Both the position numbers and the translations under genes were made by a program. A DNA stretch of 64,000 nt, taken from Acidobacteriota bacterium. GTDB lineage: Bacteria > Acidobacteriota > UBA890 > WLXD01. The DNA is taken from NCBI GenBank assembly GCA_012103255.1, contig WLXD01000007.1:186001-250000 (forward strand). Direction: 5' to 3'. The notes below the pieces were generated by a model. The model saw only the letters and a list, made by a program, of their open reading frames with translations. It did not search any database and had not been told where the DNA came from. Below, piece by piece: positions 1 to 64,000 of this stretch (positions are counted from its first letter, which is position 1; every line of letters starts with the position of its first letter).

Positions 1-1113
1 GAGACCGGCCGCCCGAGCCACCGGCACCAGCACGTAGACCATCCCCAGCCCGACGGCGCCACCGAAGACTCCGATGAAGAGCGATTCTGCGAGGACCTCG
101 GCCATGATCTGTGCTCGGCTCGCGCCGACCGCCCGACGAATACCGATCTCGTTGGTCCGCTGGGTCACCGAGACGAGAATCGTGTTGGTGACGACGATGA
201 CTGCCGCCAGAAGGGCCATCGCCGAGATTGGGGCCGCGGCCACGCCCACTCTCTCAGAGAGCGACTGGACGAAGCTGCGCGCGGCTTCCGGCGAGAGGAT
301 GTCGAAGTTGTCGGCGTCGCCCGGTTGCAACTGTCGCCGCGCACGCATCGAGATCCGGGCGTGATCTTCTGCCCGACGCACCTGGGCCGTGCTGGTCGCC
401 TCGGGCGGCTTGGCCAGGAGTTGCAACGTCGCGGGAGCCCCGAACAGTCGCTCCGAGGCCCGCAGAGGAATCCACACGTTGCGATCCAGCGAGACACCGC
501 TGATGTTCCCCTGCCGTTCCTGCACACCGATCACCCGGAAGCCGCGCCCCGCAATGCGAATCGTACGGCCCAGTGGGTCGACGTTGGGATACAAGGTGTC
601 GACGATGGTCGCCCCGATCACCGCAACGAATGCAGCGCGATCGGCCTCCTCACGCGTGAAGAACCGACCACTTTCGAAAGCGAGGTCGCGGAGTCCGGCG
701 AGCGTCGCCGTCGCACCGATCAATGACGCGCCCGGGTATTTCTCGGAACCGGCGGCCACTTCGACGGCGCGATTGACCGTGGCGCCATAGACGACTCGGT
801 TGTCCGCGTACCGCTCCATGAAGCGTAGGTCGCTGCGCTCGATGTTCGGATTGCGTTCTTGCTTCAGGGCAAGTTCACGACGGCTGAGCTGGCCAACGGA
901 AGCGATCTTCGCCATCACAAAGGTGTCGCTTCCGAATGCGCGCGCGGCATTGACGCGGGCGAAGTTCTCGATCGCATCGAGAGTGACGACAACCGTGGCC
1001 AACGTGGCCACTGCGGCAGCGATCGCAACGCCAGCGAGCGCTGCTCTTAGCGGGTGGCTCCGCGCAGCGCCGATGCCCTCCGCGGCAGCGTCGAGTAGAA
1101 GCGCGACTCGCAC
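1..1113 (-). CDS. MacB-like ABC transporter permease (3' end beyond window)
   Basis: The reverse strand reads without a stop from a GTG at 1113 to the window edge, giving 371 codons of an FtsX/MacB-type permease. A first membrane helix lies near residues 25-45, followed by a MacB-like periplasmic core that includes the motifs GRTIRIAGRGFRVIGV and FFTREEADRAAFVAVIG. A second helix group begins near residue 325 and leads into TNEIGIRRAVGASRAQIMAE, the FtsX-domain signature. The start lies 5 bases after the stop of the adaptor gene, so the two are co-transcribed and probably form a MacAB-type tripartite exporter. No ATPase gene is visible on this side; it may lie beyond the left edge. The missing C-terminus should hold the last helices. 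Family assignment is secure, substrate unknown. Confidence 0.9.
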   Translation of the reverse strand, partial: MRVALLLDAAAEGIGAARSHPLRAALAGVAIAAAVATLATVVVTLDAIENFARVNAARAFGSDTFVMAKIASVGQLSRRELALKQERNPNIERSDLRFMERYADNRVVYGATVNRAVEVAAGSEKYPGASLIGATATLAGLRDLAFESGRFFTREEADRAAFVAVIGATIVDTLYPNVDPLGRTIRIAGRGFRVIGVQERQGNISGVSLDRNVWIPLRASERLFGAPATLQLLAKPPEATSTAQVRRAEDHARISMRARRQLQPGDADNFDILSPEAARSFVQSLSERVGVAAAPISAMALLAAVIVVTNTILVSVTQRTNEIGIRRAVGASRAQIMAEVLAESLFIGVFGGAVGLGMVYVLVPVARAAGL

Positions 1114-1118
1114 GGGGC

Positions 1119-2360
1119 CTACTGGGGGCGAACGGCGTCGCCGTCCTGCAGATCGCGCAGCACCTGATAGGGGCCGATGATCACCTCGGTGCCGGCATCG
1201 AGGCCGCCGATACCGATGTCCAGGCCACCGATGATCCCTGTCTCGACCTCACGAAACTGAGCCTGACCGTCCTGGACGACGAACACGCCACGCCGGTCGG
1301 TGCCGTCCTCGGCTGGTCGCAAGACGACTGCCTGCAGCGGCACCGTGGCCACGTTCGCTTCCTCGCCAACGAGAATCTCGGCGTCGCATGTGAGCCCCGG
1401 ACGCATGCCTTCGATGTGATCGTCGATCCGGACTTCCACGCGAAACTCGCGTGCCGCAGCTCCAGCGCCTTCCTGCGGCAGTGCGCTCGCGCCAACTTCG
1501 GTGACCCGGCCCGTGAACGTGCGGCCGGGCAAAGCCTCCAAAGTTATCGTGGCGGGCTGCCCGACCGCGACGCGCAGGACGTCGGCCTCGGCGACCTTCA
1601 CGTCCGCGTTGAGTTCGCTCAAATCCGACACCGTCATCAGAACCGTGCCAGGCTGATTCTGGATGCCAATCACCACCATCTCGTCCTGCCGCACCTGTAG
1701 GCGCGATACCACGCCATCGATCGGCGACACGATAGACGTCTTCGAGAGCTGATCTTCAGCGCGCGCCGCCTGCGCCTCGGCCTGAGCTACCCGGCGCTCG
1801 GCTGCACTGGCCGAACCCACGACACGAGCCACCGCGGCCTCCGCTGAGGCCACCTGTGCCCGTGCAGTCTCGAGGGCTGCCACCGCGGTATCGAGTTCGG
1901 CGCGCGACACGAGTTCTTGCTCGTGCAGGCGATCGGTTCGGTTGAAGTTAGCCTCAGCCTCGCGGGCGCGCGCCTCGGCGAGTTGCAGGTCTGCGCGCGC
2001 GGCGCCGACTTGCTCCTCGGCGGCCTTGGCCTCGGCTTCGAGAGCCGCGATCGCTGCAGAAGCGGCGTCCAGATCCGAGCGCGCTTGAACCGGATCGATC
2101 CGCGCGAGCAGGTCGTCCCGGGTGACGGTCTGGCCCTCGATCACCGGCAGGTCGACCACGCGTCCCATGACGCTGGAGCCGATGTCGGCATAGCGTTCGG
2201 CGACGATCTCACCCGACGCGGTCACGTAGGAGCGGAACGTTTCACGCGTCTCGACAACGCCGATATCAACGGCGATACCTTCGCCGCCGTTGCCGCGCAG
2301 CGCCATCGTGACGGCAACGATTGCGGCCAACGCGCCGAGACCGATGCCCCAGCGCTTCAA
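1119..2360 (-). CDS. HlyD/MacA-type periplasmic adaptor subunit
   Basis: Membrane-fusion protein of 413 residues that would bridge an inner-membrane permease to an outer-membrane channel. An N-terminal membrane anchor (about residues 5-22) is followed by a first half lipoyl domain with GRVVDLPVIEGQTVTRDDLL. A long Ala/Glu/Arg-rich coiled coil (about 95-210) comes next, then the second half lipoyl domain (SPIDGVVSRLQ) and beta-barrel domains. The start is TTG, supported by GGAGG five bases upstream. It is followed immediately by the MacB-like permease gene, so the pair is likely one efflux or export unit. The family is clear; the exported compound cannot be read from the sequence. Confidence 0.93.
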   Translation of the reverse strand: MKRWGIGLGALAAIVAVTMALRGNGGEGIAVDIGVVETRETFRSYVTASGEIVAERYADIGSSVMGRVVDLPVIEGQTVTRDDLLARIDPVQARSDLDAASAAIAALEAEAKAAEEQVGAARADLQLAEARAREAEANFNRTDRLHEQELVSRAELDTAVAALETARAQVASAEAAVARVVGSASAAERRVAQAEAQAARAEDQLSKTSIVSPIDGVVSRLQVRQDEMVVIGIQNQPGTVLMTVSDLSELNADVKVAEADVLRVAVGQPATITLEALPGRTFTGRVTEVGASALPQEGAGAAAREFRVEVRIDDHIEGMRPGLTCDAEILVGEEANVATVPLQAVVLRPAEDGTDRRGVFVVQDGQAQFREVETGIIGGLDIGIGGLDAGTEVIIGPYQVLRDLQDGDAVRPQ

Positions 2361-2443
2361 GCGAGCCTCCGGAGATGACCGCAGGTCAATTCAACACCTT
2401 CTAGTTCTGGAAGTGGCGAGCCTCTGGCCCGCGTGTGGGGGGA

Positions 2444-3805
2444 CTAGCGGCGTGTATCCGGGTCGCTGTTATCGCTTGCCGGGCCGGCAGCCGCAACTCG
2501 CGGCGTTCCGCGGGACGGCCAGACGAACACGTTCAGCGCCTCGAGTTCCCGGACGAAGACCTGTTCTCCGGCCACCGCGATATGGCCCCATGCAGATGCC
2601 GTGGCGACCGCTGCTTCATCCAGCAGTTCGTACTGATCGGGGTTGGCGCGAATCAACCGCAACTCGCCCTCGGCATCGAGGGCCAGGAGCTTGTCGCCTT
2701 GCCACGCAATGCTCCAGTACTCGCCAAAAGGCGTGGTGCGCCACTTCTCTTCGCCGGTCCGAAGATCGATGCAGCTGAATCGGCCGTTGCCGAGATGCAG
2801 GTATGCGTAGTCCCCGATCTGGACTGGCGTCGACATGTAGCCGCTGCCCTTGGACGTCCAGGCGGGGGCCACGTCGTTGCTCGAAGAAACCGAGTAGAAG
2901 TGGGAGCCGTTCCGGTGCTGGCTCACAAAGATGCCGTTCCCGTAGCTCATCGGGGTCACGATGTTCATGCCACGGAAATTCGGGACTGACTGACTCCACA
3001 GCACCGCGCCGGACTCAGGATCGACACCGGTGAGCGCAGCACGTGTGAAGACCAGGAGTTGACGCTGGCCGTTGAGTTCGGCCAGGACGGGCGACGAGAA
3101 CGCGCCGCCGCTCATGATGTTGTTGGGCGACGCCGCCGCGCGCCACACCGGTACCCCGGTGCGCTTGTCGAGCTTCACGATCCCGTTCGCAGCCTGCACG
3201 TAGAGATAGTCGCCGTCGAGAAGTGGCGAAGAGGCAAACCCGAACGGCGGCTCGCTTACCTGATAGTGGCGCGGCAGGTCGATGCGCCACAGCTCGTCAC
3301 CAGTTTCACCGTCGAGCGCAAACACCATCTCTAGCATGTCGCCCACGAAGAGCATCTCGCCGTCGTAGGCGGGCGTTGACCTTACCCAGGCGCCGTGCGA
3401 TGCCGCGAAGAACGGAACCTCGGCCGGTGCGCCCCAGCTCTTGCGCCAGATTTCGCTGCCGTCGAGACGCGCTAGGGCGCGAACCGTCACCGTGCCTACC
3501 TCATCGCTACCCAGCACGAAGACCCGGTCACGGCCCACGACGGGGCCCGGATATCCCTTGCCCAACTCCACGCGCCACGCCGGGCGCAGCCCATCGAGAT
3601 TGTCGGCCCAGCCCGTGCCGGAGACCTGGCCGTCTCGCGCGGCGCCACGCCATTGCCCCCACGCGGAGGCGGAAGGATCGGCATCCACGCTAGTCGTCAT
3701 CACCTGAGCCAACGCGGGCTGCGCGAGTGCTGCCGCGGCGAGCAAGGTCATTGCGAGAAAAGCCTTGCGGCACGGCATCCAAAAGCGCGTCGAGGTCGGA
3801 GTCAT
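2444..3805 (-). CDS. Secreted PQQ-like beta-propeller protein
   Basis: Predicted periplasmic eight-bladed propeller of 453 residues. I start it at the ATG at 3805 because a longer in-frame ATG at 3895 would precede a poor signal peptide, whereas 3805 has GGAG upstream and gives a classic signal peptide (KAFLAMTLLAAAALAQPALA, about residues 14-33). PQQ-type blade motifs recur: LARLDGSEIWRKSW, VFALDGETGDELWRI, IVKLDKRTGVPVW, LTGVDPESGAVLW and FSCIDLRTGEEKW. Such folds occur in PQQ dehydrogenases and in BamB-like scaffolds; no dehydrogenase catalytic set was recognised, so the role stays open. It is divergent from the lipid-modification operon and resembles the tandem pair at 20.3-23.4 kb. Confidence 0.85.
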   Translation of the reverse strand: MTPTSTRFWMPCRKAFLAMTLLAAAALAQPALAQVMTTSVDADPSASAWGQWRGAARDGQVSGTGWADNLDGLRPAWRVELGKGYPGPVVGRDRVFVLGSDEVGTVTVRALARLDGSEIWRKSWGAPAEVPFFAASHGAWVRSTPAYDGEMLFVGDMLEMVFALDGETGDELWRIDLPRHYQVSEPPFGFASSPLLDGDYLYVQAANGIVKLDKRTGVPVWRAAASPNNIMSGGAFSSPVLAELNGQRQLLVFTRAALTGVDPESGAVLWSQSVPNFRGMNIVTPMSYGNGIFVSQHRNGSHFYSVSSSNDVAPAWTSKGSGYMSTPVQIGDYAYLHLGNGRFSCIDLRTGEEKWRTTPFGEYWSIAWQGDKLLALDAEGELRLIRANPDQYELLDEAAVATASAWGHIAVAGEQVFVRELEALNVFVWPSRGTPRVAAAGPASDNSDPDTRR

Positions 3806-3806
3806 T

Positions 3807-3829
3807 GTTGTCTCCAGGAGGTTGTCTCC
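3807..3829 (-). promoter_or_regulatory. Duplicated ribosome-binding region upstream of the propeller gene
   Basis: The nine bases GTTGTCTCC occur twice (3807-3815 and 3821-3829). Read on the minus strand this is GGAGACAAC twice, with the proximal GGAG correctly placed for the ATG at 3805. The second copy may be a spare ribosome landing site or half of a protein-binding direct repeat. Confidence 0.45.
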
Positions 3830-3881
3830 TTGCAGACTTCGCGTACCGGGCGAAAACGGATTCGCATAGCCCCCCGAAAAG

Positions 3882-4685
3882 ATGTCAATTCTCATCTACA
3901 CGCTGCTGATCACTGCCCTCGCCATGGTGGCGATGTGGTGTCTGAGCCTGCTGCTGCGCAACGCCGCAATCGTCGATAGCTACTGGGGACCAGGCTTTCT
4001 GGTCATCGCAAGCATCGCCGCCGCGTCCGGAACTGGATCCACCGCGCGCACTGGGCTGATCCTCACCCTCGTGGCCATATGGAGCCTGCGCCTTGGCGGC
4101 TACCTGACCTGGCGCAACTGGGGAAAGCCCGAGGACTATCGCTACGGAGCGATGCGAACACACCACGGCTCCCGATTCTGGTGGGTGAGCTTCCTCACGG
4201 TCTTCACGCTCCAGGGCGTCCTGATGTGGTTGATCTCGTTGCCTCTCCAGGCCGCCGTGCTGACCTCCACGCCTGTTGAACTCGGGTGGCTGGACTACGT
4301 GGGCGTGCTGCTCTGGGCGGTGGGATTCACGTTTGAAGCCATCGGCGACGCTCAGCTCGCTCGCTTCAAGGGCGATCCGGCCAATGTGGGCAAGGTGCTC
4401 GATCGCGGCGTGTGGGCGTGGACGCGGCACCCCAACTACTTCGGCGAGACACTGATCTGGTGGGGCTACGGACTGATCGCTCTCGCCACGCCATATGGGC
4501 CCTGGCTGCTCCTGAGTCCCGTCCTGATGACCTTCCTCCTGCTGAAAGTCTCGGGTGTAGCCATGCTCGAGCGAGACATCGGTGACCGCCGCCCCGGATA
4601 CGCCGACTACATGCGACGAACAAGTGCGTTCTGGCCTCGGCCCCCGCTGCCGCGCTCCGCCGACAACAGCACCGGCGTGCAGTGA
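3882..4685 (+). CDS. DUF1295 membrane protein (steroid 5-alpha-reductase-like fold)
   Basis: Integral membrane protein of 267 residues with about six hydrophobic helices. The family signature WTRHPNYFGETLIWWG lies near residues 182-197 and matches the NADPH-binding region of the DUF1295/steroid reductase/ICMT-like group. It is the first gene of a run in which each stop overlaps the next start (here GTGA with the FAD protein), so it is probably translated with the downstream lipid genes. DUF1295 proteins often travel with the FAD amine-oxidase-like, DUF1365 and cyclopropane synthase genes seen here. A reductase acting on a membrane lipid is an inference; no substrate is known to me. Confidence 0.9.
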   Translation: MSILIYTLLITALAMVAMWCLSLLLRNAAIVDSYWGPGFLVIASIAAASGTGSTARTGLILTLVAIWSLRLGGYLTWRNWGKPEDYRYGAMRTHHGSRFWWVSFLTVFTLQGVLMWLISLPLQAAVLTSTPVELGWLDYVGVLLWAVGFTFEAIGDAQLARFKGDPANVGKVLDRGVWAWTRHPNYFGETLIWWGYGLIALATPYGPWLLLSPVLMTFLLLKVSGVAMLERDIGDRRPGYADYMRRTSAFWPRPPLPRSADNSTGVQ

Positions 4686-5950
4686 GCGCGCGCGAACGCA
4701 TAGCGGTGATTGGCGCAGGAGCTGCCGGACTGACGTCGGCCTACCTGTTGCAGCAGCGATTCGATGTCACGCTCTTCGAGCGCGACGAAAGGCTCGGCGG
4801 ACATGTGAACACGGTGCCGATCCCGGATGGCTCCGACGCTGGAACGCCTGTCGATACCGGCTTCATTGTTTTCAACGAACGGAACTACCCGAACTTCTGT
4901 CGGCTTCTGGATCGTCTCGGCGTGGCATGGCGTGAGAGCGACATGTCCTTCAGCTATACGTCCGAGATCTCCGGACTCCAGTACGCCGGGACCGGCGCCG
5001 ATGGTCTCTTCGCGCAGCGCGCCAACCTCGTGAGCCCGCGTTTCTGGCGACTCCTGGCCGCGATCATGCTGTTTTGCCGACGCGGGCGACAGGCGCTCAA
5101 GGGCAAGACCCTCGGCAACGCCACGCTCGGGGACTTCCTCGACGAGTGCGCATTCTCGGACGTGCTTGCGGCGGACTATGTCATCCCGATGGCCGCCTCC
5201 ATCTGGTCGGCATCACGCACCGACATCCGCGACTTCCCGGCCGCGGCGATCCTGCATTTCTTCGACAACCACGGCCTACTCGATGTGCGCGACCGCATCA
5301 CCTGGCGCACCGTTGAGGGCGGCAGCAAGACCTACGTCGACGCTCTGCTCGGCTCGTTCTCCGGAGAAGTCGTCACCGGGGCTCGCATCGCTGCGGTGCA
5401 GCGCGGAGTCGCTGGCCCGACACTGCAGATGGAGGACGGACACACTGATCGTTTCGACCATGTCGTCCTCGCGACGCATGCCGACCAGGCGCTCGCGCTG
5501 CTCGAGGATCCCTGCAATGACGAGACGTCGCTGCTCGGGGCGTGGCGATACTCGCGTAGCCTCGCCGTTCTGCACACGGACACGGCGCTGCTGCCGTCGA
5601 ACTCGCGTGCCTGGGCGTCCTGGAACTACCGCCGCACCACGGCAACCGGCGACGCCGAGCCGGTTCATCTGAGCTATCACATGAATCAACTTCAAGGACT
5701 GGCCACCGAGCGGGAATACATCGTCACGCTGAATCCACCCGTGGACATCAGCCCGGCCAAGGTCATCGGCAGCTACAACTACACCCACCCCTGCTACGAC
5801 CACCGGTCCATGGCGACCCAGGGACCGCTGCAAGCGCTTAGCGGCTCACGCAACACCTACTACTGCGGCGCCTATCTGGGCTACGGCTTCCACGAAGACG
5901 CCGTTCGCTCCGCCGTCGATGTCGCTGCCAAGTTTGGGGTCACGCTATGA
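4682..5950 (+). CDS. FAD-dependent amine-oxidase-like protein (COG2907 type)
   Basis: Flavoprotein of 422 residues. The N-terminal Rossmann motif is VIGAGAAGLTSA (GxGxxG at residues 11-16), followed by the acidic end of the fold (FERDERLGGH). The C-terminal FAD contact region has YYCGAYLGYGFHEDAVRSA. It starts at GTG, overlapping the previous stop by four bases, and ends overlapping the DUF1365 start in the same way. Proteins of this type sit beside cyclopropane-fatty-acid synthase homologues in many bacteria and are thought to act on unsaturated or methylated acyl chains of membrane lipids. Flavin binding is supported by sequence; the reaction is inferred from the neighbourhood. Confidence 0.9.
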   Translation: MSARERIAVIGAGAAGLTSAYLLQQRFDVTLFERDERLGGHVNTVPIPDGSDAGTPVDTGFIVFNERNYPNFCRLLDRLGVAWRESDMSFSYTSEISGLQYAGTGADGLFAQRANLVSPRFWRLLAAIMLFCRRGRQALKGKTLGNATLGDFLDECAFSDVLAADYVIPMAASIWSASRTDIRDFPAAAILHFFDNHGLLDVRDRITWRTVEGGSKTYVDALLGSFSGEVVTGARIAAVQRGVAGPTLQMEDGHTDRFDHVVLATHADQALALLEDPCNDETSLLGAWRYSRSLAVLHTDTALLPSNSRAWASWNYRRTTATGDAEPVHLSYHMNQLQGLATEREYIVTLNPPVDISPAKVIGSYNYTHPCYDHRSMATQGPLQALSGSRNTYYCGAYLGYGFHEDAVRSAVDVAAKFGVTL

Positions 5951-6789
5951 ATTCTCGGTGGTACCCCGGGACACTCGTGCACGCGCGCACGCAGCCGTTG
6001 AGGCACGTATTCAAGTACCCGGTCTCGTTCTTCGCGTTCGACCTCGATGAACTCGCCGACCTCGATCGCCGCGTGGCCCTGTTTGGGCACAATCGCCGCC
6101 AAGTGTTCTCGTTGCGCGACGCCGACTACCTCGGGAGCCGTAACGGCAGCCTGCGCGACAAGCTCGAAGGGCATCTGCAATCGCAGGCCATCGCCGAATC
6201 TCCGGCTCGCGTCGTCCTGCTCACCACCCCGCGCACGTTCGGTCACACGTTCAACCCGATCAGCTTCTTCTACTGCTACGACGACAACGGTGCATTGCAG
6301 CGCGTGGTCGTCGAGGTCAACAACACGTTCGGCGAAGGGCACCTGTACTTCCTCAGCGCGCAAGCCGACGGCGGCATCCGTCGCGATCATGCCAAGGAGT
6401 TCCACGTCTCCCCTTTCAACGACACAGGTGGTGAGTACGACTTCGATCTCACGGCTCTCGACCTGAACATCAACCTGCGCATCCGACTGCGCCGCGACGA
6501 CGAAGTCGTCTTCAGCGCGAGCCTTGCAGCCACCGGTCGCGACCTGACTTCGGCTGCGACCCGCCGAGCCGTTCTTACGTATCCGATCAACACGCTGCTC
6601 ACCTTGCCGCGGATCCTGTGGCAGGCAGCCAAGCTCTACTACCTCCGTCGCATGCCATTCCACGCGAAGCCGCCCCCGCAGAACGAAGTCACATACGACG
6701 CCACCTACCCGCCGTACGTCAGCGAGTTCGAAGCTCCGGGCAAGCGAGGGGCGCCTGGCGATGGAACGGTCACGGAGAAGTCGTCATGA
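5947..6789 (+). CDS. DUF1365 domain-containing protein
   Basis: Protein of 280 residues recognisable as DUF1365 from WYPGTLVHARTQPLRHVFKY at the start and HTFNPISFFYCYD in the middle. It has no signal peptide or clear membrane helix except a weak hydrophobic stretch near residues 205-225. It lies between the FAD protein and the methyltransferase with 4-base overlaps on both sides, so all three are likely made together. The biochemical role of DUF1365 is not known to me; its constant company suggests a part in acyl-chain modification. Length is normal for the family. Confidence 0.9.
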   Translation: MNSRWYPGTLVHARTQPLRHVFKYPVSFFAFDLDELADLDRRVALFGHNRRQVFSLRDADYLGSRNGSLRDKLEGHLQSQAIAESPARVVLLTTPRTFGHTFNPISFFYCYDDNGALQRVVVEVNNTFGEGHLYFLSAQADGGIRRDHAKEFHVSPFNDTGGEYDFDLTALDLNINLRIRLRRDDEVVFSASLAATGRDLTSAATRRAVLTYPINTLLTLPRILWQAAKLYYLRRMPFHAKPPPQNEVTYDATYPPYVSEFEAPGKRGAPGDGTVTEKSS

Positions 6790-8006
6790 GCGCCGTATCT
6801 GCTGTGGTCAGCGCGATTCTCAGTCGTCGCTTGCGCGGACTCGAATCTGGCGGGCTCGCCGTGACCTTCCCAGATGGGCGGCGAGTAGCCTACGGCGACG
6901 CGACGGCCGCCCCCGTCGCACTTCATATCGACTCCTGGTGGTTCATATGGCGGGTCGCCACGGGCGGCGACATCGGCTTCGCCGAGTGCTTCATGCGCGG
7001 TGAGTGGCGCACCGACGATCTGACCGCGCTGATCCAGCTCTTCGCTGACGATCGCGACGCCATGGGGGCGAGCTCCTCGGATCCCTCCTGGCCACGACGC
7101 ATGTTCGAGCGCTGGCTGCACTGGACGCGACGAAACACTCCGCAGGGAAACCGCCGAAATATTGCCGCGCACTACGACCTGGGCAACGAGTTCTTCGAAC
7201 TGTTCCTCGACGATTCGATGACGTACTCATGCGGGATCTTCGACTCGCCCGAGACGACTCTCGAACAAGCGCAGCGCTGCAAGATCGACGCGGTCATCGA
7301 ACGGGCCGGCGTGGAACACGGCGATGATGTTCTCGAGATCGGCAGCGGTTGGGGTCAGCTGGCCATGGTCCTCGCTCGCGAGCACGCCTGTCAGGTCACC
7401 ACGATCACGCAGTCGGAAGAGCAGGCCATCTACGTTCGCGCGCTAGCCCACAGCGAAGGGCTGAGCGATCGGATCCACGTGAAGCTCAGCGACTACCGCG
7501 ACATCGACGGCGAGTACGACCGCATCGTGTCCGTGGAGATGCTGGAAGCGGTGGGACACGACAATCTCTCGACCTACTTTGAAGTGTGCCGACGTCGCCT
7601 CCGCGCCGGCGGACAGGCAGCGATCCAGGTCATCACGATCCAGGATCATCTTTACGACGAGTACCGCACGAGCAGCGACTTCATCCGGCGTTACATATTT
7701 CCGGGGGGTCACCTCCCGTCGCTGGCGGCGCTGCACGAGGCAATCGGCGGCGCAGGTCTCGAAATCAACTACGTGACTGACATCGGCCCTCACTATGCGC
7801 GGACTCTCCGCGAGTGGCGCGACCGTTTCGCCGCCAACGCGGACAGGCTTCGCGCGATGTCTTTCGACGACCGCTTCCAGCGCACCTGGGAGTACTACTT
7901 CGCCTACTGCGAAGCCGGATTCCGCGCCGGCATGCTCGGCGACCTGCACATCGTCCTATCCCGAGCCGCCGACGTCGCGACGTCCCGAAACAGGAGTGCC
8001 GCATGA
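6786..8006 (+). CDS. Cyclopropane-fatty-acid-synthase-type SAM methyltransferase
   Basis: Protein of 406 residues that should transfer a methyl group from S-adenosylmethionine to double bonds of phospholipid acyl chains. The SAM site is VLEIGSGWG at residues 182-190; the family landmarks AAHYDLGNEFFELFLD and MTYSCGIF (Cys149) precede it, and VSVEMLEAVG and FIRRYIFPGGHLPS follow. I start at the ATG at 6786, which overlaps the DUF1365 stop; an open frame extends upstream to 6618 but that part is a shadow of the previous gene. The product could be a cyclopropane, a methyl-branched chain or a furan-fatty-acid precursor; neighbours such as the FAD protein and desaturase make the last options worth testing. 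Confidence 0.93.
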   Translation: MSAVSAVVSAILSRRLRGLESGGLAVTFPDGRRVAYGDATAAPVALHIDSWWFIWRVATGGDIGFAECFMRGEWRTDDLTALIQLFADDRDAMGASSSDPSWPRRMFERWLHWTRRNTPQGNRRNIAAHYDLGNEFFELFLDDSMTYSCGIFDSPETTLEQAQRCKIDAVIERAGVEHGDDVLEIGSGWGQLAMVLAREHACQVTTITQSEEQAIYVRALAHSEGLSDRIHVKLSDYRDIDGEYDRIVSVEMLEAVGHDNLSTYFEVCRRRLRAGGQAAIQVITIQDHLYDEYRTSSDFIRRYIFPGGHLPSLAALHEAIGGAGLEINYVTDIGPHYARTLREWRDRFAANADRLRAMSFDDRFQRTWEYYFAYCEAGFRAGMLGDLHIVLSRAADVATSRNRSAA

Positions 8007-8884
8007 GCGACACAGCCGTCCGCCCGCGCACGGGCACGATCGATCTGATGACGTCGATCCCTTTCCTCGGGGTGCACGCCGCGTGCTTGTTCGTGTTGTG
8101 GACGGGAATCAGCCCTGTGGCCGCCGTGGTCGGCTTCGTGACGTTCTCGGTGCGCATGTTTGGCCTGACCGGCGGCTTCCACCGCTACTTCTGCCACCGC
8201 AGCTACCGCACCAGTCGCTGGTTCCAGTTCGTCCTCGCCTGGGTCGGCACATCGGCGGCCCAGAAGGGCCCGCTGTGGTGGGCAGCCCATCACCGGCACC
8301 ATCACAAACACGCGGATACGGAGGAAGATCCTCATCCGCCCGGAGTCAAAGGCTTCTACTGGGCGCACGCTGGCTGGATCATGGCCCCGGAGAACTCGCG
8401 CACCCGGATCGAACTCGTGCCCGACTTCGCGGAATTCCCCGAACTGCGATGGCTCGACAAGTACCACTACCTGGCGCCCGCAACGCTGATCGCCGCGCTC
8501 TATGGAGTCGGCGCCTGGCTGGCGGCGACACGCCCGGATCTCGGCACCAGTGGAGCCCAGATGGTGGTGGTCGGCTTCGTGCTCAGCACCGTGCTCCTCT
8601 ACCACGTGACGTTCGCGGTGAACTCGTTCGGCCACACATGGGGTTCACGCCGCTACGAGACGGGCGAGGGCAGCCGCAACAGCTTCCTTCTCGCGCTCGT
8701 CACTGGCGGCGAGGGCTGGCACAACAACCACCATCGCTTCCCGGCTTCCGCCAGGCAGGGCTTCTACTGGTGGGAAATCGACCCGACCCACTACGCCATC
8801 GTGGTTCTCGGATGGCTGAGCCTCGTGTGGAACGTGCGGGGTCCCAGCCAGCAGGTGCTCGAAACCGGCCGCAGTCAGTCCTGA
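8003..8884 (+). CDS. Acyl-CoA desaturase (delta-9 type, di-iron)
   Basis: Integral membrane desaturase of 293 residues with all three histidine boxes: HRYFCH at 60-65, HHRHHHKH at about 96-103, and HNNHH at 240-244, which bind the di-iron centre. Hydrophobic helices flank the boxes. It would introduce a cis double bond into an acyl-CoA or lipid chain, supplying substrate for the methyltransferase gene that it overlaps by four bases. The true start is the ATG at 8003; the open frame further upstream is a shadow. Electron donor genes are not seen in the window. Confidence 0.94.
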   Translation: MSDTAVRPRTGTIDLMTSIPFLGVHAACLFVLWTGISPVAAVVGFVTFSVRMFGLTGGFHRYFCHRSYRTSRWFQFVLAWVGTSAAQKGPLWWAAHHRHHHKHADTEEDPHPPGVKGFYWAHAGWIMAPENSRTRIELVPDFAEFPELRWLDKYHYLAPATLIAALYGVGAWLAATRPDLGTSGAQMVVVGFVLSTVLLYHVTFAVNSFGHTWGSRRYETGEGSRNSFLLALVTGGEGWHNNHHRFPASARQGFYWWEIDPTHYAIVVLGWLSLVWNVRGPSQQVLETGRSQS

Positions 8885-8985
8885 ACGTTGCTAAGGGACG
8901 CGGCACCATGAGACACACGCAACGCCGCGGTTCGCGAGATTCTGGAAGCAACGCGTCGTGCCCGCCTCCAACCACCCAGATCGCC

Positions 8986-11464
8986 ATGTTCAAGATAGCC
9001 CGAGCCTGTGTGCTTGCCGCCCTACTCGCGAGCTGCGTATCGCTGCATCTGGGTGCCCAGGAGGCCATCACGGTTCGCGGCACCGTCTTCGATGACGTCA
9101 CGGGAGCGATCCTGCGCGGACCACTGGTCGAGGCACCCGGCCTGGCTCCGCTTGTCGCGGTCAACGGCACGTTCGAGCTCGCGCTCCCGGTGGGCGACCA
9201 AACCATCACGATCACGTCGCCCGGCTACCTGGATGCGGTGATCGATGTGACCGTCGGCGAAGAGCGCCTCACACTCGAAGTCAGACTGAAGCGATTGACC
9301 CTCAGCGAGGAAGTCTCCGTAGTCGCCGAATCCGATGAGTCCGACCGGCCTTCGTCCGTGACGGTTCAACCGCGCGATGTCTTCGACGTTGCTGGCAGTC
9401 TCGACAACGTGTTTCGCACGCTGCAGTTGCTCCCCGGAGTTGCTGCGCCCGAGGACTTCGGCGGTCGATTATCCGTCCGCGGCGGCGGCCCGGATCAGAA
9501 CCTGACCGTGATGGACGGGGTCGAGGTGCATAACCCGTATCGCATCTTCGGGTTGATCAGTGCCTTCAATCCGGAGACCGTCGATCGCTTCGATCTCACT
9601 GCCGGCGGATTCAGCGCCGCCTACGGCGACCGGCTCTCTTCGCTGCTCGTGGTGGAAAACCGCCGCGGTCGGCCGCAGTTCGGCGGGACGGCGGCGATGA
9701 GCGTGACCGACGCGAACGTTCTCGTCGAAGGTTCGCTCCCGGGTCGGACCGGCAATAGTTACGTATTCACGGCGCGCCGTACCTACTACGACCTCGTCGC
9801 GTCCCGCTTCTCCGATAGCGACTTCCCCAACTTCCGAGACTTCCAGGGCCGCTTTGATATCGGGGTCGGCCCGGGGCTCCTCACGGTGGAGGGGATCACC
9901 AGCCGCGAGGGTGCCGACATCAGTTTCGAGGACGAAGAAGACGGTGACAGCGCAGACGCGATTGCCGACGCCAGCAACGACTTGCTGGCGTTGCGCTACC
10001 AGACTCTTCTCGGCACTCGCGGGTCCTCGCTCACGACGCTGTCCTGGTATCGCAACAGCGATTTCCTCGACTTCACCGGAGCGTTCCAGAACGACGCGCG
10101 CCGGTCCAACGTCCCGGATGGCGGCTTTGGCGAATCGAACGTGATCTTCGCCCGCGAGGTACTGGTGGAGGACTTCGCGGCGCGCCAGCAATTCAGCTAC
10201 GCGATCGGCTCGAACCATCTGCTCGACTTCGGCTTCGAGGTACACAGCATTACCAGTGCGACGCGCTTCAAGACGGAGGGCGACCGCAACGAGCAGGAAC
10301 CCAACGGCTCGAGCATCCGCGGCGGCTCGGGACTCCCGGACGAGATCGACTCGACGCTGGAGGGCACGCGCGGCGGTCTCTGGGTGGAGGACACGATCAA
10401 CCTCGGCACACGGGTATCGATCAGCCCCGGACTCCGCTTCGACTGGAGCACAGCGAACGGTGACTCCGCTCTCGCACCGCGTCTCGCGGTGTTCTGGCAG
10501 GCGACCGACCGAACGCGTCTCAAAGTAGCCGGTGGTCTGTTCGGCCAGAGCCCCGGATACGAGAAGCTACAGAGCGCCGACTACTTCATCGACCTGTCCG
10601 ACGCCAAAGCGAAGGGCATCGCCAACCAGTACGCCACCCACGCGATCGTCGGCGTCGAGCACGGCTTCAGTCGTGGCTTCAGCCTGAGCGTCGAGGCGTA
10701 CTACAAGAAGTTCCGCGACCTCATCATCGGCCGACTCGAGACCGAAGAAGAACGCCTGGTGCGCGTCAGTCAGTACGACTTTCCAGATGAGCTCCAGGGC
10801 AGCGTTCCCGCAGCGCCGATCATCACGAGTAACCCGTCGAACGACGGTGCCGGACAGGCCATACGGCATCGACTTCTTTCTGATGCGTCGACCAACCGGC
10901 CCGACAGGGCTCTACGGGTGGCTTTCGTACACCTTCGGGAAGTCGGTCCAGGACGCCTACGCGCGCCGCTACGCGTTCGACTACGACCGCCGACACGCCA
11001 TGAACCTGGTGGCGAACTACCGCATGAATTCGAAGTGGGAATTCGGGCTCACGGGACGCTACTCGTCCGGGTTCCCGCGCACCGAGCCGCTCGGACTGCG
11101 GGTCGCTGCCACGGAAGACCCGAATCACGACCCTGATAGTACCGAGCCGCCGAAGCTGGTGCCCGACACCGACGCGGACGGCAATCTCGTCTACACCGTG
11201 GACTACGGCGACACGACCAACCTGAACAACGGTCGCCTGCCGTACTACGCCCGCTGGGACGCACGCGTCACCTACCGTCCGGGGGGACCCACCAGCAACT
11301 GGGAGGTCTACCTCGAGGTGCTCAACGTCCTCGGCCGCGAAAACGCGAACCGGCTCGAACCGGCGCTTCTGTACAACCCGAACGGGCCGTTGCCGACCCT
11401 CGTCGAGAACCCCGAGGCGGCGCTGCCTCGCCTGCCGAGCTTCGGTGTGCGATTCCGCTTCTAG
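8986..11464 (+). CDS. TonB-dependent receptor, broken by a frameshift near 10861
   Basis: Outer-membrane receptor encoded in two frames. The first part has a signal peptide (ACVLAALLASCVSLHLGAQ), a carboxypeptidase-regulatory-like domain (ITVRGTVFDDVTGAILRGP), then a plug with LSVRGGGPDQNLTVMDGVEV. After GACGGTGCCGGACAGGCC the frame shifts by one extra base (best at 10861). Removing it gives GQAYGIDFFLMRRPTGPTG, the usual barrel motif, and the barrel runs on to a terminal RFRF, ending in the aromatic residue expected for barrel insertion. An in-frame ATG at 8908 has a better ribosome site (AAGGGA) but adds 26 residues before the signal peptide. Repaired length is about 826 residues. It follows the lipid operon by about 100 bases. 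Ligand unknown. Confidence 0.85.
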
Positions 11465-11540
11465 CGAAATAAACATGCACGCTGCCGCATCCGCATTGGC
11501 GGCCGCAGCGAAATAACTCCTGAACGTTCAAGACAGTTCC

Positions 11541-11559
11541 AGCGTCACCAGCTGACGCT
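11541..11559. promoter_or_regulatory. Inverted repeat upstream of the fasciclin gene
   Basis: AGCGTCA and TGACGCT form a perfect seven-base inverted repeat around a five-base spacer, 54 bases before the fasciclin start. It lies in the 149-base gap between the TonB receptor and the fasciclin gene. It could be an operator or a weak hairpin; there is no U-tract. Confidence 0.35.
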
Positions 11560-11613
11560 CAGATCACTGCCATCTACGGCGCCCACCCCTCGGTCGCACT
11601 CAGGAGTTTCACC

Positions 11614-12105
11614 ATGTTCCGCAAGTCCGTCTTCGCCGCTCTTTCCGCCCTCGTCGCAATCGCTCTCGTCGCCGGTGTTCCCAGCGCCAGCGCCAACACC
11701 ACCGATATCGTCGACACTGCCGTAGCAGCCGGTAACTTCACGACCCTCGTCGCGGCAGTGCAGGCCGCCGGTCTGGTCGATACGCTCAAGGGCGAAGGCC
11801 CGTTCACGGTCTTCGCTCCCACGGACGACGCGTTCGCCAAGCTGCCCGAGGGCACGGTCGAGGCCTTGCTCGCCGACAAGGAAACGCTGACCAAGATCCT
11901 CACCTACCACGTTGTCGCCGGTAAGGGCATGGCCTCCGATGTGGTCAACGTCGAGACCGCTGACACCGTCGCGGGCATCCCGCTGAAGATCAAGGTCATG
12001 GACGGCAACGTCTGGATCAACGACGCGAAGGTGGTCGTGACCGACATCGAAGCGTCCAACGGCGTCATCCACGTCATCGACACCGTGATCGTTCCGGCGA
12101 GCTAG
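11614..12105 (+). CDS. Secreted fasciclin (FAS1) domain protein
   Basis: Small exported protein of 163 residues: signal peptide to about residue 28 ([15 protein letters not shown]) and one FAS1 domain. The family boxes are both present: [17 protein letters not shown] near 65-81 and [10 protein letters not shown] followed by [12 protein letters not shown] at the end. FAS1 proteins act in adhesion or as periplasmic accessory proteins; single-domain versions often occur in stress and photoresponse clusters of bacteria. AGGAGT seven bases before the ATG supports the start. A strong hairpin follows the gene, so it is likely transcribed on its own or ends the upstream unit. Confidence 0.94.
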
Positions 12106-12127
12106 CTTCGCCGCTCTCCTAGGCACT

Positions 12128-12158
12128 CGGGCCCATCCGGTAACCTCGGATGGGCCCG
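12128..12158 (+). terminator. Strong hairpin terminator after the fasciclin gene
   Basis: A perfect 12-base stem, CGGGCCCATCCG with CGGATGGGCCCG, closes a seven-base loop 22 bases after the stop. The tail (TGCTGCTTC) is only mildly T-rich. Its position argues against the photolyase starting before about 12160 and supports the ATG at 12186. Confidence 0.75.
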
Positions 12159-12185
12159 TGCTGCTTCAGGCACCTGGCGCACACC

Positions 12186-13676
12186 ATGCAAATCCCCCCG
12201 CGCAGACTCATCCAGGCGAATGCCGCACCGGTTCGGCCAGAGCGCGCGTACGTTCTCTACTGGATGACAGCCGCCCGACGAACGCGTTCGAATTTCGCGC
12301 TGCAGCACGCAGCGACTCAGGCGGACGAACTCGGACTCCCGCTCGTGGTTCTCGAAGCAGTCCGCGCCGGGTACCCGTGGGCCAACGCAAGACACCATCG
12401 ATTCATTCTCGATGGCATGGCCGCAAACGCCGACGCTTTCGCGTCAACGCCCGTGGGCTACTACCCGTTCGCCGAGCGGTCCGTTGGCGACGGCCACGGA
12501 TTGTTGCAAGCCCTGGGCGCTCGGGCGGCGCTCGTGGTCGGGGACGACTCCCCGATGTTCTTCCTGCGTCGGATGGTCGAGTCTGCGGCCGCGCAACTCG
12601 ACTGCCGACTCGACCTTGTGGACGGCAACGGGATCGTGCCGCTACGGGTCCCTGACAGGACGTTCAAAACGGCCTATTCGTTCCGACGCTTCTTGCACAA
12701 AGTTCTGCACGATCACCTGGATGTCGCGCCGGGTGATGAGCCCTTGGCTGGCGCCGATCTCGCGCCGGCAACCGTTCCGGAAGCCGTGCTCGAACGCTGG
12801 CCTGCTTTGAGCGCCGCCGAACTAGCCGACCCCGATGCCCTCGTGGCGCGACTGCCAATCGATCAGTCCGTCGCGCCAACGGAGCCCCGCGGTGGTGCGG
12901 TCGAAGCCCGCCGTCACCTGGATCGCTTCGTCCAGCACGTCGATGGCTACGCCGACGATCGCAATCGCATGGACGGAACCGCGACCAGCGGTTTGTCGCC
13001 CTATCTGCACTACGGACACATCTCGAGCCACACCATCCTCGCCGCGCTGGCGAGGTCGGAGGGGATCGAGCAGTTCGAGCCACAGGCGACGGGCAAGGGC
13101 CAGCGCGAAGGGTGGTGGAACGCCAGCCCCAGCGCCGAAGCGTTTCTCGACCAGCTGATCACGTGGCGCGAACTCGGTTTCAATCGCGCGCATCGCGAGG
13201 GTGCGTCGGACACGTTCGATACGCTGCCCGAGTGGGCGCAGCACACGCTCATGGAACACGCCGCGGATCCGCGCCCCTACGAGTACGAAATCGACACGCT
13301 CGAGGCGGCCGGAACGCACGACGAACTCTGGAACGCAGCCCAGCGGCAACTCGCGCGCGACGGCATCATCCACAACTATCTGCGGATGCTGTGGGGCAAG
13401 AAGATCCTCGAGTGGGCCTCCTCCCCGGAACTCGCACTCTCGTACATGCTCGAACTCAACAACAAGTACGCGCTCGACGGACGCGACCCGAATTCCGTGT
13501 CGGGCATCTGCTGGGTCATGGGGCGCTACGACCGCGCCTGGGGCCCGGAGCGGCCGATCTTCGGGAAGATTCGCTACATGAGCTCGGCCAACGCCGCGCG
13601 CAAACTCCGGCTGGCCGACTACCTGGCGCGCTATGGCCCGCAGCCACAACTCGACCTCTCCGCCACACTGGACTAG
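12186..13676 (+). CDS. Class II deoxyribodipyrimidine photolyase
   Basis: FAD-dependent, light-driven repair enzyme for cyclobutane pyrimidine dimers, 496 residues from the ATG at 12186. Class II traits are the start AYVLYWMTAARRTRSNFAL, the motif RTFKTAYSFRR, the FAD-domain segments GLSPYLHYGHISS and FLDQLITWRELGFN, LWNAAQRQL and RDGIIHNYLRMLWGKKILEW in the substrate pocket region, and NKYALDGRDPNSVSGICWV ending in IFGKIRYMS. An upstream in-frame ATG at 12150 lies inside the terminator stem and was not used. It is followed closely by the SRPBCC and DUF523/DUF1722 genes; YbgA-type proteins also neighbour photolyase in other bacteria, which supports a shared photoprotection role. Confidence 0.95.
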   Translation: MQIPPRRLIQANAAPVRPERAYVLYWMTAARRTRSNFALQHAATQADELGLPLVVLEAVRAGYPWANARHHRFILDGMAANADAFASTPVGYYPFAERSVGDGHGLLQALGARAALVVGDDSPMFFLRRMVESAAAQLDCRLDLVDGNGIVPLRVPDRTFKTAYSFRRFLHKVLHDHLDVAPGDEPLAGADLAPATVPEAVLERWPALSAAELADPDALVARLPIDQSVAPTEPRGGAVEARRHLDRFVQHVDGYADDRNRMDGTATSGLSPYLHYGHISSHTILAALARSEGIEQFEPQATGKGQREGWWNASPSAEAFLDQLITWRELGFNRAHREGASDTFDTLPEWAQHTLMEHAADPRPYEYEIDTLEAAGTHDELWNAAQRQLARDGIIHNYLRMLWGKKILEWASSPELALSYMLELNNKYALDGRDPNSVSGICWVMGRYDRAWGPERPIFGKIRYMSSANAARKLRLADYLARYGPQPQLDLSATLD

Positions 13677-13680
13677 TCCG

Positions 13681-14124
13681 ATGTACGACCTCGAAACCGA
13701 GATCTTCCTGCCGCGACGCCTCGATGAGGTATTCGCTTTCTTTGCCGATGCGCGCAACCTCGAAACGCTCACGCCATCGTTTCTCAGCTTCTCGGTAATC
13801 ACCGAGGGCGAGATCGACATGCGACCCGGCGCGCTGATCGACTACCGGCTCCGCGTACGCGGCATCCCGCTGAAGTGGCAGAGCGAGATCACGGCCTGGG
13901 AGCCTCCGTTCAGGTTCGTCGACGAGCAACGACGTGGTCCGTACCGAGTGTGGCATCACGAGCACACCTTCGAAGAAGTTGAGGGTGGCGTCATGGCGCG
14001 CGATCGCGTGCGCTACGACCACATCGGCGGCCGCCTCGTAAATCGCCTGATCGTCGGCCCCGACGTGACCCGCATTTTCGACTACCGTCAGGAGAAGCTG
14101 CTCGAACTGTTCGTGCCCGAGTAA
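13681..14124 (+). CDS. SRPBCC family protein (cyclase/dehydrase-like)
   Basis: Protein of 147 residues with a START-like helix-grip fold: it opens with YDLETEIFLPRRLDEVFAFF, has NLETLTPSFLSF, and ends with DYRQEKLLELF. The motif HEHTFEEVEGGVMARDRVRY is typical of the COG4276 group. It has no signal peptide or catalytic signature, so a ligand- or lipid-binding role is the family expectation. The start at 13681 lies four bases after the photolyase stop and the gene is followed after five bases by the DUF523/DUF1722 gene, so the three form one unit. Confidence 0.88.
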   Translation: MYDLETEIFLPRRLDEVFAFFADARNLETLTPSFLSFSVITEGEIDMRPGALIDYRLRVRGIPLKWQSEITAWEPPFRFVDEQRRGPYRVWHHEHTFEEVEGGVMARDRVRYDHIGGRLVNRLIVGPDVTRIFDYRQEKLLELFVPE

Positions 14125-14129
14125 CCGAG

Positions 14130-15098
14130 ATGAGTCTGACTCCAAAAGGACACTCCCGGCCGCGCATCGGCGTGAGCATGTGTCTGCTTGGACACGAAGT
14201 CCGCTACGACGGTGGACATACGCGCGATCAGTACGTGGAGTCGGTGCTCGGCGCTCACGTGGATTTCGTTTCGATGTGTCCCGAGGTCGACGTCGGAATG
14301 GGCACCCCGCGCCCCTCCGTACGACTTGTCCGCGCCGGCGACACCGTGCGGATGATCTCGGCGAAAGAGGACTACGACTGGACCGAGCAGATGGAGACGT
14401 ACTCGAAGGTCCAGGTCGATCAGCTCGCCAAAGAGCCGCTGGACGGCTTCGTTCTCAAGAAGAACTCGCCGTCGTGCGGCGCCTTCCGGATCAAGGTCTT
14501 CGACAACAACGACGTGCCTTCGCGGGATGGTCGTGGACTGTTCGCCGCCGAACTCATGCGTCGCTTCCCACGGCTACCCGTGGAAGAGGACGGCCGACTC
14601 AACGACAGCCGGCTGCGCGAGAACTTCGTCACCCGCGTGTTTGCCTACCACCGACTGCACGCGATGCGCGCGGCCGACCCGACGCCAGGCAAGCTGCAGG
14701 AATTCCACGCGCGTCACAAGTACCTGCTCCTGGCGCATTCGCCGAAGCACTACTACGAGCTCGGGCCGCTCGTAGCGAACGCCCGCACCGAACGCTTCGA
14801 GACGCTGATCGATGGCTACGAGCAAACATTCATGGATGCCATCGCAAAACCGGCACCCGTGAAACGGCACGTGAACGTGCTGCACCACTTCTGCGGGTTC
14901 CTGAAGCAGGAGCTTGATCCTGCGGGCAAGCAGGAGCTGCTCGACGTGATCGAGTCTTTCCGCGAAGGCACCGTCCCGCTGATCACGCCACTCACTTTGC
15001 TACAGCACCATCTGCGCAAGATCGGCCACCCATGGGCCGACAGCCAAGCGTACCTGGACCCTTATCCGCGGGAACTCGCGCTGCGCAGCGTGATCTGA
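14130..15098 (+). CDS. DUF523 and DUF1722 (YbgA-like) protein
   Basis: Protein of 322 residues with two domains. The N-terminal DUF523 (about 1-155) has IGVSMCLLGHEVRYDGGHTRD, SMCPEVDVGMGTPRPSVRLV and LKKNSPSCGAFRI; its conserved cysteines in MCLLG, MCPEV and SPSCG suggest a metal or Fe-S site. The C-terminal DUF1722 (about 195-315) has LQEFHARHKYLLLAHSPKHY and HFCGFLKQELDPAGKQEL. The same pairing is found in YbgA-type proteins, whose E. coli relative is next to photolyase. Function not established; linkage with photolyase is the best clue. Confidence 0.92.
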   Translation: MSLTPKGHSRPRIGVSMCLLGHEVRYDGGHTRDQYVESVLGAHVDFVSMCPEVDVGMGTPRPSVRLVRAGDTVRMISAKEDYDWTEQMETYSKVQVDQLAKEPLDGFVLKKNSPSCGAFRIKVFDNNDVPSRDGRGLFAAELMRRFPRLPVEEDGRLNDSRLRENFVTRVFAYHRLHAMRAADPTPGKLQEFHARHKYLLLAHSPKHYYELGPLVANARTERFETLIDGYEQTFMDAIAKPAPVKRHVNVLHHFCGFLKQELDPAGKQELLDVIESFREGTVPLITPLTLLQHHLRKIGHPWADSQAYLDPYPRELALRSVI

Positions 15099-15121
15099 CA
15101 GCCGAGCTTTGTCGGCCGCGG

Positions 15122-16063
15122 CTACTGACTCACAGGGCGGATGAAGACCTCAGCCGCCTCACCTTCTTCGGGCCTGGCCGCGTACGCGAGGTGCGTACCG
15201 TCGGGCGACCAAGCGGGCTGGAAAACCCGGTTGTAGTTGTCAGCGAACCGCAGTTCCAGTTCACCAGCCGCGGAGAAGATCCCGAGGGCGCGATCGGCGT
15301 CAGAGTCCGAGATCGCCGTGATGACCCTGTCGCCGGCGGGCGACCAGTCCGGCGTGAAGTGGTGATGCGTCGGCTGCTCGGTCAGGCGCTCAACATCTGC
15401 ACCGTCCAACGCCATCGAGTAGAGCTGATCGCGCGCGCCGTCGGTATCGCGTCGCGAGAAGAAGAGTAGCCGCTCACCATCGGGCGAGAACCGCGGCCAG
15501 ACGTCGCGGTACTCGCTGTCGGTCAGGCGGGTCGGCGCCCCGCCCTGCGCGGCGACAGCCCAGATGTCGGCATTGCCAGCCCGCAACGAGGTGAACGCGA
15601 TTCGGGTACCGTCGGGCGACCAGTCGGGAGTCAACTCAGGAGAGGCATCCGCCAGCAGGAACGTGGGCTCGCCACCGTCGATATCGTGGATCCACAAGCC
15701 GGTGCCGGCATCGCGATCGCTCCGGAAGACGATCCGGCGTCCGTCCGGCGACCAGGCCGGCTGAGAGTCGTCACCGTCGTCGACGGTCAGACGTTGCAGC
15801 CCCGACCCGTCGCCGGCCATGAGATAGAGGTCGCGATTCCCGTCGCGGTCGGACTCGAAGGCCAGGAACCGGCCATCGGGTGACCAGGCCGGAGCGCGAT
15901 CCTCGGCGGGGTGGTTGGTGAGGTTCGTGATCGTCGCCGGGCGCTCGACGGGATCAGGCGCAGGCGGCTCGACGGCAACCTCCGGGTCATCGGGTTGCTG
16001 TGCCGGGGCGCAGGCCACGAGGCCGACGGCAATGACTGCTACGAGCGCTACTCGCTTCACCAC
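15122..16063 (-). CDS. TolB-like beta-propeller lipoprotein
   Basis: Predicted lipoprotein of 313 residues made of PD40/WD40-like repeats. I start at the GTG at 16063 because AGGAGA lies seven bases upstream and it gives a clean lipoprotein signal with lipobox LVAC; an ATG at 16183 is possible but adds 40 residues that look untranslated. After a Pro/Asp-rich linker ([18 protein letters not shown]), blades repeat the pattern [24 protein letters not shown], with further copies [26 protein letters not shown] and [13 protein letters not shown]. Such propellers bind peptides or sugars in the periplasm; the role here is unknown. It is divergent from the first PadR gene. Confidence 0.85.
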
Positions 16064-16185
16064 GCGATGTTCTCCTGGGTCGGGGAAGCGACCGTGGAGC
16101 AGCATGCGTCGTAGCACCGCAGACATGCAAGCGTCGTCGCCCGCTTGATCCCTCCACGCCAGTCCTGCAAAGTAGGCAGACACTA

Positions 16186-16202
16186 TCTCTACAAAATAGA
16201 GA
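16186..16202. promoter_or_regulatory. Palindrome before PadR gene at 16216 (candidate operator)
   Basis: TCTCTA and TAGAGA flank CAAAA, giving a perfect six-base inverted repeat 13 bases before the TTG start of the PadR gene. The spacing and A/T-rich centre fit a PadR-type dimer site that represses its own gene and the permease behind it. Confidence 0.55.
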
Positions 16203-16215
16203 ACGGAAACGGAAA

Positions 16216-16554
16216 TTGGGCAAGACAGGCGTGATGGGCGCGTTCGAGGAGATGGTCCTTCTCACTCTGGTGCGCCAGGGTGAGGCCGCCTACGGCGTTT
16301 CAATCCGACGAGAACTCGAAGAACGCGCCGGCAACTCCGTATCGATGGGTGCCGTTTACGCGACGCTGGATCGGCTCGAATCCAAAGCACTCGTGCGGAG
16401 CCGGGTGGGCGAGGAACGCGAGTCCCGCCGCGGCCGTCCGCGGCGCTACTACACGGTGCTGCCGGCGGGAGTTCGCGAGCTGCAACAGACCCGTGCGGTA
16501 CGCGAGCGCATGTGGGCAGGCATCGAGCTAGACCAACCGGCAGAGCCGTCTTGA
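16216..16554 (+). CDS. PadR family transcriptional regulator (type A)
   Basis: Winged-helix regulator of 112 residues. The DNA-binding part has [20 protein letters not shown] and a recognition region with [16 protein letters not shown], then the wing with [12 protein letters not shown]. It starts at TTG ([13 protein letters not shown]) after a GGAAA stretch; ATG at 16234 is an alternative. Its last four bases are shared with the TTG start of the permease gene (TTGA), so the two are translationally coupled. PadR proteins act as dimeric repressors released by a ligand or partner. I class it as type A because it opens with F-E-x-hydrophobic-V-L-L-x-L, like those at 34405, 36622 and 41282. Confidence 0.93.
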
Positions 16555-19175
16555 AGGCACCGCCACGCGCCGCAGCGTGGCTGGTGCAGCGTCTGCTGAC
16601 TCCGGCTCACGCCAAGCGCCTACTGGGCGACCTCGATGAGGAGTACCTCGAACAGCAACTTGCCGCCCGCGGCATCTTCGGCGCATCCGTCTGGTACTGG
16701 CGGCAGTGTCTTACCTCGATTCGGGCGCTGCGGCGACGCCCGTACGACGTCTTCCCCCGGACTCGACGACCCATGCACGGAATCTCGCAGGACCTCCGGT
16801 TCGCGGTGCGGCAATTCCTCCGAAGTCCTACCTACGCCCTGGCCGTGATTCTCACCTTCGCCCTGGGAATGGGTGCCACCACTGCGATCTTCGCGATGGT
16901 CAACGGCGTACTCCTGCGACCGCTCCCCTACGACTCCCCAGAACGGATCGTCCGCTTCTGGGCGCACACGCATGACGGCGACACCACCGACTTCTCGTTC
17001 CGCGTGCTCGAGTACCAGGCGCTGGCCGAGGTCGGCAGCGAATTCGAATACGTCGGTGCCGAGTTCCCGGCGAGCGCCGCCCTCCTCGTGCCGGATCAGG
17101 AGCCTCGCCAGATCCAGACGCGCCGCGTGTCGCACAACTACTTCCGCGTGTTCGGAGTGGAGCCCGCCCAGGGACGCATGTTCGACGCCACCGAGATGGC
17201 AGCGGGCGATGCGCTTGTGGCGGTCATCAGTCACGCCCTCTGGCAGAGAGAACTCGGAAGCGACCCGTCCACAATCGGACGCACGATCGACCTCGCCGGC
17301 ACGCCCTTCGAGGTCATCGGCGTGCTACCAGCGGACTACCGCCATGTCAGCGGTGAAGACATCGACGTCTTCTTCCCCTACAACCTCGGAACCAGCGGCT
17401 GGATCGGCCGCTGGCTCGACCTCTACGTGAAGGTCCGACCCGAGTTCGGCGCCAGCATGGCCGTCGACCGGGTGAACGCGACCATGGATAGCGTGGCCAC
17501 CGAGGACGGCCGCGAGCGCAACTGGTTCGCTACCGGCGAGTCGCTCCACGAGATGAAGGTAGGAACGGTGCGGCCCGCGCTGATGGCGAGTTTCGGCACT
17601 GCCGTGCTCGTTCTGCTCATCGGCTGCGCGAACGTCGCGATGCTCACACTCGCCCGCATGGCGGGACGCAGTTCGGAACTCTCGCTCCGTACCGCACTCG
17701 GCGCACGCCGGGGCCGGATCCTCCGTCAGGTCCTGATCGAGAACCTTCTCACCGCGCTGATCGGCGGCGCGATAGGGCTAGGCGTGGCGCACCTGCTGCT
17801 ACGAGGCCTCCTGCGCATTGCGCCACCCACGCTGCCACGGATGGAAGAGATCGCCATCGATCCGACCGTGATTGGAGTTGCGGGGCTCGCCACGATCGCC
17901 ATCGCGACCCTCCTCGGGCTCGCCACCGGCTACAGGGCACTGCGCTCCGCGCCCGGTCTTGGCATGGGCGCAGGAAACCGAGCAACCGGACAGGGAGGCT
18001 CGTTCGGATCCCTTGTCACCGTGGAAGTGGCCATGGCGGTCACACTGCTCGTCGGGGCGGGCCTCATGGTCAGGACGCTCGATCGACTGCAGCAGGAAAA
18101 CCTCGGATTCCGCGCCCCCGGGGTGCTCTCGTTCCGCGTCTCGGCCCCGTCGGCGCGACACCCCGGCGCTGAAGGCACCCTGGCCTTCTACGATCAGCTA
18201 CGCGACGAACTCCTGGCGCTTCAGGGGGTAGAGAGTGTCGGCGTCGGAAGTGACCTCCCCGTCTCGGGCGAGGGCGCGGTGGCAACGCTGCGCTCCGAGG
18301 AGCGCGTGCGCGCCGGTGACACGGATGGCGTGACGTCGCTGCAGCGGCGGGCAAACGCCGACTTCTTCGAAACACTCGGCGTGCCGCTGCTCGCAGGCCG
18401 CAACTTCGGGCCGGAAGACACGCCGGAAAGCGCCCCCGTGCTGATCATCAGTCAGTCGCTCGCCAGCTCGCTATTCGGCGCGGGCGACCCAGTCGGCCAG
18501 CGCGTGAGTTTTCGCCGCGAACCGCAGGACGACGACTGGATGACCGTGATCGGCGTTGTTGGCGATGTCCGCTACCAGCGCATCGACCAGGTCGAGGAGC
18601 CCCAGCTGTATCAAGCGCACGCCCAGTCGGCCGTGCGCGAAATGGCGGTCATGGTGCGCTCGCAGCGCAGCGCGGAAGAACTGATCGGCGACGTCCGCCA
18701 CGTGGTCAGCCGCATCGACAGTGCGATCCCGCTCTATGACGTGCAGACACTCGAAGCGATCACAGACACCGCCATGGCGGATCGACGCTTCGTGGCAATG
18801 CTCGTTTCGGCGTTCGCGGCCGTTGCCGTGGCTCTATCGATGGCAGGGGTCTATGGCGTACTCGCCATGCTGGTCGGCCGACAGCGCCGCGCCATCGCCC
18901 TACGCATGGCGCTCGGGGCCACGCCCGAACACGTCACCGGAAGGGTGGTCCGGCACGGGATGCGCTGGGTGGTTGCGGGACTCGCCCTCGGCCTCGTCGG
19001 TGCCTTCGCGGTAACCAGGCTGCTGACCGCGCTGCTCTACGGAGTGAGCGCCTCGGATCCCGCAACCTACGGGATCGGCACCTTGCTGCTCGCCATCGTG
19101 GCAACTCTGGCTGCCTACCTGCCGGCGCGCCGCGCCGCAGCGCTGCAACCGGCGGAGGCGTTGCGCGAGGACTGA
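16551..19175 (+). CDS. ADOP-type duplicated permease with type A prefix
   Basis: Membrane protein of 874 residues starting at a TTG that overlaps the PadR stop. Residues 1-60 form the type A prefix (WLVQRL, LLGDLDEEYLEQQ, VWYWRQ). Then come two copies of a MacB-like unit: helix near 95-120 (LAVILTFALGMGATTAIFAM), periplasmic core with GRTIDLAGTPFEVIGVLP, FtsX helices with LIGCANVAMLTLARMAGR and SELSLRTALGARRGRILRQV; a second core with LLAGRNFGPEDTP and IGVVGDVRYQ; and final helices with RRAIALRMALGATPEHV and ending LQPAEALRED. No ATP-binding domain is present, as usual for these orphan permeases. Substrate unknown; family secure. Confidence 0.92.
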   Translation: MKAPPRAAAWLVQRLLTPAHAKRLLGDLDEEYLEQQLAARGIFGASVWYWRQCLTSIRALRRRPYDVFPRTRRPMHGISQDLRFAVRQFLRSPTYALAVILTFALGMGATTAIFAMVNGVLLRPLPYDSPERIVRFWAHTHDGDTTDFSFRVLEYQALAEVGSEFEYVGAEFPASAALLVPDQEPRQIQTRRVSHNYFRVFGVEPAQGRMFDATEMAAGDALVAVISHALWQRELGSDPSTIGRTIDLAGTPFEVIGVLPADYRHVSGEDIDVFFPYNLGTSGWIGRWLDLYVKVRPEFGASMAVDRVNATMDSVATEDGRERNWFATGESLHEMKVGTVRPALMASFGTAVLVLLIGCANVAMLTLARMAGRSSELSLRTALGARRGRILRQVLIENLLTALIGGAIGLGVAHLLLRGLLRIAPPTLPRMEEIAIDPTVIGVAGLATIAIATLLGLATGYRALRSAPGLGMGAGNRATGQGGSFGSLVTVEVAMAVTLLVGAGLMVRTLDRLQQENLGFRAPGVLSFRVSAPSARHPGAEGTLAFYDQLRDELLALQGVESVGVGSDLPVSGEGAVATLRSEERVRAGDTDGVTSLQRRANADFFETLGVPLLAGRNFGPEDTPESAPVLIISQSLASSLFGAGDPVGQRVSFRREPQDDDWMTVIGVVGDVRYQRIDQVEEPQLYQAHAQSAVREMAVMVRSQRSAEELIGDVRHVVSRIDSAIPLYDVQTLEAITDTAMADRRFVAMLVSAFAAVAVALSMAGVYGVLAMLVGRQRRAIALRMALGATPEHVTGRVVRHGMRWVVAGLALGLVGAFAVTRLLTALLYGVSASDPATYGIGTLLLAIVATLAAYLPARRAAALQPAEALRED

Positions 19176-19210
19176 CCGCCGGGCTAGAGGGTGCTCGGGT
19201 CTTCCGGGCT

Positions 19211-20143
19211 CTATTCCGGCAGGCTGCCACTCGCAGCCGCCGCGAGTAGACCGCTGCTGAGCAGACCGACTACCAGCACGCTTTCCCAGGCCAGCCCTGC
19301 GGCGATAGCCACGGGTTCGCTGATTCCGTAGAAGCCGAACAGCGCGACGAGAGCGACCTCGCGCATGCCGATTCCGGCGAGTCCTACCGGTAGCACGGCG
19401 GCGAGTTTCGACAGCGGCCAGGCGACGAGCCAGACCGCGAGGGGAGCCTCGAGGCCTACGCCCTCGCCGATGGCCTTCGACGCGAACAGGAAGCCGAGCT
19501 GCACGACGATCGAGATACTGAACGCCGCGGCCGCGTTGACCGGGCGCGCCTTCAATCGTGCAATGGCATCGGCGAGGTTCATCTGCCACTCGCGTTGGCC
19601 GCCACCCAGCCAGGAGAGGCCGACGACCATCGCCGTGACCACCGCGGCGACGGTCAGCGCCGCGAGCGCGAAGAGTCGCAGCGCGTCGCCGGCTACGGTC
19701 ACGCTCGTGAGGAGCCCGAAGCCGGCGAGCACCAGCAGAGTGGTGACGTCGATCACGCGATCGAAGAGGCCGGCGACCACCACGCCGTGCCAGTCTCCGG
19801 AGCGCTTGCCGAGCATTCCCCCGCGCACGACGTCGCCGCTCATCAATCCCGGCAACACGAGACTCGTCGAGAGTCCGGCGTAGTGAATCCGGATCGCCTC
19901 GCCGACGGAGACCACATCTGGGCCGACGAGGAGGCGCCACTTCAACGCCGAGATCGCGTGCACCGTCAGGAACATCGCGAGTGCCCCGAACCACAGCGAC
20001 CACGAGATCCCGGCCAGCGCCTCGCGCACGAGGTCGAGCGGGAACACGCGTAGCAGCACCACCAGGAGCACGGCCGACACGGCGAACTGGAGCGCCCAGC
20101 GGATCCGCGGATTCATGGTGAAGTGTGTCGCGGCATGCGTCAC
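19211..20143 (-). CDS. Flippase-like membrane protein (lysylphosphatidylglycerol synthase TM region family)
   Basis: Polytopic protein of 310 residues (301 if the ATG at 20116 is used; neither start has a clear ribosome site). About eight hydrophobic helices are visible. Family landmarks are LKWRLLVG, GLSTSLVLPGLMSGDVVRG and VVVAGLFDRVIDVTTL in the middle and AAVLPVGLAGIGMREVALVAL near the C-terminus. This UPF0104/MprF-N-terminal-like family is linked to moving or modifying membrane lipids, but it lacks the soluble aminoacyl-transferase domain, so lipid transport or anchoring is the only reasonable guess. It converges with the permease at 16551 and diverges from the tandem propellers. Confidence 0.82.
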   Translation of the reverse strand: MTHAATHFTMNPRIRWALQFAVSAVLLVVLLRVFPLDLVREALAGISWSLWFGALAMFLTVHAISALKWRLLVGPDVVSVGEAIRIHYAGLSTSLVLPGLMSGDVVRGGMLGKRSGDWHGVVVAGLFDRVIDVTTLLVLAGFGLLTSVTVAGDALRLFALAALTVAAVVTAMVVGLSWLGGGQREWQMNLADAIARLKARPVNAAAAFSISIVVQLGFLFASKAIGEGVGLEAPLAVWLVAWPLSKLAAVLPVGLAGIGMREVALVALFGFYGISEPVAIAAGLAWESVLVVGLLSSGLLAAAASGSLPE

Positions 20144-20255
20144 CGACAGACGGGAGGAGCGGGCACTTTAGGTGGACGGCCCACCATACATTAAGCTCTG
20201 ACGATCCCGAGCAGCGGACTCACCGTGCCGTTGCCGAAGACCCTGCGAGGCAGCG

Positions 20256-21977
20256 ATGCGCGTCACCCGAATCTCGATCCTGGCTCTGGCCGTCCTGGCG
20301 CTCGGCGCAACTCCTGCCGCGGCGCAAGACGAACTCCCCACTGGCGAACTGGCCTGGGGCACGCTGCTCGGGACCTTCTCGTTGACCGACGGCTACTACA
20401 TCAGCGTGGAATTCGGCGATATCGCTGGAACGATCGCCGTTGAAGGGAACGAGCTGGCGTTCACCGCCACGGGAGAAGGCACCCCACCAACGTGTGTCGA
20501 GCCGGGCACCTACACCTACTATGTGGAGGATGGCGTTCTCCATATGAACGTCATTTCCGATGCGTGCGATTTCCGCCGCCTGATCTTCGACACCGCTGCG
20601 TGGCGGCCCTCGCACCTGCCGTACGAGTATCCGGATCGGGTGATCAAGATCACCACGGCTGACGTGGCGCCGTCCGTGCCGACAGCTGCACCAGAACAGG
20701 GTGCGTGGCCGGCATTTCGCGGCGCGGGCGCGGCAGGCGTCGCCCACGGCATGAGCCTGCCCGCTGAGTGGAGCGGCGAAACCGGCGAACACGTGCTCTG
20801 GCATGTGCCCGTACCGGGCCTCGCCCACGCCAGCCCCGTAGTGTGGGGCGATCTCGTGTTCATCACGACCGCAATCAGTGAGGACGAGACCGCCAGCTTC
20901 AAACCCGGGCTCTACGGGGACGGCATCCACTCGGAGGATCGCAGCAATCACCGCTGGATCATCCAGGCGCGCGACAAGCACAGCGGCGAGATGATCTGGG
21001 AGCGCATCGCATACGAGGGCGTGCCCAACGAGAAGCGCCACATCAAGTCGACCTACGCCAGTGCGACCCCGGTGACCGACGGCCGTGTGGTCGTGGCGTC
21101 GTTCGGCTCGCAGGGCACCCACGCCTACACCGTTGACGGCGAGTTCCTCTGGAACATCGACATGGGCCACGTGAACGTTGGCGCCTACAACGCCCCGAGT
21201 ATCGAATGGGGTACCGCCAGTTCGCCGTATCTGTGGGAAGGCAAGGTCTACCTGCAGGTCGACACGCAGGAAGACGACTTCATCATGGCCGTCGACGCGC
21301 TCAGCGGCGAGGTCGTCTGGAAGACCGATCGCGACGATCTACCTTCTTGGGGCACCCCGATAGTGGTGCCAACGCGTAGCGGCCCCGAGCTCGTGACCAA
21401 CGGGTCGAACTTCATCCGCGGATACGACGCCAACACCGGTGCGGAGTTGTGGCGACTCGGCGGCAGTTCGCCCATCACGGCGCCGACACCGATCTTCACC
21501 GACGAGCACATCGTGGTCACCAGCGGGCGGGACCAACGCCCGCTCTTCGTGCACCGCCACGGAGTGCGAGGCGACGTGACCCTGCCCGAAAACGTCGAAA
21601 GCAGTGAAGACGTCGTCTGGAGCAAGCAGCGCCGCGGTCCCTACATGCCGACGCCGATCATCTACGAGGGCATCCTCTACATCCTCGCCAACAACGGCGT
21701 GTTCGACGCGTACGACCTGGAGACCGGCGAGGAGATCTATCGCCAGCGCATCCCGCACGCCGGCAGCGGCTTCTCGGCCTCGCCCATCGCTGCGGACGGC
21801 AAGATTTACCTGCCCAATGAGGACGGCGACATCTTCGTCATCAAAGCTGGCCGGGAGTTTGAACACCTCGGCACCAACTCGATGGGCGAGCTACTCATGG
21901 CCACCCCGGCACTTTCCGAAGGCGTCATGTACGTCCGCTCGGTGGACTCTCTCTTCGCGATCGGCTCGTCCGAGTGA
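20256..21977 (+). CDS. Secreted PQQ-like beta-propeller with extra N-terminal domain
   Basis: Exported protein of 573 residues: signal peptide to about residue 23 ([17 protein letters not shown]), a beta-rich domain at about 28-130 ([19 protein letters not shown], with Cys at VEPG and DACDF regions) that I do not recognise, and a PQQ-type propeller at about 145-570. Blade motifs include [53 protein letters not shown] and [18 protein letters not shown] six bases before the ATG fits the start. The downstream gene overlaps by four bases and encodes a close homologue of the propeller only. The two may form a pair in the periplasm; a scaffold or PQQ-free role is as likely as an enzyme. Confidence 0.85.
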
Positions 21978-23413
21978 CGAGGCCGCGCCGGTCCGTCATT
22001 GCCCTGGCGTTTGCGCTCGTATTGAGCGGCAGTGCGTGGGGCCCCCCTGGGACTCCGCAGGAGCATCCCGAGCGCACGACCAACATCACGCGGGCCGACT
22101 CTCTCCCCGCGTTGCCGGAGGCTTCCGACTCCAGCGGGAGCTGGTCCTCCTTTCGTGGCACGAACGCTTCGGGCGTAGCCGACGGTATGGACCTTCCTGC
22201 CACGTGGGACGGCGAGTCTGGAGCCAATGTCCTGTGGCGTGTGGGCGTGCCAGGACTCGCGCACTCGAGCCCCGTCGTATGGGGGAACCGGGTGTTCGTC
22301 ACCTCGGCGATCAGCTCGGAGGAGACGGCGTCGTTCAGGCCGGGACTCTACGGTGAGGGCACATCGTCCGAGGACCTGAGCGAACACCGCTGGGTCGTTC
22401 ACGCCTTCGACAAGAACACGGGCGAAACTCTGTGGGAGCAGGTCGCCTACGAGGGAGTTCCCAGAGAGCAACGCCACATCAAGTCGACCTACGCTAGCTC
22501 CACGCCCGCCACCGACGGCCGGGTGGTGGTGGCATGGTTCGGATCGCAAGGCGTCTACGCCTACACGATCGATGGCGACTTCATGTGGAGCCTCGATCTC
22601 GGCCACGTGAGCGTGGGATCTCCACGCGGCCATGTCGAGTGGGGGCCGGCGAGCTCCCCGTACATCTGGGAGGGCAAGGTCTTCCTCCAGGTCGACACGC
22701 AGACAGACGATTTCCTCCTGGCCCTGGACTCCGAAACCGGTGAGGCCCTCTGGAAGGCGGATCGTGAGGAGCTCCCGAGCTGGGGCACACCTACAGTTGT
22801 GCCCGCTCGTACCGGCCCCGAGCTCGTCACCAACGGAGCGAACTTCATCCGTGGCTACGAGCCGAACACCGGCGAAGAGCTCTGGCGACTGGGTGGGAGC
22901 TCCATGATCACGGCACCCACGCCGATATACACAGACGACCACATCGTCGTCGCCAGCGGCCGTGCCCCGGAACGCCCGATCTTCGTGCTACGCCACGGTG
23001 CCCGAGGCGACCTCACGTTGCCGGTGGGCACAGAAAGCAGCGAATCCGTGGTCTGGAGCAGGCAGCAGCGTGGCCCGTACATGCCGACGCCGCTCATCTA
23101 CCGCGGAGTCCTCTACGTGCTCGCGAACGGAGGTGCGTTCGCCGCCTATGACCTCGAAACCGGCGCAGAGTTCTACAGAGAACGCATCCCACATGCCGGC
23201 AGCGGATTCTCCGCGTCACCCGTGGCTTCCGACGGAAAGGTCTACCTGTGGAACGAAGATGGCGACATCTTCGTCATGAAGGCCGGCCGTGAGTTCGAAC
23301 ACCTCGGCACTAACTCGATGGGCGAGCTGCTGATGGCCACACCGGCCTTGTCGGAGGGCGTCATGTACGTCCGCTCCGTTGACAGCCTGTTCGCCATCGG
23401 AAGGTCGGAATGA
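21974..23413 (+). CDS. Secreted PQQ-like beta-propeller, tandem paralogue
   Basis: Exported protein of 479 residues starting at GTG (GTGACGAGG) that overlaps the previous stop. After the signal peptide ([15 protein letters not shown]) it lacks the extra N-terminal domain of its neighbour and goes straight to the propeller: [67 protein letters not shown] and [15 protein letters not shown]. Its final 39 residues match those of the upstream paralogue almost residue for residue (for example [20 protein letters not shown]) while third codon positions differ, so that stretch is under strong selection. It overlaps the VOC gene by four bases. Activity unknown. Confidence 0.85.
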
Positions 23414-23802
23414 GTCGACTGCTCCGAAGCGCGCCCTACTTGCCCGTCGCGGACGTCGACGCGACCGTGGCCTACTACGAGTCCGTACTGGGCTTCCGTG
23501 CTGCCTACGTTGCTGGCGAGCCGGCGGTATTCGCCATCGTCGGGCGCGACGAGCAGACCCTGATGTTCCGTCGCGTCGAAGCGCCCGGTCTCATCCGCCC
23601 CAGCGAAGCTCAAGGCGACACCTGGGATGCCTTCTACTGGACCGATGACGCCGACAGCCTCCACGCCGAGTTGCTCGCCGCCGGGGCCGAGATCGCCTAC
23701 GGGCCGGTCATTCAGGATGACTACTCGATGAAGGAGTTCGCCGTCCGCGATCCCGACGGTCATGTGCTCGGCTTCGGCGAAGACGTGGCGCCGCCGAGCT
23801 GA
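23410..23802 (+). CDS. Glyoxalase/VOC family protein
   Basis: Cytoplasmic protein of 130 residues with a beta-alpha-beta-beta-beta VOC fold: it begins [24 protein letters not shown] and ends [16 protein letters not shown], the usual halves of the family. A conserved Glu/His metal set is only partly visible (His in DGHVLGF, Asp/Glu nearby). It overlaps the propeller gene by four bases, so it belongs to the same transcript. Members include glyoxalase I, dioxygenases and antibiotic-binding proteins; nothing here picks one. Confidence 0.9.
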
Positions 23803-23857
23803 GGCAAGACTCCGCACAGTCGGGTCGCGACACCCTCCTCTTGCGCAAATCGCTCGC

Positions 23858-26476
23858 CTAGTCGGCGCGCAAGACGTCGTTGGGGTCGGCGCGCGTCGCC
23901 TGCACCGCAGGAAACCAGCTCGCTGCTGCCGCGCACAACAACATGCACGCAACCGCTGCGGCTGACGCGATCGGTTCGAGCGGTTCCACACCGTAGAGCA
24001 GACTGCCGGCGCCACGCCCCACCGCGTAGCCACCGAACAAGCCGAGCGCGATGCCCGTCGTTGTGAGCGCGAGGCCTCGACGCAGCACCATCCACCGGAG
24101 CGCGCCGGTCTGGGCTCCAAGGGCCGCACGCACGCCGAGTTCGCGGTAGCGGGTGCGCACCATGAACGCGAGCGTGCCGTACGTACCGATGACCGCGAGC
24201 GTTACCGCCAGCACGGCGAAGAGTCCCATCGCGCGGAGATAGAACCGCGGCTTGTCGTTGGCGTCGGCCATCGCCGAGGTGAGCGTCGTCAGGTCGTCGA
24301 TAGGAAGCGTCGGGTCCAGCGAGCGGACCTCGGCCCGTATCGACGCCACCGCGGCACCCGGAGCGCCTTCGCTTCGCACGAGCATCGACATGTACCTGAG
24401 TTGGGCGTCGGCCTGGAGCGGATAGAACAACTCGAACTCGCCGTCGCGATCGTCTTGTCCCATGAGCTTCAGGTCGTCGATCAGCCCCACGACTGTGAGC
24501 CATGGCTCTCCCTCATTGAGCCGGAAGCGACGACCGACCACTCCGCTTTCAACGCCCCATAGGAACTGCGCCAGCGACCGATCGATGATCACTTTGTCGG
24601 GCTCTGCGGCGTCCTGTGGGAGGAACGATCGCCCTTCCACGACCGGGGTCTGCAGCGCTGCGAAGTAGTCGGTGCCCACGGTGGCATTGGGCAGGAAGAC
24701 CCCGGGCAGTTCCTTCGGAGCGCCGCCTTCTGCTTCAGGTGAAACCCCGAACGAGAATCCGGATCGCGGCGGCACGCCATTGGCGAGCGACACCCTCACC
24801 ACGCCGGGCTGTGCCTGAAGTCGTTCCTTGAGTTCGTCGAAGAACGCCCGCTGCGCCTCCGGCTCGGGGTAGCTGTCGACCGGCAGTTCCATGGAGAACT
24901 GCGTGAGACCCGCAGTGTTGAAGCCCGGATCCACTGCGGTGAGCCGGACGAAACTCTGCATCATCAGCGCAGCACCGGACAGCAACGCCACTGTGATCGC
25001 GACCTGCGCAATGAGAAGCCCGTGGCGCAGACGCGAAGTGGGACTGCCAGCCGTGGTTCGGCCTGTCGACACGAGTGACCGCGTCGCCCGGAGCGACGGC
25101 AGAACACCCGCGCCCAGCGCCACCAGCATCATCGTGGCCAGGGCAAAGCCCAGCACGCGATGGTCGACAACCACTTGCGACGTTAGAAACCAGGTGACCT
25201 CGGCCGGCAGTTGACTCGCGAGCAGATCTACCGCGAGATAGGCAATTCCGATGGCTAGCAGAGCACCGGCGCCGGCCCACACGAGGAACTCCGCGCACGC
25301 CTGGCGCACCAGCCGCGCGCGCGATGCGCCCAGAGCCAACCGAAGCTCCATCTCACTCCGGCGGGTATCGGCGCGGACAAGCATCAGATTCGCGGCGTTG
25401 ATGATGGCAATCATCAACATCCCTATGCCCACACCACTGAGAACCAGTAGCGCGCGGCGGACATCGCGGTTCGCTCGAAAGGAGTCGAGGGGCTCACCAC
25501 GAACCTCGACGCTCCCAGACCCGATCTCCTCGGAGACGCCGAGCGCCACCGCGTTGGCGCGCTCGAAGATCGCATCGGACGAAGCGCCACCGATGTTCGC
25601 AACCAGACTCACGAAAGGCTCGGCTCGATTGCCGTCCACCGTGCCGTCTGCGCGCAGCGGGACCCAGGCTTCACTGCTGCTGATCGGCGGGAACTTGAAT
25701 CCTGCGGGCATGACCCCCACAACCTCGAACTGGTTCTGATCGAGCTGGACCGACTTCCCGAGAATGTCGAGGTCCCCGCCAAACCGCTGCTGCCAGAGTT
25801 CGTGGCCAAGAACCACGACCAGGGGCGCTTCGTCAGCACCGTCGGCCGCACCGAACCCGCGCCCCAGCGCCGGGGTGGCCCCTAGAGCCGTCAGCCAGTC
25901 GCCGGAAACGCCGAAGCCCATTACTCGATGAGGCTCGGTAACGTCTCCACGTACGAAGCTGCGCTGGGCGAAACGCACCACGGCCGCGTGGTCGCTCAAT
26001 CCCTCCGCGACCGCGTTGCCACGCTCCGCTGTCCAGCGGTTGATCTTCCAGTCCTGATCGACGTAGAACGCATCGAGAGACACGAGCCGGTCCCGCTCTT
26101 CGTACGGCAACGGCCGCATCAATACCGCGTCAGTCACCGAGAACAGGGCGGCGTTGGCGCCGACTCCGACCCCGATGGTCAGGATCACGGCCACGGCGAC
26201 CCCAGGCTCCTTGCGCAGCAATCGGACGCCGTGTCGGAGGTCGCGGAAGAACGCGCGAACGTAATCGCTCCAACGCAATTCGCGGGCGGTGGCTGCCCGG
26301 ATCGACTGCAGCGCGCGGCGCACAGCCTTCGTGTCGCCGAATCGACGCTCGGCCTCTCGACGTGCCGCCGCGGGTGGGTAGCCCTGTTCGATGAGCGCGT
26401 CGATGCGCTCCAGGATGTGATGTTCGAGTTCCTCGTCGATCACTCGCTCGGAGGCCGGCTGGGCGCGAAACTTCAA
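23858..26476 (-). CDS. ADOP-type duplicated permease with type B prefix
   Basis: Membrane protein of 872 residues. The start is the TTG at 26476, overlapping the PadR stop as TTGA; the open frame that continues to 26827 is a shadow of the PadR gene. Residues 1-60 hold a type B prefix, ERVIDEELEHHILERI followed by GYPPAAARREAERRFGD, unlike the type A prefix of most others here. The rest is a duplicated MacB/FtsX permease: AVAVILTIGVGVGANAALFS, periplasmic core with QNQFEVVGVMPAGF, INAANLMLVRADTRRSEMEL and LALGASRARLVRQ, second core with VEGRSFLPQDAAEPDK and VVGLIDDLK, last helices with YRELGVRAALGAQTGA. It converges with the VOC gene. Confidence 0.92.
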   Translation of the reverse strand: MKFRAQPASERVIDEELEHHILERIDALIEQGYPPAAARREAERRFGDTKAVRRALQSIRAATARELRWSDYVRAFFRDLRHGVRLLRKEPGVAVAVILTIGVGVGANAALFSVTDAVLMRPLPYEERDRLVSLDAFYVDQDWKINRWTAERGNAVAEGLSDHAAVVRFAQRSFVRGDVTEPHRVMGFGVSGDWLTALGATPALGRGFGAADGADEAPLVVVLGHELWQQRFGGDLDILGKSVQLDQNQFEVVGVMPAGFKFPPISSSEAWVPLRADGTVDGNRAEPFVSLVANIGGASSDAIFERANAVALGVSEEIGSGSVEVRGEPLDSFRANRDVRRALLVLSGVGIGMLMIAIINAANLMLVRADTRRSEMELRLALGASRARLVRQACAEFLVWAGAGALLAIGIAYLAVDLLASQLPAEVTWFLTSQVVVDHRVLGFALATMMLVALGAGVLPSLRATRSLVSTGRTTAGSPTSRLRHGLLIAQVAITVALLSGAALMMQSFVRLTAVDPGFNTAGLTQFSMELPVDSYPEPEAQRAFFDELKERLQAQPGVVRVSLANGVPPRSGFSFGVSPEAEGGAPKELPGVFLPNATVGTDYFAALQTPVVEGRSFLPQDAAEPDKVIIDRSLAQFLWGVESGVVGRRFRLNEGEPWLTVVGLIDDLKLMGQDDRDGEFELFYPLQADAQLRYMSMLVRSEGAPGAAVASIRAEVRSLDPTLPIDDLTTLTSAMADANDKPRFYLRAMGLFAVLAVTLAVIGTYGTLAFMVRTRYRELGVRAALGAQTGALRWMVLRRGLALTTTGIALGLFGGYAVGRGAGSLLYGVEPLEPIASAAAVACMLLCAAAASWFPAVQATRADPNDVLRAD

Positions 26477-26811
26477 GAGCCCGGCCCCGCCACCGCGATC
26501 TTGCCGACGGCCTCCACGCAGGAGGCCCAGCGCTTCTCCTCGGCAACCAGCTCGCGCTCCCCCAGAGCCGAGAGGCCGTAGTACTTCGCGCGCCGCCCCT
26601 TGGGAGAAACGCCCCACGTTGCTTCGATGAGGCCGCGCTTCTCCATTCGGTGCAGGGCCGGATACAGGCTCCCCTCCTCGATCTCGAGTGCGCCATCGGT
26701 GGTGGCGAGGATCCACTCCAGGATCTCGAACCCGTGTTTGACGCCCTCGACGCTGAGCGTCTTGAGGACCAGGTAATCGAGCGTGCCCTGAACGACCTTC
26801 ATTCCACCCAC
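26473..26811 (-). CDS. PadR family transcriptional regulator (type B)
   Basis: Winged-helix regulator of 112 residues with the acidobacterial PadR signature: QGTLDYLVLKTLSVEGVKHG, then EEGSLYPALHRMEKRGLIEA and GRRAKYYGLSALG. It starts at GTG 26811 or the ATG at 26802; GGGAAGG before the GTG favours the longer form. It overlaps the start of the type B permease. The same G-T-L-D-x-L-V-L opening is found only in the PadR at 62239, whose permease has the same prefix type. Inverted repeats in the upstream 80 bases are likely its own operators. Confidence 0.93.
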   Translation of the reverse strand: MGGMKVVQGTLDYLVLKTLSVEGVKHGFEILEWILATTDGALEIEEGSLYPALHRMEKRGLIEATWGVSPKGRRAKYYGLSALGERELVAEEKRWASCVEAVGKIAVAGPGS

Positions 26812-26832
26812 TAGCCTTCCCTTTCACGTTGA

Positions 26833-26887
26833 CCTAGAAAATCTAGGCCAACAATACAAACCTTGGCCTAGAGCGTCAAGGCCAAGG
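26833..26887. promoter_or_regulatory. Cluster of inverted repeats before PadR gene at 26811 (candidate operators)
   Basis: Three overlapping inverted repeats lie 22-76 bases upstream of the PadR start: CCTAGA/TCTAGG at 26833-26847, TCTAGGCCAA/TTGGCCTAGA at 26842-26872, and CCTTGGCCT/AGGCCAAGG at 26861-26887. All are perfect and built from a CTAGGCCAA-like half-site. The S9 peptidase gene starts 92 bases further on the other strand and could share this control region. Confidence 0.6.
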
Positions 26888-26978
26888 TCCGGAACGTCGC
26901 TTGCTTCCGAACCCACGGCAATCTGCATAGACTCGTGCGGTCGCGCCTCAAGCGTCAGGTAGTAGCCGGAGACAATCC

Positions 26979-29280
26979 ATGACGAGTCGTCTGTCGAAGA
27001 TCCTGATGTCGGCTCTGGCTCTGATGCTGTGGACCTCCGCCGCAGATGCCCAGGGCACACGCGCCGACTACGCGCGCGCCGAACAATTCCTGGCACCGAC
27101 GGTGAACAGCCTCGTCCTCAACGAGCGCCCCGAACCGCACTGGATCAAGCAGACCGAGCGCTTCTGGTACGTGAGGCAGCTCGCTGATGGCAAGGAGTTC
27201 CTTCTCGTAGACGCAGCCAATGGCTCGCGACAGCCGGTGTTCGATCACGCACGCATGGCGTCGGCGATCGCGGCAGCGACGAACGCGTCGGCAGACGGCA
27301 ACGATCTGCCCTTCGACGCCATCGAGTTCATCAAGGATGAGGCGGCGATCCGGGTGGAAGTCGGAGACGTCTACTACGACTGCGATCTGGCGGGCTACAG
27401 CTGCAGCCCAACGCAGTGGCCGGCAAGCCCCCAGGTGGAAGGCGGCGAGGTCCTGTCGCCCGACGAGCGCTGGATCGCCTACCAGTGGGACCACAACCTC
27501 TGGATCCGTTCCACGACTACCGGAGAGAACTTCCCGCTCACTTCGAACGGCCGGTACGAGTACGACTACAGCCGCGGGATCGCCTCGACGCGCAACATGG
27601 TTCCCGCCGAGGACCCGAACCTGCAGATGGGCGTGGCCGCGATCTGGTCGCCCGACTCGCGCCGCATTCTTCTCGTACCGACTCGATCGCCGCGGCGCAC
27701 CGACGTTTTCAGCAACACAGTCGGTTCCCGAAGGCCAGTTCCGGCCGATTACCTACACGTACCCGTATGCACTTCCAGGCGAGGTCGGGATCGCCCACGC
27801 CGAACCGGTGATCTTCGACGTCTATGCCCGCACGTCGGTGGAAGTACAGACCGACCCGATCAATCTGCTCTACTACTTCGGCCCGCGCTTTTCCTGGTTC
27901 GAGGATTCGGATCGTCTCTACTATTCACACGAGACGCGGGGATACGGCACCGTTGAGATGCGGGAAGTCGACGCAGCAACCGGTGCCGTGCGCGCGTTGG
28001 TCCGCGAGGAAGCCGAGCCACACTTCGACCACTGGATCCTGCGCTCACGGGTGCTTCGCCAGGGCGCCGAGGTGCTGTGGATGTCAGAACGCGACGGCTG
28101 GGCGCACCTGTACCTGTACGACGGAGCCACGGGCGTGCTCAAGAACCGCGTCACGGACGGCGAATGGGTCGTGCGCGAGATCGTTCGCGTGGACGAGGAC
28201 GCCCGGGTCGTGTTCTTCACGGCCAGCGGCCGCGAATCCGGACGCGACCCATACTTCCGGCATCTGTATCGAGCGTCGCTCGACGGCGGAGGCGTCACCC
28301 TGCTCACTCCGGAGAACGCGGAGCATCAGGTGCGCTTCTCGCGCGCTGGCGAGTACTTCGTCGATAACTACTCGCGTGTCGACATGGCGCCGGTCACTGT
28401 GGTGCGTAGCAGCGACGACGGCAGTGTCGTCACGGAGCTCGAAACCGCTGACATCACGGCACTGCTGGCTACCGGATGGGATTACCCGGAGGCCTTCCAG
28501 GGCAAGGCCCGCGACGGGGTCACCGACATCTACGGCCTGATCTGGCGCCCGACGAACTTCGACGCGTCGCGTTCGTATCCAGTCGTCGAACAGATCTACA
28601 CCGGGCCGCACAGTGCTTTCGTGCCGAAGACATTCCGCGCCTACCGCAGCATGTCGCAGGCAATCGCCGAACTCGGATTCATCACGGTGATGATCGACGG
28701 CCTTGGCACCAACCACCGCGGCAAGGAATTCGGGGACTACTCCTACGACAACCTTGGCGATGGTGGCATCGACGATCACATCGCGCTGCTGCGCCAGATG
28801 GCGGAGCAGTACCCCTACATCGATCTCGATCGTGTCGGGATCTGGGGCGGCTCGGCGGGGGGCTACGACTCCACGCACGCGATGCTCACTCATCCGGAGT
28901 TCTACGACGTCGGCGTTTCGACCTCGGGCAACCACGACCATCGCATGGACAAGGCCAGCTGGAACGAGATGTGGATGGGCTTCCCGATCGGGGACCACTA
29001 CATCGAGCAATCCAACTACACCCTGGCCGGCAACCTGCGCGGCAAGCTACTGCTCGCCCACGGTGAACTGGACGAGAACGTCCCGGTTACCGCGACGCTC
29101 AAGCTCGTCGATGCGCTGATCAAGGCAAACCGGGACTTCGACCTGCTCATCATGCCGGGGCGCTACCACGGCCTGGCGGGGCCCTACTTCGACCGCCAGC
29201 GCTGGGACTACTTCGTCGAGCACCTGCTCGACGTCGAGCCGCCTGAGAACTATCGGATCGGCGCAGAGTCCGAGCACTAG
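26979..29280 (+). CDS. S9 family (dipeptidyl peptidase IV-like) serine peptidase, frameshift near 27670
   Basis: Exported prolyl-oligopeptidase-family enzyme of about 766 residues once repaired. GGAGA and an ATG at 26979 lead into a signal peptide (LMSALALMLWTSAADAQ). The DPPIV-type propeller includes SPDERWIAYQWDHNLWI. At ATTCTTCTCG (27666-27675) one extra base shifts the frame; removing a T gives ILSYRLDRRGAPTF, as expected. The hydrolase domain has VEQIYTGPHSAF, the nucleophile in GGSAGGYDS (Ser codon 28852-28854), Asp in ELDENVPV and His in RYHG, so the catalytic triad is intact. It should cut X-Pro dipeptides in the periplasm. The frameshift may be a sequencing error rather than decay. 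Confidence 0.87.
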
Positions 29281-29358
29281 ACGCTCCTCTCGGGTGCTCG
29301 GAAGCGGCGCGGGTAGTAGCCTCCTGCCGTCCTGCTTGCCCGTTCAACCGGAACGCCC

Positions 29359-31770
29359 ATGTTCGCCGACTTTCGCTTCGCCGCGCGCTCCCTGATCGCC
29401 GATCCGGGCTTCCTTGCCATCGTCGTGACCACGCTGGCGGTGGGGATCGGGCTCAACGCGGCGATCTTCAGCGCGCTCTACGGCGTGGTGCTGAGACCGC
29501 TTCCCTACGCGCAGCCCGATCAGGTGATGACGCTCTGGGAGACGAGCCCGGAACAGGGCATCGCGCAGGAGCGGGTGTCGGGCGGCAACTTCATGGACTG
29601 GCGGGAGCAGGCCGAGAGCTTCGACGACATGGCCGCGTTCCGGCGTGGGTCGCACGTACTGACCGACGGTGACATCCCCGTGCAGGTCGGTAGCGCCACG
29701 GTTTCTCCGGCCGCCTTCTCGATGCTTGGCGTCGACGCGTTGCACGGTCGGGTCTTTGCTTCGAACGAGGAGGCCGAGGAATTCGACCATCTCGTCGTGC
29801 TGAGCCACGGCCTGTGGGAACGCCACTTCGGGGCCGACGCCGGCATCGTGGACACCGTGATCCAGCTGAGCGACGAGTCCTACACGGTGGTCGGCGTAAT
29901 GCCGGCCGGTTTCCATTTCCCGCCTGGCGAGAAGGAAGTCGAGGTGTGGACGCCACTCGCGGTGTCGCCAGTCATGCAGCGGGTGCGCGGGATGCGCTTC
30001 TACGATGTCGTGGGCCGGCTGGCCGACGGCGTGAGCGAGCAGCAGGCGCACTCAGAGCTGGATGCCATCACCCAGCAGATCAATGTCGACAATCCCGAAT
30101 CCAACCGCGGCTGGAGTGTTGACCTCGTGCCGGCGCGCGATCAGCTTGTGGGCCCGGTGGCCTCCACTCTGTGGCTCCTCTGGGGCGCGGCCGGCATCGT
30201 GCTGATCATCGCTTGCGTCAACGTCGCCGGGCTCTTGCTGGCCCGCTCGGGAGAGAACCAGCCCGAGTACGCAATCCGCGCGGCACTCGGAGCCGGACGC
30301 GGCGCGCTCGTGCGTCGTTCCGTGGCCGAGAGTCTGCTACTGGCGGGGCTCGGAGGCGTCGCCGGGATCCTGGTGGGGTTCGCCGGAGCAGGCCTGTTGC
30401 GCCGCTTCATGCCTCGCGACATTCCCCGCGTCGACGAGATCGCCGTCGATCCCACAGTGATCCTCATCGCCGTTGGCCTGTCGCTGGCAGCCGGTTTGTT
30501 GTTCGGGCTCGTGCCGGCGGTGCGCGCCATGACCCCGCGGCTCGGGTTGGTGTTGCAGGAAGGCGGACGCGGCCATCACGGCGGCGGGGCCACTGCGCGA
30601 ACCCTCGACGCGCTGGTGGTTCTCGAGATCGCCCTCGCGATCGTGTTGCTGGTGGGCGCCGGCCTGTTGATCCGGTCGTTCGGCAAACTCACGGCAGTCG
30701 ATCCCGGGTTCCGGACCGACGGCGTGGTCGCCGTGGCCATCACCTTGCCGGAGCCCAAGTACGAAGACTCGGGGCCTCGACGCATCTTCTACAACGGCCT
30801 CGTTGAAGCGGTCGAGGCGCTGCCGGGCGTCACGGCCGCGGGCGCGACCTCGGCGCTGCCGATGAGCCCGGTGGGACTCGACTTCGACCTCCCCTTCCAG
30901 ATCCTCGGACGTCCGCCGGCCGAGCAGAACGATCGGCCTCGCGCGGAGTACCGGTCGGTGACCGCCGGATACCTCGAGTCTCTCGGTGTGCCCTTGATCC
31001 GCGGACGTCTACTCGACGACTTCGACCGTGAAGAGGGGCGCCCGGTGATGCTCATCAACGAGACCATGGAGCGGCTGTACTTCGAAGGCGAGGAAGCGCT
31101 CGGCCAGGCGCTCGAAGTGCCGATGGCAGGCAACATCGAGATCGTGGGCGTTGTGGGCGACGTACGCCACAACGGACTTGCCGATGTGGTGCGCCCCGAG
31201 ATGTTCGTGGCGTACGAGCAGTTCTCGCTGAGCCAGATGGAAGTGGTCGCGCACACGACGCGCGACCCGGCCGACGTGATCGACGCCATTCGACGGACCG
31301 CCACTGAACTGGACCCGGTGCTCCCACTGGGGCGCGCCGCGACGCTCGACCAGCTCATCGACGAATCGCTCGCGCAGCCCCGCTTCAACATGGTGCTGCT
31401 CTCGGCGCTGGGATTGTGCGCGCTGGTTCTGGCAGCGGTCGGCATCTACGGCATCGTCTCCTACGGCGTTGTTCGACGGACTCCCGAGATCGGAATCCGC
31501 AAGGCGTTCGGCGCCGAAGACAGCACGGCCAGGAGCCTGCTGGTGAACCGCGCTCTCCGGCTCGCCTCGATCGGCGTTGTGGCAGGGATGGCGGGCGCGG
31601 CCGCCGGCGCGAGCTGGATACGTAGCCTGTTGTTCGGCATCGAGGCACTCGACCCGATGACGCTCGTCGCCGTCACCTTCGTGCTCTTCTTGGTCGCACT
31701 CGGGGCCGCGGCGATCCCGGCAAACCGGGCTGCTCGAATCGACCCGGCGATCGCACTACGTCGCCGCTGA
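29359..31770 (+). CDS. Duplicated MacB/FtsX permease without prefix domain
   Basis: Membrane protein of 803 residues that begins directly at FADFRFAARSLIADPGF, the sequence just before the first helix, so it lacks the prefix domain of the PadR-linked copies. It has both repeat units: LAVGIGLNAAIFSALYGVVL, core with DESYTVVGVMPAGFHFPPG, LIIACVNVAGLLLARSGE, YAIRAALGAGRGALVR; second core with LIRGRLLDDFDREEGRP and VVGVVGDVRH; final FtsX part TPEIGIRKAFGAEDS, ending RIDPAIALRRR. No PadR gene accompanies it; the preceding gene is the S9 peptidase and it converges with the next permease with a one-base gap. GGAA before the ATG is a weak ribosome site. Confidence 0.9.
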   Translation: MFADFRFAARSLIADPGFLAIVVTTLAVGIGLNAAIFSALYGVVLRPLPYAQPDQVMTLWETSPEQGIAQERVSGGNFMDWREQAESFDDMAAFRRGSHVLTDGDIPVQVGSATVSPAAFSMLGVDALHGRVFASNEEAEEFDHLVVLSHGLWERHFGADAGIVDTVIQLSDESYTVVGVMPAGFHFPPGEKEVEVWTPLAVSPVMQRVRGMRFYDVVGRLADGVSEQQAHSELDAITQQINVDNPESNRGWSVDLVPARDQLVGPVASTLWLLWGAAGIVLIIACVNVAGLLLARSGENQPEYAIRAALGAGRGALVRRSVAESLLLAGLGGVAGILVGFAGAGLLRRFMPRDIPRVDEIAVDPTVILIAVGLSLAAGLLFGLVPAVRAMTPRLGLVLQEGGRGHHGGGATARTLDALVVLEIALAIVLLVGAGLLIRSFGKLTAVDPGFRTDGVVAVAITLPEPKYEDSGPRRIFYNGLVEAVEALPGVTAAGATSALPMSPVGLDFDLPFQILGRPPAEQNDRPRAEYRSVTAGYLESLGVPLIRGRLLDDFDREEGRPVMLINETMERLYFEGEEALGQALEVPMAGNIEIVGVVGDVRHNGLADVVRPEMFVAYEQFSLSQMEVVAHTTRDPADVIDAIRRTATELDPVLPLGRAATLDQLIDESLAQPRFNMVLLSALGLCALVLAAVGIYGIVSYGVVRRTPEIGIRKAFGAEDSTARSLLVNRALRLASIGVVAGMAGAAAGASWIRSLLFGIEALDPMTLVAVTFVLFLVALGAAAIPANRAARIDPAIALRRR

Positions 31771-31771
31771 A

Positions 31772-34408
31772 CTAGTCGGGCTGCAGCGCGCGCATCGGAT
31801 CGACGCGACTCGCACGTCGCGCCGGAAGCCACGCCGCCAGGAACGCCGTCAAGACGAGTGACCCCACGGCAATCGCGAACGCGACCGGGTCAGAAGTACT
31901 GACGTCGAACAAGAATGTAGCGAGAAGTCTGGTGAAGAAGACCGCACCCAGGGTGCCCAGCACCAGGCCCACCACGGCCTGGACAGAGGCGAGCCGAACC
32001 ACCAGACCGACCACCTGGCGCGAGCGCGCACCAAGGGCCATCCGAACGCCGATCTCCTGCTCGCGCTGACCGATCGCAAATGCCATGACGGCATAGATCC
32101 CGAGACACGACAGGAAGAGCGCAATCCCTCCCAACATCGAGAAGAGCCACGCGACAACCTGCCAGGAGAACGTCACCTCGCGGATCAATCCATTGAGCGG
32201 ATCGATCGAATACAGCGGCAACTCCGCATCGATCTCGCGAACCGCCTGACGCAACGCGGTGGTCATGGCCTCGCGATCGGAATCACCGCGGACCATCAAC
32301 CCCATGCCGCGGAGAGGCTGGGCTCGATAGGGCGAGTAGAAAACGGGGTGGTCCGGAAGGAAACTCATCGGCAGCAATTGCAACACCTGGGGAACCACGC
32401 CGACGACCCGCATCCAGCGCTCCTCGGTATCGTCGACGAGCCGGAATCGCTGCCCGAGCGGATCCTCGTCGGGCCAGTAGCGCTGCGCGAGGCGTGGTTC
32501 GACGAGAACCGGGACGTCCCCACCGTCACCGTCGGCATCTGTGAGCAAGCGACCGCGGAGCGGCTTCAAGTCCGCGAGGTCGAAGTAGTTCGGTGCCACG
32601 ATGACCTGGGTGAAGGTGAGCGGCGGATTGCCCTCGGCGATCGGCAATGACTCGATTTCGGCGCCTACCGAATATCCACCCTGCGATGGAAACGATGACG
32701 TCAGCCCAACCGCCTCGATACCTGGGATTGCCTGTGCCTTGCGATCAAGCTCAGCGTGGAAGGCGATGCGTTCTTCCGATTCCGGGTAACGCTCCTCGTC
32801 GAGCGACAGCCGCATGGTCAGGACGTTCGTGTCCATGCCCCAGTCGACGCGCTGCACGTTCAGTGCGCTCCGGGTCATGACTCCCGCACCTGCAAGAAGA
32901 ATCACGGCGAACGCGATCTGTAGCACCACGAGAGCCCCCGTGATCCGGCGCGTCCGCACGCTCCCCGCCGTTCCGCGCCCGCTCTCCTTGAGCACGTCTC
33001 CGATGCTGGCGCGCGCAGCATGGAGGGCCGGCATGAAGCCAAACAGGATGCCGCTGGCGAACGCGAGCCCGACGACCACAGCGTAGACCTCGAAACCGAC
33101 GCGGAAGTCGAACCAGGGAGGCGCACCAGACTCCGTCACGCCAGCAGCGAGCAGCTTGGCGCCGCCAAGCGCGGCCAGGACTCCGCCCACTGCGCCGAAG
33201 AAGCTGAGCAGCAGACTCTCGATCAACAGTTGTCGGATCACGCGCCAGCGACTCGCGCCGAGCGCGGCGCGAATCGCCACCTCGCGACCACGGTGGAGTA
33301 TCCGAGAGATCAATAGGTTAGCGACGTTGGCGCAGGCGATCAGCAACAGGAACACCACCGCACCCATCATGATCAGGCTGATGAGCCGATTAGAGTCGTC
33401 GACGTAGACCTCGCGGTAGGTCCGCACACGCGAGCGGAGATTCTCGTGAGTCTCGGGATGCTCTACAGCGAGTCGATCCCCGAGCTGGATGAGCTCCGCA
33501 GCAACCTGTTCGCCGTTGTTGTCGGCGCCCGCGCGCACGATGACGTTGCAATAGCGAGCTTCCCAATTGTTCGCACGCTCTCCTACGTCGGGAATCGGCA
33601 TCCAGAGGCTTGGCGCGAACGGCGTACGTTCTAGATCTTCGGGCAACACGCCCACGATCGTGCGTTCGATGCCCTGTACGTGAATCGTCTGACCGACGAT
33701 CGTGTTGTCGCCACCGTGTTGCGTCTGCCAGGCCGCGTGTCCGATCAGCGCTACTGGCTCCGCTCCCGGGAGTCCGTCCTCCACCGTCAGGCGTCGGCCA
33801 AGGGTCGGCTGGAAGGCCAGCACATCGAAGATCGTGGGGCTCACGTAGGTACTCAGCACGCGCTCTGGCAGCGCACCGCCCCGGCGCACGGTGACGTTCG
33901 ATCGATACCAGGCTGCGGCCGAATCGATCGTCAGCGCCGTCGACTCGATCTCCGCGTAGTCGGCATACGTCAGCCACAGGTCCCATTCGCCCGTCTGATG
34001 CCAGGCATCGACAAAACGAATCCGATCGGACTCTTCAAACGGCAACTCCATCAACGCGATCGTGTTCACGAGTGAGAACACCGCACCGTTGAACCCGAGG
34101 CCGATCGCCAACGTGATCAGAATCACGAAACTCGTCGCAGGCGACTTCATCAACATACGAATGCCAAAGCGAATGTCGCTCATCCAGCCGCCGCCGGCAC
34201 GCTCGCCATCAGATCGGAGCTGCACGGAAGGTCGGATCGCTCCGAGAACCTGCCGCCAGTACCAGAGTCGCGGCCGCGGCAATCCGGCGCGGACAACCTC
34301 GGCGTACTTGTCGTCGAGTTCCGCCATCGCCCCAGCCCGATCGATCGCCGGGAGGACCTTGTGCAGGAGCGCGCGGGCAACGCGAGGCGGCCGCGGTGCC
34401 CCGCTCAT
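31772..34408 (-). CDS. ADOP-type duplicated permease with type A prefix
   Basis: Membrane protein of 878 residues starting at an ATG that overlaps the PadR stop (ATGA). The prefix covers about 1-65 (RPPRVARALLHKVLP, MAELDDKYAEVV, LWYWRQVLGAI) and is followed by a Gly/Asp linker to SDIRFGIRMLMKSPATSF. Both permease halves are present: VILITLAIGLGFNGAVFSLV, core with HVQGIERTIVGVLPEDLE, LIACANVANLLISRILHRGR, VAIRAALGASRWRVIRQ; second core with LLTDADGDGGDVPVL; last FtsX block QEIGVRMALGARSRQVVG. The C-terminus ends SRVDPMRALQPD. It is the third gene of a minus-strand run behind a BNR-repeat protein and PadR. Confidence 0.92.
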   Translation of the reverse strand: MSGAPRPPRVARALLHKVLPAIDRAGAMAELDDKYAEVVRAGLPRPRLWYWRQVLGAIRPSVQLRSDGERAGGGWMSDIRFGIRMLMKSPATSFVILITLAIGLGFNGAVFSLVNTIALMELPFEESDRIRFVDAWHQTGEWDLWLTYADYAEIESTALTIDSAAAWYRSNVTVRRGGALPERVLSTYVSPTIFDVLAFQPTLGRRLTVEDGLPGAEPVALIGHAAWQTQHGGDNTIVGQTIHVQGIERTIVGVLPEDLERTPFAPSLWMPIPDVGERANNWEARYCNVIVRAGADNNGEQVAAELIQLGDRLAVEHPETHENLRSRVRTYREVYVDDSNRLISLIMMGAVVFLLLIACANVANLLISRILHRGREVAIRAALGASRWRVIRQLLIESLLLSFFGAVGGVLAALGGAKLLAAGVTESGAPPWFDFRVGFEVYAVVVGLAFASGILFGFMPALHAARASIGDVLKESGRGTAGSVRTRRITGALVVLQIAFAVILLAGAGVMTRSALNVQRVDWGMDTNVLTMRLSLDEERYPESEERIAFHAELDRKAQAIPGIEAVGLTSSFPSQGGYSVGAEIESLPIAEGNPPLTFTQVIVAPNYFDLADLKPLRGRLLTDADGDGGDVPVLVEPRLAQRYWPDEDPLGQRFRLVDDTEERWMRVVGVVPQVLQLLPMSFLPDHPVFYSPYRAQPLRGMGLMVRGDSDREAMTTALRQAVREIDAELPLYSIDPLNGLIREVTFSWQVVAWLFSMLGGIALFLSCLGIYAVMAFAIGQREQEIGVRMALGARSRQVVGLVVRLASVQAVVGLVLGTLGAVFFTRLLATFLFDVSTSDPVAFAIAVGSLVLTAFLAAWLPARRASRVDPMRALQPD

Positions 34409-34725
34409 CGGGTCAACTCCAGGCCGTCCCAGAGTCGGTCGAGGAGCTGGCGGGCCTGCTCGAGAGCCGCAGTACCGGCGTCGCTCAATTCGAAGTAGCG
34501 TTTTGAACGCCCGCCGGGCTTGCCTGAGGGCGCACCCATATGCGACTTCACCAGGCCCTTCTTCTCGAGCCGCGACAGGGTCACATAGACGGCCGGAATC
34601 GACACGGACTTGCCGGCCGTCCTGAGGATCTCGTCGTGTATCGACACCGCGTAGGCCCCCTCGCCCACGCGCGCCAGGGCGAGCAGTACGACCTGCTCGA
34701 ACTCACCCAGAAACTTGCGGCCCAT
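34405..34725 (-). CDS. PadR family transcriptional regulator (type A)
   Basis: Winged-helix protein of 106 residues: FLGEFEQVVLLALARVGEGA, recognition part SIPAVYVTLSRLEKKGLVKS, wing GGRSKRYFELSDAG. GGAGG lies six bases before the ATG, the best ribosome site among the PadR genes here. It overlaps the following permease by four bases. Two palindromes 20-62 bases upstream are the likely binding sites, so it probably represses itself and the permease. Confidence 0.94.
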   Translation of the reverse strand: MGRKFLGEFEQVVLLALARVGEGAYAVSIHDEILRTAGKSVSIPAVYVTLSRLEKKGLVKSHMGAPSGKPGGRSKRYFELSDAGTAALEQARQLLDRLWDGLELTR

Positions 34726-34744
34726 CGCGATCCTCCAATGATTC

Positions 34745-34787
34745 CTAACAAATCGTTAGAATCGAACCCTAACAAATATTAGGGTTC
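34745..34787. promoter_or_regulatory. Two palindromes before PadR gene at 34725 (candidate operators)
   Basis: CTAAC-N5-GTTAG at 34745-34759 and GAACCCTAA-N6-TTAGGGTTC at 34764-34787 are both perfect. They share the half-site CTAAC/CCTAA with an A/T-rich centre (CAAAT) and sit 20-62 bases upstream of the start, where they would cover the promoter. Confidence 0.65.
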
Positions 34788-34855
34788 TACGGAGAGACGC
34801 TCGATGGGTTTCATTTGGAGCGGAAATTCCGGAGCGCGACCGTGCTGCGGCAGGA

Positions 34856-36406
34856 TCAGCGCGCCACGGCTCCGAAGATATCCGGTTGCCGCCCTGGCCC
34901 CAGCTTCGAAGCCTTGAGCGGAGCGGTGAACACGGCGAAGAAGCTCTTCGTCCCACCGGCGAGACCAACGTAGTCGCCGAGAAAGATGCTCAAGGCGCCA
35001 CCCGCCTTCGCAGCCTCGGTGGCGTCGAAACTCTTGCGGGTCACGCGCACCCCCTTCTCGAACGTCGCCCCGCCATCCGTCGAACGGTTGACGTAGTAGT
35101 CGAGCATCGTGCCGGGGCCTTTGTCGTTGCGCAGCGTGTAGTAGCCCACGAGCACATGCCCGGCCTGGTTTGTCGTGACACCGACTGTCATGGCGGGACT
35201 GCTGGCCGGACCATCGTTCACTCGAGCCGGAGCGCTCCAGGTATCGCCCCCGTCGCGCGAAACGATGAGCGCGGCCTGGTCCACTCCGGTGAAGCGCGCG
35301 TCGGGAAACACCACGAATAGGTCGCCGGTCGTCGGATCGATGTCGAAAGACGGCAGGATCGCGCCGGCGCGGTAGCCAGCCACGCCGGCAGCTAGAAAGT
35401 CCGAGATCGTAGTGACCTTGCCGAAGGATCGTCCTCCATTCGTGCTCTTGGCCAGTCGCAGCGAGAGGTTTGCGTCCCCCGCCGAGGCACCGGCCCAGAT
35501 CGCATAGAGCGTCCCGTCAGGACCCACGCGAAGGATCACGCCGATGTTGGTTCCACCTTCCGCGATCCGCTTCGGCTTGCTCCAGGTGAGGCCCTCGTCG
35601 GTCGAACGCGACCACACCATGCGCTGGCCACCGGTTCCAGGGCGCAGCAGATTGATGTCCCAGGCTACGTAGGCGTTGCCGCGATGCCGACTACCGGCCA
35701 CGGTATCTACGACCATCGAGTTCTTGTCATGGAAGTCGAATTTGTCCCGCGCCAATAGCACGGGCTCACCCCAGGTCGATCCGCCGTCACGCGACACGCT
35801 CACGGCGATTGCGCTCGAACCCAAGGGTCCATTGCCCTGCCCGTCTCCCACGAGCAGGCTGTTGAAGTAGACGACCCCATCGGGGCCGAACGCCGGCCAC
35901 GGATCAGAGGCTCGATTCCACTCGCCACCATCGGCAACCGCGAGCCCCGGGATCAGCGCGTCGGTCCACCTGCGTCCACCGTTTCGTGAGACCGCAACGC
36001 CGAGCGACCGCGCGCCACCGTCAGTAAATCGGGTCTCCTGCCATCCGGCGACGAGATGTTTGTCGTTCTCCGGATTCACCGCGACGTAGGGCTCGGTCTG
36101 GGTCTCCGCCTGGGCAGTCGGCAGTGAGGCCGGCGGAGCATCGAGCACGTCGGTACTGATGCGCTTGGGTTGCTTGAACTTCAGCTTGGCCGCGCGATGC
36201 GGCGGCAGCGCGACAGCCGGATATTGCAGCCGCGACCGTTCCAGCACGATGTGATGCCTGGGCAGCCAGAACTCCTCGGCATCGAAGTCGGCGCGTGCGG
36301 CGTCATGCGGCCCCCAGGCACGCCGCACGGAGCGCTGGGCCAGAGAAACGGACGACAACACCACGAGGGCGAAGGCTACGGCAGGTCGGACCGGTCGTGC
36401 GCGCAC
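34856..36406 (-). CDS. Secreted BNR/Asp-box (sialidase-like) propeller protein
   Basis: Exported protein of 516 residues with a signal peptide (AVAFALVVLSSVSLAQ) and a six-bladed propeller. At least six Asp-box motifs (S-x-D/N-x-G-x-x-W/F) are visible: SRNGGRRW, SRDGGSTW, STDEGLTW, STNGGRSF, SRDGGDTW and STDGGATF. The region before them contains AKLKFKQPKRISTDVLDAPP. True sialidases need an Arg triad, a Tyr/Glu pair and a catalytic Asp; I could not place these with confidence, so this may be a binding propeller rather than a glycosidase. It is transcribed toward the PadR/permease pair at 34.7 kb and diverges from the PadR gene at 36.6 kb. Confidence 0.83.
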   Translation of the reverse strand: MRARPVRPAVAFALVVLSSVSLAQRSVRRAWGPHDAARADFDAEEFWLPRHHIVLERSRLQYPAVALPPHRAAKLKFKQPKRISTDVLDAPPASLPTAQAETQTEPYVAVNPENDKHLVAGWQETRFTDGGARSLGVAVSRNGGRRWTDALIPGLAVADGGEWNRASDPWPAFGPDGVVYFNSLLVGDGQGNGPLGSSAIAVSVSRDGGSTWGEPVLLARDKFDFHDKNSMVVDTVAGSRHRGNAYVAWDINLLRPGTGGQRMVWSRSTDEGLTWSKPKRIAEGGTNIGVILRVGPDGTLYAIWAGASAGDANLSLRLAKSTNGGRSFGKVTTISDFLAAGVAGYRAGAILPSFDIDPTTGDLFVVFPDARFTGVDQAALIVSRDGGDTWSAPARVNDGPASSPAMTVGVTTNQAGHVLVGYYTLRNDKGPGTMLDYYVNRSTDGGATFEKGVRVTRKSFDATEAAKAGGALSIFLGDYVGLAGGTKSFFAVFTAPLKASKLGPGRQPDIFGAVAR

Positions 36407-36577
36407 GGCAGATTCCCTCGAAATGGGGCGAGCGGCGGAGGGTGGGGACCAGCACCGATCGCAACGCTACAGCGAACTGACCGACTGGCACCAGTGCAGC
36501 AATCCAAGAAAATTGGATTGGATGTTGGCGCGCCTACACCGACGCATGCCTTGCATGGAGCGTTGGTGGCTGTGTAG

Positions 36578-36608
36578 GGTTCGAACCTGACGATGTCAGG
36601 TATATACC
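36578..36608. promoter_or_regulatory. Two palindromes before PadR gene at 36622 (candidate operators)
   Basis: GGTTCGAACC (36578-36587) and GGTATATACC (36599-36608) are perfect 10-base palindromes with the same GGT/ACC ends. Their centres are 21 bases apart, two turns of the helix, so two dimers could sit on the same face. The second ends 13 bases before the PadR ATG. The 215-base gap here also separates the divergent BNR-protein gene. Confidence 0.6.
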
Positions 36609-36621
36609 GGAGACGAGCGTA

Positions 36622-36951
36622 ATGGGCGAAGGTGTTGGCGATTTCGAGCGACTGCTTCTTCTAGCGATTCTTCGCCTCGAAGAGAATGCGTATGGCGCCT
36701 CGATCATCGAGGATGTCGAGTCACGCACCGGGCGCGAGGTCTCAAACGGCGCCGTCTACGTTGCCCTTCGCCGGCTCGAAGAGAAGGGAATGCTGCGGTC
36801 GAAGGTCGGTGATCCCACGCCTGCCCGTGGCGGCCGCGCCAAACGCTACTACGCGATTCGACGAGATGGGCTCGCGGCGCTGCGTAGCGCGCGTCACGAG
36901 TGGGAGGCGATGCTTCAGGGGCTCGAAGCCCAGCTGGAGCCCAAGTCTTGA
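36622..36951 (+). CDS. PadR family transcriptional regulator (type A)
   Basis: Winged-helix regulator of 109 residues: GVGDFERLLLLAILRLEENA, recognition helix region NGAVYVALRRLEEKGMLRS, wing RAKRYYAIRRDGLAALRSA and a C-terminal dimerisation helix. It starts at an ATG 13 bases after the second palindrome, with GGAGA placed between them. It overlaps the TTG start of the next permease gene by four bases (TTGA), so both are made from one message. Autoregulation through the two palindromes is the natural model. Confidence 0.94.
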   Translation: MGEGVGDFERLLLLAILRLEENAYGASIIEDVESRTGREVSNGAVYVALRRLEEKGMLRSKVGDPTPARGGRAKRYYAIRRDGLAALRSARHEWEAMLQGLEAQLEPKS

Positions 36952-39635
36952 GGCGTACGCCACGCGTCGCCGAATGGCTCGTCGCCCGCTTTCTTCCGGG
37001 CGGCGAACGGAGTGAGATCGTCGGCGACCTGGCGGAGGGTCACGCGCGCCGCGCGGGCAGCAGTCGTTTCAGCGCCTGGCATTGGTACTGGCGACAGGCC
37101 GTCGGAATCGTCGGACGCATCTGGTGGAGACGGCGCCACACGATTCTGAGTCTCCTGGACGTGCGCTATGCCGTCCGCGGACTACGACAGAGTCCGGGCT
37201 TCGCTGCGATCGCGCTCCTGTCTCTGGCGCTCGGGATCGGCGCCAACACCGCACTGTTCTCGATCGTCCGCTCGGTGATCTTCGTGGAGCTTCCCGTGGA
37301 ACGCCCCGAAGAACTCGAACTCGTCTACTACGAACGACCGCGCGGCACGCAGATCTCGCAGTACAGCTCGAGCGGCGGCGAAGACCCCGTCACGGGGAAG
37401 CGCGTGCACAGCAACTACTCGTACGCGATCTACGAGGCAATGCGCGAGGCGATGGGAGACTCGGGCGAGCTTCTCGGCTTCAACTTCGTCTTCCAGGTCG
37501 CTGCGATCATCGACGGCGACCCGGCCACGAAAGTGGCGGGCCAGCTGGCGTCCGGCGACTACTTCTCTGTACTCGGACTCGGCACGGTGCTCGGCCGGCC
37601 GCTTGGCCCGGATGACGACCGCCCCGGCGCGCCCAATGTGACGGTGCTGAGCCACGCCTACTGGCAACGAGCGTTCGCCGGCGACCCGGAGGTTATTGGT
37701 CGATCCGTGACCCTCAACGGGGCCCCGTTCGAGGTGGTGGGCGTGACGCCGCCGGGCTTCGAAGGCTTGTCGCCTGGAGGGTTCTTCTCGCCGACGGACG
37801 TCACGGTGCCCCTCGTGGCCCAGCCGCTCGTCGCGCCAAGGTGGACGCCCGCGGAGGGTGACCTGTTCGCCTCTAACGACCGGTTCTGGGTGCGCGTGAT
37901 CGCGCGATTCCGCGACGACACCACCCGCGAGCCGGTGCGGCAGGCCATGACTTCTGCGCTGCGCGGCCGACTACTCGAGACGGAGATGGTTCCCGAAGAA
38001 ACGATCGACGAGGTTCACGTTCGCTTCCTCCCGGGATCGCGCGGCCTCGACTCGCTGCGCTCCGGCACCGAGCGGCCCATCACGATTCTCGGGGTCGTCG
38101 TGGCTGCAGTGCTCCTCATCGCTTGTGTGAATCTGGCCAGCCTCCTGCTCGCTCGCGGCGCGGCGCGTCAGCGCGAATTGGCGGTGCGCCGCGCCATCGG
38201 AGCATCGCGCGCGCGCCTCGTCCGCCAGCTCTTCATCGAGAGCCTTGTGCTGTCCATCGCCGGCGGCGCAGCGGGTCTGATCCTGGCCTTGTGGAGCGGC
38301 CCAGCGGTGACCGCTGCGTTGACGGCCAGCATGGGCCGCATCGCCGTCCACTTCCAGCTCGACTGGCAACTGCTCGCGGTCACAACCGGCGTCTCCATCC
38401 TGGCAGCGCTGCTATGTGGCCTCTTCCCTGCCGTCCGCATCAGTCGCACCGCCTCCTACAGCCACCTGGCAGGCCGTACGGACTCGAGTTCACGTTTCGC
38501 CGCGGGCCGCTTTCTGATCGCGGCGCAGATCGCCATCTCCGTGCCGCTCATCGTCGGTGCCGGCCTGTTCCTGCAGACGATCGGCAACCTGGATCGCGTG
38601 GATCCGGGATTCGACACGCGCGATCTCACGATCTTTCATCTCGACACCTCGCTCGTGACGAGCGATCCCGATCGCGCCAACCAGATCTTCGAGCAAGTCA
38701 GCAGCGAGTTGGAGCAGGTGCCCGGAGTCCAGGCGGTGACGCTGCTCGAGAACGCGCTGGTGGGCGGGTGGACATCCAACACGCGCGTCACCATCGGCGA
38801 AGAGAGCACGATGATGTACATGAACGCCGTCGACTCCGACTACTTCGACGTACTCGGCATCGAGTTGCTGGGCGGCCGAGCGATCATGGATTCCGACACG
38901 GCGGAGGCGCCGATGGTCGCTGTCGTCAACGAGACGGCGGAGCGCACGCTGTTCGACGGTCGGGCCGTTGGCCGCACGATCGAATACGGGCGCGAAACAC
39001 GGCAGATCGTGGGCGTTGCCGCCGACACGAAGTACCACAGCCTGCGCGACGAAGTTGAGCCGACGTTCTTCGACCCGTACCGGCAGCGCCGCACGCTGGG
39101 TCTTCACGTAGCCATTCGATCGGCCCTGCCGATGAACCGCCTTGCGCCGTCGATCCGCGAGATCGTCACGCGCGCCGACGCGGGCCTGCCTGTGAGCGAC
39201 CTCCGCACGCAGTCGTCACAGATGGCGGCCCACGTCAGCCGCGAACGTGTCTTTGCGCGGCTGCTGGCTGTGTTCAGCATGTTTGCGCTGCTGATCGCCT
39301 GTATCGGCCTGCACGGCGTAACGTCGTTCGCCGTCGCCCGCCGCCGCGCCGAGATGGGCGTGCGCCTCGCGATGGGCGCGCGGCCCGATCAGATCCTGTG
39401 GATGGTCGTGCGGCAAGTGCTGCTGCTCGCCGGGCTCGGCCTCGCAGTTGGGCTGATGCTCGCCTACTGGCTGACTCCGGTCATCGGTTCGATGCTCTAC
39501 GGGCTGCAGCCCACGGACACCGCGACGCTGGCGGGGGCCGGGGCGATCATGCTCATCGTTGCCGTCGCGGCCGGGTGGATCCCGGCGCTACGCGCGGCGC
39601 GTACCGACGCGTTGACCTCGCTGGCGACCGACTGA
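36948..39635 (+). CDS. ADOP-type duplicated permease with type A prefix
   Basis: Membrane protein of 895 residues beginning at a TTG that overlaps the PadR stop. The prefix is RTPRVAEWLVARFLPGGER, IVGDLAEGHARRAG and WHWYWRQAVGI (about 1-50). The duplicated permease follows: AIALLSLALGIGANTALFSI, core with NGAPFEVVGVTPPGFEG, LIACVNLASLLLARGAAR, LAVRRAIGASRARLVRQ; a Thr/Ser-rich link; second core with LLGGRAIMDSDTAEAPM and IVGVAADTKYHSL; final block AEMGVRLAMGARPDQILW. It ends TDALTSLATD. No ATPase domain. A TAP-like hydrolase gene follows on the same strand. Confidence 0.92.
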   Translation: MRRTPRVAEWLVARFLPGGERSEIVGDLAEGHARRAGSSRFSAWHWYWRQAVGIVGRIWWRRRHTILSLLDVRYAVRGLRQSPGFAAIALLSLALGIGANTALFSIVRSVIFVELPVERPEELELVYYERPRGTQISQYSSSGGEDPVTGKRVHSNYSYAIYEAMREAMGDSGELLGFNFVFQVAAIIDGDPATKVAGQLASGDYFSVLGLGTVLGRPLGPDDDRPGAPNVTVLSHAYWQRAFAGDPEVIGRSVTLNGAPFEVVGVTPPGFEGLSPGGFFSPTDVTVPLVAQPLVAPRWTPAEGDLFASNDRFWVRVIARFRDDTTREPVRQAMTSALRGRLLETEMVPEETIDEVHVRFLPGSRGLDSLRSGTERPITILGVVVAAVLLIACVNLASLLLARGAARQRELAVRRAIGASRARLVRQLFIESLVLSIAGGAAGLILALWSGPAVTAALTASMGRIAVHFQLDWQLLAVTTGVSILAALLCGLFPAVRISRTASYSHLAGRTDSSSRFAAGRFLIAAQIAISVPLIVGAGLFLQTIGNLDRVDPGFDTRDLTIFHLDTSLVTSDPDRANQIFEQVSSELEQVPGVQAVTLLENALVGGWTSNTRVTIGEESTMMYMNAVDSDYFDVLGIELLGGRAIMDSDTAEAPMVAVVNETAERTLFDGRAVGRTIEYGRETRQIVGVAADTKYHSLRDEVEPTFFDPYRQRRTLGLHVAIRSALPMNRLAPSIREIVTRADAGLPVSDLRTQSSQMAAHVSRERVFARLLAVFSMFALLIACIGLHGVTSFAVARRRAEMGVRLAMGARPDQILWMVVRQVLLLAGLGLAVGLMLAYWLTPVIGSMLYGLQPTDTATLAGAGAIMLIVAVAAGWIPALRAARTDALTSLATD

Positions 39636-39751
39636 CAGGCCTGGAGCGCGAACAATCGTGCACACGCGGTGCTGTTTCCACTATCCTCACGCAGGTCGGC
39701 TCGCGGCATCGTTGCGCGACGCCGCGCATTCTTCCCCTCGGACGATCCGGC

Positions 39752-41181
39752 ATGAATCTGCGACCCGGCGGTGCACGCCTGTTGCTGGCATTGCTCGCGC
39801 TGACCGCGCTCAGCCCTACCCCCCATTTCGCGGCATCACTCAACTTCAAGGCGGCCACGTTCTTCGCCTCGGATGGGCGAACCGCTGACGCCGAGGTTGC
39901 GACCTTCGGGGTCCCCGAGAACCGCACGGAAGACGGTCGCCAGGTCCGTCAGATCAAGCTCGAGGTGTGGCGCTTCGCCGCGACCGGCGACTCGACCGCC
40001 CCGCCCATCGTGATCCTCGATGGAGGGCCCGGCGGCGCGGCGATCGAGGCCACCCGTGGGGCCTACTTCGACATCGTGCAGCGACTGCGCGCGTTCGGCG
40101 ACGTCATCGTTGCCGACCAGCGCGGCACGGGAGTGTCGTCTCCCGCGCTTGGCTGCAAACAGGCGGCCAACTTGGCCGGGGCGGAACTCCTCACAATCGA
40201 AAACTGGCTCGCCGCCATCGCGACTCCAGCGACGAAATGCGCCAAGGGGTGGCGCAAGAAAGACATCGACCTCGACGCGTATAGCTCGGCCGAGAGCGCC
40301 GCCGACATCGACGCGATCCGCGATGCACTCGGCGTGCAGCAAGTCACGCTGTGGGGCGTGAGCTACGGAACCCAGTTGGCTCTGACTATCTGGAGCTCTT
40401 CCCCGATCGAGTAGCCCGCATGGTGCTACTGGGCATCCTGCCGCCGGACGGACTGCCGGGATTGCCGAAGGAACGGGACAAGGTCCTCAAGGAACTGAGC
40501 AAGCTCGCGCGCCAGGCCGACCCAGATCGCTATCCGGACGTTGCCGGTGCGCTGAGGTCGATCCTCGCCAACCTGGACGACAACCCGCGCGAAGTTGTGG
40601 TCAACACAGGCGGTCGTCAGGACGTTGTGCTGTTCGGCAAGTACGAACTGCAGTTCCTTACGAACCTGTTGGTGCTAGGAAGACGATCCCTGATGGAACA
40701 GTTCCCGGATTGGATCGTTGAGATGCAGGGGGGCGACTTCACCAACGCCGCGGCGGCGAGCCAGTTCCTTAGACACTGGCAGACGTCTGCGATGAGCATG
40801 GCCGTCACGTGCACGACCGGCTCGAACCCGAAGCGCGTTCGCAAGGCAGCCAAGCAGGCGCGGCGAAGCATCACGGGAGCCCAGCCGGCCGTCGCGGATG
40901 CCTGCGAACCCTGGGCGATCGGTCCGCTCGACGGCCACCCGTTGACGTTGACCAAGACCAATGTGCCGGCACTGATCATCTCCGGCACGCTCGATGGCAC
41001 GACGCCCGATGGCAACGCCAAGGCCCTGCGGCGCAAGCTCCCAAAGTCGCACCTCCTCAAGCTCATCGGCGCCACGCACAGCGACCTGCTCGCCTCCATC
41101 GTTCTCGACGCGATCGATGACTATCTCGGCGGTGCGAGCGTGCCCGGTTCGATCCCCTTCGACTGGAGTTTCGCCCAATAG
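39752..41181 (+). CDS. Exported alpha/beta hydrolase with TAP-like C-terminus, frameshift near 40384
   Basis: Serine hydrolase of about 476 residues once repaired, split over two frames. The first frame starts at an ATG (39752) with a signal peptide (LLLALLALTALSPTPHFAAS) and contains the oxyanion region ILDGGPGGAAIE, DQRGTGVSSPALGC and the nucleophile elbow GVSYGTQLAL (Ser codon 40361-40363). At CTGACTATC one G seems lost; adding it gives LALDYLELFPDRVARMVLLG, the normal continuation. The second frame holds the TAP-like C-terminal domain with Asp in ISGTLDGTTPDG and His in GATHSDLL. The family includes tripeptidyl aminopeptidases and proline iminopeptidase relatives; a periplasmic peptidase role is likely. 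Confidence 0.85.
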
Positions 41182-41205
41182 TCCTAGGGCGGATCGCAGT
41201 ATGGA

Positions 41206-41266
41206 CTACGACGTAGCCCATACCTGGCATGGAGTGCTATGGTGGGTATCCACTACGTTGTAGCAC
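41206..41266. promoter_or_regulatory. Palindromes before PadR gene at 41282 (candidate operators)
   Basis: CTACGACGTAG (41206-41216) and CTACGTTGTAG (41253-41263) are two copies of CTAC-N3-GTAG with centres 47 bases apart. A longer inverted repeat, GTGCTA and TAGCAC (41234-41266), overlaps the second copy. The last site ends 16 bases before the PadR start. Confidence 0.6.
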
Positions 41267-41281
41267 TAACCGCACGGTGCC

Positions 41282-41626
41282 ATGTCAGGACCACAGCTCG
41301 GCCGCTTCGAAGAACTCGTCTTGTTCGCTCTCGTGTCACTCGAGGACGACGCCTACGGAGCCGCGATCCGGCGTGAGATCGAGGCCCGTACGGGCCGTGA
41401 TGTCTCGACCGGTGCTCTCTACACGGTGCTCGGACGTCTGCAGCAACGCGGACTCGTGCAGTCGAAAGTAAGCGCGCCGCTCGCCGAGCGCGGCGGCAGG
41501 CGCCGTAAGTACTACAGCCTCGAGCCGGAAGGAGCTGCCCTGCTCCGCCGCTCGCACGATGAGTTCCAACGCATGGCGTCCGGGCTTGCAGCGAAGTTGC
41601 CGCCACTGGGCGAGGAATCCGCATGA
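41282..41626 (+). CDS. PadR family transcriptional regulator (type A)
   Basis: Winged-helix protein of 114 residues: QLGRFEELVLFALVSLEDDA, recognition part STGALYTVLGRLQQRGLVQS, wing GGRRRKYYSLEPEG, then a dimerisation helix. It has a short spacer from the operator-like palindromes and ends overlapping the permease ATG by four bases (ATGA). Type A by its opening, like its permease prefix. Ligand unknown. Confidence 0.94.
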   Translation: MSGPQLGRFEELVLFALVSLEDDAYGAAIRREIEARTGRDVSTGALYTVLGRLQQRGLVQSKVSAPLAERGGRRRKYYSLEPEGAALLRRSHDEFQRMASGLAAKLPPLGEESA

Positions 41627-44334
41627 ACTCCGCGCCGCCTCTAGCCGGGTTGGCTGCGCGACTCGTACGTCGCGGAAGTGCAGGACCCGAAGCTGAGTTC
41701 GTGCTCGGCGACCTCCATGAAGATCACCGCCAGGTGTGCCGCGAGCGCGGACGTCTCCTGGCAGGACTCTGGTACTGGCGCCAGGTCACCACGACCGCGC
41801 TCTCTCGACCCGACCCGCTCGACATCCCCGAACGGAAAGACTCCCACATGTTTGAACACGTGCTCCGCGATGTATCCGCGGCGCTGCGGTCGATTCGCCA
41901 AAGGCCGGCGTTCAGCGGCATCGTCATACTCACGCTCGGCGTGGGCATCGGCGCGACGACGGCGATCTTCAGCCTGGTGAATGCCGTATCCCTCCGCGCG
42001 CTGCCCTACCCGGATGCCGATCAGCTCGTGCTCGTGCGCGAAACGCTCGACAACGATCAGGCGCGGCCGGTACCGACTTCATATCCGACTTTCGTGGACT
42101 GGTCGGAGGCGGACTCCTTCGCGGACATCGCGCTGTTCTCGCCGTTCAACACCATGATCCTGGTCGGGCCAGAAGAAACGCTGCGACTGCGCGCCAACTT
42201 GGCCTCGTCGGGCTACTTCGAGCTGATCGGTCTTCAGCCAGGACTGGGCCGTCTCTACGGCCCGGAAGCCGACGATACGACTTCGATCGCCAACGTCACC
42301 GTCATCAGCCACGGCCTGTGGGAACGCCGTTTCGGGGGCCGTGAAGACGTAATCGGCGAATTGATCTCGCTCAACGGCAACAGCTACACGATCGTGGGCG
42401 TCGGGGCGGAGGACTACGTCGACCTATATGCCGGCGGGGCCCCCACTGACCTCTGGGTTCCGATTACTGCACTGAATCAACTCGGTAGTCCCGGCGCGCT
42501 TACCCGGCGCGTAGTGCGGCAGTTCCAGGCCTTGGCGCGCCTCGATGCCGGCGTGTCGGTCGAGGCGGCTCAACAGGAACTCGACGGCATCGCCGGCGCG
42601 ATCCAAGAAGCGCATGCCGACGTGATGGCCACGCAGGGTGCAAACGTTACGGCGCTTCGACGACAACTCGTTGGACAGGCCACGACATCACTCGCCACAT
42701 TGATGGTCGGCAGCGGCTTCTTGCTCCTGATGGGGTGCATCAATGTGGCAAGTCTGATGCTTTTCCGCGGTACCTCACGCGCTCGCGAGATCGCCATCCG
42801 ACTCGCGATGGGCGCCTCGCGACGACGGCTGATCCGTCTTCTGGTGACTGAGTCGTTGGTACTGGCCACAGGCGGCGGGATCCTGGGCGTGTTTCTCGCC
42901 GAGGCGGGCATCCGCGCGCTGCTCAGCTCCAACATCGTGCCGCTGCCGCCATATATCGCAGTCAATATCGATGTCACCGTGCTGGCCATCACGGCGCTGT
43001 TGATTGCCGCATCGGGCGTCGCCGTCGGGCTGCTCCCGGCTTTGCGGAGCACCGGCCGCGACATCGGCACCGTTCTCACCGACTCCGACCTACGATCGGC
43101 TGGCCGATCGAACCGCCGCCCGACAAATCTACTGGTCGTCGCCGAGGTCACCGTCGCGGTCGTACTTCTTGTCGGTTCGGGCCTGGTGCTCCGGAGCTTC
43201 CAGTACCTCAACGGCGTCGATCTCGGGTTCCGTACCGAACGCATCATGAGCGTGCAGGTGAACCTGCCGCGCGTGGGCTACGGCACCGAGGAGAGCGTCT
43301 ACGAGTTCCGGAACCGGCTCACCGAGCGTCTGGGTGGCTCCTCGGCCGCACAATTCGCCGCCACATGGGGGCCCGGACTTCCCGGTCAGGCCACCTCCTA
43401 CACAACCGCGGTGCCTGATGGGAAAGTCGTCGAATCTCAACTCGAAGCCGACCTGTCACGGATGCATGGTGTTACTCCGGGCGCTCTCGAAAGCCTGGAG
43501 ATCCCACTCCTGGCCGGCCGCCTTCTGAATGCGGATGACACGGTAGGCAGCCAGCGGGTCGCGGTCATCAGCGAGAATCTCGCCGAGACCCTGTGGCCGG
43601 GCGAAGAAGCGCTGGGTCGGGTGTTCAATCATGTGGTCCCCAACGACCGCGACCCCGCCGAATACCCGCCGTATGAAGTCGTCGGTGTTGTGGCCGACGC
43701 CAGCCTCGGCGGTCGCCTCATCGGCAACTTTGGCGTACCGGCACTCAACGACATCTACGTGCCGTACGAGCACCTGTTCCTTCGCAACAACCTGTCGTCT
43801 TTCGCGGTACTCGTCGGGACAGGCGGCGATCCGGCCGGCGCCACCGATCTGATCCGCGCCGCCGTTCGTGAGATCGACCCGAACGTGCCGATCTTCAGTC
43901 CGCTCGACCTGGTTACAGCCGCTTCCGCGGAGCTGGTCCTCGCGCGCTTCATCGCGCTGCTCATGAGCATCTTCGGATCGGTATCGCTTCTGCTGGCGGC
44001 AATCGGGATCTACGGCATCCTGTCGCAGTCGGTTGCCACGCGAACCCGTGAGATCGGCGTCCGCATCGCGCTCGGGGCGCGGGCCTCGACCACGGCGTGG
44101 CTGATCGTCGGTCACGGCATGAAGCTGGCCGCCGCTGGCGTGGTTCTCGGGCTCGGTGTTGCCTACGTGCTCGCCCAGTCCATCTCCAGTCTGCTCTTCG
44201 GAGTGGCGCCCACCGATCCGGTGACTCTGGTGGGGAGCGCGCTGATTCTCGGCGCTGTAGCAATGCTGGCGAGCTACGTGCCAACGCGGCGCGCCCTACG
44301 CGTCGACCCGGCCGACTCCCTACGCGTCGACTGA
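41623..44334 (+). CDS. ADOP-type duplicated permease with type A prefix
   Basis: Membrane protein of 903 residues. The prefix (about 1-60) reads PPLAGLAARLVRRG, FVLGDLHEDHRQVCRERG and GLWYWRQVTTTA. The permease halves follow: VILTLGVGIGATTAIFSLVN, core with NGNSYTIVGVGAEDYVD, LMGCINVASLMLFRGTSR, IAIRLAMGASRRRLIRL; second core with LLAGRLLNADDTVGSQ and PYEVVGVVADASLGG; last block TREIGVRIALGARASTTAW, ending LRVDPADSLRVD. It starts inside the PadR stop codon. No ATP-binding gene is adjacent; a lone ATPase lies 3.5 kb downstream at 47857. Confidence 0.92.
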   Translation: MNSAPPLAGLAARLVRRGSAGPEAEFVLGDLHEDHRQVCRERGRLLAGLWYWRQVTTTALSRPDPLDIPERKDSHMFEHVLRDVSAALRSIRQRPAFSGIVILTLGVGIGATTAIFSLVNAVSLRALPYPDADQLVLVRETLDNDQARPVPTSYPTFVDWSEADSFADIALFSPFNTMILVGPEETLRLRANLASSGYFELIGLQPGLGRLYGPEADDTTSIANVTVISHGLWERRFGGREDVIGELISLNGNSYTIVGVGAEDYVDLYAGGAPTDLWVPITALNQLGSPGALTRRVVRQFQALARLDAGVSVEAAQQELDGIAGAIQEAHADVMATQGANVTALRRQLVGQATTSLATLMVGSGFLLLMGCINVASLMLFRGTSRAREIAIRLAMGASRRRLIRLLVTESLVLATGGGILGVFLAEAGIRALLSSNIVPLPPYIAVNIDVTVLAITALLIAASGVAVGLLPALRSTGRDIGTVLTDSDLRSAGRSNRRPTNLLVVAEVTVAVVLLVGSGLVLRSFQYLNGVDLGFRTERIMSVQVNLPRVGYGTEESVYEFRNRLTERLGGSSAAQFAATWGPGLPGQATSYTTAVPDGKVVESQLEADLSRMHGVTPGALESLEIPLLAGRLLNADDTVGSQRVAVISENLAETLWPGEEALGRVFNHVVPNDRDPAEYPPYEVVGVVADASLGGRLIGNFGVPALNDIYVPYEHLFLRNNLSSFAVLVGTGGDPAGATDLIRAAVREIDPNVPIFSPLDLVTAASAELVLARFIALLMSIFGSVSLLLAAIGIYGILSQSVATRTREIGVRIALGARASTTAWLIVGHGMKLAAAGVVLGLGVAYVLAQSISSLLFGVAPTDPVTLVGSALILGAVAMLASYVPTRRALRVDPADSLRVD

Positions 44335-44390
44335 CACGCGCTAGCCGATAGCAGATGCGCCGACCCGGCTCGGGTCGGTACACTGTCGGT

Positions 44391-44804
44391 ATGAACTCCG
44401 ACGTTCGCCGCACACTGGATAGTGGACAGAAGTACCGCTGGAAGGCCGAACTGGCCGACCTCGCGAACCTGGCCGACGACGCGTGCGGGATCGACGTGCG
44501 AGCGCTCCATGCCGGCCAGATCCTCGCGGTGAAGACCCACTACACGACCTATCGAATGCAGATCACCGACCCGCAGCAGGGCCGCGCGATCGTTGAGGGA
44601 GACGGTTCCTTCCTCACGACGCCGACCGATGCCACGATCATCGGTGCAACTCTGTCGGGCCGCGGCAGCTCGGTGGCCAACGGACGCGTGCTCACCGGTT
44701 TCCGCCTCGTGATCGCCGCCGACGAGGGCGAGATCATCACCTCGCGTGTGCGGGCCGTGTCAGTCGACGGCATGCCCTGGTTCTCGGAATTCCACGAGGC
44801 CTGA
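44391..44804 (+). CDS. Hypothetical protein, 137 residues
   Basis: I do not recognise a family. Starting at the ATG at 44391 (an upstream in-frame ATG at 44355 adds 12 residues), it reads as a soluble, beta-rich protein with no signal peptide: KTHYTTYRMQITDPQQGRA, EGDGSFLTTPTDATIIGATL and TGFRLVIAADEGEIITSRV. Base composition and codon use look like its neighbours and the antisense frames do not make sense, so I take it as real. It lies between the permease and a convergent propeller gene. Confidence 0.6.
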   Translation: MNSDVRRTLDSGQKYRWKAELADLANLADDACGIDVRALHAGQILAVKTHYTTYRMQITDPQQGRAIVEGDGSFLTTPTDATIIGATLSGRGSSVANGRVLTGFRLVIAADEGEIITSRVRAVSVDGMPWFSEFHEA

Positions 44805-44816
44805 CCGCACCCAGCG

Positions 44817-45920
44817 TCAGCGCATCGCCTCCACGATCCTGTACACGCGAACCTCGTGCGCGCCGGATTCAGCGAAGAAGGTGTCCACGAAGACGTCGCC
44901 AGTGATGCCCCAAGGGCGCCGCTCCGGCACCAAGCCTGGAAGCGCGATTTCGCCAACGTAGCGGTCGTGCGCGAAGACATCGTAGATCGTCCGTTCGGCA
45001 TCTGAGCGACCGGAGCGTACCCACAAGCGCCCCGTCCCATCGAACGCGAACGCGTTGCCGTAGTAGTGGAGCTTTATTGGGCGCGGCTCCACCCTGAAAC
45101 TCTCGAGCCGTCGAGCCTCGCGCTCCCGCGCCAGCTCCTGTTCCGTTTTGACTTCTCGTCCGAGGTCGAGAATGTGGGTACGAAGGAACTCTCCGTTCAC
45201 GTCATAGACTCGCACCCGGTAGACCTCACCGTGATCACCCACCGCCAGTTCCCCGTTGGGTCCGGCTGTTACGGAGAAGTGCTGAGTTGGTTGCCCATCC
45301 ACACCCACCGGGAAGTCTCGGTCGGGCCATTCGATTCTCGCCACCGAAGTGCCATCTCGTAGTTGCTCGTAGATAGCGGTCTCGTTCCGCGGCCGGCCAT
45401 TCGCACGACCGACGAAGAAGAAAGTGTCCGTAAATGGCGAGTAGGTCGGGGACCAGGGGAAGCGGTCGAACTTTTCCACCGACACCGCTCCGTGTTCGGT
45501 GAAGCTCGTGATACGGGAGGGGCGCATCTCGACGGCCTGGATCTCGCCCCCGGACCCAGGGAAAACGAAGAGCGGCCTTTGCATCTCGCCGGGCCCCTCA
45601 CCTTGCCGGCCGACGGCCGCCGTGAACGTGCCGTCGAGCGCGAACACCCGGATCAGCGGTTCGTAGCGATCAAGCACGTAAACACGATCCCGGCCATCAG
45701 TGTGCACGGCCTGGACATAGAGCTGGCGCGCGTCGCCGCACGCCTCACAGCCGATCGTCGCGAGATGCTCCAGAGCTAGCTCGTTCGCCTCCTCGTCCGG
45801 CGCACCCGGCATCGGGCCACACGCGGGCACGGCGAGTACGAGCAGGGCTAGAGAGGTGACCGCACTTGCACTGACCCGACTCGGCAAGGGCTCGGTGGCG
45901 TGCGTGCGGGCGAGATCCAT
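44817..45920 (-). CDS. Six-bladed beta-propeller lipoprotein (NHL-like)
   Basis: Predicted lipoprotein of 367 residues from the ATG at 45920 with lipobox LAVPAC. After a linker with an acidic patch (GAPDEEANELALE) and CEAC, the propeller shows NHL/6-bladed signatures such as GRDRVYVLDRYEPLIRVFA followed by FTAAVGRQGEGPGEM, typical of the 6-bladed BF2222-like group. Later blades include GELAVGDHGEVYRVRVYD and GRLWVRSGRSD. A role in sensing or binding at the outer face of the membrane is plausible but untested. It diverges from the dihydrofolate-reductase-like gene. Confidence 0.82.
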   Translation of the reverse strand: MDLARTHATEPLPSRVSASAVTSLALLVLAVPACGPMPGAPDEEANELALEHLATIGCEACGDARQLYVQAVHTDGRDRVYVLDRYEPLIRVFALDGTFTAAVGRQGEGPGEMQRPLFVFPGSGGEIQAVEMRPSRITSFTEHGAVSVEKFDRFPWSPTYSPFTDTFFFVGRANGRPRNETAIYEQLRDGTSVARIEWPDRDFPVGVDGQPTQHFSVTAGPNGELAVGDHGEVYRVRVYDVNGEFLRTHILDLGREVKTEQELAREREARRLESFRVEPRPIKLHYYGNAFAFDGTGRLWVRSGRSDAERTIYDVFAHDRYVGEIALPGLVPERRPWGITGDVFVDTFFAESGAHEVRVYRIVEAMR

Positions 45921-46000
45921 GGGTTCAATAACCTGCTGCGACCCCAAGTTCCGACGTGCACGGCCGCGAATACGCCCGTGCGTTGCAGTATCCTGCACGC

Positions 46001-46534
46001 ATGATTCGTCTCTACGTCGCTGCGAGCCTGGATGGCTACATCGCTGATGCCGATGGCGGCGTGGCGTGGCTCGATCGGTTCAACACGCCCGAGGTAGCTG
46101 AAAGCTACGAGCGATTCACCGAGCAGATCGGCACGATGATCATCGGTCGCAAGAGCTTCGAGCAGGCGCTGACGTTCGGGGATTGGCTGTACGGCGCGAT
46201 GCGCACGTACGTGCTGACGTCGCAGCCACTTGTCGACCCGCCGGACAACGTCGAGCCCATCAGCGCGGCGCAACTTCCTGCGTTGATCGAGAACCTGCGG
46301 GACGCAGAACTCGACACCTGGCTCATGGGCGGAGGCCAGACTGTGAAGACCTTCTTCGATCTCAAGGCGGTCGATGAGATCGAGCTATACGTGATCCCGC
46401 TTGTGCTCGGCGATGGCATCCCTCTTTTCCCCACGGGTTGCGCGGCCAACAGCATGCGACTTGAGGAAACCGCGGAACTCCCGAGGGGCATGGCAATGTT
46501 GCGCTATCGCCTGACCGATTCGCCCGACGTCTGA
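46001..46534 (+). CDS. Dihydrofolate reductase-like (RibD C-terminal type) protein
   Basis: Cytoplasmic protein of 177 residues with the NADPH-binding reductase fold of the RibD C-terminal/DHFR family: MIRLYVAASLDGYIADADGG at the start, TMIIGRKSFEQAL in the middle, WLMGGGQTVKTFFDLKAVDE and ELYVIPLVLGDGIPLFP at the end. The ATG at 46001 is preferred over an upstream in-frame ATG at 45956 because the domain begins there. Standalone members reduce varied substrates; this one is not in a riboflavin operon, so its substrate is open. Confidence 0.9.
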   Translation: MIRLYVAASLDGYIADADGGVAWLDRFNTPEVAESYERFTEQIGTMIIGRKSFEQALTFGDWLYGAMRTYVLTSQPLVDPPDNVEPISAAQLPALIENLRDAELDTWLMGGGQTVKTFFDLKAVDEIELYVIPLVLGDGIPLFPTGCAANSMRLEETAELPRGMAMLRYRLTDSPDV

Positions 46535-46565
46535 TCGCACTTCCCCTGATCGGAGCACCCGAACA

Positions 46566-47408
46566 TTGAAGCATCGTCTCGTTCGCCGTCCCACGGCCCT
46601 CGTGTTGTCCGGAATCATCGCCACATCCCTGAGTCTCCATGCCACGTCGAGCAAGGCGACGGAAACACAGGTAAACCGCGTCGGGTTCATGGCCGCGGCG
46701 GGCCAGCAGATCAGGAAGATCGAACTGCCGAGTGCGCAGACCGCGGTGCCCCAGGATGCGTCGCGGTACCTCTTCACCGCGATGCTTCAGCTCTTCGGCG
46801 CGAGCCCGCAGCTCGCCGGCAGCAAGGCCACCAACGGTAAGGTCAACATCCGATACCAGTGTTTCGATACGCCGCCGACCCAGGGTTCCATGCGCGCGAA
46901 GCTGAGGGACGGCAATGCCATCGTCTCGATGGTGATGGACCAGGACACGCCATGCTTCTTCTTTCGGGCGACGCCGGACCTGAGCGGCCGCGCACCCCTT
47001 CCGATGGCGGCGAACGGCACTTTCTCGGTGAGCGTCGTCCCGTTGCCCGACAATGCCGGCTGCACCCCCGACACGAATACGCTGTGTCTGATGGACGGGC
47101 GCTTCGAGTCGACGGTGCGATGGAGCGACGGCGGCAAGAACAATCACGGGAACGCGTTTCTTAACGGCCCGGATTCCGGCATCTTCTACTTCTTCAATCC
47201 TGAGAATACTGAGATGCTCGTGAAGGTTCTCGACGGCTGCGGATCTCCGACCAACTCGTTCTGGGTATTCGCCGCGGCAGCAACCGATGTGGAGTACAAC
47301 CTCACGGTGACCGATACAGAGACCGGGCAAAGCAAGACGTACGGCAACGCGCTCGGAAATCCAGCGCCAGCAATCGTTGACACGCAGGCCTTCGCGACGT
47401 GCCCGTAG
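46566..47408 (+). CDS. Exported protein with a WVFAAAATDVEY-type C-terminal domain
   Basis: Exported protein of 280 residues starting at TTG with a signal peptide (TALVLSGIIATSLSLHATSS). Its middle has paired cysteines (RYQCFDTPP, DTPCFFF, GCTPDTNTLCLMDG). The last 60 residues (NSFWVFAAAATDVEYNLTVT to AFATCP) look like a compact beta-sandwich that, from memory, recurs at the C-termini of secreted proteins in acidobacterial and related genomes. No catalytic motif is seen. A large open frame on the other strand over the same bases is a shadow. Confidence 0.75.
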   Translation: MKHRLVRRPTALVLSGIIATSLSLHATSSKATETQVNRVGFMAAAGQQIRKIELPSAQTAVPQDASRYLFTAMLQLFGASPQLAGSKATNGKVNIRYQCFDTPPTQGSMRAKLRDGNAIVSMVMDQDTPCFFFRATPDLSGRAPLPMAANGTFSVSVVPLPDNAGCTPDTNTLCLMDGRFESTVRWSDGGKNNHGNAFLNGPDSGIFYFFNPENTEMLVKVLDGCGSPTNSFWVFAAAATDVEYNLTVTDTETGQSKTYGNALGNPAPAIVDTQAFATCP

Positions 47409-47420
47409 CGACGGAGAATC

Positions 47421-47789
47421 ATGGATAAGACTTTCTTCGCAATCGGCGCGATCTCCGCGCTGATCGGGGTTGCGGCTGGTGCATTCGGCGCCCACGGCCT
47501 CGAGGGGCGCATCACGCCCGAACGGCTCGTGACTTTCGAGACGGCCGTCCGATACCAGATGTATCACGCGCTGGCCCTTCTGGCCGTGGCCTGGGCCACC
47601 ACGCGCTGGCCCGGCACGCCGACGACTGCGGCCGGCTGGTTGTTCGTTGTTGGAACCGTCGTTTTCTCGGGGAGCCTCTACCTGCTGGTGCTTACCGACA
47701 CGCGCTGGCTCGGCGCGATCACTCCGATTGGCGGGGTAGCCTTCCTTGCCGGCTGGGCCTGCCTGGTCTGGGCCGCGCTCTCCGAATAG
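47421..47789 (+). CDS. DUF423 membrane protein
   Basis: Membrane protein of 122 residues with four helices. It opens with the family signature FFAIGAISALIGVAAGAFGAHG followed by ERLVTFETAVRYQMYHALAL, and ends with LGAITPIGGVAFLAGWACLV. This YgdD-like family is conserved across bacteria but its function is unknown. It follows the exported-protein gene by 12 bases and may be co-transcribed. Confidence 0.95.
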   Translation: MDKTFFAIGAISALIGVAAGAFGAHGLEGRITPERLVTFETAVRYQMYHALALLAVAWATTRWPGTPTTAAGWLFVVGTVVFSGSLYLLVLTDTRWLGAITPIGGVAFLAGWACLVWAALSE

Positions 47790-47856
47790 CACCCCACAAA
47801 GGAAGTGCGAAACCCTAGGCCGGTCTGGCGCGTCTAAGACAGCGAAGGGAGGTCCC

Positions 47857-48624
47857 ATGCTCGGAAAAATCGGACGGATGTTCGGTCTCGGCTCCACGCC
47901 GTCGACGTTCACAACGGTCAGATCGGCGGAAGACGTCGATACGGGCCCGTTGATCAAGCTCGACGGAATCTCGAAGGTACTTGGCGCCGGCAGTTCCAAG
48001 ACTCAAGCGCTCGAAGGCATCGACCTTGAGATCGAGCGCGGCGAGTTCGTGGGAGTGAACGGCCCATCGGGCTGCGGCAAGACGACGCTGCTATCGATCC
48101 TGGGCCTTCTGGATACCCCGACGGGCGGCAGCTATCTGCTGAACGGCCACGAGACCACCAAGCTAGCTGCTGGCGACCGTGCCCATGCGCGCAATCGCGA
48201 GATCGGGTTCATCTTCCAGAGCTTCAACCTCATCGGCGACATGACTGTTGCCGAGAACGTCGACCTGCCGTTGAGCTACCTGGGCCTCCCGGGCAGCGAA
48301 CGACGTGAACGGGTTGCCGAAGCGCTCGAGCGCTTCGATCTGAGTGACGTCGCGAAACGGCAGCCGAGTCAGCTCTCCGGCGGTCACCAGCAGCGCGTTG
48401 CCGTGGCGCGCGCCGTTGTGGGTCGACCCGAGATTCTCCTCGCCGATGAGCCGACGGGAAATCTCAACTCGGAACAGGCGGTGAAGGTCGTCGAGATGCT
48501 GAGCGAACTCCACGCCGAGGGCGCAACGATTTGTCTGGTCTCGCACGATCCTCGATGGTCGGAGGTCACGCAGCGCACGCTGAACCTGTTCGACGGCACC
48601 CTCGTCGCCGCCGACTTCGTCTAG
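47857..48624 (+). CDS. LolD/MacB-type ABC transporter ATP-binding protein
   Basis: Nucleotide-binding subunit of 255 residues with every motif intact: Walker A GPSGCGKT (69-76), Q-loop Q121, signature LSGGHQQR (173-180, H in place of the more common Q), Walker B ILLADE (193-198) and the H-loop SHDPRW. An N-terminal extension of about 30 residues precedes the fold. GGGAGG five bases before the ATG supports the start over the upstream open frame. It belongs to the subfamily that powers MacB/FtsX-type permeases yet has no permease beside it. It could serve the orphan permeases of this region, but nothing in the sequence proves it. Confidence 0.92.
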   Translation: MLGKIGRMFGLGSTPSTFTTVRSAEDVDTGPLIKLDGISKVLGAGSSKTQALEGIDLEIERGEFVGVNGPSGCGKTTLLSILGLLDTPTGGSYLLNGHETTKLAAGDRAHARNREIGFIFQSFNLIGDMTVAENVDLPLSYLGLPGSERRERVAEALERFDLSDVAKRQPSQLSGGHQQRVAVARAVVGRPEILLADEPTGNLNSEQAVKVVEMLSELHAEGATICLVSHDPRWSEVTQRTLNLFDGTLVAADFV

Positions 48625-48669
48625 AGCCCCAGACTGTCCGCGACGATCCCCACGCGCGAGTTATATCTC

Positions 48670-49245
48670 TTGCCGGTACTGAAGCACGTGCTCCTGGCCA
48701 CCTTGTTCCTGGTGCCCGGAACCCCGGAGACGATTCAGCAGCCCTCGACAGCGGATCTGTTTTTCCTGCTCGGGGATTGGGAGGTCGAGCGGATCAACAG
48801 CCCCGGCCTGCCGGAGGAGCGTCGACGCCACGGGACACTGTCCTGCCGCGAGACTCTCGACGCCCAGTACATCCGCTGCCAGTACGTGATTCCACGGATC
48901 GACGCTTTGCCGTCTCGGGACGACGTTTATTTCAACTACAACCCGATCTACGAGCGCTTCGAAAGCCTCTGGCTCAGCTCAACGTGGCCCATCAAGGTGC
49001 TCATGCACGGCTCGGTGACTGTGGAAGCAGACACCGTCGTACTCCGACACAGCGCGGAGTTCCCGATCGAGAATGGCGTGATGGAGTTCGTCCGCGGCGA
49101 ACTGCACTACGACGCCACCACCGACAGCTTCGAGCGCCGCACCCACATCCGGACGTCGGAGTACGCGCCCGGCGACTGGCGGCACCACATGACTGAGGTG
49201 GCCCGGAAAGTGTCCGGACCACCTCAGCCAATGCAGCAGAACTAG
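48670..49245 (+). CDS. Exported hypothetical protein (DUF1579-like pattern)
   Basis: Protein of 191 residues starting at TTG with a signal peptide (KHVLLATLFLVPGTPET). The mature part begins DLFFLLGDWEVERINSPG, resembling the FxxLxGxW opening of lipocalin-like DUF1579-type proteins, and continues with VYFNYNPIYERFESLWLSS and WPIKVLMHGSVTVEADT. Two cysteines (LSCRE, YIRCQY) could form a disulfide. The family link is a pattern resemblance only. Its stop codon overlaps that of the convergent TonB receptor gene. Confidence 0.68.
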   Translation: MPVLKHVLLATLFLVPGTPETIQQPSTADLFFLLGDWEVERINSPGLPEERRRHGTLSCRETLDAQYIRCQYVIPRIDALPSRDDVYFNYNPIYERFESLWLSSTWPIKVLMHGSVTVEADTVVLRHSAEFPIENGVMEFVRGELHYDATTDSFERRTHIRTSEYAPGDWRHHMTEVARKVSGPPQPMQQN

Positions 49246-51617
49246 AAGAGCCGCAGCGCGTAGGTGAGCAGGATGCGGCGACCCATCTCCGGCGCCACAT
49301 CCTTGATGAAGGACGTGTGGTTCCGGTACAGCTCGTTCGTCAGATTGGTGCCCTTCAAGGTGAAGATATGCATCATCTTGGCCCGGGCGAGCGTGTAGGA
49401 AGCCGAGAAATTGGCCAGCGTGTAGCCGTCGGTAGGCGTCTCTTCACCAAACGTCTTGTCCTGCTGTGAAGCCAGCACAAGTTCGGGGCGCAGCTGCAGT
49501 CCATTCATCGGCAGCCAGTCGACCGCGAGGCGGGCGCTGAGCGGAGGAATCCGCGGCAGCGGCTCGTCCGTCGCCTTCAACTTCGCATCCACCAGGCCGC
49601 CCGACAGATGAAACCGCCACTGCGGCGATGCGTGGTAGCTCAGGCTAAGGTCCGTTCCGACGTAACGACTGTCGCCCTGGATGTACTCGAGCTCCGTCAG
49701 GCCATCGACGATCTCGCCCGTCTCCGCGCCGAAGATGAAATTGTCGATGTCGTAGTAGAAGACGCTCGCCTGACCGTGTAGGCGACCCGTGTTGAGCCGC
49801 AGGCTGAACTCGCCGCCGTTGGATCGCTCGTGCTCCAGATCAGGATTGCCGATCTCGAAGGCGAGATTGCCGACGTGCGGCCCGAAGTTGTAGAGCTCTT
49901 CGAGCGACGGGGCCCGGTAGGAGCTCGACAGGTTCGCGACAAGCGCCCAGCGATCGTTGTCGAAGGGCACTCGGATGCCTACGGATCCGGAGAATCCGGT
50001 GAAGCTCCGGTCACGAACCTCGGGAGCCTCTTCGTCGTGATGATCCTCGTCTTCCTCGTCGAGGCGGAAGTCGTGGTCGTCATCATGGCCATGCCCTTCC
50101 GGCTCCGGCCGTTCCTCGGGGTTGTACTTGTTGTACTCAAGGCGACCACCAAACTGGAGACTGAAGTCGTCGAACGTCAGTTCCTCGTAGGCAAAGCCCG
50201 CGAACGCGTCCTGCACGCTGGGCGGCGAGAGCGCCTCTTCACCAATCGCCTTGTAGTCGCGATGCTGGCCCCAAACTCCGAACTGGCCGGTGAGCCTCCC
50301 GGTCGGATCCTGCTGCACCTCGATGCGCCCGATCGTGGTCTTGTTGAAGAACTCGGTGCCGATCTCACGTTCGCCGGTGTCGACGAAGTGCTCGATTTCC
50401 TTGTGATTCCAGTCGATGTAGGTGAAGACCGCCTTCACGCCATCAATGAATCCTGCGTCGAGGTCGTGTAGCCCGCCGTCGACTCGGACGACCTGTCGCC
50501 GCTGATCGAGCTCGATGAACAACTCGTCTTCATGCTCCTCTTCTTCCTCGCGGGCGAAACGGAAGAACTCGTCGTCGTGATGATCTTCCTCATCTTCATG
50601 ACCGTGGCCGTGAAGATCGCCGGCGAAGGGCACTCCGTAGAGGCCGTCCTCGATCTGGTAGCTGGCGGAGATGTGTGATGTATCGCCGAACCAACCGAGT
50701 CCGAAGCGACCGTTCATCTGTTCGGTCTGCGAGTTCTCGACCGGCCCTTCGGGGGTGCCGACCTCGGACGTACGACGACCACCCCCGCCGAACCACGTCA
50801 TGAAACGACCGTTGCCGTACTGGAAGTTGGCGGAGCCGCCCGCCTGGTCGTTGGTGGAGCCGAGATCGGCATTCACCTGCCCACGCAGCTCGTCGGGCGG
50901 GTTGTCGTAGAACTGCTGCTGGGGAGTGATCGTGTTGACCACGCCACCGATGGCATTCGACCCGTAGAGCAACGTAGCAGGGCCTTTCAGAATCTCGACC
51001 TTCTGCAGACCACCGGGATCGATCGAAACACCGTGGTCACCCGACTGGGACGACAGATCCCCGGTGCGCACACCGTCCTGCATCACCATCACGCGATCGT
51101 TGTCGAAGCCGCGAATGATCGGCCGGCTCGATCCGGGACCAAAGCTACGCTTGGCCACGCCCGGCTCGTGCTCGAGAAGCTCGCCGAGCGTACCCGCCAT
51201 GTTCTTGGCGATGTCGACGGAATCGAGAACCTGGACGCTGCTGAAGGCGGTCGTCTCGCGCCCGGTCGCGGTCACCGTGACTTCCTCGTGCACGGCCGAG
51301 AACGCAAGGGCGAAATTGGTCGTCGTGGCAGTTCCCGCAGCAACCTCGATGGACAAGCGTGCAGCCTGCAGGTGTTCGCGCGCGGCCAGAATCTGGTACG
51401 TGCCGGCCGGCACGCCGTCGAACCGATACTTGCCGTCAAGATCCGACAGCACCGATCGGCCGAGTTCGATCAGCAGGACGCGCGCGCCATGCAGCGGTTC
51501 GCCGTCCTCTTCGAGGGTCACCGTACCCTCTATCGTTCCGTGTTCCTGGGCTTGGATTGCGGGGGCGAGCAGCGCAAGGCCGCACGCCAGTAGCGTGAGT
51601 CGCAGAAGCGTTTTCAT
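49242..51617 (-). CDS. TonB-dependent receptor with His/Asp/Glu-rich loops (probable metal receptor)
   Basis: Outer-membrane receptor of 791 residues from an ATG at 51617 with AGGAAAG just upstream. Order: signal peptide (TLLACGLALLAPAIQAQ), carboxypeptidase-regulatory domain (GTIEGTVTLEEDGEPLHGA), plug with PIIRGFDNDRVMVMQDGVR and LKGPATLLYGSNAIGGVVN, then the barrel ending in ALRLF. Two extracellular-loop segments are strongly enriched in His and acidic residues (encoded near 50525-50610 and 50000-50100, for example GHGHEDEEDHH and GHGHDDDHDF). Such loops are known in ZnuD-like zinc receptors. A small Cys-rich exported protein is encoded just upstream. Zinc is the first guess; copper or other metals are possible. 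Confidence 0.9.
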   Translation of the reverse strand: MKTLLRLTLLACGLALLAPAIQAQEHGTIEGTVTLEEDGEPLHGARVLLIELGRSVLSDLDGKYRFDGVPAGTYQILAAREHLQAARLSIEVAAGTATTTNFALAFSAVHEEVTVTATGRETTAFSSVQVLDSVDIAKNMAGTLGELLEHEPGVAKRSFGPGSSRPIIRGFDNDRVMVMQDGVRTGDLSSQSGDHGVSIDPGGLQKVEILKGPATLLYGSNAIGGVVNTITPQQQFYDNPPDELRGQVNADLGSTNDQAGGSANFQYGNGRFMTWFGGGGRRTSEVGTPEGPVENSQTEQMNGRFGLGWFGDTSHISASYQIEDGLYGVPFAGDLHGHGHEDEEDHHDDEFFRFAREEEEEHEDELFIELDQRRQVVRVDGGLHDLDAGFIDGVKAVFTYIDWNHKEIEHFVDTGEREIGTEFFNKTTIGRIEVQQDPTGRLTGQFGVWGQHRDYKAIGEEALSPPSVQDAFAGFAYEELTFDDFSLQFGGRLEYNKYNPEERPEPEGHGHDDDHDFRLDEEDEDHHDEEAPEVRDRSFTGFSGSVGIRVPFDNDRWALVANLSSSYRAPSLEELYNFGPHVGNLAFEIGNPDLEHERSNGGEFSLRLNTGRLHGQASVFYYDIDNFIFGAETGEIVDGLTELEYIQGDSRYVGTDLSLSYHASPQWRFHLSGGLVDAKLKATDEPLPRIPPLSARLAVDWLPMNGLQLRPELVLASQQDKTFGEETPTDGYTLANFSASYTLARAKMMHIFTLKGTNLTNELYRNHTSFIKDVAPEMGRRILLTYALRLF

Positions 51618-51723
51618 CTTTCCTGTCTCGAATGCAGCGGTCGGACAGACCATCCAACCGAGAGGTCGTAGGGCGGGACAAGGATCCCGCGACCGGGACG
51701 TTAGCCCCGGCTAGTGAACGAAC

Positions 51724-51996
51724 TCAGGCTGCAGAGACAGGTGGCCCACGTCGCGTGACCGCGTCCGCTGCGGGCGGCGCGGTGGGAGGCACCTGTGCGG
51801 GCGTGTTGCGCCAGGTGGTCGAGCGCGGCTGGTCGAATGCCAGCGTAACTGCGCCCGGCTCCGGGCACGAACCGCAGGCGCACAGGTAGCAGTCATCAGA
51901 TGCCCCGAGCTCGTGGGTGTGCACGGCGAACGCGCCGAGCACTGCCACGATCATCAGGGCAGCGAACACACTCTGGCGGAGATGTCGCTGACGCAT
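51724..51996 (-). CDS. Small exported Cys/His protein (DUF2946-like)
   Basis: Protein of 90 residues: a basic start (RQRHLRQ), one hydrophobic helix (VFAALMIVAVLGAFAV), then HTHELGASDDCYLCACGSCP and a Pro/Ala-rich tail. The CxxCxCxxC run and nearby His residues could bind a metal. GAGG lies nine bases before the ATG. It is transcribed in front of the His-rich TonB receptor with about 107 bases between. DUF2946-like proteins with similar layout accompany metal receptors elsewhere; I rate the family match as tentative. Confidence 0.7.
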   Translation of the reverse strand: MRQRHLRQSVFAALMIVAVLGAFAVHTHELGASDDCYLCACGSCPEPGAVTLAFDQPRSTTWRNTPAQVPPTAPPAADAVTRRGPPVSAA

Positions 51997-52186
51997 ACCA
52001 GTGGACCTCGATGGGGAACAACTACCGGGGAGGTAGAAAGCCTCGTCATGATACCCCGAAGCGCGCCCCCCGTGCCCGGCCTGGCGACTGGTGCTGCCGT
52101 CGCTTGTGCGCCGGCCTACGGTGCCGTTAGATTCCTCACGGCACTCCCCGCCGCGATCCCGCCTGTGACCTCAAGAGGTGAACTGC

Positions 52187-55100
52187 ATGCTTCGTCGTTT
52201 CCTGGGCTGTGCCCTGGTCCTGATCATTCTGGCCTCCAGCGTCTCCGTCAGTGGCGCGGCACAGCAAGGCACGCGACTGCTGCGCCAACCCGATCTGAGC
52301 GCCGACCACGTGGTGTTCACGTACGGTGCGGATGTCTGGATCGCCGACCGATCTGGTGGTGATGCGCGGCGTCTTACGTCCACACCGGCCGTCGAGAGCA
52401 ATCCTCACTTCTCGCCCGACGGCCAGACCGTGGCCTTCTCCTCGAATCGATCCGGTTCGTTTGCCGTCTACACGGTGCCCACCCACGGCGGCATGCCGCG
52501 TCGGTTGACCTGGCATCCGTCAGGTTCGATGGTGCGCGGCTGGACCCCCGACGGCGACCGCGTGTTGTACACCTCATCGCGCGATACCGCCCCCGTCGGC
52601 TATGGCCGACTCTGGACAGTATCCGCGGATGGCGGACCGTCCGAGCTACTCCCCTCACCCATGGGCAACGATGGCTCCTACGCCCCCGATGGCGACCGGA
52701 TGATCGTTGATCCGACGTCGCGCTGGGATGTCGAGTGGCGCCACTATCGCGGTGGCCAGAATCAGGCTCTTCGGATTCTGGATCTCGACTCGTTGAGCGA
52801 GACGAAGATCCCGAACCAACGCACCACCGACATCCATCCGGCCTGGATGGGAGACACGATCTACTTCCTGTCGGATCGTGAGTGGACGATGAACGTCTGG
52901 TCGTACGACCCAGACGATTCCTCACTCAACCGTCTGACCGACTTCGACGGTACCGACGTGAAATGGCTCGCCGCCCACGAGGGCACGCTGGTCATCGAAC
53001 AGGCCGGCTGGTTGCATCTTGTCGACGCCGACTCGGGCCGCGCGAACCGTCTCGATATCACGGTGCGTGGAGACTTCCCGTGGGCCGCAACCAAGTGGGA
53101 GGACGTGAGCCAGCAGGCCGGCTCGGGTCGACTGTCGCCCACCGGCCAGCGGGCTGTCTTCCAGGCGCGTGGCGAGATCTTCACCGTGCCCGTTGAGAAC
53201 GGTGACTCGCGCAACCTCACGCGCAGCTCCGGTGTTGCCGATCGCACCCCGATCTGGTCGCCGGACGGAGCCGATGTGGCCTGGTTTGCCGACGTCGACG
53301 GCGGCTACTCGCTCCGCATCGCCAGCCAGGACGGGATGGGCGACGCGCGGGATATCTCGATCGGCGAGTCGAAGCTGGGCTGGGAACCAACCTGGTCGCC
53401 CGACGGCAAGCACATCGCATTCGTAGATGACGATGTGCGCGTGCGCGTCGTCGACGTTGAAGGCGGCACCATTCAGACGATCGACACAGGCGGCACCAAC
53501 CTCGAGCGCGGCAGCATGGGCCTGACCTGGTCGCCGGACTCGAAGTGGCTCGCCTACGCCAAGACGTTCGCCAACAACTTCCGCCGCATCGTGGTGTGGT
53601 CGGCTGAAGACGGAAACCTCGCGCCCGTCACCGACACGATGGCCGACTCCGTGCGCCCCGCGTGGGATCGCGACGGTCGCCACCTCTACTTCCTGGCGAG
53701 CACCAACCTTGCGCTGCGCTCCGGCTGGGCAAATACCAGCTCGATTCAGGCGAGCGCGCCGACCTACGCCGCCTACGTCACCATCCTGCGCTCGGATGAC
53801 CCGTCGCCCTTCCCGCCGCAGAGCGATGAGGAGCCGGAGCCCGAGCCGGAGCCAGAGGAGGAACAAGAGGCCGAGGCGGAAGAGGAGCCCGAAGTGCCGG
53901 ATGAGTCCGAGGCTCCTGGTGAGGAGGCCGAAGAGTCCGACGAGGGCGTGCGAATCGATTTCGACGGCATCGAACGGCGCATCATCGCTCTGCCGATGCC
54001 GGTCCGGAACTACTCGTCCATGGTGGCGGGCCCCGAGGGCAGCGTCTTCATCGGCGAGTTCGCCGCCGGCCAGCCGGGTCTTACGATTCACAAGTTCACG
54101 CTTGCCGATCGTGAAGCTTCTGAGTTCGCAACGCGCGCGTCCACGCCGACCGTCTCCAACGACGGCAGCAAGATGCTGTTCCGATCAGGACCTGCCGGGC
54201 GCGTCGTCGGCACCGGCCGTCCCCCGGCGCCTGGCAGCGGAATGCTCAACCTGAACCTCCGCACCCGCCTCGATCGGATGGCGGAGTGGCGTCAGATCTT
54301 CCACGAAGCGTGGCGCTACGAGCGCGACTACTTCTACGACCCCGGCATGCACGGACGCGACTGGGAGCTCGTGCGTCAGCGCTACGCACCGCTGGTGCCG
54401 TACGTGCGCCATCGCGCCGATCTCACCTACCTCCTCGATCAGGTGAATGGCGAAATGTCCGTCGGTCACAGCTTCGTATTCGGGGGCGACACACCTGCCA
54501 CCGACCGATCGAGTGTGGGCCTGTTGGGCGCCGACCTGGCAGCCGACTCGGGCCGGTGGCAGATCGATCGGATCTACACCCTCGAGAGCTGGAACCCGGG
54601 CCTATCGGCGCCGCTTGATCGCCCGGGACTCGGAGTGGATGAAGGCGAGTACCTCGTTGGCGTCGACGGCATGGAGCTGACCGCCAACCAGGATCCGTAC
54701 GAACTCCTGGACGGCACGGCAGGACGCCAGACTGTTCTCCACATCAACTCGGACCCGTCGATGGACGGTGCGCGCGAGGTGATCGTCGAGCCGATCCGCA
54801 GCGAGAACCAGCTGCGTCAGCGAGCATGGGTGGAGGACAACCGCCGACGCGTGGATGAACTCTCCGACGGCAAGCTCGCCTACATCTGGGTGCCCAACAC
54901 GGGTGGCGGCGTGTGGACGTTCGACCGCTACTTCTTCGCCCAACAGGACAAGCTGGGCGCGGTTGTGGACGAGCGTTTCAACGGCGGTGGTCTGCTCGAC
55001 GACTACATGGTCGACCTGATGACTCGTGAGCTGCGCGCCGCGATCACGAACGAGGTACCCAACGGTGCGCCGATCCGTCTGCCCGCGGGGATCCTCGGGC

Positions 55101-55486
55101 CGAAGGCACTGCTGATCAACGAGTACGCCGGTTCGGGTGGTGACTTCTTCCCGTGGATCTTCCGCCAGCAACGTGCCGGCAAGCTCATCGGGAAACGCAC
55201 CTGGGGCGGACTCGTGAAGTCCTCGGTGCACTACGCGCTCGCCGACGGCGGTGCACTCACCGCGCCCGACAACGCTGTGTTCGATCCGCTCGAGGAAGTC
55301 TGGGTGGGCGAGAACATCGGCGTGCCGCCCGACATCGAAGTGGAGATGGATGCACGGTCGGTGGCAGCGGGCGGCGACCCGCAGCTTGAGCGCGCGGTCC
55401 AGGAAGTTCTGAGTGAACTGGAAGAGACCGCCCCGATCACGCCGCCAGCCTTCCCGCGGCCGACGCGCCGCGACGGCCAGCGGTAA
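52187..55486 (+). CDS. Tricorn-type S41 serine protease with acidic linker
   Basis: Exported protease of 1099 residues from the ATG at 52187 (AGAGGTGA seven bases upstream). Signal peptide to about residue 26, then TolB/PD40-like propeller blades (HFSPDGQTVAFSS, IWSPDGADVAWFA, TWSPDSKWLAYAK). A run of about 43 mostly Glu/Pro residues follows (about 544-587), then the tricorn core domain beginning at EWRQIFHEAWRYERDYFYDP, a PDZ-like part (LDRPGLGVDEGEYLVGVDG), and the S41 catalytic block with NEYAGSGGDFFPW; Ser983 is the probable nucleophile. It should degrade peptides in the periplasm. The stop codon overlaps the start of the next permease gene (TAATG). Confidence 0.92.
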   Translation: MLRRFLGCALVLIILASSVSVSGAAQQGTRLLRQPDLSADHVVFTYGADVWIADRSGGDARRLTSTPAVESNPHFSPDGQTVAFSSNRSGSFAVYTVPTHGGMPRRLTWHPSGSMVRGWTPDGDRVLYTSSRDTAPVGYGRLWTVSADGGPSELLPSPMGNDGSYAPDGDRMIVDPTSRWDVEWRHYRGGQNQALRILDLDSLSETKIPNQRTTDIHPAWMGDTIYFLSDREWTMNVWSYDPDDSSLNRLTDFDGTDVKWLAAHEGTLVIEQAGWLHLVDADSGRANRLDITVRGDFPWAATKWEDVSQQAGSGRLSPTGQRAVFQARGEIFTVPVENGDSRNLTRSSGVADRTPIWSPDGADVAWFADVDGGYSLRIASQDGMGDARDISIGESKLGWEPTWSPDGKHIAFVDDDVRVRVVDVEGGTIQTIDTGGTNLERGSMGLTWSPDSKWLAYAKTFANNFRRIVVWSAEDGNLAPVTDTMADSVRPAWDRDGRHLYFLASTNLALRSGWANTSSIQASAPTYAAYVTILRSDDPSPFPPQSDEEPEPEPEPEEEQEAEAEEEPEVPDESEAPGEEAEESDEGVRIDFDGIERRIIALPMPVRNYSSMVAGPEGSVFIGEFAAGQPGLTIHKFTLADREASEFATRASTPTVSNDGSKMLFRSGPAGRVVGTGRPPAPGSGMLNLNLRTRLDRMAEWRQIFHEAWRYERDYFYDPGMHGRDWELVRQRYAPLVPYVRHRADLTYLLDQVNGEMSVGHSFVFGGDTPATDRSSVGLLGADLAADSGRWQIDRIYTLESWNPGLSAPLDRPGLGVDEGEYLVGVDGMELTANQDPYELLDGTAGRQTVLHINSDPSMDGAREVIVEPIRSENQLRQRAWVEDNRRRVDELSDGKLAYIWVPNTGGGVWTFDRYFFAQQDKLGAVVDERFNGGGLLDDYMVDLMTRELRAAITNEVPNGAPIRLPAGILGPKALLINEYAGSGGDFFPWIFRQQRAGKLIGKRTWGGLVKSSVHYALADGGALTAPDNAVFDPLEEVWVGENIGVPPDIEVEMDARSVAAGGDPQLERAVQEVLSELEETAPITPPAFPRPTRRDGQR

Positions 55487-57922
55487 TGCTCCACGACTTC
55501 CGCCACGCGATCCGGGCGCTCCTGCGGGCGCCCGGCTTCGCCGCGGTGGTGGTGGCAACGCTGGCGCTGTCGATTGGCGCCACGACAACGATCTACAGCG
55601 TTGTCCGCGGGGTGCTTCTACAACCCCTGCCATTTGCCGATCCGGATCGCCTGGTCACGCTGTGGCAGCGCGCTCCGGGCGTGGGCGTCGACGAGGACTG
55701 GTTCTCGATTGCGCAGTACGCCGACATCCGAGACGACACGCCGGCGCTCGAACATGTGGCCATCACCTGGGGCCAAGAAGTCACCCTGACGGCTGACGGC
55801 ACCGACCCGGCCCGGGTAGGCGCTCTGCAAGTGTCGTCGTCGTTCTTCGACGTGATGGGTGTAGACCCGCGACTCGGGCGGCGGCTGCGGCCGGAGGACG
55901 ACGCGCCGGGTGCGGCCCAGAAAGCACTGCTCGGGCACGAGATCTTCGTTCAAAGGTTCGGAGCCGATCCCGCACTCGTCGGCAGCACGATCGCACTGGA
56001 TGGGCAGCTGGTGGAGATCGTCGGGGTGATGCCCCCGCTTGTGCTCGACGCCGATGTCATGCCGACCCTCGTAACCGTGCCCGTGTTCGACCTCTTCCTG
56101 TCCTTCCCGCTGCAGGTGGTACCCACTACGAGAGGGTCCGAGAACTACAACATCATCGGCAAGCTCGACGCGAGCGCGACGCTCGCCCAACTGGAAACCG
56201 AGCTACTCGCGATAGCAGACGGGTTTACACAAGACTCGCTTGCACTCGCGGCAGGCCTGACCGCGGGAGAGGACTTCTGGGTCGGCGTCGTGCCGCTGAT
56301 CGAGGAAGTGACGGGTGAGATCAATGCGCCCCTCGTGCTTCTGCTGGCCGCTACCTTCGTGCTCCTGTTGATCGCTTGCGCCAACGTGGCGAACCTGCTG
56401 CTCACCCGAGCCACGACAAAACAGCGTGAACTCAGCATTCGCGCATCGCTCGGCGCGCCTCGCCAACGGATGATCCGTCTTGCGATGCTCGGGAGCCTGC
56501 TGCTATCCGGAGCAGGTGGTGCCATCGGCGTCATGATCGCGATCACGGCTGTTGCCGCGCTGCATGCCGTGGCGCCCAGCGATCTACCTCGACTGTCGGA
56601 GATCGGTGTGGATCCGGGAGTACTGCTCTTCGCCGCCGGACTCTGCATCCTCTCCAGCGTCGTGTTCGGCGTCGGCCCCGCCATTCGCACCGCCACCGCC
56701 GATCCCGGTGAGGTGCTGCGCGAAGGCAGCGCTGCCGCGCGCGCGCGCTCGCTCTGGCGCAACGGGGCCTCCAGCGCCCTGGTCGTGCTACAGGTCGCCC
56801 TTTCCATGTTGCTGGTGGTCGGGGCGGGATTGCTGGTACGCACGTTCTGGCAACTGCAGACGGTAGACCCCGGCTTCGACGCCGACCGCGCCCTATCTTT
56901 CCGCGTCGCTCTTGCCGGCGACAGATACGGCGACCCGGCCGCCCGGTACGACTTCTACGATCAACTGTTCGAACGCACCCGGGGCGACCACGGCTGGTGG
57001 GGCCTCGCTGCTGCCGCTGACGCGCGGCCTCGCTTGGACCGACTTCGTCGTTGAAGGCTTCAACAACGACAACCCGGACGATCGCATCGTGGCCGACGTG
57101 ATCACAGTGACGCCTGGTTTCTTCGCGGCGATGCGGACGGACATCGTGCACGGGCGTTCCTTCGAAGCCCTCGACTCGAACGAGCCCCTGGTTGTGATCG
57201 TGAACCAGCAGTTCGCGGACCGTTTCTGGGGTGCGGACCAGGCCGTTGGCAAGTGGATAGCGACCAATCCAGAGCGCCCGATGACGGTGATTGGCGTGTC
57301 GGAGACAGTGCGGCACTACGGCCCGGCCGCCGAGACGAGACCGGCCGTTTTCTACCCGTACCAGGGCCGTCCGCATCGTGCGCTATTTGGCGTCGTCGGA
57401 GTCGCTGAGGGTGCTGATCCGATGGCACTGGCCGATTCGGTGCGTCGGACTGTGCGCGAACTCGACTCGCAGGTTGCCGTGTCGAACATCGACTCGATGC
57501 GCGGCCGATTCCGCGACTCGCTCGCTCAGCAGCAGGTGATCATGTGGCTGCTCAACTTCTTCGGGGTCACCGCGATCACGCTGGCCACAGTGGGGCTCTT
57601 CGGCGTCCTGTCGTTCGCTGTCGCCAACCAGACGCGAGAAGTCGGCATCCGCAAGGCCCTCGGCGCGCAACGCCGACACCTGTACCAATTGGTGCTGCGC
57701 GGCGCCGCGGTGGTCACGCTAGCGGGCCTGATCCTGGGAACTGGTGCTGCACTCGCCACCGCCCGATCCATTCAAAGCGCGGTGTTCGGCGCCGCCCAAG
57801 TTGATGCCCTCGCAATTCTCGTAGCCGCGAGTCTGGTGCTTGTCACTGCGGCCGGTGCCAGTTTCATACCCGCACGCCGAGCAACGCGCATCGACCCGAT
57901 GGTGGCGCTCAAGCAAGACTGA
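55486..57922 (+). CDS. Duplicated MacB/FtsX permease without prefix, frameshift near 56975
   Basis: Permease of about 812 residues once repaired. It begins HDFRHAIRALLRAPGFAAVV just before the first helix, with no prefix domain and no PadR gene. First half: LALSIGATTTIYSVVRGVLL, LIACANVANLLLTRATT, LSIRASLGAPRQRMIRL. After DRYGDPAARYDFYDQLFERT the frame shifts (best near 56970-56980). A missing GC after CGC or one extra base would restore APGATTAGGASLLPL. The second half has IVNQQFADRFWGADQAVGK and ends VGIRKALGAQRRHL and RIDPMVALKQD. It shares the TAATG overlap with the tricorn-type gene, so the two are likely co-translated. Confidence 0.87.
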
Positions 57923-57930
57923 CTCGCCGC

Positions 57931-58905
57931 CTACTGCGGCAACGTCACCTTGCGAATCACAAGCCGCGCCCGCGCGAGCCGTCCCCAGATGCCATCGATG
58001 TTGTTCATGTAGAGCACGCCGCGATTCGCCGCGATGCCATTAGGCGCGCCCAAGCTTGCCTCTGCCAGGGGACCATCAACGAGGCCGTACTGATAGTTGC
58101 CCGTGATCATCTCGACGCTTCCATCATCGCGACCGACGCGCCACAACGAGTGGCTCTTGATCTTTGTCACGTAGAAATTGCCGTTGACGAACACGAGGTG
58201 GGCGTTGCCTCGCACGTTGCGATCAAGGGCCGACTGCGGCCAGCCGCCGGCAGGCTCGATGGTGGTGTGGATCGACGCATTCCCTTCGGCGTCGACCTTC
58301 ACCAGATGGTCGTTCTGGAAGTTGACCATGTAGAGGTCGCCCTGATCGTCAAAGATGATCCCGTTGGGGCAGTTATATAGCTCCGACCGAGAGAACGTGC
58401 TGGCTGTGCCGTCGCGCTCAACCCGCACCACGCTGCCGTCGTTGCAATTGGCAACAAACATCACGCCCTCGGCATCAACCGCAATCGCCACCGGGCCGTT
58501 CAGGCCCTCGTTGGTAACGAGCGACTTGTCTCCGCTCCGAGTGACTCTGTAGATCGAGTTCGTAAAGAACTCAGACTGCAGGACGTCGCCATTGATGTCG
58601 ATGGCATTGCCGGAGGCACCGTAGAAGCCGTCTGCGAGCACCTCCCCTTCGCCGTCCGGATAGATCCGCCACAGCGTGTCGCCGAACGCAGTCGTGTAGA
58701 TGTAGCCAAGAGCATCCACGGTGATGCCGCCGAGGCGGCCCCACGAAGTGAGTTCGATATCTACCGGGAGAGTCGACACGGCGGGCTCGGCCGGCGTGCC
58801 CGTCTGCTGTGCCAGCGCGACTGGGGCGCTGGCGAACATCAGGCATGCCACGAAGACCGCGATGCCCCGAGATGAGTAACGGCCAACTGTCGGATGGGTG
58901 TGCAT
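57931..58905 (-). CDS. Exported NHL/SMP-30-like beta-propeller protein
   Basis: Exported protein of 324 residues with GGAG six bases before the ATG and a signal peptide (AVFVACLMFASAPVALAQ). NHL-like blades follow: LGGITVDALGYIYTTAFGDT, NAIDINGDVLQSEFFTNSIY, VAIAVDAEGVMFVANCNDGS, NGIIFDDQGDLYMVNFQNDH and APNGIAANRGVLYMNNIDG. The layout resembles gluconolactonase/SMP-30-type propellers, but the metal-binding residues of that family were not identified. It converges with the permease gene (8 bases apart) and its promoter region contains an A/T-rich inverted repeat. Confidence 0.85.
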   Translation of the reverse strand: MHTHPTVGRYSSRGIAVFVACLMFASAPVALAQQTGTPAEPAVSTLPVDIELTSWGRLGGITVDALGYIYTTAFGDTLWRIYPDGEGEVLADGFYGASGNAIDINGDVLQSEFFTNSIYRVTRSGDKSLVTNEGLNGPVAIAVDAEGVMFVANCNDGSVVRVERDGTASTFSRSELYNCPNGIIFDDQGDLYMVNFQNDHLVKVDAEGNASIHTTIEPAGGWPQSALDRNVRGNAHLVFVNGNFYVTKIKSHSLWRVGRDDGSVEMITGNYQYGLVDGPLAEASLGAPNGIAANRGVLYMNNIDGIWGRLARARLVIRKVTLPQ

Positions 58906-58948
58906 TTCGACTCCGGTGTATGCCCCAGTAGCAAAAGGGGAAGGATCC

Positions 58949-58975
58949 TATTTTTATATCACCTTGATAAAAATA
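58949..58975. promoter_or_regulatory. A/T-rich inverted repeat upstream of the NHL-like gene
   Basis: TATTTTTAT and ATAAAAATA form a perfect nine-base inverted repeat with a nine-base spacer, the most A/T-rich stretch in the window. It lies in the 159-base gap between the propeller gene and the PDZ gene, 44-70 bases upstream of the former's start. It may hold the promoter or a regulator site; the stem is too weak for a typical terminator. Confidence 0.4.
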
Positions 58976-59064
58976 AATCCGGGACATATTCACCGAACTG
59001 CGGGGCTCCTCTCGTAGGCAACGGACTCGTCCTCCCCGACGCCTGACCGGGCGCGCGCTCCTTG

Positions 59065-59493
59065 TCAGAAAGTGACGTCGAAGCGGCGGCCCTCACGTTT
59101 GAATACGACGGTCTTCAGATCGCGGTCGGTCAACTTGCTGATCAGCTTCTCGCCACCGCCGTAGCTCGCTACGGTCGCGCCATTGATTTCGACAATGCGA
59201 TCGCCGGCCTGGAGGCCGAGTTCGGCGGCTCTTGATCCGAGACTCACGCGTCGCACCTCTAGCGTTCCGTCGCGCACCGGCAGTTCATCCGCGCTACGGA
59301 AGGGACCGCCGAACCACAGCCCGTGCGGCGACGGAGAAAGCGAGACGCTTGGACTGGGACTCGGCGATGGCGACGGGCTGGGCGACGGCGACGGGCTCGG
59401 CGAAGGGTCGGGCGACCCGGCACAAGCGGACACCGCGACCACTGTGAAAGACAATCCGATCGCCAACACTCCGCGCTTCGCAAGTAGCCGCAT
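59065..59493 (-). CDS. Small lipoprotein with Ser-Pro linker and PDZ domain
   Basis: Lipoprotein of 142 residues starting at an ATG (59493) with GTGAGG upstream; a longer frame to 59565 looks untranslated. The signal ends in a lipobox (VSACAG), followed by about 30 residues alternating Ser and Pro and then a PDZ-like domain (LEVRRVSLGSRAAELGLQAGDRIVEINGATV) cut here to its key part: GLQAGDRIVEINGATV. The linker should hold the PDZ domain away from the membrane. Single-PDZ lipoproteins of this size have no enzyme part, so it is likely an adaptor. Confidence 0.82.
   Translation of the reverse strand: MRLLAKRGVLAIGLSFTVVAVSACAGSPDPSPSPSPSPSPSPSPSPSPSVSLSPSPHGLWFGGPFRSADELPVRDGTLEVRRVSLGSRAAELGLQAGDRIVEINGATVASYGGGEKLISKLTDRDLKTVVFKREGRRFDVTF
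59326..59415 (-). repeat. Ser-Pro repeat coding segment
   Basis: About 30 codons mostly alternate Ser and Pro. The codons vary (TCG, AGC, AGT with CCG, CCC, CCA), so this is selection for the peptide, not a simple nucleotide microsatellite. Confidence 0.7.
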
Positions 59494-59597
59494 GCCCGAT
59501 ACCTCACTGAGAATTCGCCAGGGACGTGTCCGGAATGAACCGGCTCTCTTTCGTTCCTTAGACAATCTAAATGAAGAAAGGGTTGGAAAACAGAGTG

Positions 59598-62237
59598 CTA
59601 GTCGTCGCGGAGCGATTGCATCGGATCGGCAGTCGCTGCCCGCCGCATCGGAGCCGCCACGGCGGCCGTGGCGGCCACGAGCACCAGCGGAACCACCAGC
59701 GAGAGCAGCTCGGCCACTGAGGGCTGGGCTCCGGCCAGATAGCCGCCGAGAGCACGCGCACCGAGAGCAGCTGCGACCGAGCCGACAATGACGCCGCCCG
59801 CCACGGGACCCAACCCCTGCCGGAGGACCAACCGTCGGATTCTCCCGGGGCTGGCTCCGAGCGTGAGACGCAGGCCCATCTCTCGATTACGGCGTGCGAC
59901 ACCATATCCCACCACGCCGTAGATGCCGATCGCGCCGAGCATCAAAGCAACTCCCCCGAAAGTCGCGAGGAGAACGAGCAAGTACCGCTGGGCGTGAATC
60001 GATGCCGCCGCAACGGTTTCGAGCGTCCGAATATCGGCAACTGGCTGTTGAGGGTCGACCTCGGCAACCGCGCGCCGAATGGCCGGCGCCAGCGCCAGGG
60101 GGTCGGGCGTGTTGGTCTCGATCACGAACTCGAAGTGGGCCCACGCGAACGTCACTTGCGCCTGCGACTGGTAGACATGCGGCCTTGGCTGCTGGTCGAG
60201 GCCCAGATGAACGGTGTCCCCGACCACGCCGATGATCTGCCAGCGCATGGCCGCGTTCGCGAGGAATTGCCCCACAGCAGGCCGATCCCCGAAGAGTTCG
60301 CGCGCCAGCGTCTCGTTGATAATCAACGAATTCGGGTTGGCCGTGGCGACGTCCGCCGCCGAGTAGGTGCGCCCTTCCACAATCGGGATTCCGGCGGCTT
60401 GGAAATAGCCTGGGGTGATTCCATCCCATCCGGTCGTGAGTTCCGTCTCGCGCGGGGGTTCACCCTCGACGGGCGGCACGGTCACCGTGATGGCCCGGCC
60501 GGAGAGCGGCAGCGTCCACGCGCCGCCAACACCTGCAACGCCCGGAACGCGGCGAAGTCGCCCTTCGAGGTCACCAACGAAAGCGCCGATGGCAGCCGGC
60601 GTGTCGTAGCGATTGGACGGCAGAACCACCTTGGCGGCAAGTCGTGACTGCTGCTGGAAGCCGGTCTCGGCGGTCGACAGTTCGACGTAGCGTTGGAGCA
60701 TCGCGCCCGCCGCGAAGACCAGCACCACCACGAGCGCCGACTCCGCGGCGACGAGGAGATTCAGCGTACCTTCGCCGCGGCCCACGGTGCCGCGAGCGCC
60801 GCTGCCCGCCACCGCCGCCGTGGCGCCGGCGCGGCCGCCACGCAGCGCCGGGAGGGTGCCGAACAGCAGCATGGCCACCAAGGCGACCGCCCCCGTGAAC
60901 AACCCCGCGCGCAGATCCATCTGAATCTCGGCAACACGAGGCAGGTCCGCGGGTGCGGACCACAGCATGGCTCGCAGCAGCCCCTGACCAACCAGCACAG
61001 CCGCAATTACGCCGGCGCCTGCGAGCGCCAGGTGCTCGGCGAGAAGTTGCCGCGTCAGTCGAGCACGACCGGCACCCAGCGCAGCGCGCAGGGCGAGCTC
61101 GTCCGCACGTTGGGTGTTGCGGGCAAGCAGGAGATTCGCGACGTTGGCACACGCGATGAGGAGCACGAGCACGACCGCGGTCAGTAACGTGAGCAGCGCC
61201 GGACGGACCTCGGTGACTACTTCCTCATGCAGTAGGATCGGACTGAACCCGTCGGCGGCGAACGGCCGTGGCGCGGCTTCATTCGCGAGCGCGCTCAGTG
61301 TCTTCAGTTCGTCGCGCGCCTGAGCGATCGTCACGCCAGGAGCCAACCGGGCGATCACGTGCTCGCCCCAGAGGTTCAAGGTTGTCAGGTCGTATTCGCT
61401 ATAGACCCGCGGCAACCACATCTCGACATCGGCCGGGAAGTCGAGACGGAAGGAAGCAGGCATCACGCCGACTATCACGGTGGGGCGACCGTTGATCGTG
61501 ACCGTCCGCCCGACAGCCCCAGGATCAGCCGCGAAACGACTCTGCCAATAGGCGTACGAGAGTACGGCCAGATCGGTCTCGCCGGCCGCCTCGTCCGCCG
61601 GAACGAACGCACGCCCGCGCGCGGCGGCCACGCCCAGGACATCGAAGAAATCTGTGGTGACCAGTGCAGCGATGACCTGTTCGGGCTCCTGAGTCTCCAC
61701 CAGCGAGACGCGCTGGGGAGCCTGGATGCCAGCAAAGCCGCTGAAAGCGTCGGCGTATTCGCGGTAGTAGTCGACGTCGAACGCAGTCATCTTGCCCCGG
61801 TCGGTGCGGTCGGCCCGGACCTGCCAAGGCACGACCAGTTGCTCGGGGTTCGCGAAGGGCAACGGCCGAAGGAGCAGGGCGTCCAGAACGCTGAACACGG
61901 CGGCGTTGCCGCCCACGCCGAGACCGAGGGCCAGCAGCGCTACGGCGGTCAGCGTGGGTTGCGAGCGCAAGCCGCGCAGGCCGAATCGGACGTCACCAAA
62001 GAACTCCACGAGCCAGCGCACACCGCGTTCGTCACGATGCATGTCCTTGACGCGCGCCACGCCGCCGAACGCACGTTCCGCGATTCGCCGCGCCTCGTCG
62101 TGGCTCCTGCCAGCGGCGCGATGCCGCGCGATTTCGCGCTCGAGATGGAACCGGATCTCCTCGTCCAGCTCTCGTTCGACAACCGACCGCCGGAAGAAGT
62201 TGCGAGCACGATCAGCCAGTCCACGCAGGAATCCCAT
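59598..62237 (-). CDS. ADOP-type duplicated permease with type B prefix
   Basis: Membrane protein of 879 residues from an ATG at 62237, separated from the PadR stop by one base (TGACATG). The type B prefix (about 15-75) reads VERELDEEIRFHLEREIARH and RSHDEARRIAERAFGG. Both permease halves follow: AVALLALGLGVGGNAAVFSV, core with INGRPTVIVGVMPASF, LIACANVANLLLARNTQR, LALRAALGAGRARLTRQ; second core with VEGRTYSAADVATANPN and IIGVVGDTVHLG; last block REMGLRLTLGASPGRIRR, ending ATADPMQSLRDD. The open frame beyond 62237 is a shadow of the PadR gene. Confidence 0.92.
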   Translation of the reverse strand: MGFLRGLADRARNFFRRSVVERELDEEIRFHLEREIARHRAAGRSHDEARRIAERAFGGVARVKDMHRDERGVRWLVEFFGDVRFGLRGLRSQPTLTAVALLALGLGVGGNAAVFSVLDALLLRPLPFANPEQLVVPWQVRADRTDRGKMTAFDVDYYREYADAFSGFAGIQAPQRVSLVETQEPEQVIAALVTTDFFDVLGVAAARGRAFVPADEAAGETDLAVLSYAYWQSRFAADPGAVGRTVTINGRPTVIVGVMPASFRLDFPADVEMWLPRVYSEYDLTTLNLWGEHVIARLAPGVTIAQARDELKTLSALANEAAPRPFAADGFSPILLHEEVVTEVRPALLTLLTAVVLVLLIACANVANLLLARNTQRADELALRAALGAGRARLTRQLLAEHLALAGAGVIAAVLVGQGLLRAMLWSAPADLPRVAEIQMDLRAGLFTGAVALVAMLLFGTLPALRGGRAGATAAVAGSGARGTVGRGEGTLNLLVAAESALVVVLVFAAGAMLQRYVELSTAETGFQQQSRLAAKVVLPSNRYDTPAAIGAFVGDLEGRLRRVPGVAGVGGAWTLPLSGRAITVTVPPVEGEPPRETELTTGWDGITPGYFQAAGIPIVEGRTYSAADVATANPNSLIINETLARELFGDRPAVGQFLANAAMRWQIIGVVGDTVHLGLDQQPRPHVYQSQAQVTFAWAHFEFVIETNTPDPLALAPAIRRAVAEVDPQQPVADIRTLETVAAASIHAQRYLLVLLATFGGVALMLGAIGIYGVVGYGVARRNREMGLRLTLGASPGRIRRLVLRQGLGPVAGGVIVGSVAAALGARALGGYLAGAQPSVAELLSLVVPLVLVAATAAVAAPMRRAATADPMQSLRDD

Positions 62238-62238
62238 G

Positions 62239-62571
62239 TCACTCGCCCTCCGGAACGGGCTCGAGCACCTTCTCGACAGCGCCAACCGAGCGACGCCATC
62301 GCGCAATCTCGTCGTCGAGCGCTCGCCGACCGGCGCCGGTGAGTTCGTAGTATCGCGCCCGTCGCCCGAGCTCACTCGTTTGCCATGCGGCCTTCACCAG
62401 TCCGCGCAGCTTCAGTCGCTGGAGCGCTGGGTACACGGACCCTTGGCCGATGTCGAACACGCCGTCGGTGGTGTCACGCAGCCGTTCGCAGATGCGCCAG
62501 CCGTGCATGGATCCGGAAGCCAGCGTGCGGAGCACCAGCATGTCGAGGGTGCCGCGAAGCAAGTCGCTCAT
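62239..62571 (-). CDS. PadR family transcriptional regulator (type B)
   Basis: Winged-helix regulator of 110 residues from the ATG at 62571: LLRGTLDMLVLRTLASGSMH, then GQGSVYPALQRLKLRGLVKA and GRRARYYELTGAGRRALDDE. The open frame extends to 62646 but that stretch carries the operator-like repeats, so the shorter start is better. It is the second type B PadR here and precedes the second type B-prefixed permease. Its promoter region has two copies of TGTCGA-N3-TCGACA-like sites. Confidence 0.94.
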   Translation of the reverse strand: MSDLLRGTLDMLVLRTLASGSMHGWRICERLRDTTDGVFDIGQGSVYPALQRLKLRGLVKAAWQTSELGRRARYYELTGAGRRALDDEIARWRRSVGAVEKVLEPVPEGE

Positions 62572-62599
62572 GTGAATCGGTGTGCCGGGGATGGCTTGA

Positions 62600-62645
62600 T
62601 GTCGAACGTCGACACTAAGCCACATCTTGTTGTCGAATGTCAACA
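62600..62645. promoter_or_regulatory. Two palindromic sites before PadR gene at 62571 (candidate operators)
   Basis: TGTCGA-ACG-TCGACA at 62600-62614 is perfect; TGTCGA-ATG-TCAACA at 62631-62645 differs at two positions. Their centres are 31 bases apart, three helical turns. The second also sits inside TTGTTG-N8-CAACAA. The first lies 29 bases upstream of the start. They lie between the PadR gene and DoxX gene, which read the same way, DoxX being upstream. Confidence 0.65.
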
Positions 62646-62658
62646 ACAGGACGTCGAC

Positions 62659-63129
62659 TCACCCCATCGAGGAACTCTGGCGACCGGGCAATCGCACGAC
62701 CAGGTGGCGGTAGGGACGGGCGAGGCACAAGGGCAGCATGAGCGCGGCGAGCGCGAAATTGCCGCTCGGTGGGAGGATGGTGCCGCCGAAGGCTAGGCCG
62801 TAGTTCACGGCCAAAAAGACACCGGCGGCGGCCCCGAGGCGCGGGGGCAGACCGGTGACTAACGCGACACCCACCGCCAACTCCCCTACCCCAACCAGGC
62901 CGGTGAAGAGCGTCGGCCACTCGAGAACCACCCCGCGTAGGAACGCCTCGTAGCCGAAGGTCGCGGTTGCCTCCTCGAGCGCACCTTCCAGGGCGTCGCG
63001 GAGATAACCCACTGAGTCGTCGCGCCGGAACCACATCGAACCCGACAGAGTGAACATGACGCCGAACAAGAATCGCTGCAAAGTGAGCACTGCGGTTGCC
63101 GAGCTATCGACCCATCCAGGAATCTTCAT
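62659..63129 (-). CDS. DoxX-like membrane protein
   Basis: Membrane protein of 156 residues with four helices: TLQRFLFGVMFTLSGSMWF, LFTGLVGVGELAVGVALVTG, AAAGVFLAVNYGLAFGG and FALAALMLPLCLARPYRH. The pattern fits the DoxX family (quinone/thiosulfate-related or redox-protective membrane proteins). It has no ribosome site; candidate regulator sites lie only three bases upstream of the start, so the seventh PadR, encoded divergently, probably controls it. Confidence 0.88.
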   Translation of the reverse strand: MKIPGWVDSSATAVLTLQRFLFGVMFTLSGSMWFRRDDSVGYLRDALEGALEEATATFGYEAFLRGVVLEWPTLFTGLVGVGELAVGVALVTGLPPRLGAAAGVFLAVNYGLAFGGTILPPSGNFALAALMLPLCLARPYRHLVVRLPGRQSSSMG

Positions 63130-63131
63130 GT

Positions 63132-63158
63132 ATTAAGCTTACATACTGTAAGCTTACA
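63132..63158. promoter_or_regulatory. Repeat pair between DoxX and PadR genes (candidate operators)
   Basis: The perfect palindrome TGTAAGCTTACA (63147-63158) is preceded by the related ATTAAGCTTACA (63132-63143), 15 bases away. They lie 3 bases from the DoxX start and about 90 bases before the PadR start, well placed to control both. Confidence 0.6.
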
Positions 63159-63245
63159 TTGATACAGCTGAGACAGCGTGACACGACAGGTTGCATAAGC
63201 CCGCTCAACAGGGAACGCGGGCGAATCTCCAAAACGCGAGTCAGA

Positions 63246-63563
63246 ATGTCACAGCCACTACCCCATTTGCAATTCGCCGTACTCGGCATTCTCGGGGGCG
63301 ACCGCCTATCGGGTCGCGACGTTCGGGAACGTCTTGGCGATCTCGGCGTCGCCCGCGGCCTTACCGCCTTTTACCGGCTGATGTCGCGCCTCGAAGAGTC
63401 AGGCATGGTCAAGGGCCGTTACGAGCAGGAAGTAATCGACGGACAGATCGTCCGGGAACGCGTCTACAACGCCACCGCCGCTGGACGCCGTGCACGTGAT
63501 GCCACCGCGAACTTCCATCAGCGCGTGGTGGCGCAATACTCCACCGCGAAACTCCTTGGCTGA
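63246..63563 (+). CDS. PadR-like transcriptional regulator
   Basis: Winged-helix protein of 105 residues: PHLQFAVLGILGGDRLSGRD, RGLTAFYRLMSRLEESGMVK and a wing with IVRERVYNATAAGRRARD. It is more divergent from the other PadRs here but keeps the fold. I start at the ATG at 63246; the frame runs further upstream through the operator region. It overlaps by eight bases the gene of a small prefix-domain membrane protein instead of a permease, and diverges from DoxX. Confidence 0.85.
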   Translation: MSQPLPHLQFAVLGILGGDRLSGRDVRERLGDLGVARGLTAFYRLMSRLEESGMVKGRYEQEVIDGQIVRERVYNATAAGRRARDATANFHQRVVAQYSTAKLLG

Positions 63564-63891
63564 ATCGCGACCACCCAGAGTCGTTGAATGGCTGGCCGCT
63601 GTTCTACCCGAGTCCCGGCGCCAGCTGATGTTCGAGCCGCTCTGCGCGGAGTTGTGGCGCGACAGGGTTGCTGCCGGGCGCGGCGCCGGCCCGAGGGTGC
63701 TGTTCTGGGGCCGAATCGCGGGCAACTTCGTCGGCACCCTCTTCCTGTCCTGGCCACGCTACTTCCGCGATCAAGGAAGGTTCACGCGTCTTGGCAAGGC
63801 CACCGTACTGGCGGCCGGAGCCGTCACCGCTCTGTTCGTGGCGGCGCTGGTCGACTGGGCGATCTTCGTCGTACGCCACGACTTGTTCTGA
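63556..63891 (+). CDS. Stand-alone prefix-domain membrane protein (no permease)
   Basis: Protein of 111 residues starting at TTG inside the PadR gene's last codons. Its first half, RPPRVVEWLAAVLPESRRQ, EPLCAELWRDRVAAG and VLFWGRIAGNFVGTLFL, matches the type A prefix domain of the permeases (compare WLVARFLPGGER, GDLAEGH and WYWRQAVGI). The second half is one membrane helix (TVLAAGAVTALFVAALVDWA) and a short tail. No MacB or FtsX part follows; the gene ends at a TGA at 63889-63891 and the next gene is on the other strand. It may be a minimal partner of the PadR or the remnant of a lost permease. Confidence 0.72.
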   Translation: MAESRPPRVVEWLAAVLPESRRQLMFEPLCAELWRDRVAAGRGAGPRVLFWGRIAGNFVGTLFLSWPRYFRDQGRFTRLGKATVLAAGAVTALFVAALVDWAIFVVRHDLF

Positions 63892-63912
63892 GTTCGGCCC
63901 GCCCCGTGGCGG

Positions 63913-64000
63913 TCAGCGCATCCGCCAGATCGTGGTGCCCGACGGCGTGGCAACCTCGAGTTTGATGACGTAGGGCTCCGCCTCGGCCAACCAGAAGGTC
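63913..64000 (-). CDS. C-terminal end of an unidentified protein (start beyond window)
   Basis: The reverse strand reads 28 residues from the window edge, WLAEAEPYVIKLEVATPSG followed by TTIWRMR, to a TGA at 63913-63915. The ending resembles exported lipid- or ligand-binding proteins (DUF3108-like) but too little is present to assign a family. It converges with the prefix-protein gene. Confidence 0.45.
   Translation of the reverse strand, partial: TFWLAEAEPYVIKLEVATPSGTTIWRMR

Follow-up and report, generated by a model that had tools for sequence, protein, structure and literature searches.

A conserved PadR, short prefix and DoxX gene unit with candidate operators in Acidobacteriota and Gemmatimonadota: a possible membrane-linked control circuit

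PadR proteins are mostly repressors, and their release induces the target. A dyad of the HAAS domain and a PadR-like wHTH protein has been proposed as an alternative to two-component signalling, with partners that include permeases of the MacB/FtsX type (PMC11237479, mSystems 2024). HAAS overlaps DUF1700, for which the Listeria protein Lmo0600, located beside LltR, may be compared, and several PadR regulators respond to ligands themselves, as described in the introduction of PMC6624303. In Bacillus, catDE is under the control of the winged-helix repressors CatR/YodB, while HypR, YodB, and CatR sense HOCl, quinones, and diamide (PMC6943732). The mycobacterial DoxX, in turn, is placed in a membrane oxidoreductase complex with SodA and SseA in PMC10943396. 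A text search of the literature recovered no paper on a DoxX–PadR pair by title or abstract, as the two papers that contain both names are, by these criteria, devoted to different topics, and no mention of the term “permease prefix domain”.

The window, that is, the whole stretch of 64,000 nucleotides analyzed here, contains such a pair as part of a set of three small genes. A regulator of a PadR subfamily with 105 amino acids (63246–63563, plus strand), which carries the recognition-helix variant FYR, is followed by a gene of 111 amino acids with a TTG start (63556–63891, plus strand), which encodes a standalone prefix membrane protein. The stop of the first gene and the start of the second overlap by 8 nt (TTGGCTGA, 63556–63563), and this overlap recurs at most loci in an alignment of the junction from 14 loci. 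The divergent gene, on the minus strand (62659–63129), encodes a DoxX-family membrane protein of 156 amino acids, the presumed regulated output, which scores 24.2 bits against PF07681 (cut-off 23.6). No ADOP permease core (TIGR03434) was found after the prefix, as the gene ends at 111 amino acids, and the wider contig continues with an unrelated ORF of 271 amino acids on the opposite strand. The overlap, the absence of a permease behind the short gene, and the divergent DoxX had all been proposed in an earlier note on this DNA, and are confirmed here. A separate PadR gene (62239–62571, minus strand), the second within 1 kb but outside the three-gene unit, lies just past DoxX, and beside it is an ADOP permease with permease prefix domain 1, from 59598 on the minus strand (window 59598–62571).

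The regulator scores 24.7 bits (E = 2.3e-5) against the Pfam family PF03551, below the curated cut-off of 27, and 20.1 bits against TIGR03433 (padR_acidobact), for which the cut-off is 101.8. It is 36–52% identical to 15 relatives, and the profile of the subfamily (A7) matches the solved PadR proteins 5zhc, 9qbd, and 9qbc at E values of about 1e-4.

The short protein was initially described in the earlier note as a prefix of the same type as those of the window permeases, with one membrane helix, and neither of these points was sustained. The perm_prefix_2 profile (NF038404) gave no match to it at E ≤ 1, and when the standalone family was set against perm_prefix_2, to which the prefixes of the window’s own permeases belong, the probability was 3% (hhalign). 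The comparison with six fused prefixes, by the same method, returned 98% (E = 1.5e-13, 65 columns). On these profile comparisons, the short protein is assigned to a separate prefix family, members of which are joined to ADOP-type permeases elsewhere, at further loci with this PadR subfamily. Two hydrophobic segments are present, a weaker one at residues 48–66 (63697–63753; Kyte–Doolittle 1.16), directly followed by a proline that is conserved in the alignment, and a strong one at residues 88–106 (63817–63873; 2.22), which is a likely transmembrane helix and lacks the permease motif G-x-G-x-N. The core motif LP-x3-R-x4-EP (residues 17–28, 63604–63639), in which L17, P18, R22, and P28 are invariant in the family, falls inside a predicted helical hairpin (8–16 and 19–39), with longer helices (47–72 and 78–110) following in the AlphaFold model. 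The mean pLDDT is 68.6 for this model and 55.8 for a second family member. A PDB fold search with the prefix model, the confidence of which is only moderate, gave no match at E ≤ 0.001, and the prefix profile recovered only chance-level matches to inner centromere protein (E 0.5 and 1.9) from the PDB sequences.

ADOP-type permeases are abundant in these genomes. The four genomes G000 to G003 contain 83 matches to perm_prefix_2, nearly all in permease-length frames and none of them the short protein, which makes it exceptional for a prefix to lack a permease. In the window’s genome (G000, 4.8 Mb), 35 such matches are found, nearly all of them in permeases of 870–1050 amino acids, which represents a very large ADOP-type family.

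At seven other loci of the same PadR subfamily (G007, G015, G443, the decayed G532, L062 and L063 in G000, and L061 in G002), proteins related to the short one extend into ADOP-type permeases, and this, together with the decay of G532 and a frameshifted standalone copy (G000:C1), would fit a prefix-permease remnant that was fixed by chance beside DoxX. The earlier note had named homologues that continue into a permease, combined with decay of the copy, as the signature of a truncated remnant; the first part is observed, and the second is not, given that the dN/dS analysis which it suggested indicates purifying selection on the short gene. The ratio is 0.16 in the least diverged pair (G001_C208 and G002_C35), the only one at moderate divergence, and 0.31–0.60 in pairs with near-saturated synonymous sites. 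The GC content by codon position (0.68/0.53/0.79) also has the periodicity of a real gene, the frame is open and conserved in two phyla plus the Planctomycetota, the protein has its own C-terminal helix with no permease motif, and the overlap with PadR is conserved. As a standalone gene under purifying selection is not a truncated remnant, this candidate was rejected on the basis of conservation, dN/dS, and codon bias; it is already contradicted, and scarcely credible.

The frameshifted gene belongs to a second copy of the unit in the window’s genome (L022:1412–2906; G000:C1 at about 1338230–1339730), where PadR is intact and two DoxX genes lie in tandem. The frameshift precedes the second membrane helix and reflects either real decay or an assembly error; as PadR and both DoxX genes are intact, this locus, unless the assembly is at fault, may not always depend on a full-length prefix, and this counts against a control unit of all three genes.

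The search of the proteins of 99 relatives recovered two more short-form loci, in one genome of the same genus, both with a divergent DoxX, PadR, and the short gene, and no permease. Profiles of PadR and the short protein, applied after this search, brought the DoxX, PadR, and short-gene unit to 13 loci, so that it is present at no fewer than this number of loci in at least 11 genomes of two phyla, the Acidobacteriota and the Gemmatimonadota. These loci are found in the Acidobacteriota (G000:C9, which is the window, G000:C1, G001:C17, G001:C208, G002:C35, and G003:C253), a Longimicrobiales MAG (L024, G396), a Gemmatimonadetes MAG (L029, G399), and five additional genomes that belong to the same phylum as the Longimicrobiales MAG (G547, G503, G409, G518, and G543). 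The check proposed in the earlier note, whether the PadR and short-prefix pair is conserved without a permease, has a positive outcome in at least two phyla. The unit is nevertheless infrequent, with a handful of cases among the several hundred genomes sampled per phylum, where part of the candidates in each genome were scored (19–31 with the PadR profile), so that distant members may have been missed.

A fourteenth locus (L118, G937) has kept PadR, the short gene, and the operator, and only a remnant of DoxX; this C-terminal remnant lies on the divergent strand (L118:1200–1480), beside an intact PadR and prefix. DoxX is missing from the locus of a Phycisphaerales MAG of the Planctomycetota (L025, G397), where PadR is accompanied by the short gene only. 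In a Planctomycetaceae locus (L028), a related PadR is followed by a protein of 172 amino acids, and this locus was left out of the counts.

Standalone prefix genes lie beside this PadR subfamily in all 15 cases, as in the constant association with a separate PadR that marks the HAAS–PadR dyad, though many of them were found through PadR. DoxX is present within 1.5 kb at 13 of the 15 standalone loci and at none of the seven permease-fused loci (Fisher P = 2e-4, or 1e-3 with one locus per genome), a count for which the DoxX profile was built from those same loci, and in which the P values are guides only, because of the common descent of the loci. DoxX is more strongly linked to the pair than could be perceived from the letters alone, on which the earlier note was based. 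A comparison of the 5–18 kb of surrounding sequence showed that only DoxX, PadR, and the short gene are shared between phyla, apart from the ADOP-type permeases, and no third family of the SodA or SseA type, nor any other conserved neighbour, was found there.

It is conceivable that the pair of PadR and the prefix is complete in itself, and that DoxX is a passenger in a neighbourhood inherited by local synteny without function, as the pair without DoxX in G397 would suggest. The PadRs of the standalone loci may also share a single origin, in which case the loci are not fully independent. Against this, the flanking genes change between phyla while DoxX remains, DoxX retains its own operator in G543 despite the altered gene order, and a DoxX of another subfamily occupies this position in the window, all of which make a passenger role improbable. 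In three genomes (L011, L014, and L022), the C208-type locus keeps an ornithine carbamoyltransferase-like gene and a protein of 176–185 amino acids with an FWVGxW motif, and a gene resembling that of isoleucyl-tRNA synthetase is recognizable at two of these loci. A protein similar to the FWVGxW-motif type also adjoins the unit in G503.

The palindromic sites that the earlier note had placed next to the DoxX start proved to be significant in comparison with shuffled sequences and expected frequencies. A candidate PadR operator, the 11+5+11 inverted repeat ATTAAGCTTAC-N5-GTAAGCTTACA (63132–63158), pairs at nine of the 11 arm positions (shuffle P = 0.007), and is unique in the window, with no occurrence in 100 shuffles. 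The perfect palindrome TGTAAGCTTACA (63147–63158) is also unique in the window at up to one mismatch (0.01 expected), and forms part of a composite array of half-sites, TTACA-N3-TGTAA-N2-TTACAT (63139–63159), which is conserved at the sister locus G001_C17. The 21-bp array, TTACANNNTGTAANCTTACAT, has 17 of its 21 bases identical between these two R-type loci, and its pattern occurs once in the G001_C17 region (L065:1232) and, elsewhere in the regions scanned, only at the window locus (L005). The composite operator of the window lies 2–30 bp from the DoxX start, although, with only 2 bp between the end of this operator and the first ATG, the exact position of the start is uncertain. The DoxX–PadR intergenic region of the window showed no sigma-70-like promoter, which is a point against a control unit at this locus.

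At the loci of the FYQ type, the intergenic candidate operator is ACATAA-N7-TTATGT, usually within AGTNACATAAY-N5-RTTATGTNACT. The core, with up to two mismatches, is found once per region at most loci, where approximately 0.7 would be expected over all 269 kb, and the exceptions are an overlapping second match in G002 and two separate sites in G543. When the long pattern (up to three mismatches) was searched in 15 whole genomes, the only matches in seven of them were in the DoxX–PadR intergenic region, and a single unrelated stray site appeared, in G543; the PadR regulon is therefore probably this locus alone. The same operator precedes PadR at the permease-fused loci G007, L062, and G443, while the versions in G015 and G397 are weaker and are not recovered at up to two mismatches.

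The class of operator tracks the residue that follows FY in the presumed recognition helix of PadR, with ACATAA-N7-TTATGT in the FYQ class, TGTAA-N2-TTACA in the FYR class (the window and G001_C17 only), and CAATAT-N11/12-ATATT in the FYE class (L061 and L063), which, on the basis of these predicted sites, extends a natural specificity series for the PadR. A large and distinct palindrome is located upstream of PadR at both L061 and L063 (permease-fused), being CAATATAGGGTGACCCTATATTG at L063.

The gene order in G543 is rearranged, with the short gene first, then PadR, and then DoxX on the opposite strand. One operator precedes PadR and another lies about 90 bp before DoxX, with none before the short gene, and this arrangement is the strongest indication from sequence that DoxX is itself a target.

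The window itself is an awkward member of this group. Its PadR has a long branch in the tree (0.99) and is the most diverged member, with the GPAFY motif altered to GLTAFY. Its DoxX belongs, by profile assignment, to a different subfamily (PF07681) from that of the other loci (PF13564), given that all six of the other-locus proteins tested were above the PF13564 cut-off, i.e., of the shorter DoxX_2 type, and BLASTP matched it to the DoxX of G001_C17 only at E = 0.036. This divergence, together with the other DoxX subfamily and the other operator class, counts against a control role here, and would suit a diverging or decaying paralogue that has lost its original DoxX_2 and has its present DoxX neighbour by coincidence. 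The PadR and prefix frames are both intact, with coding bias, however, and the composite operator is conserved with G001_C17 at 2–30 bp from the DoxX start, so that a coincidental pairing is considered quite improbable. The proposed mechanism has, even so, a firmer basis at the FYQ-type loci than in the window.

As the unit and its conserved candidate operator recur in distantly related bacteria, they look like a genuine, undescribed control circuit, rather than a broken transporter. The PadR would bind the inverted-repeat operator between the divergent promoters, and repress its own operon and the DoxX gene; the predicted operators include the inverted repeat near its own promoter that is a feature of the PadR family. 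The short prefix, produced from the PadR message by overlapping translation, would be seated in the membrane, with its small helical domain presumably in the cytoplasm, and might bind, hold, or release PadR, and so convey to it a signal from the membrane or envelope. The relayed signal would switch on the small membrane protein DoxX, for which a redox role is suggested by family association. Elsewhere, the same PadR subfamily and prefix would control the permease to which the prefix is fused, which implies that the prefix is an interchangeable signal-coupling part, with the permease or DoxX as the output. The regulatory half of this model appears well supported by the gene and operator sequences, whereas PadR repression, the contact between the prefix and PadR, and the membrane signal and its relay are steps that we infer. 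The chances that PadR, the prefix, and DoxX form a conserved three-gene control unit with a membrane relay to PadR are evenly balanced.

The short protein could also be an accessory subunit of a DoxX complex, that is, part of the effector, with the PadR sensing a small molecule directly and controlling both genes. PadR and LmrR are direct small-molecule sensors, as are several of the ligand-responsive regulators mentioned above; the prefix and DoxX are both small membrane proteins that are almost always found together, and the permeases carry the homologous domain within the effector molecule itself. The prefix gene is tied to PadR by the 8-nt overlap, however, and not to DoxX, and persists with PadR where DoxX is missing (G397) or reduced to a remnant (G937). 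In G543, moreover, it lies upstream of PadR with no operator, while DoxX has its own, so the prefix would not be co-induced. Given that the prefix gene stays with PadR, and outside the operator in G543, a signalling role is favoured over that of a DoxX subunit, which is considered rather unlikely, and the data are consistent with a sensing or PadR-tethering function for the prefix.

It is possible, at slightly less than an even chance, that the prefix domain, which would have no sequence relationship to HAAS, acts by itself as a transducer anchored in the membrane and serves a dedicated PadR subfamily, with a swappable output, either an ABC-type permease or DoxX. No match to HAAS/DUF1700 was found in Pfam at E ≤ 1, a negative result that is weak because the ADOP of the window has no Pfam HAAS match either, and hhalign gave 0.3% for the prefix against a HAAS proxy composed of two prefix-1 sequences only. 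No DUF1700 sequences were found in plasmids with a consensus sequence. The HAAS core is composed of three helices, the third of which has a GxP kink. Three helices, with [GANS]xP near the end of helix 3, are present in most members, in low-confidence models with no PDB fold match, and this feature, together with the LP-x3-R motif, may hint at HAAS. If confirmed, such a transducer would represent a modular alternative to two-component signalling. PadR-linked permeases with N-terminal prefixes of unknown role are abundant, as the 35 matches in the window’s genome indicate, and a prefix that occurs without a permease, with PadR, a clear candidate target, and an operator, separates signalling from transport. 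As only three small genes are involved, the job of the prefix is directly testable, and the system would also provide a regulator and an operator for the DoxX proteins, whose physiological signals are poorly known.

The ADOP and padR_acidobact system (TIGR03434 and TIGR03433, with prefix domains NF038403 and NF038404) resembles this locus in the order of a PadR gene and then a prefix, and some relatives of the short prefix do sit on ADOP-type permeases; the present unit differs in having no permease, a distinct prefix family, and a PadR that scores well under the cut-off of TIGR03433. CatD belongs to the DoxX type, and the regulation of catDE by a winged-helix protein may be a parallel, although CatR is of the MarR/DUF24 type, senses through a cysteine, and has no membrane partner. 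The mycobacterial DoxX complex also links a small DoxX membrane protein to oxidative stress, but no SodA- or SseA-like neighbour is common to the loci described here. In its way of working, the nearest known system would be the HAAS–PadR dyad, in which a membrane protein likewise carries a small helical domain that is paired with a PadR-type regulator. The present unit differs from this dyad in its output, DoxX, which is absent from the partners described in the available part of PMC11237479, and in its helical domain, which stands alone, with a membrane helix of its own.
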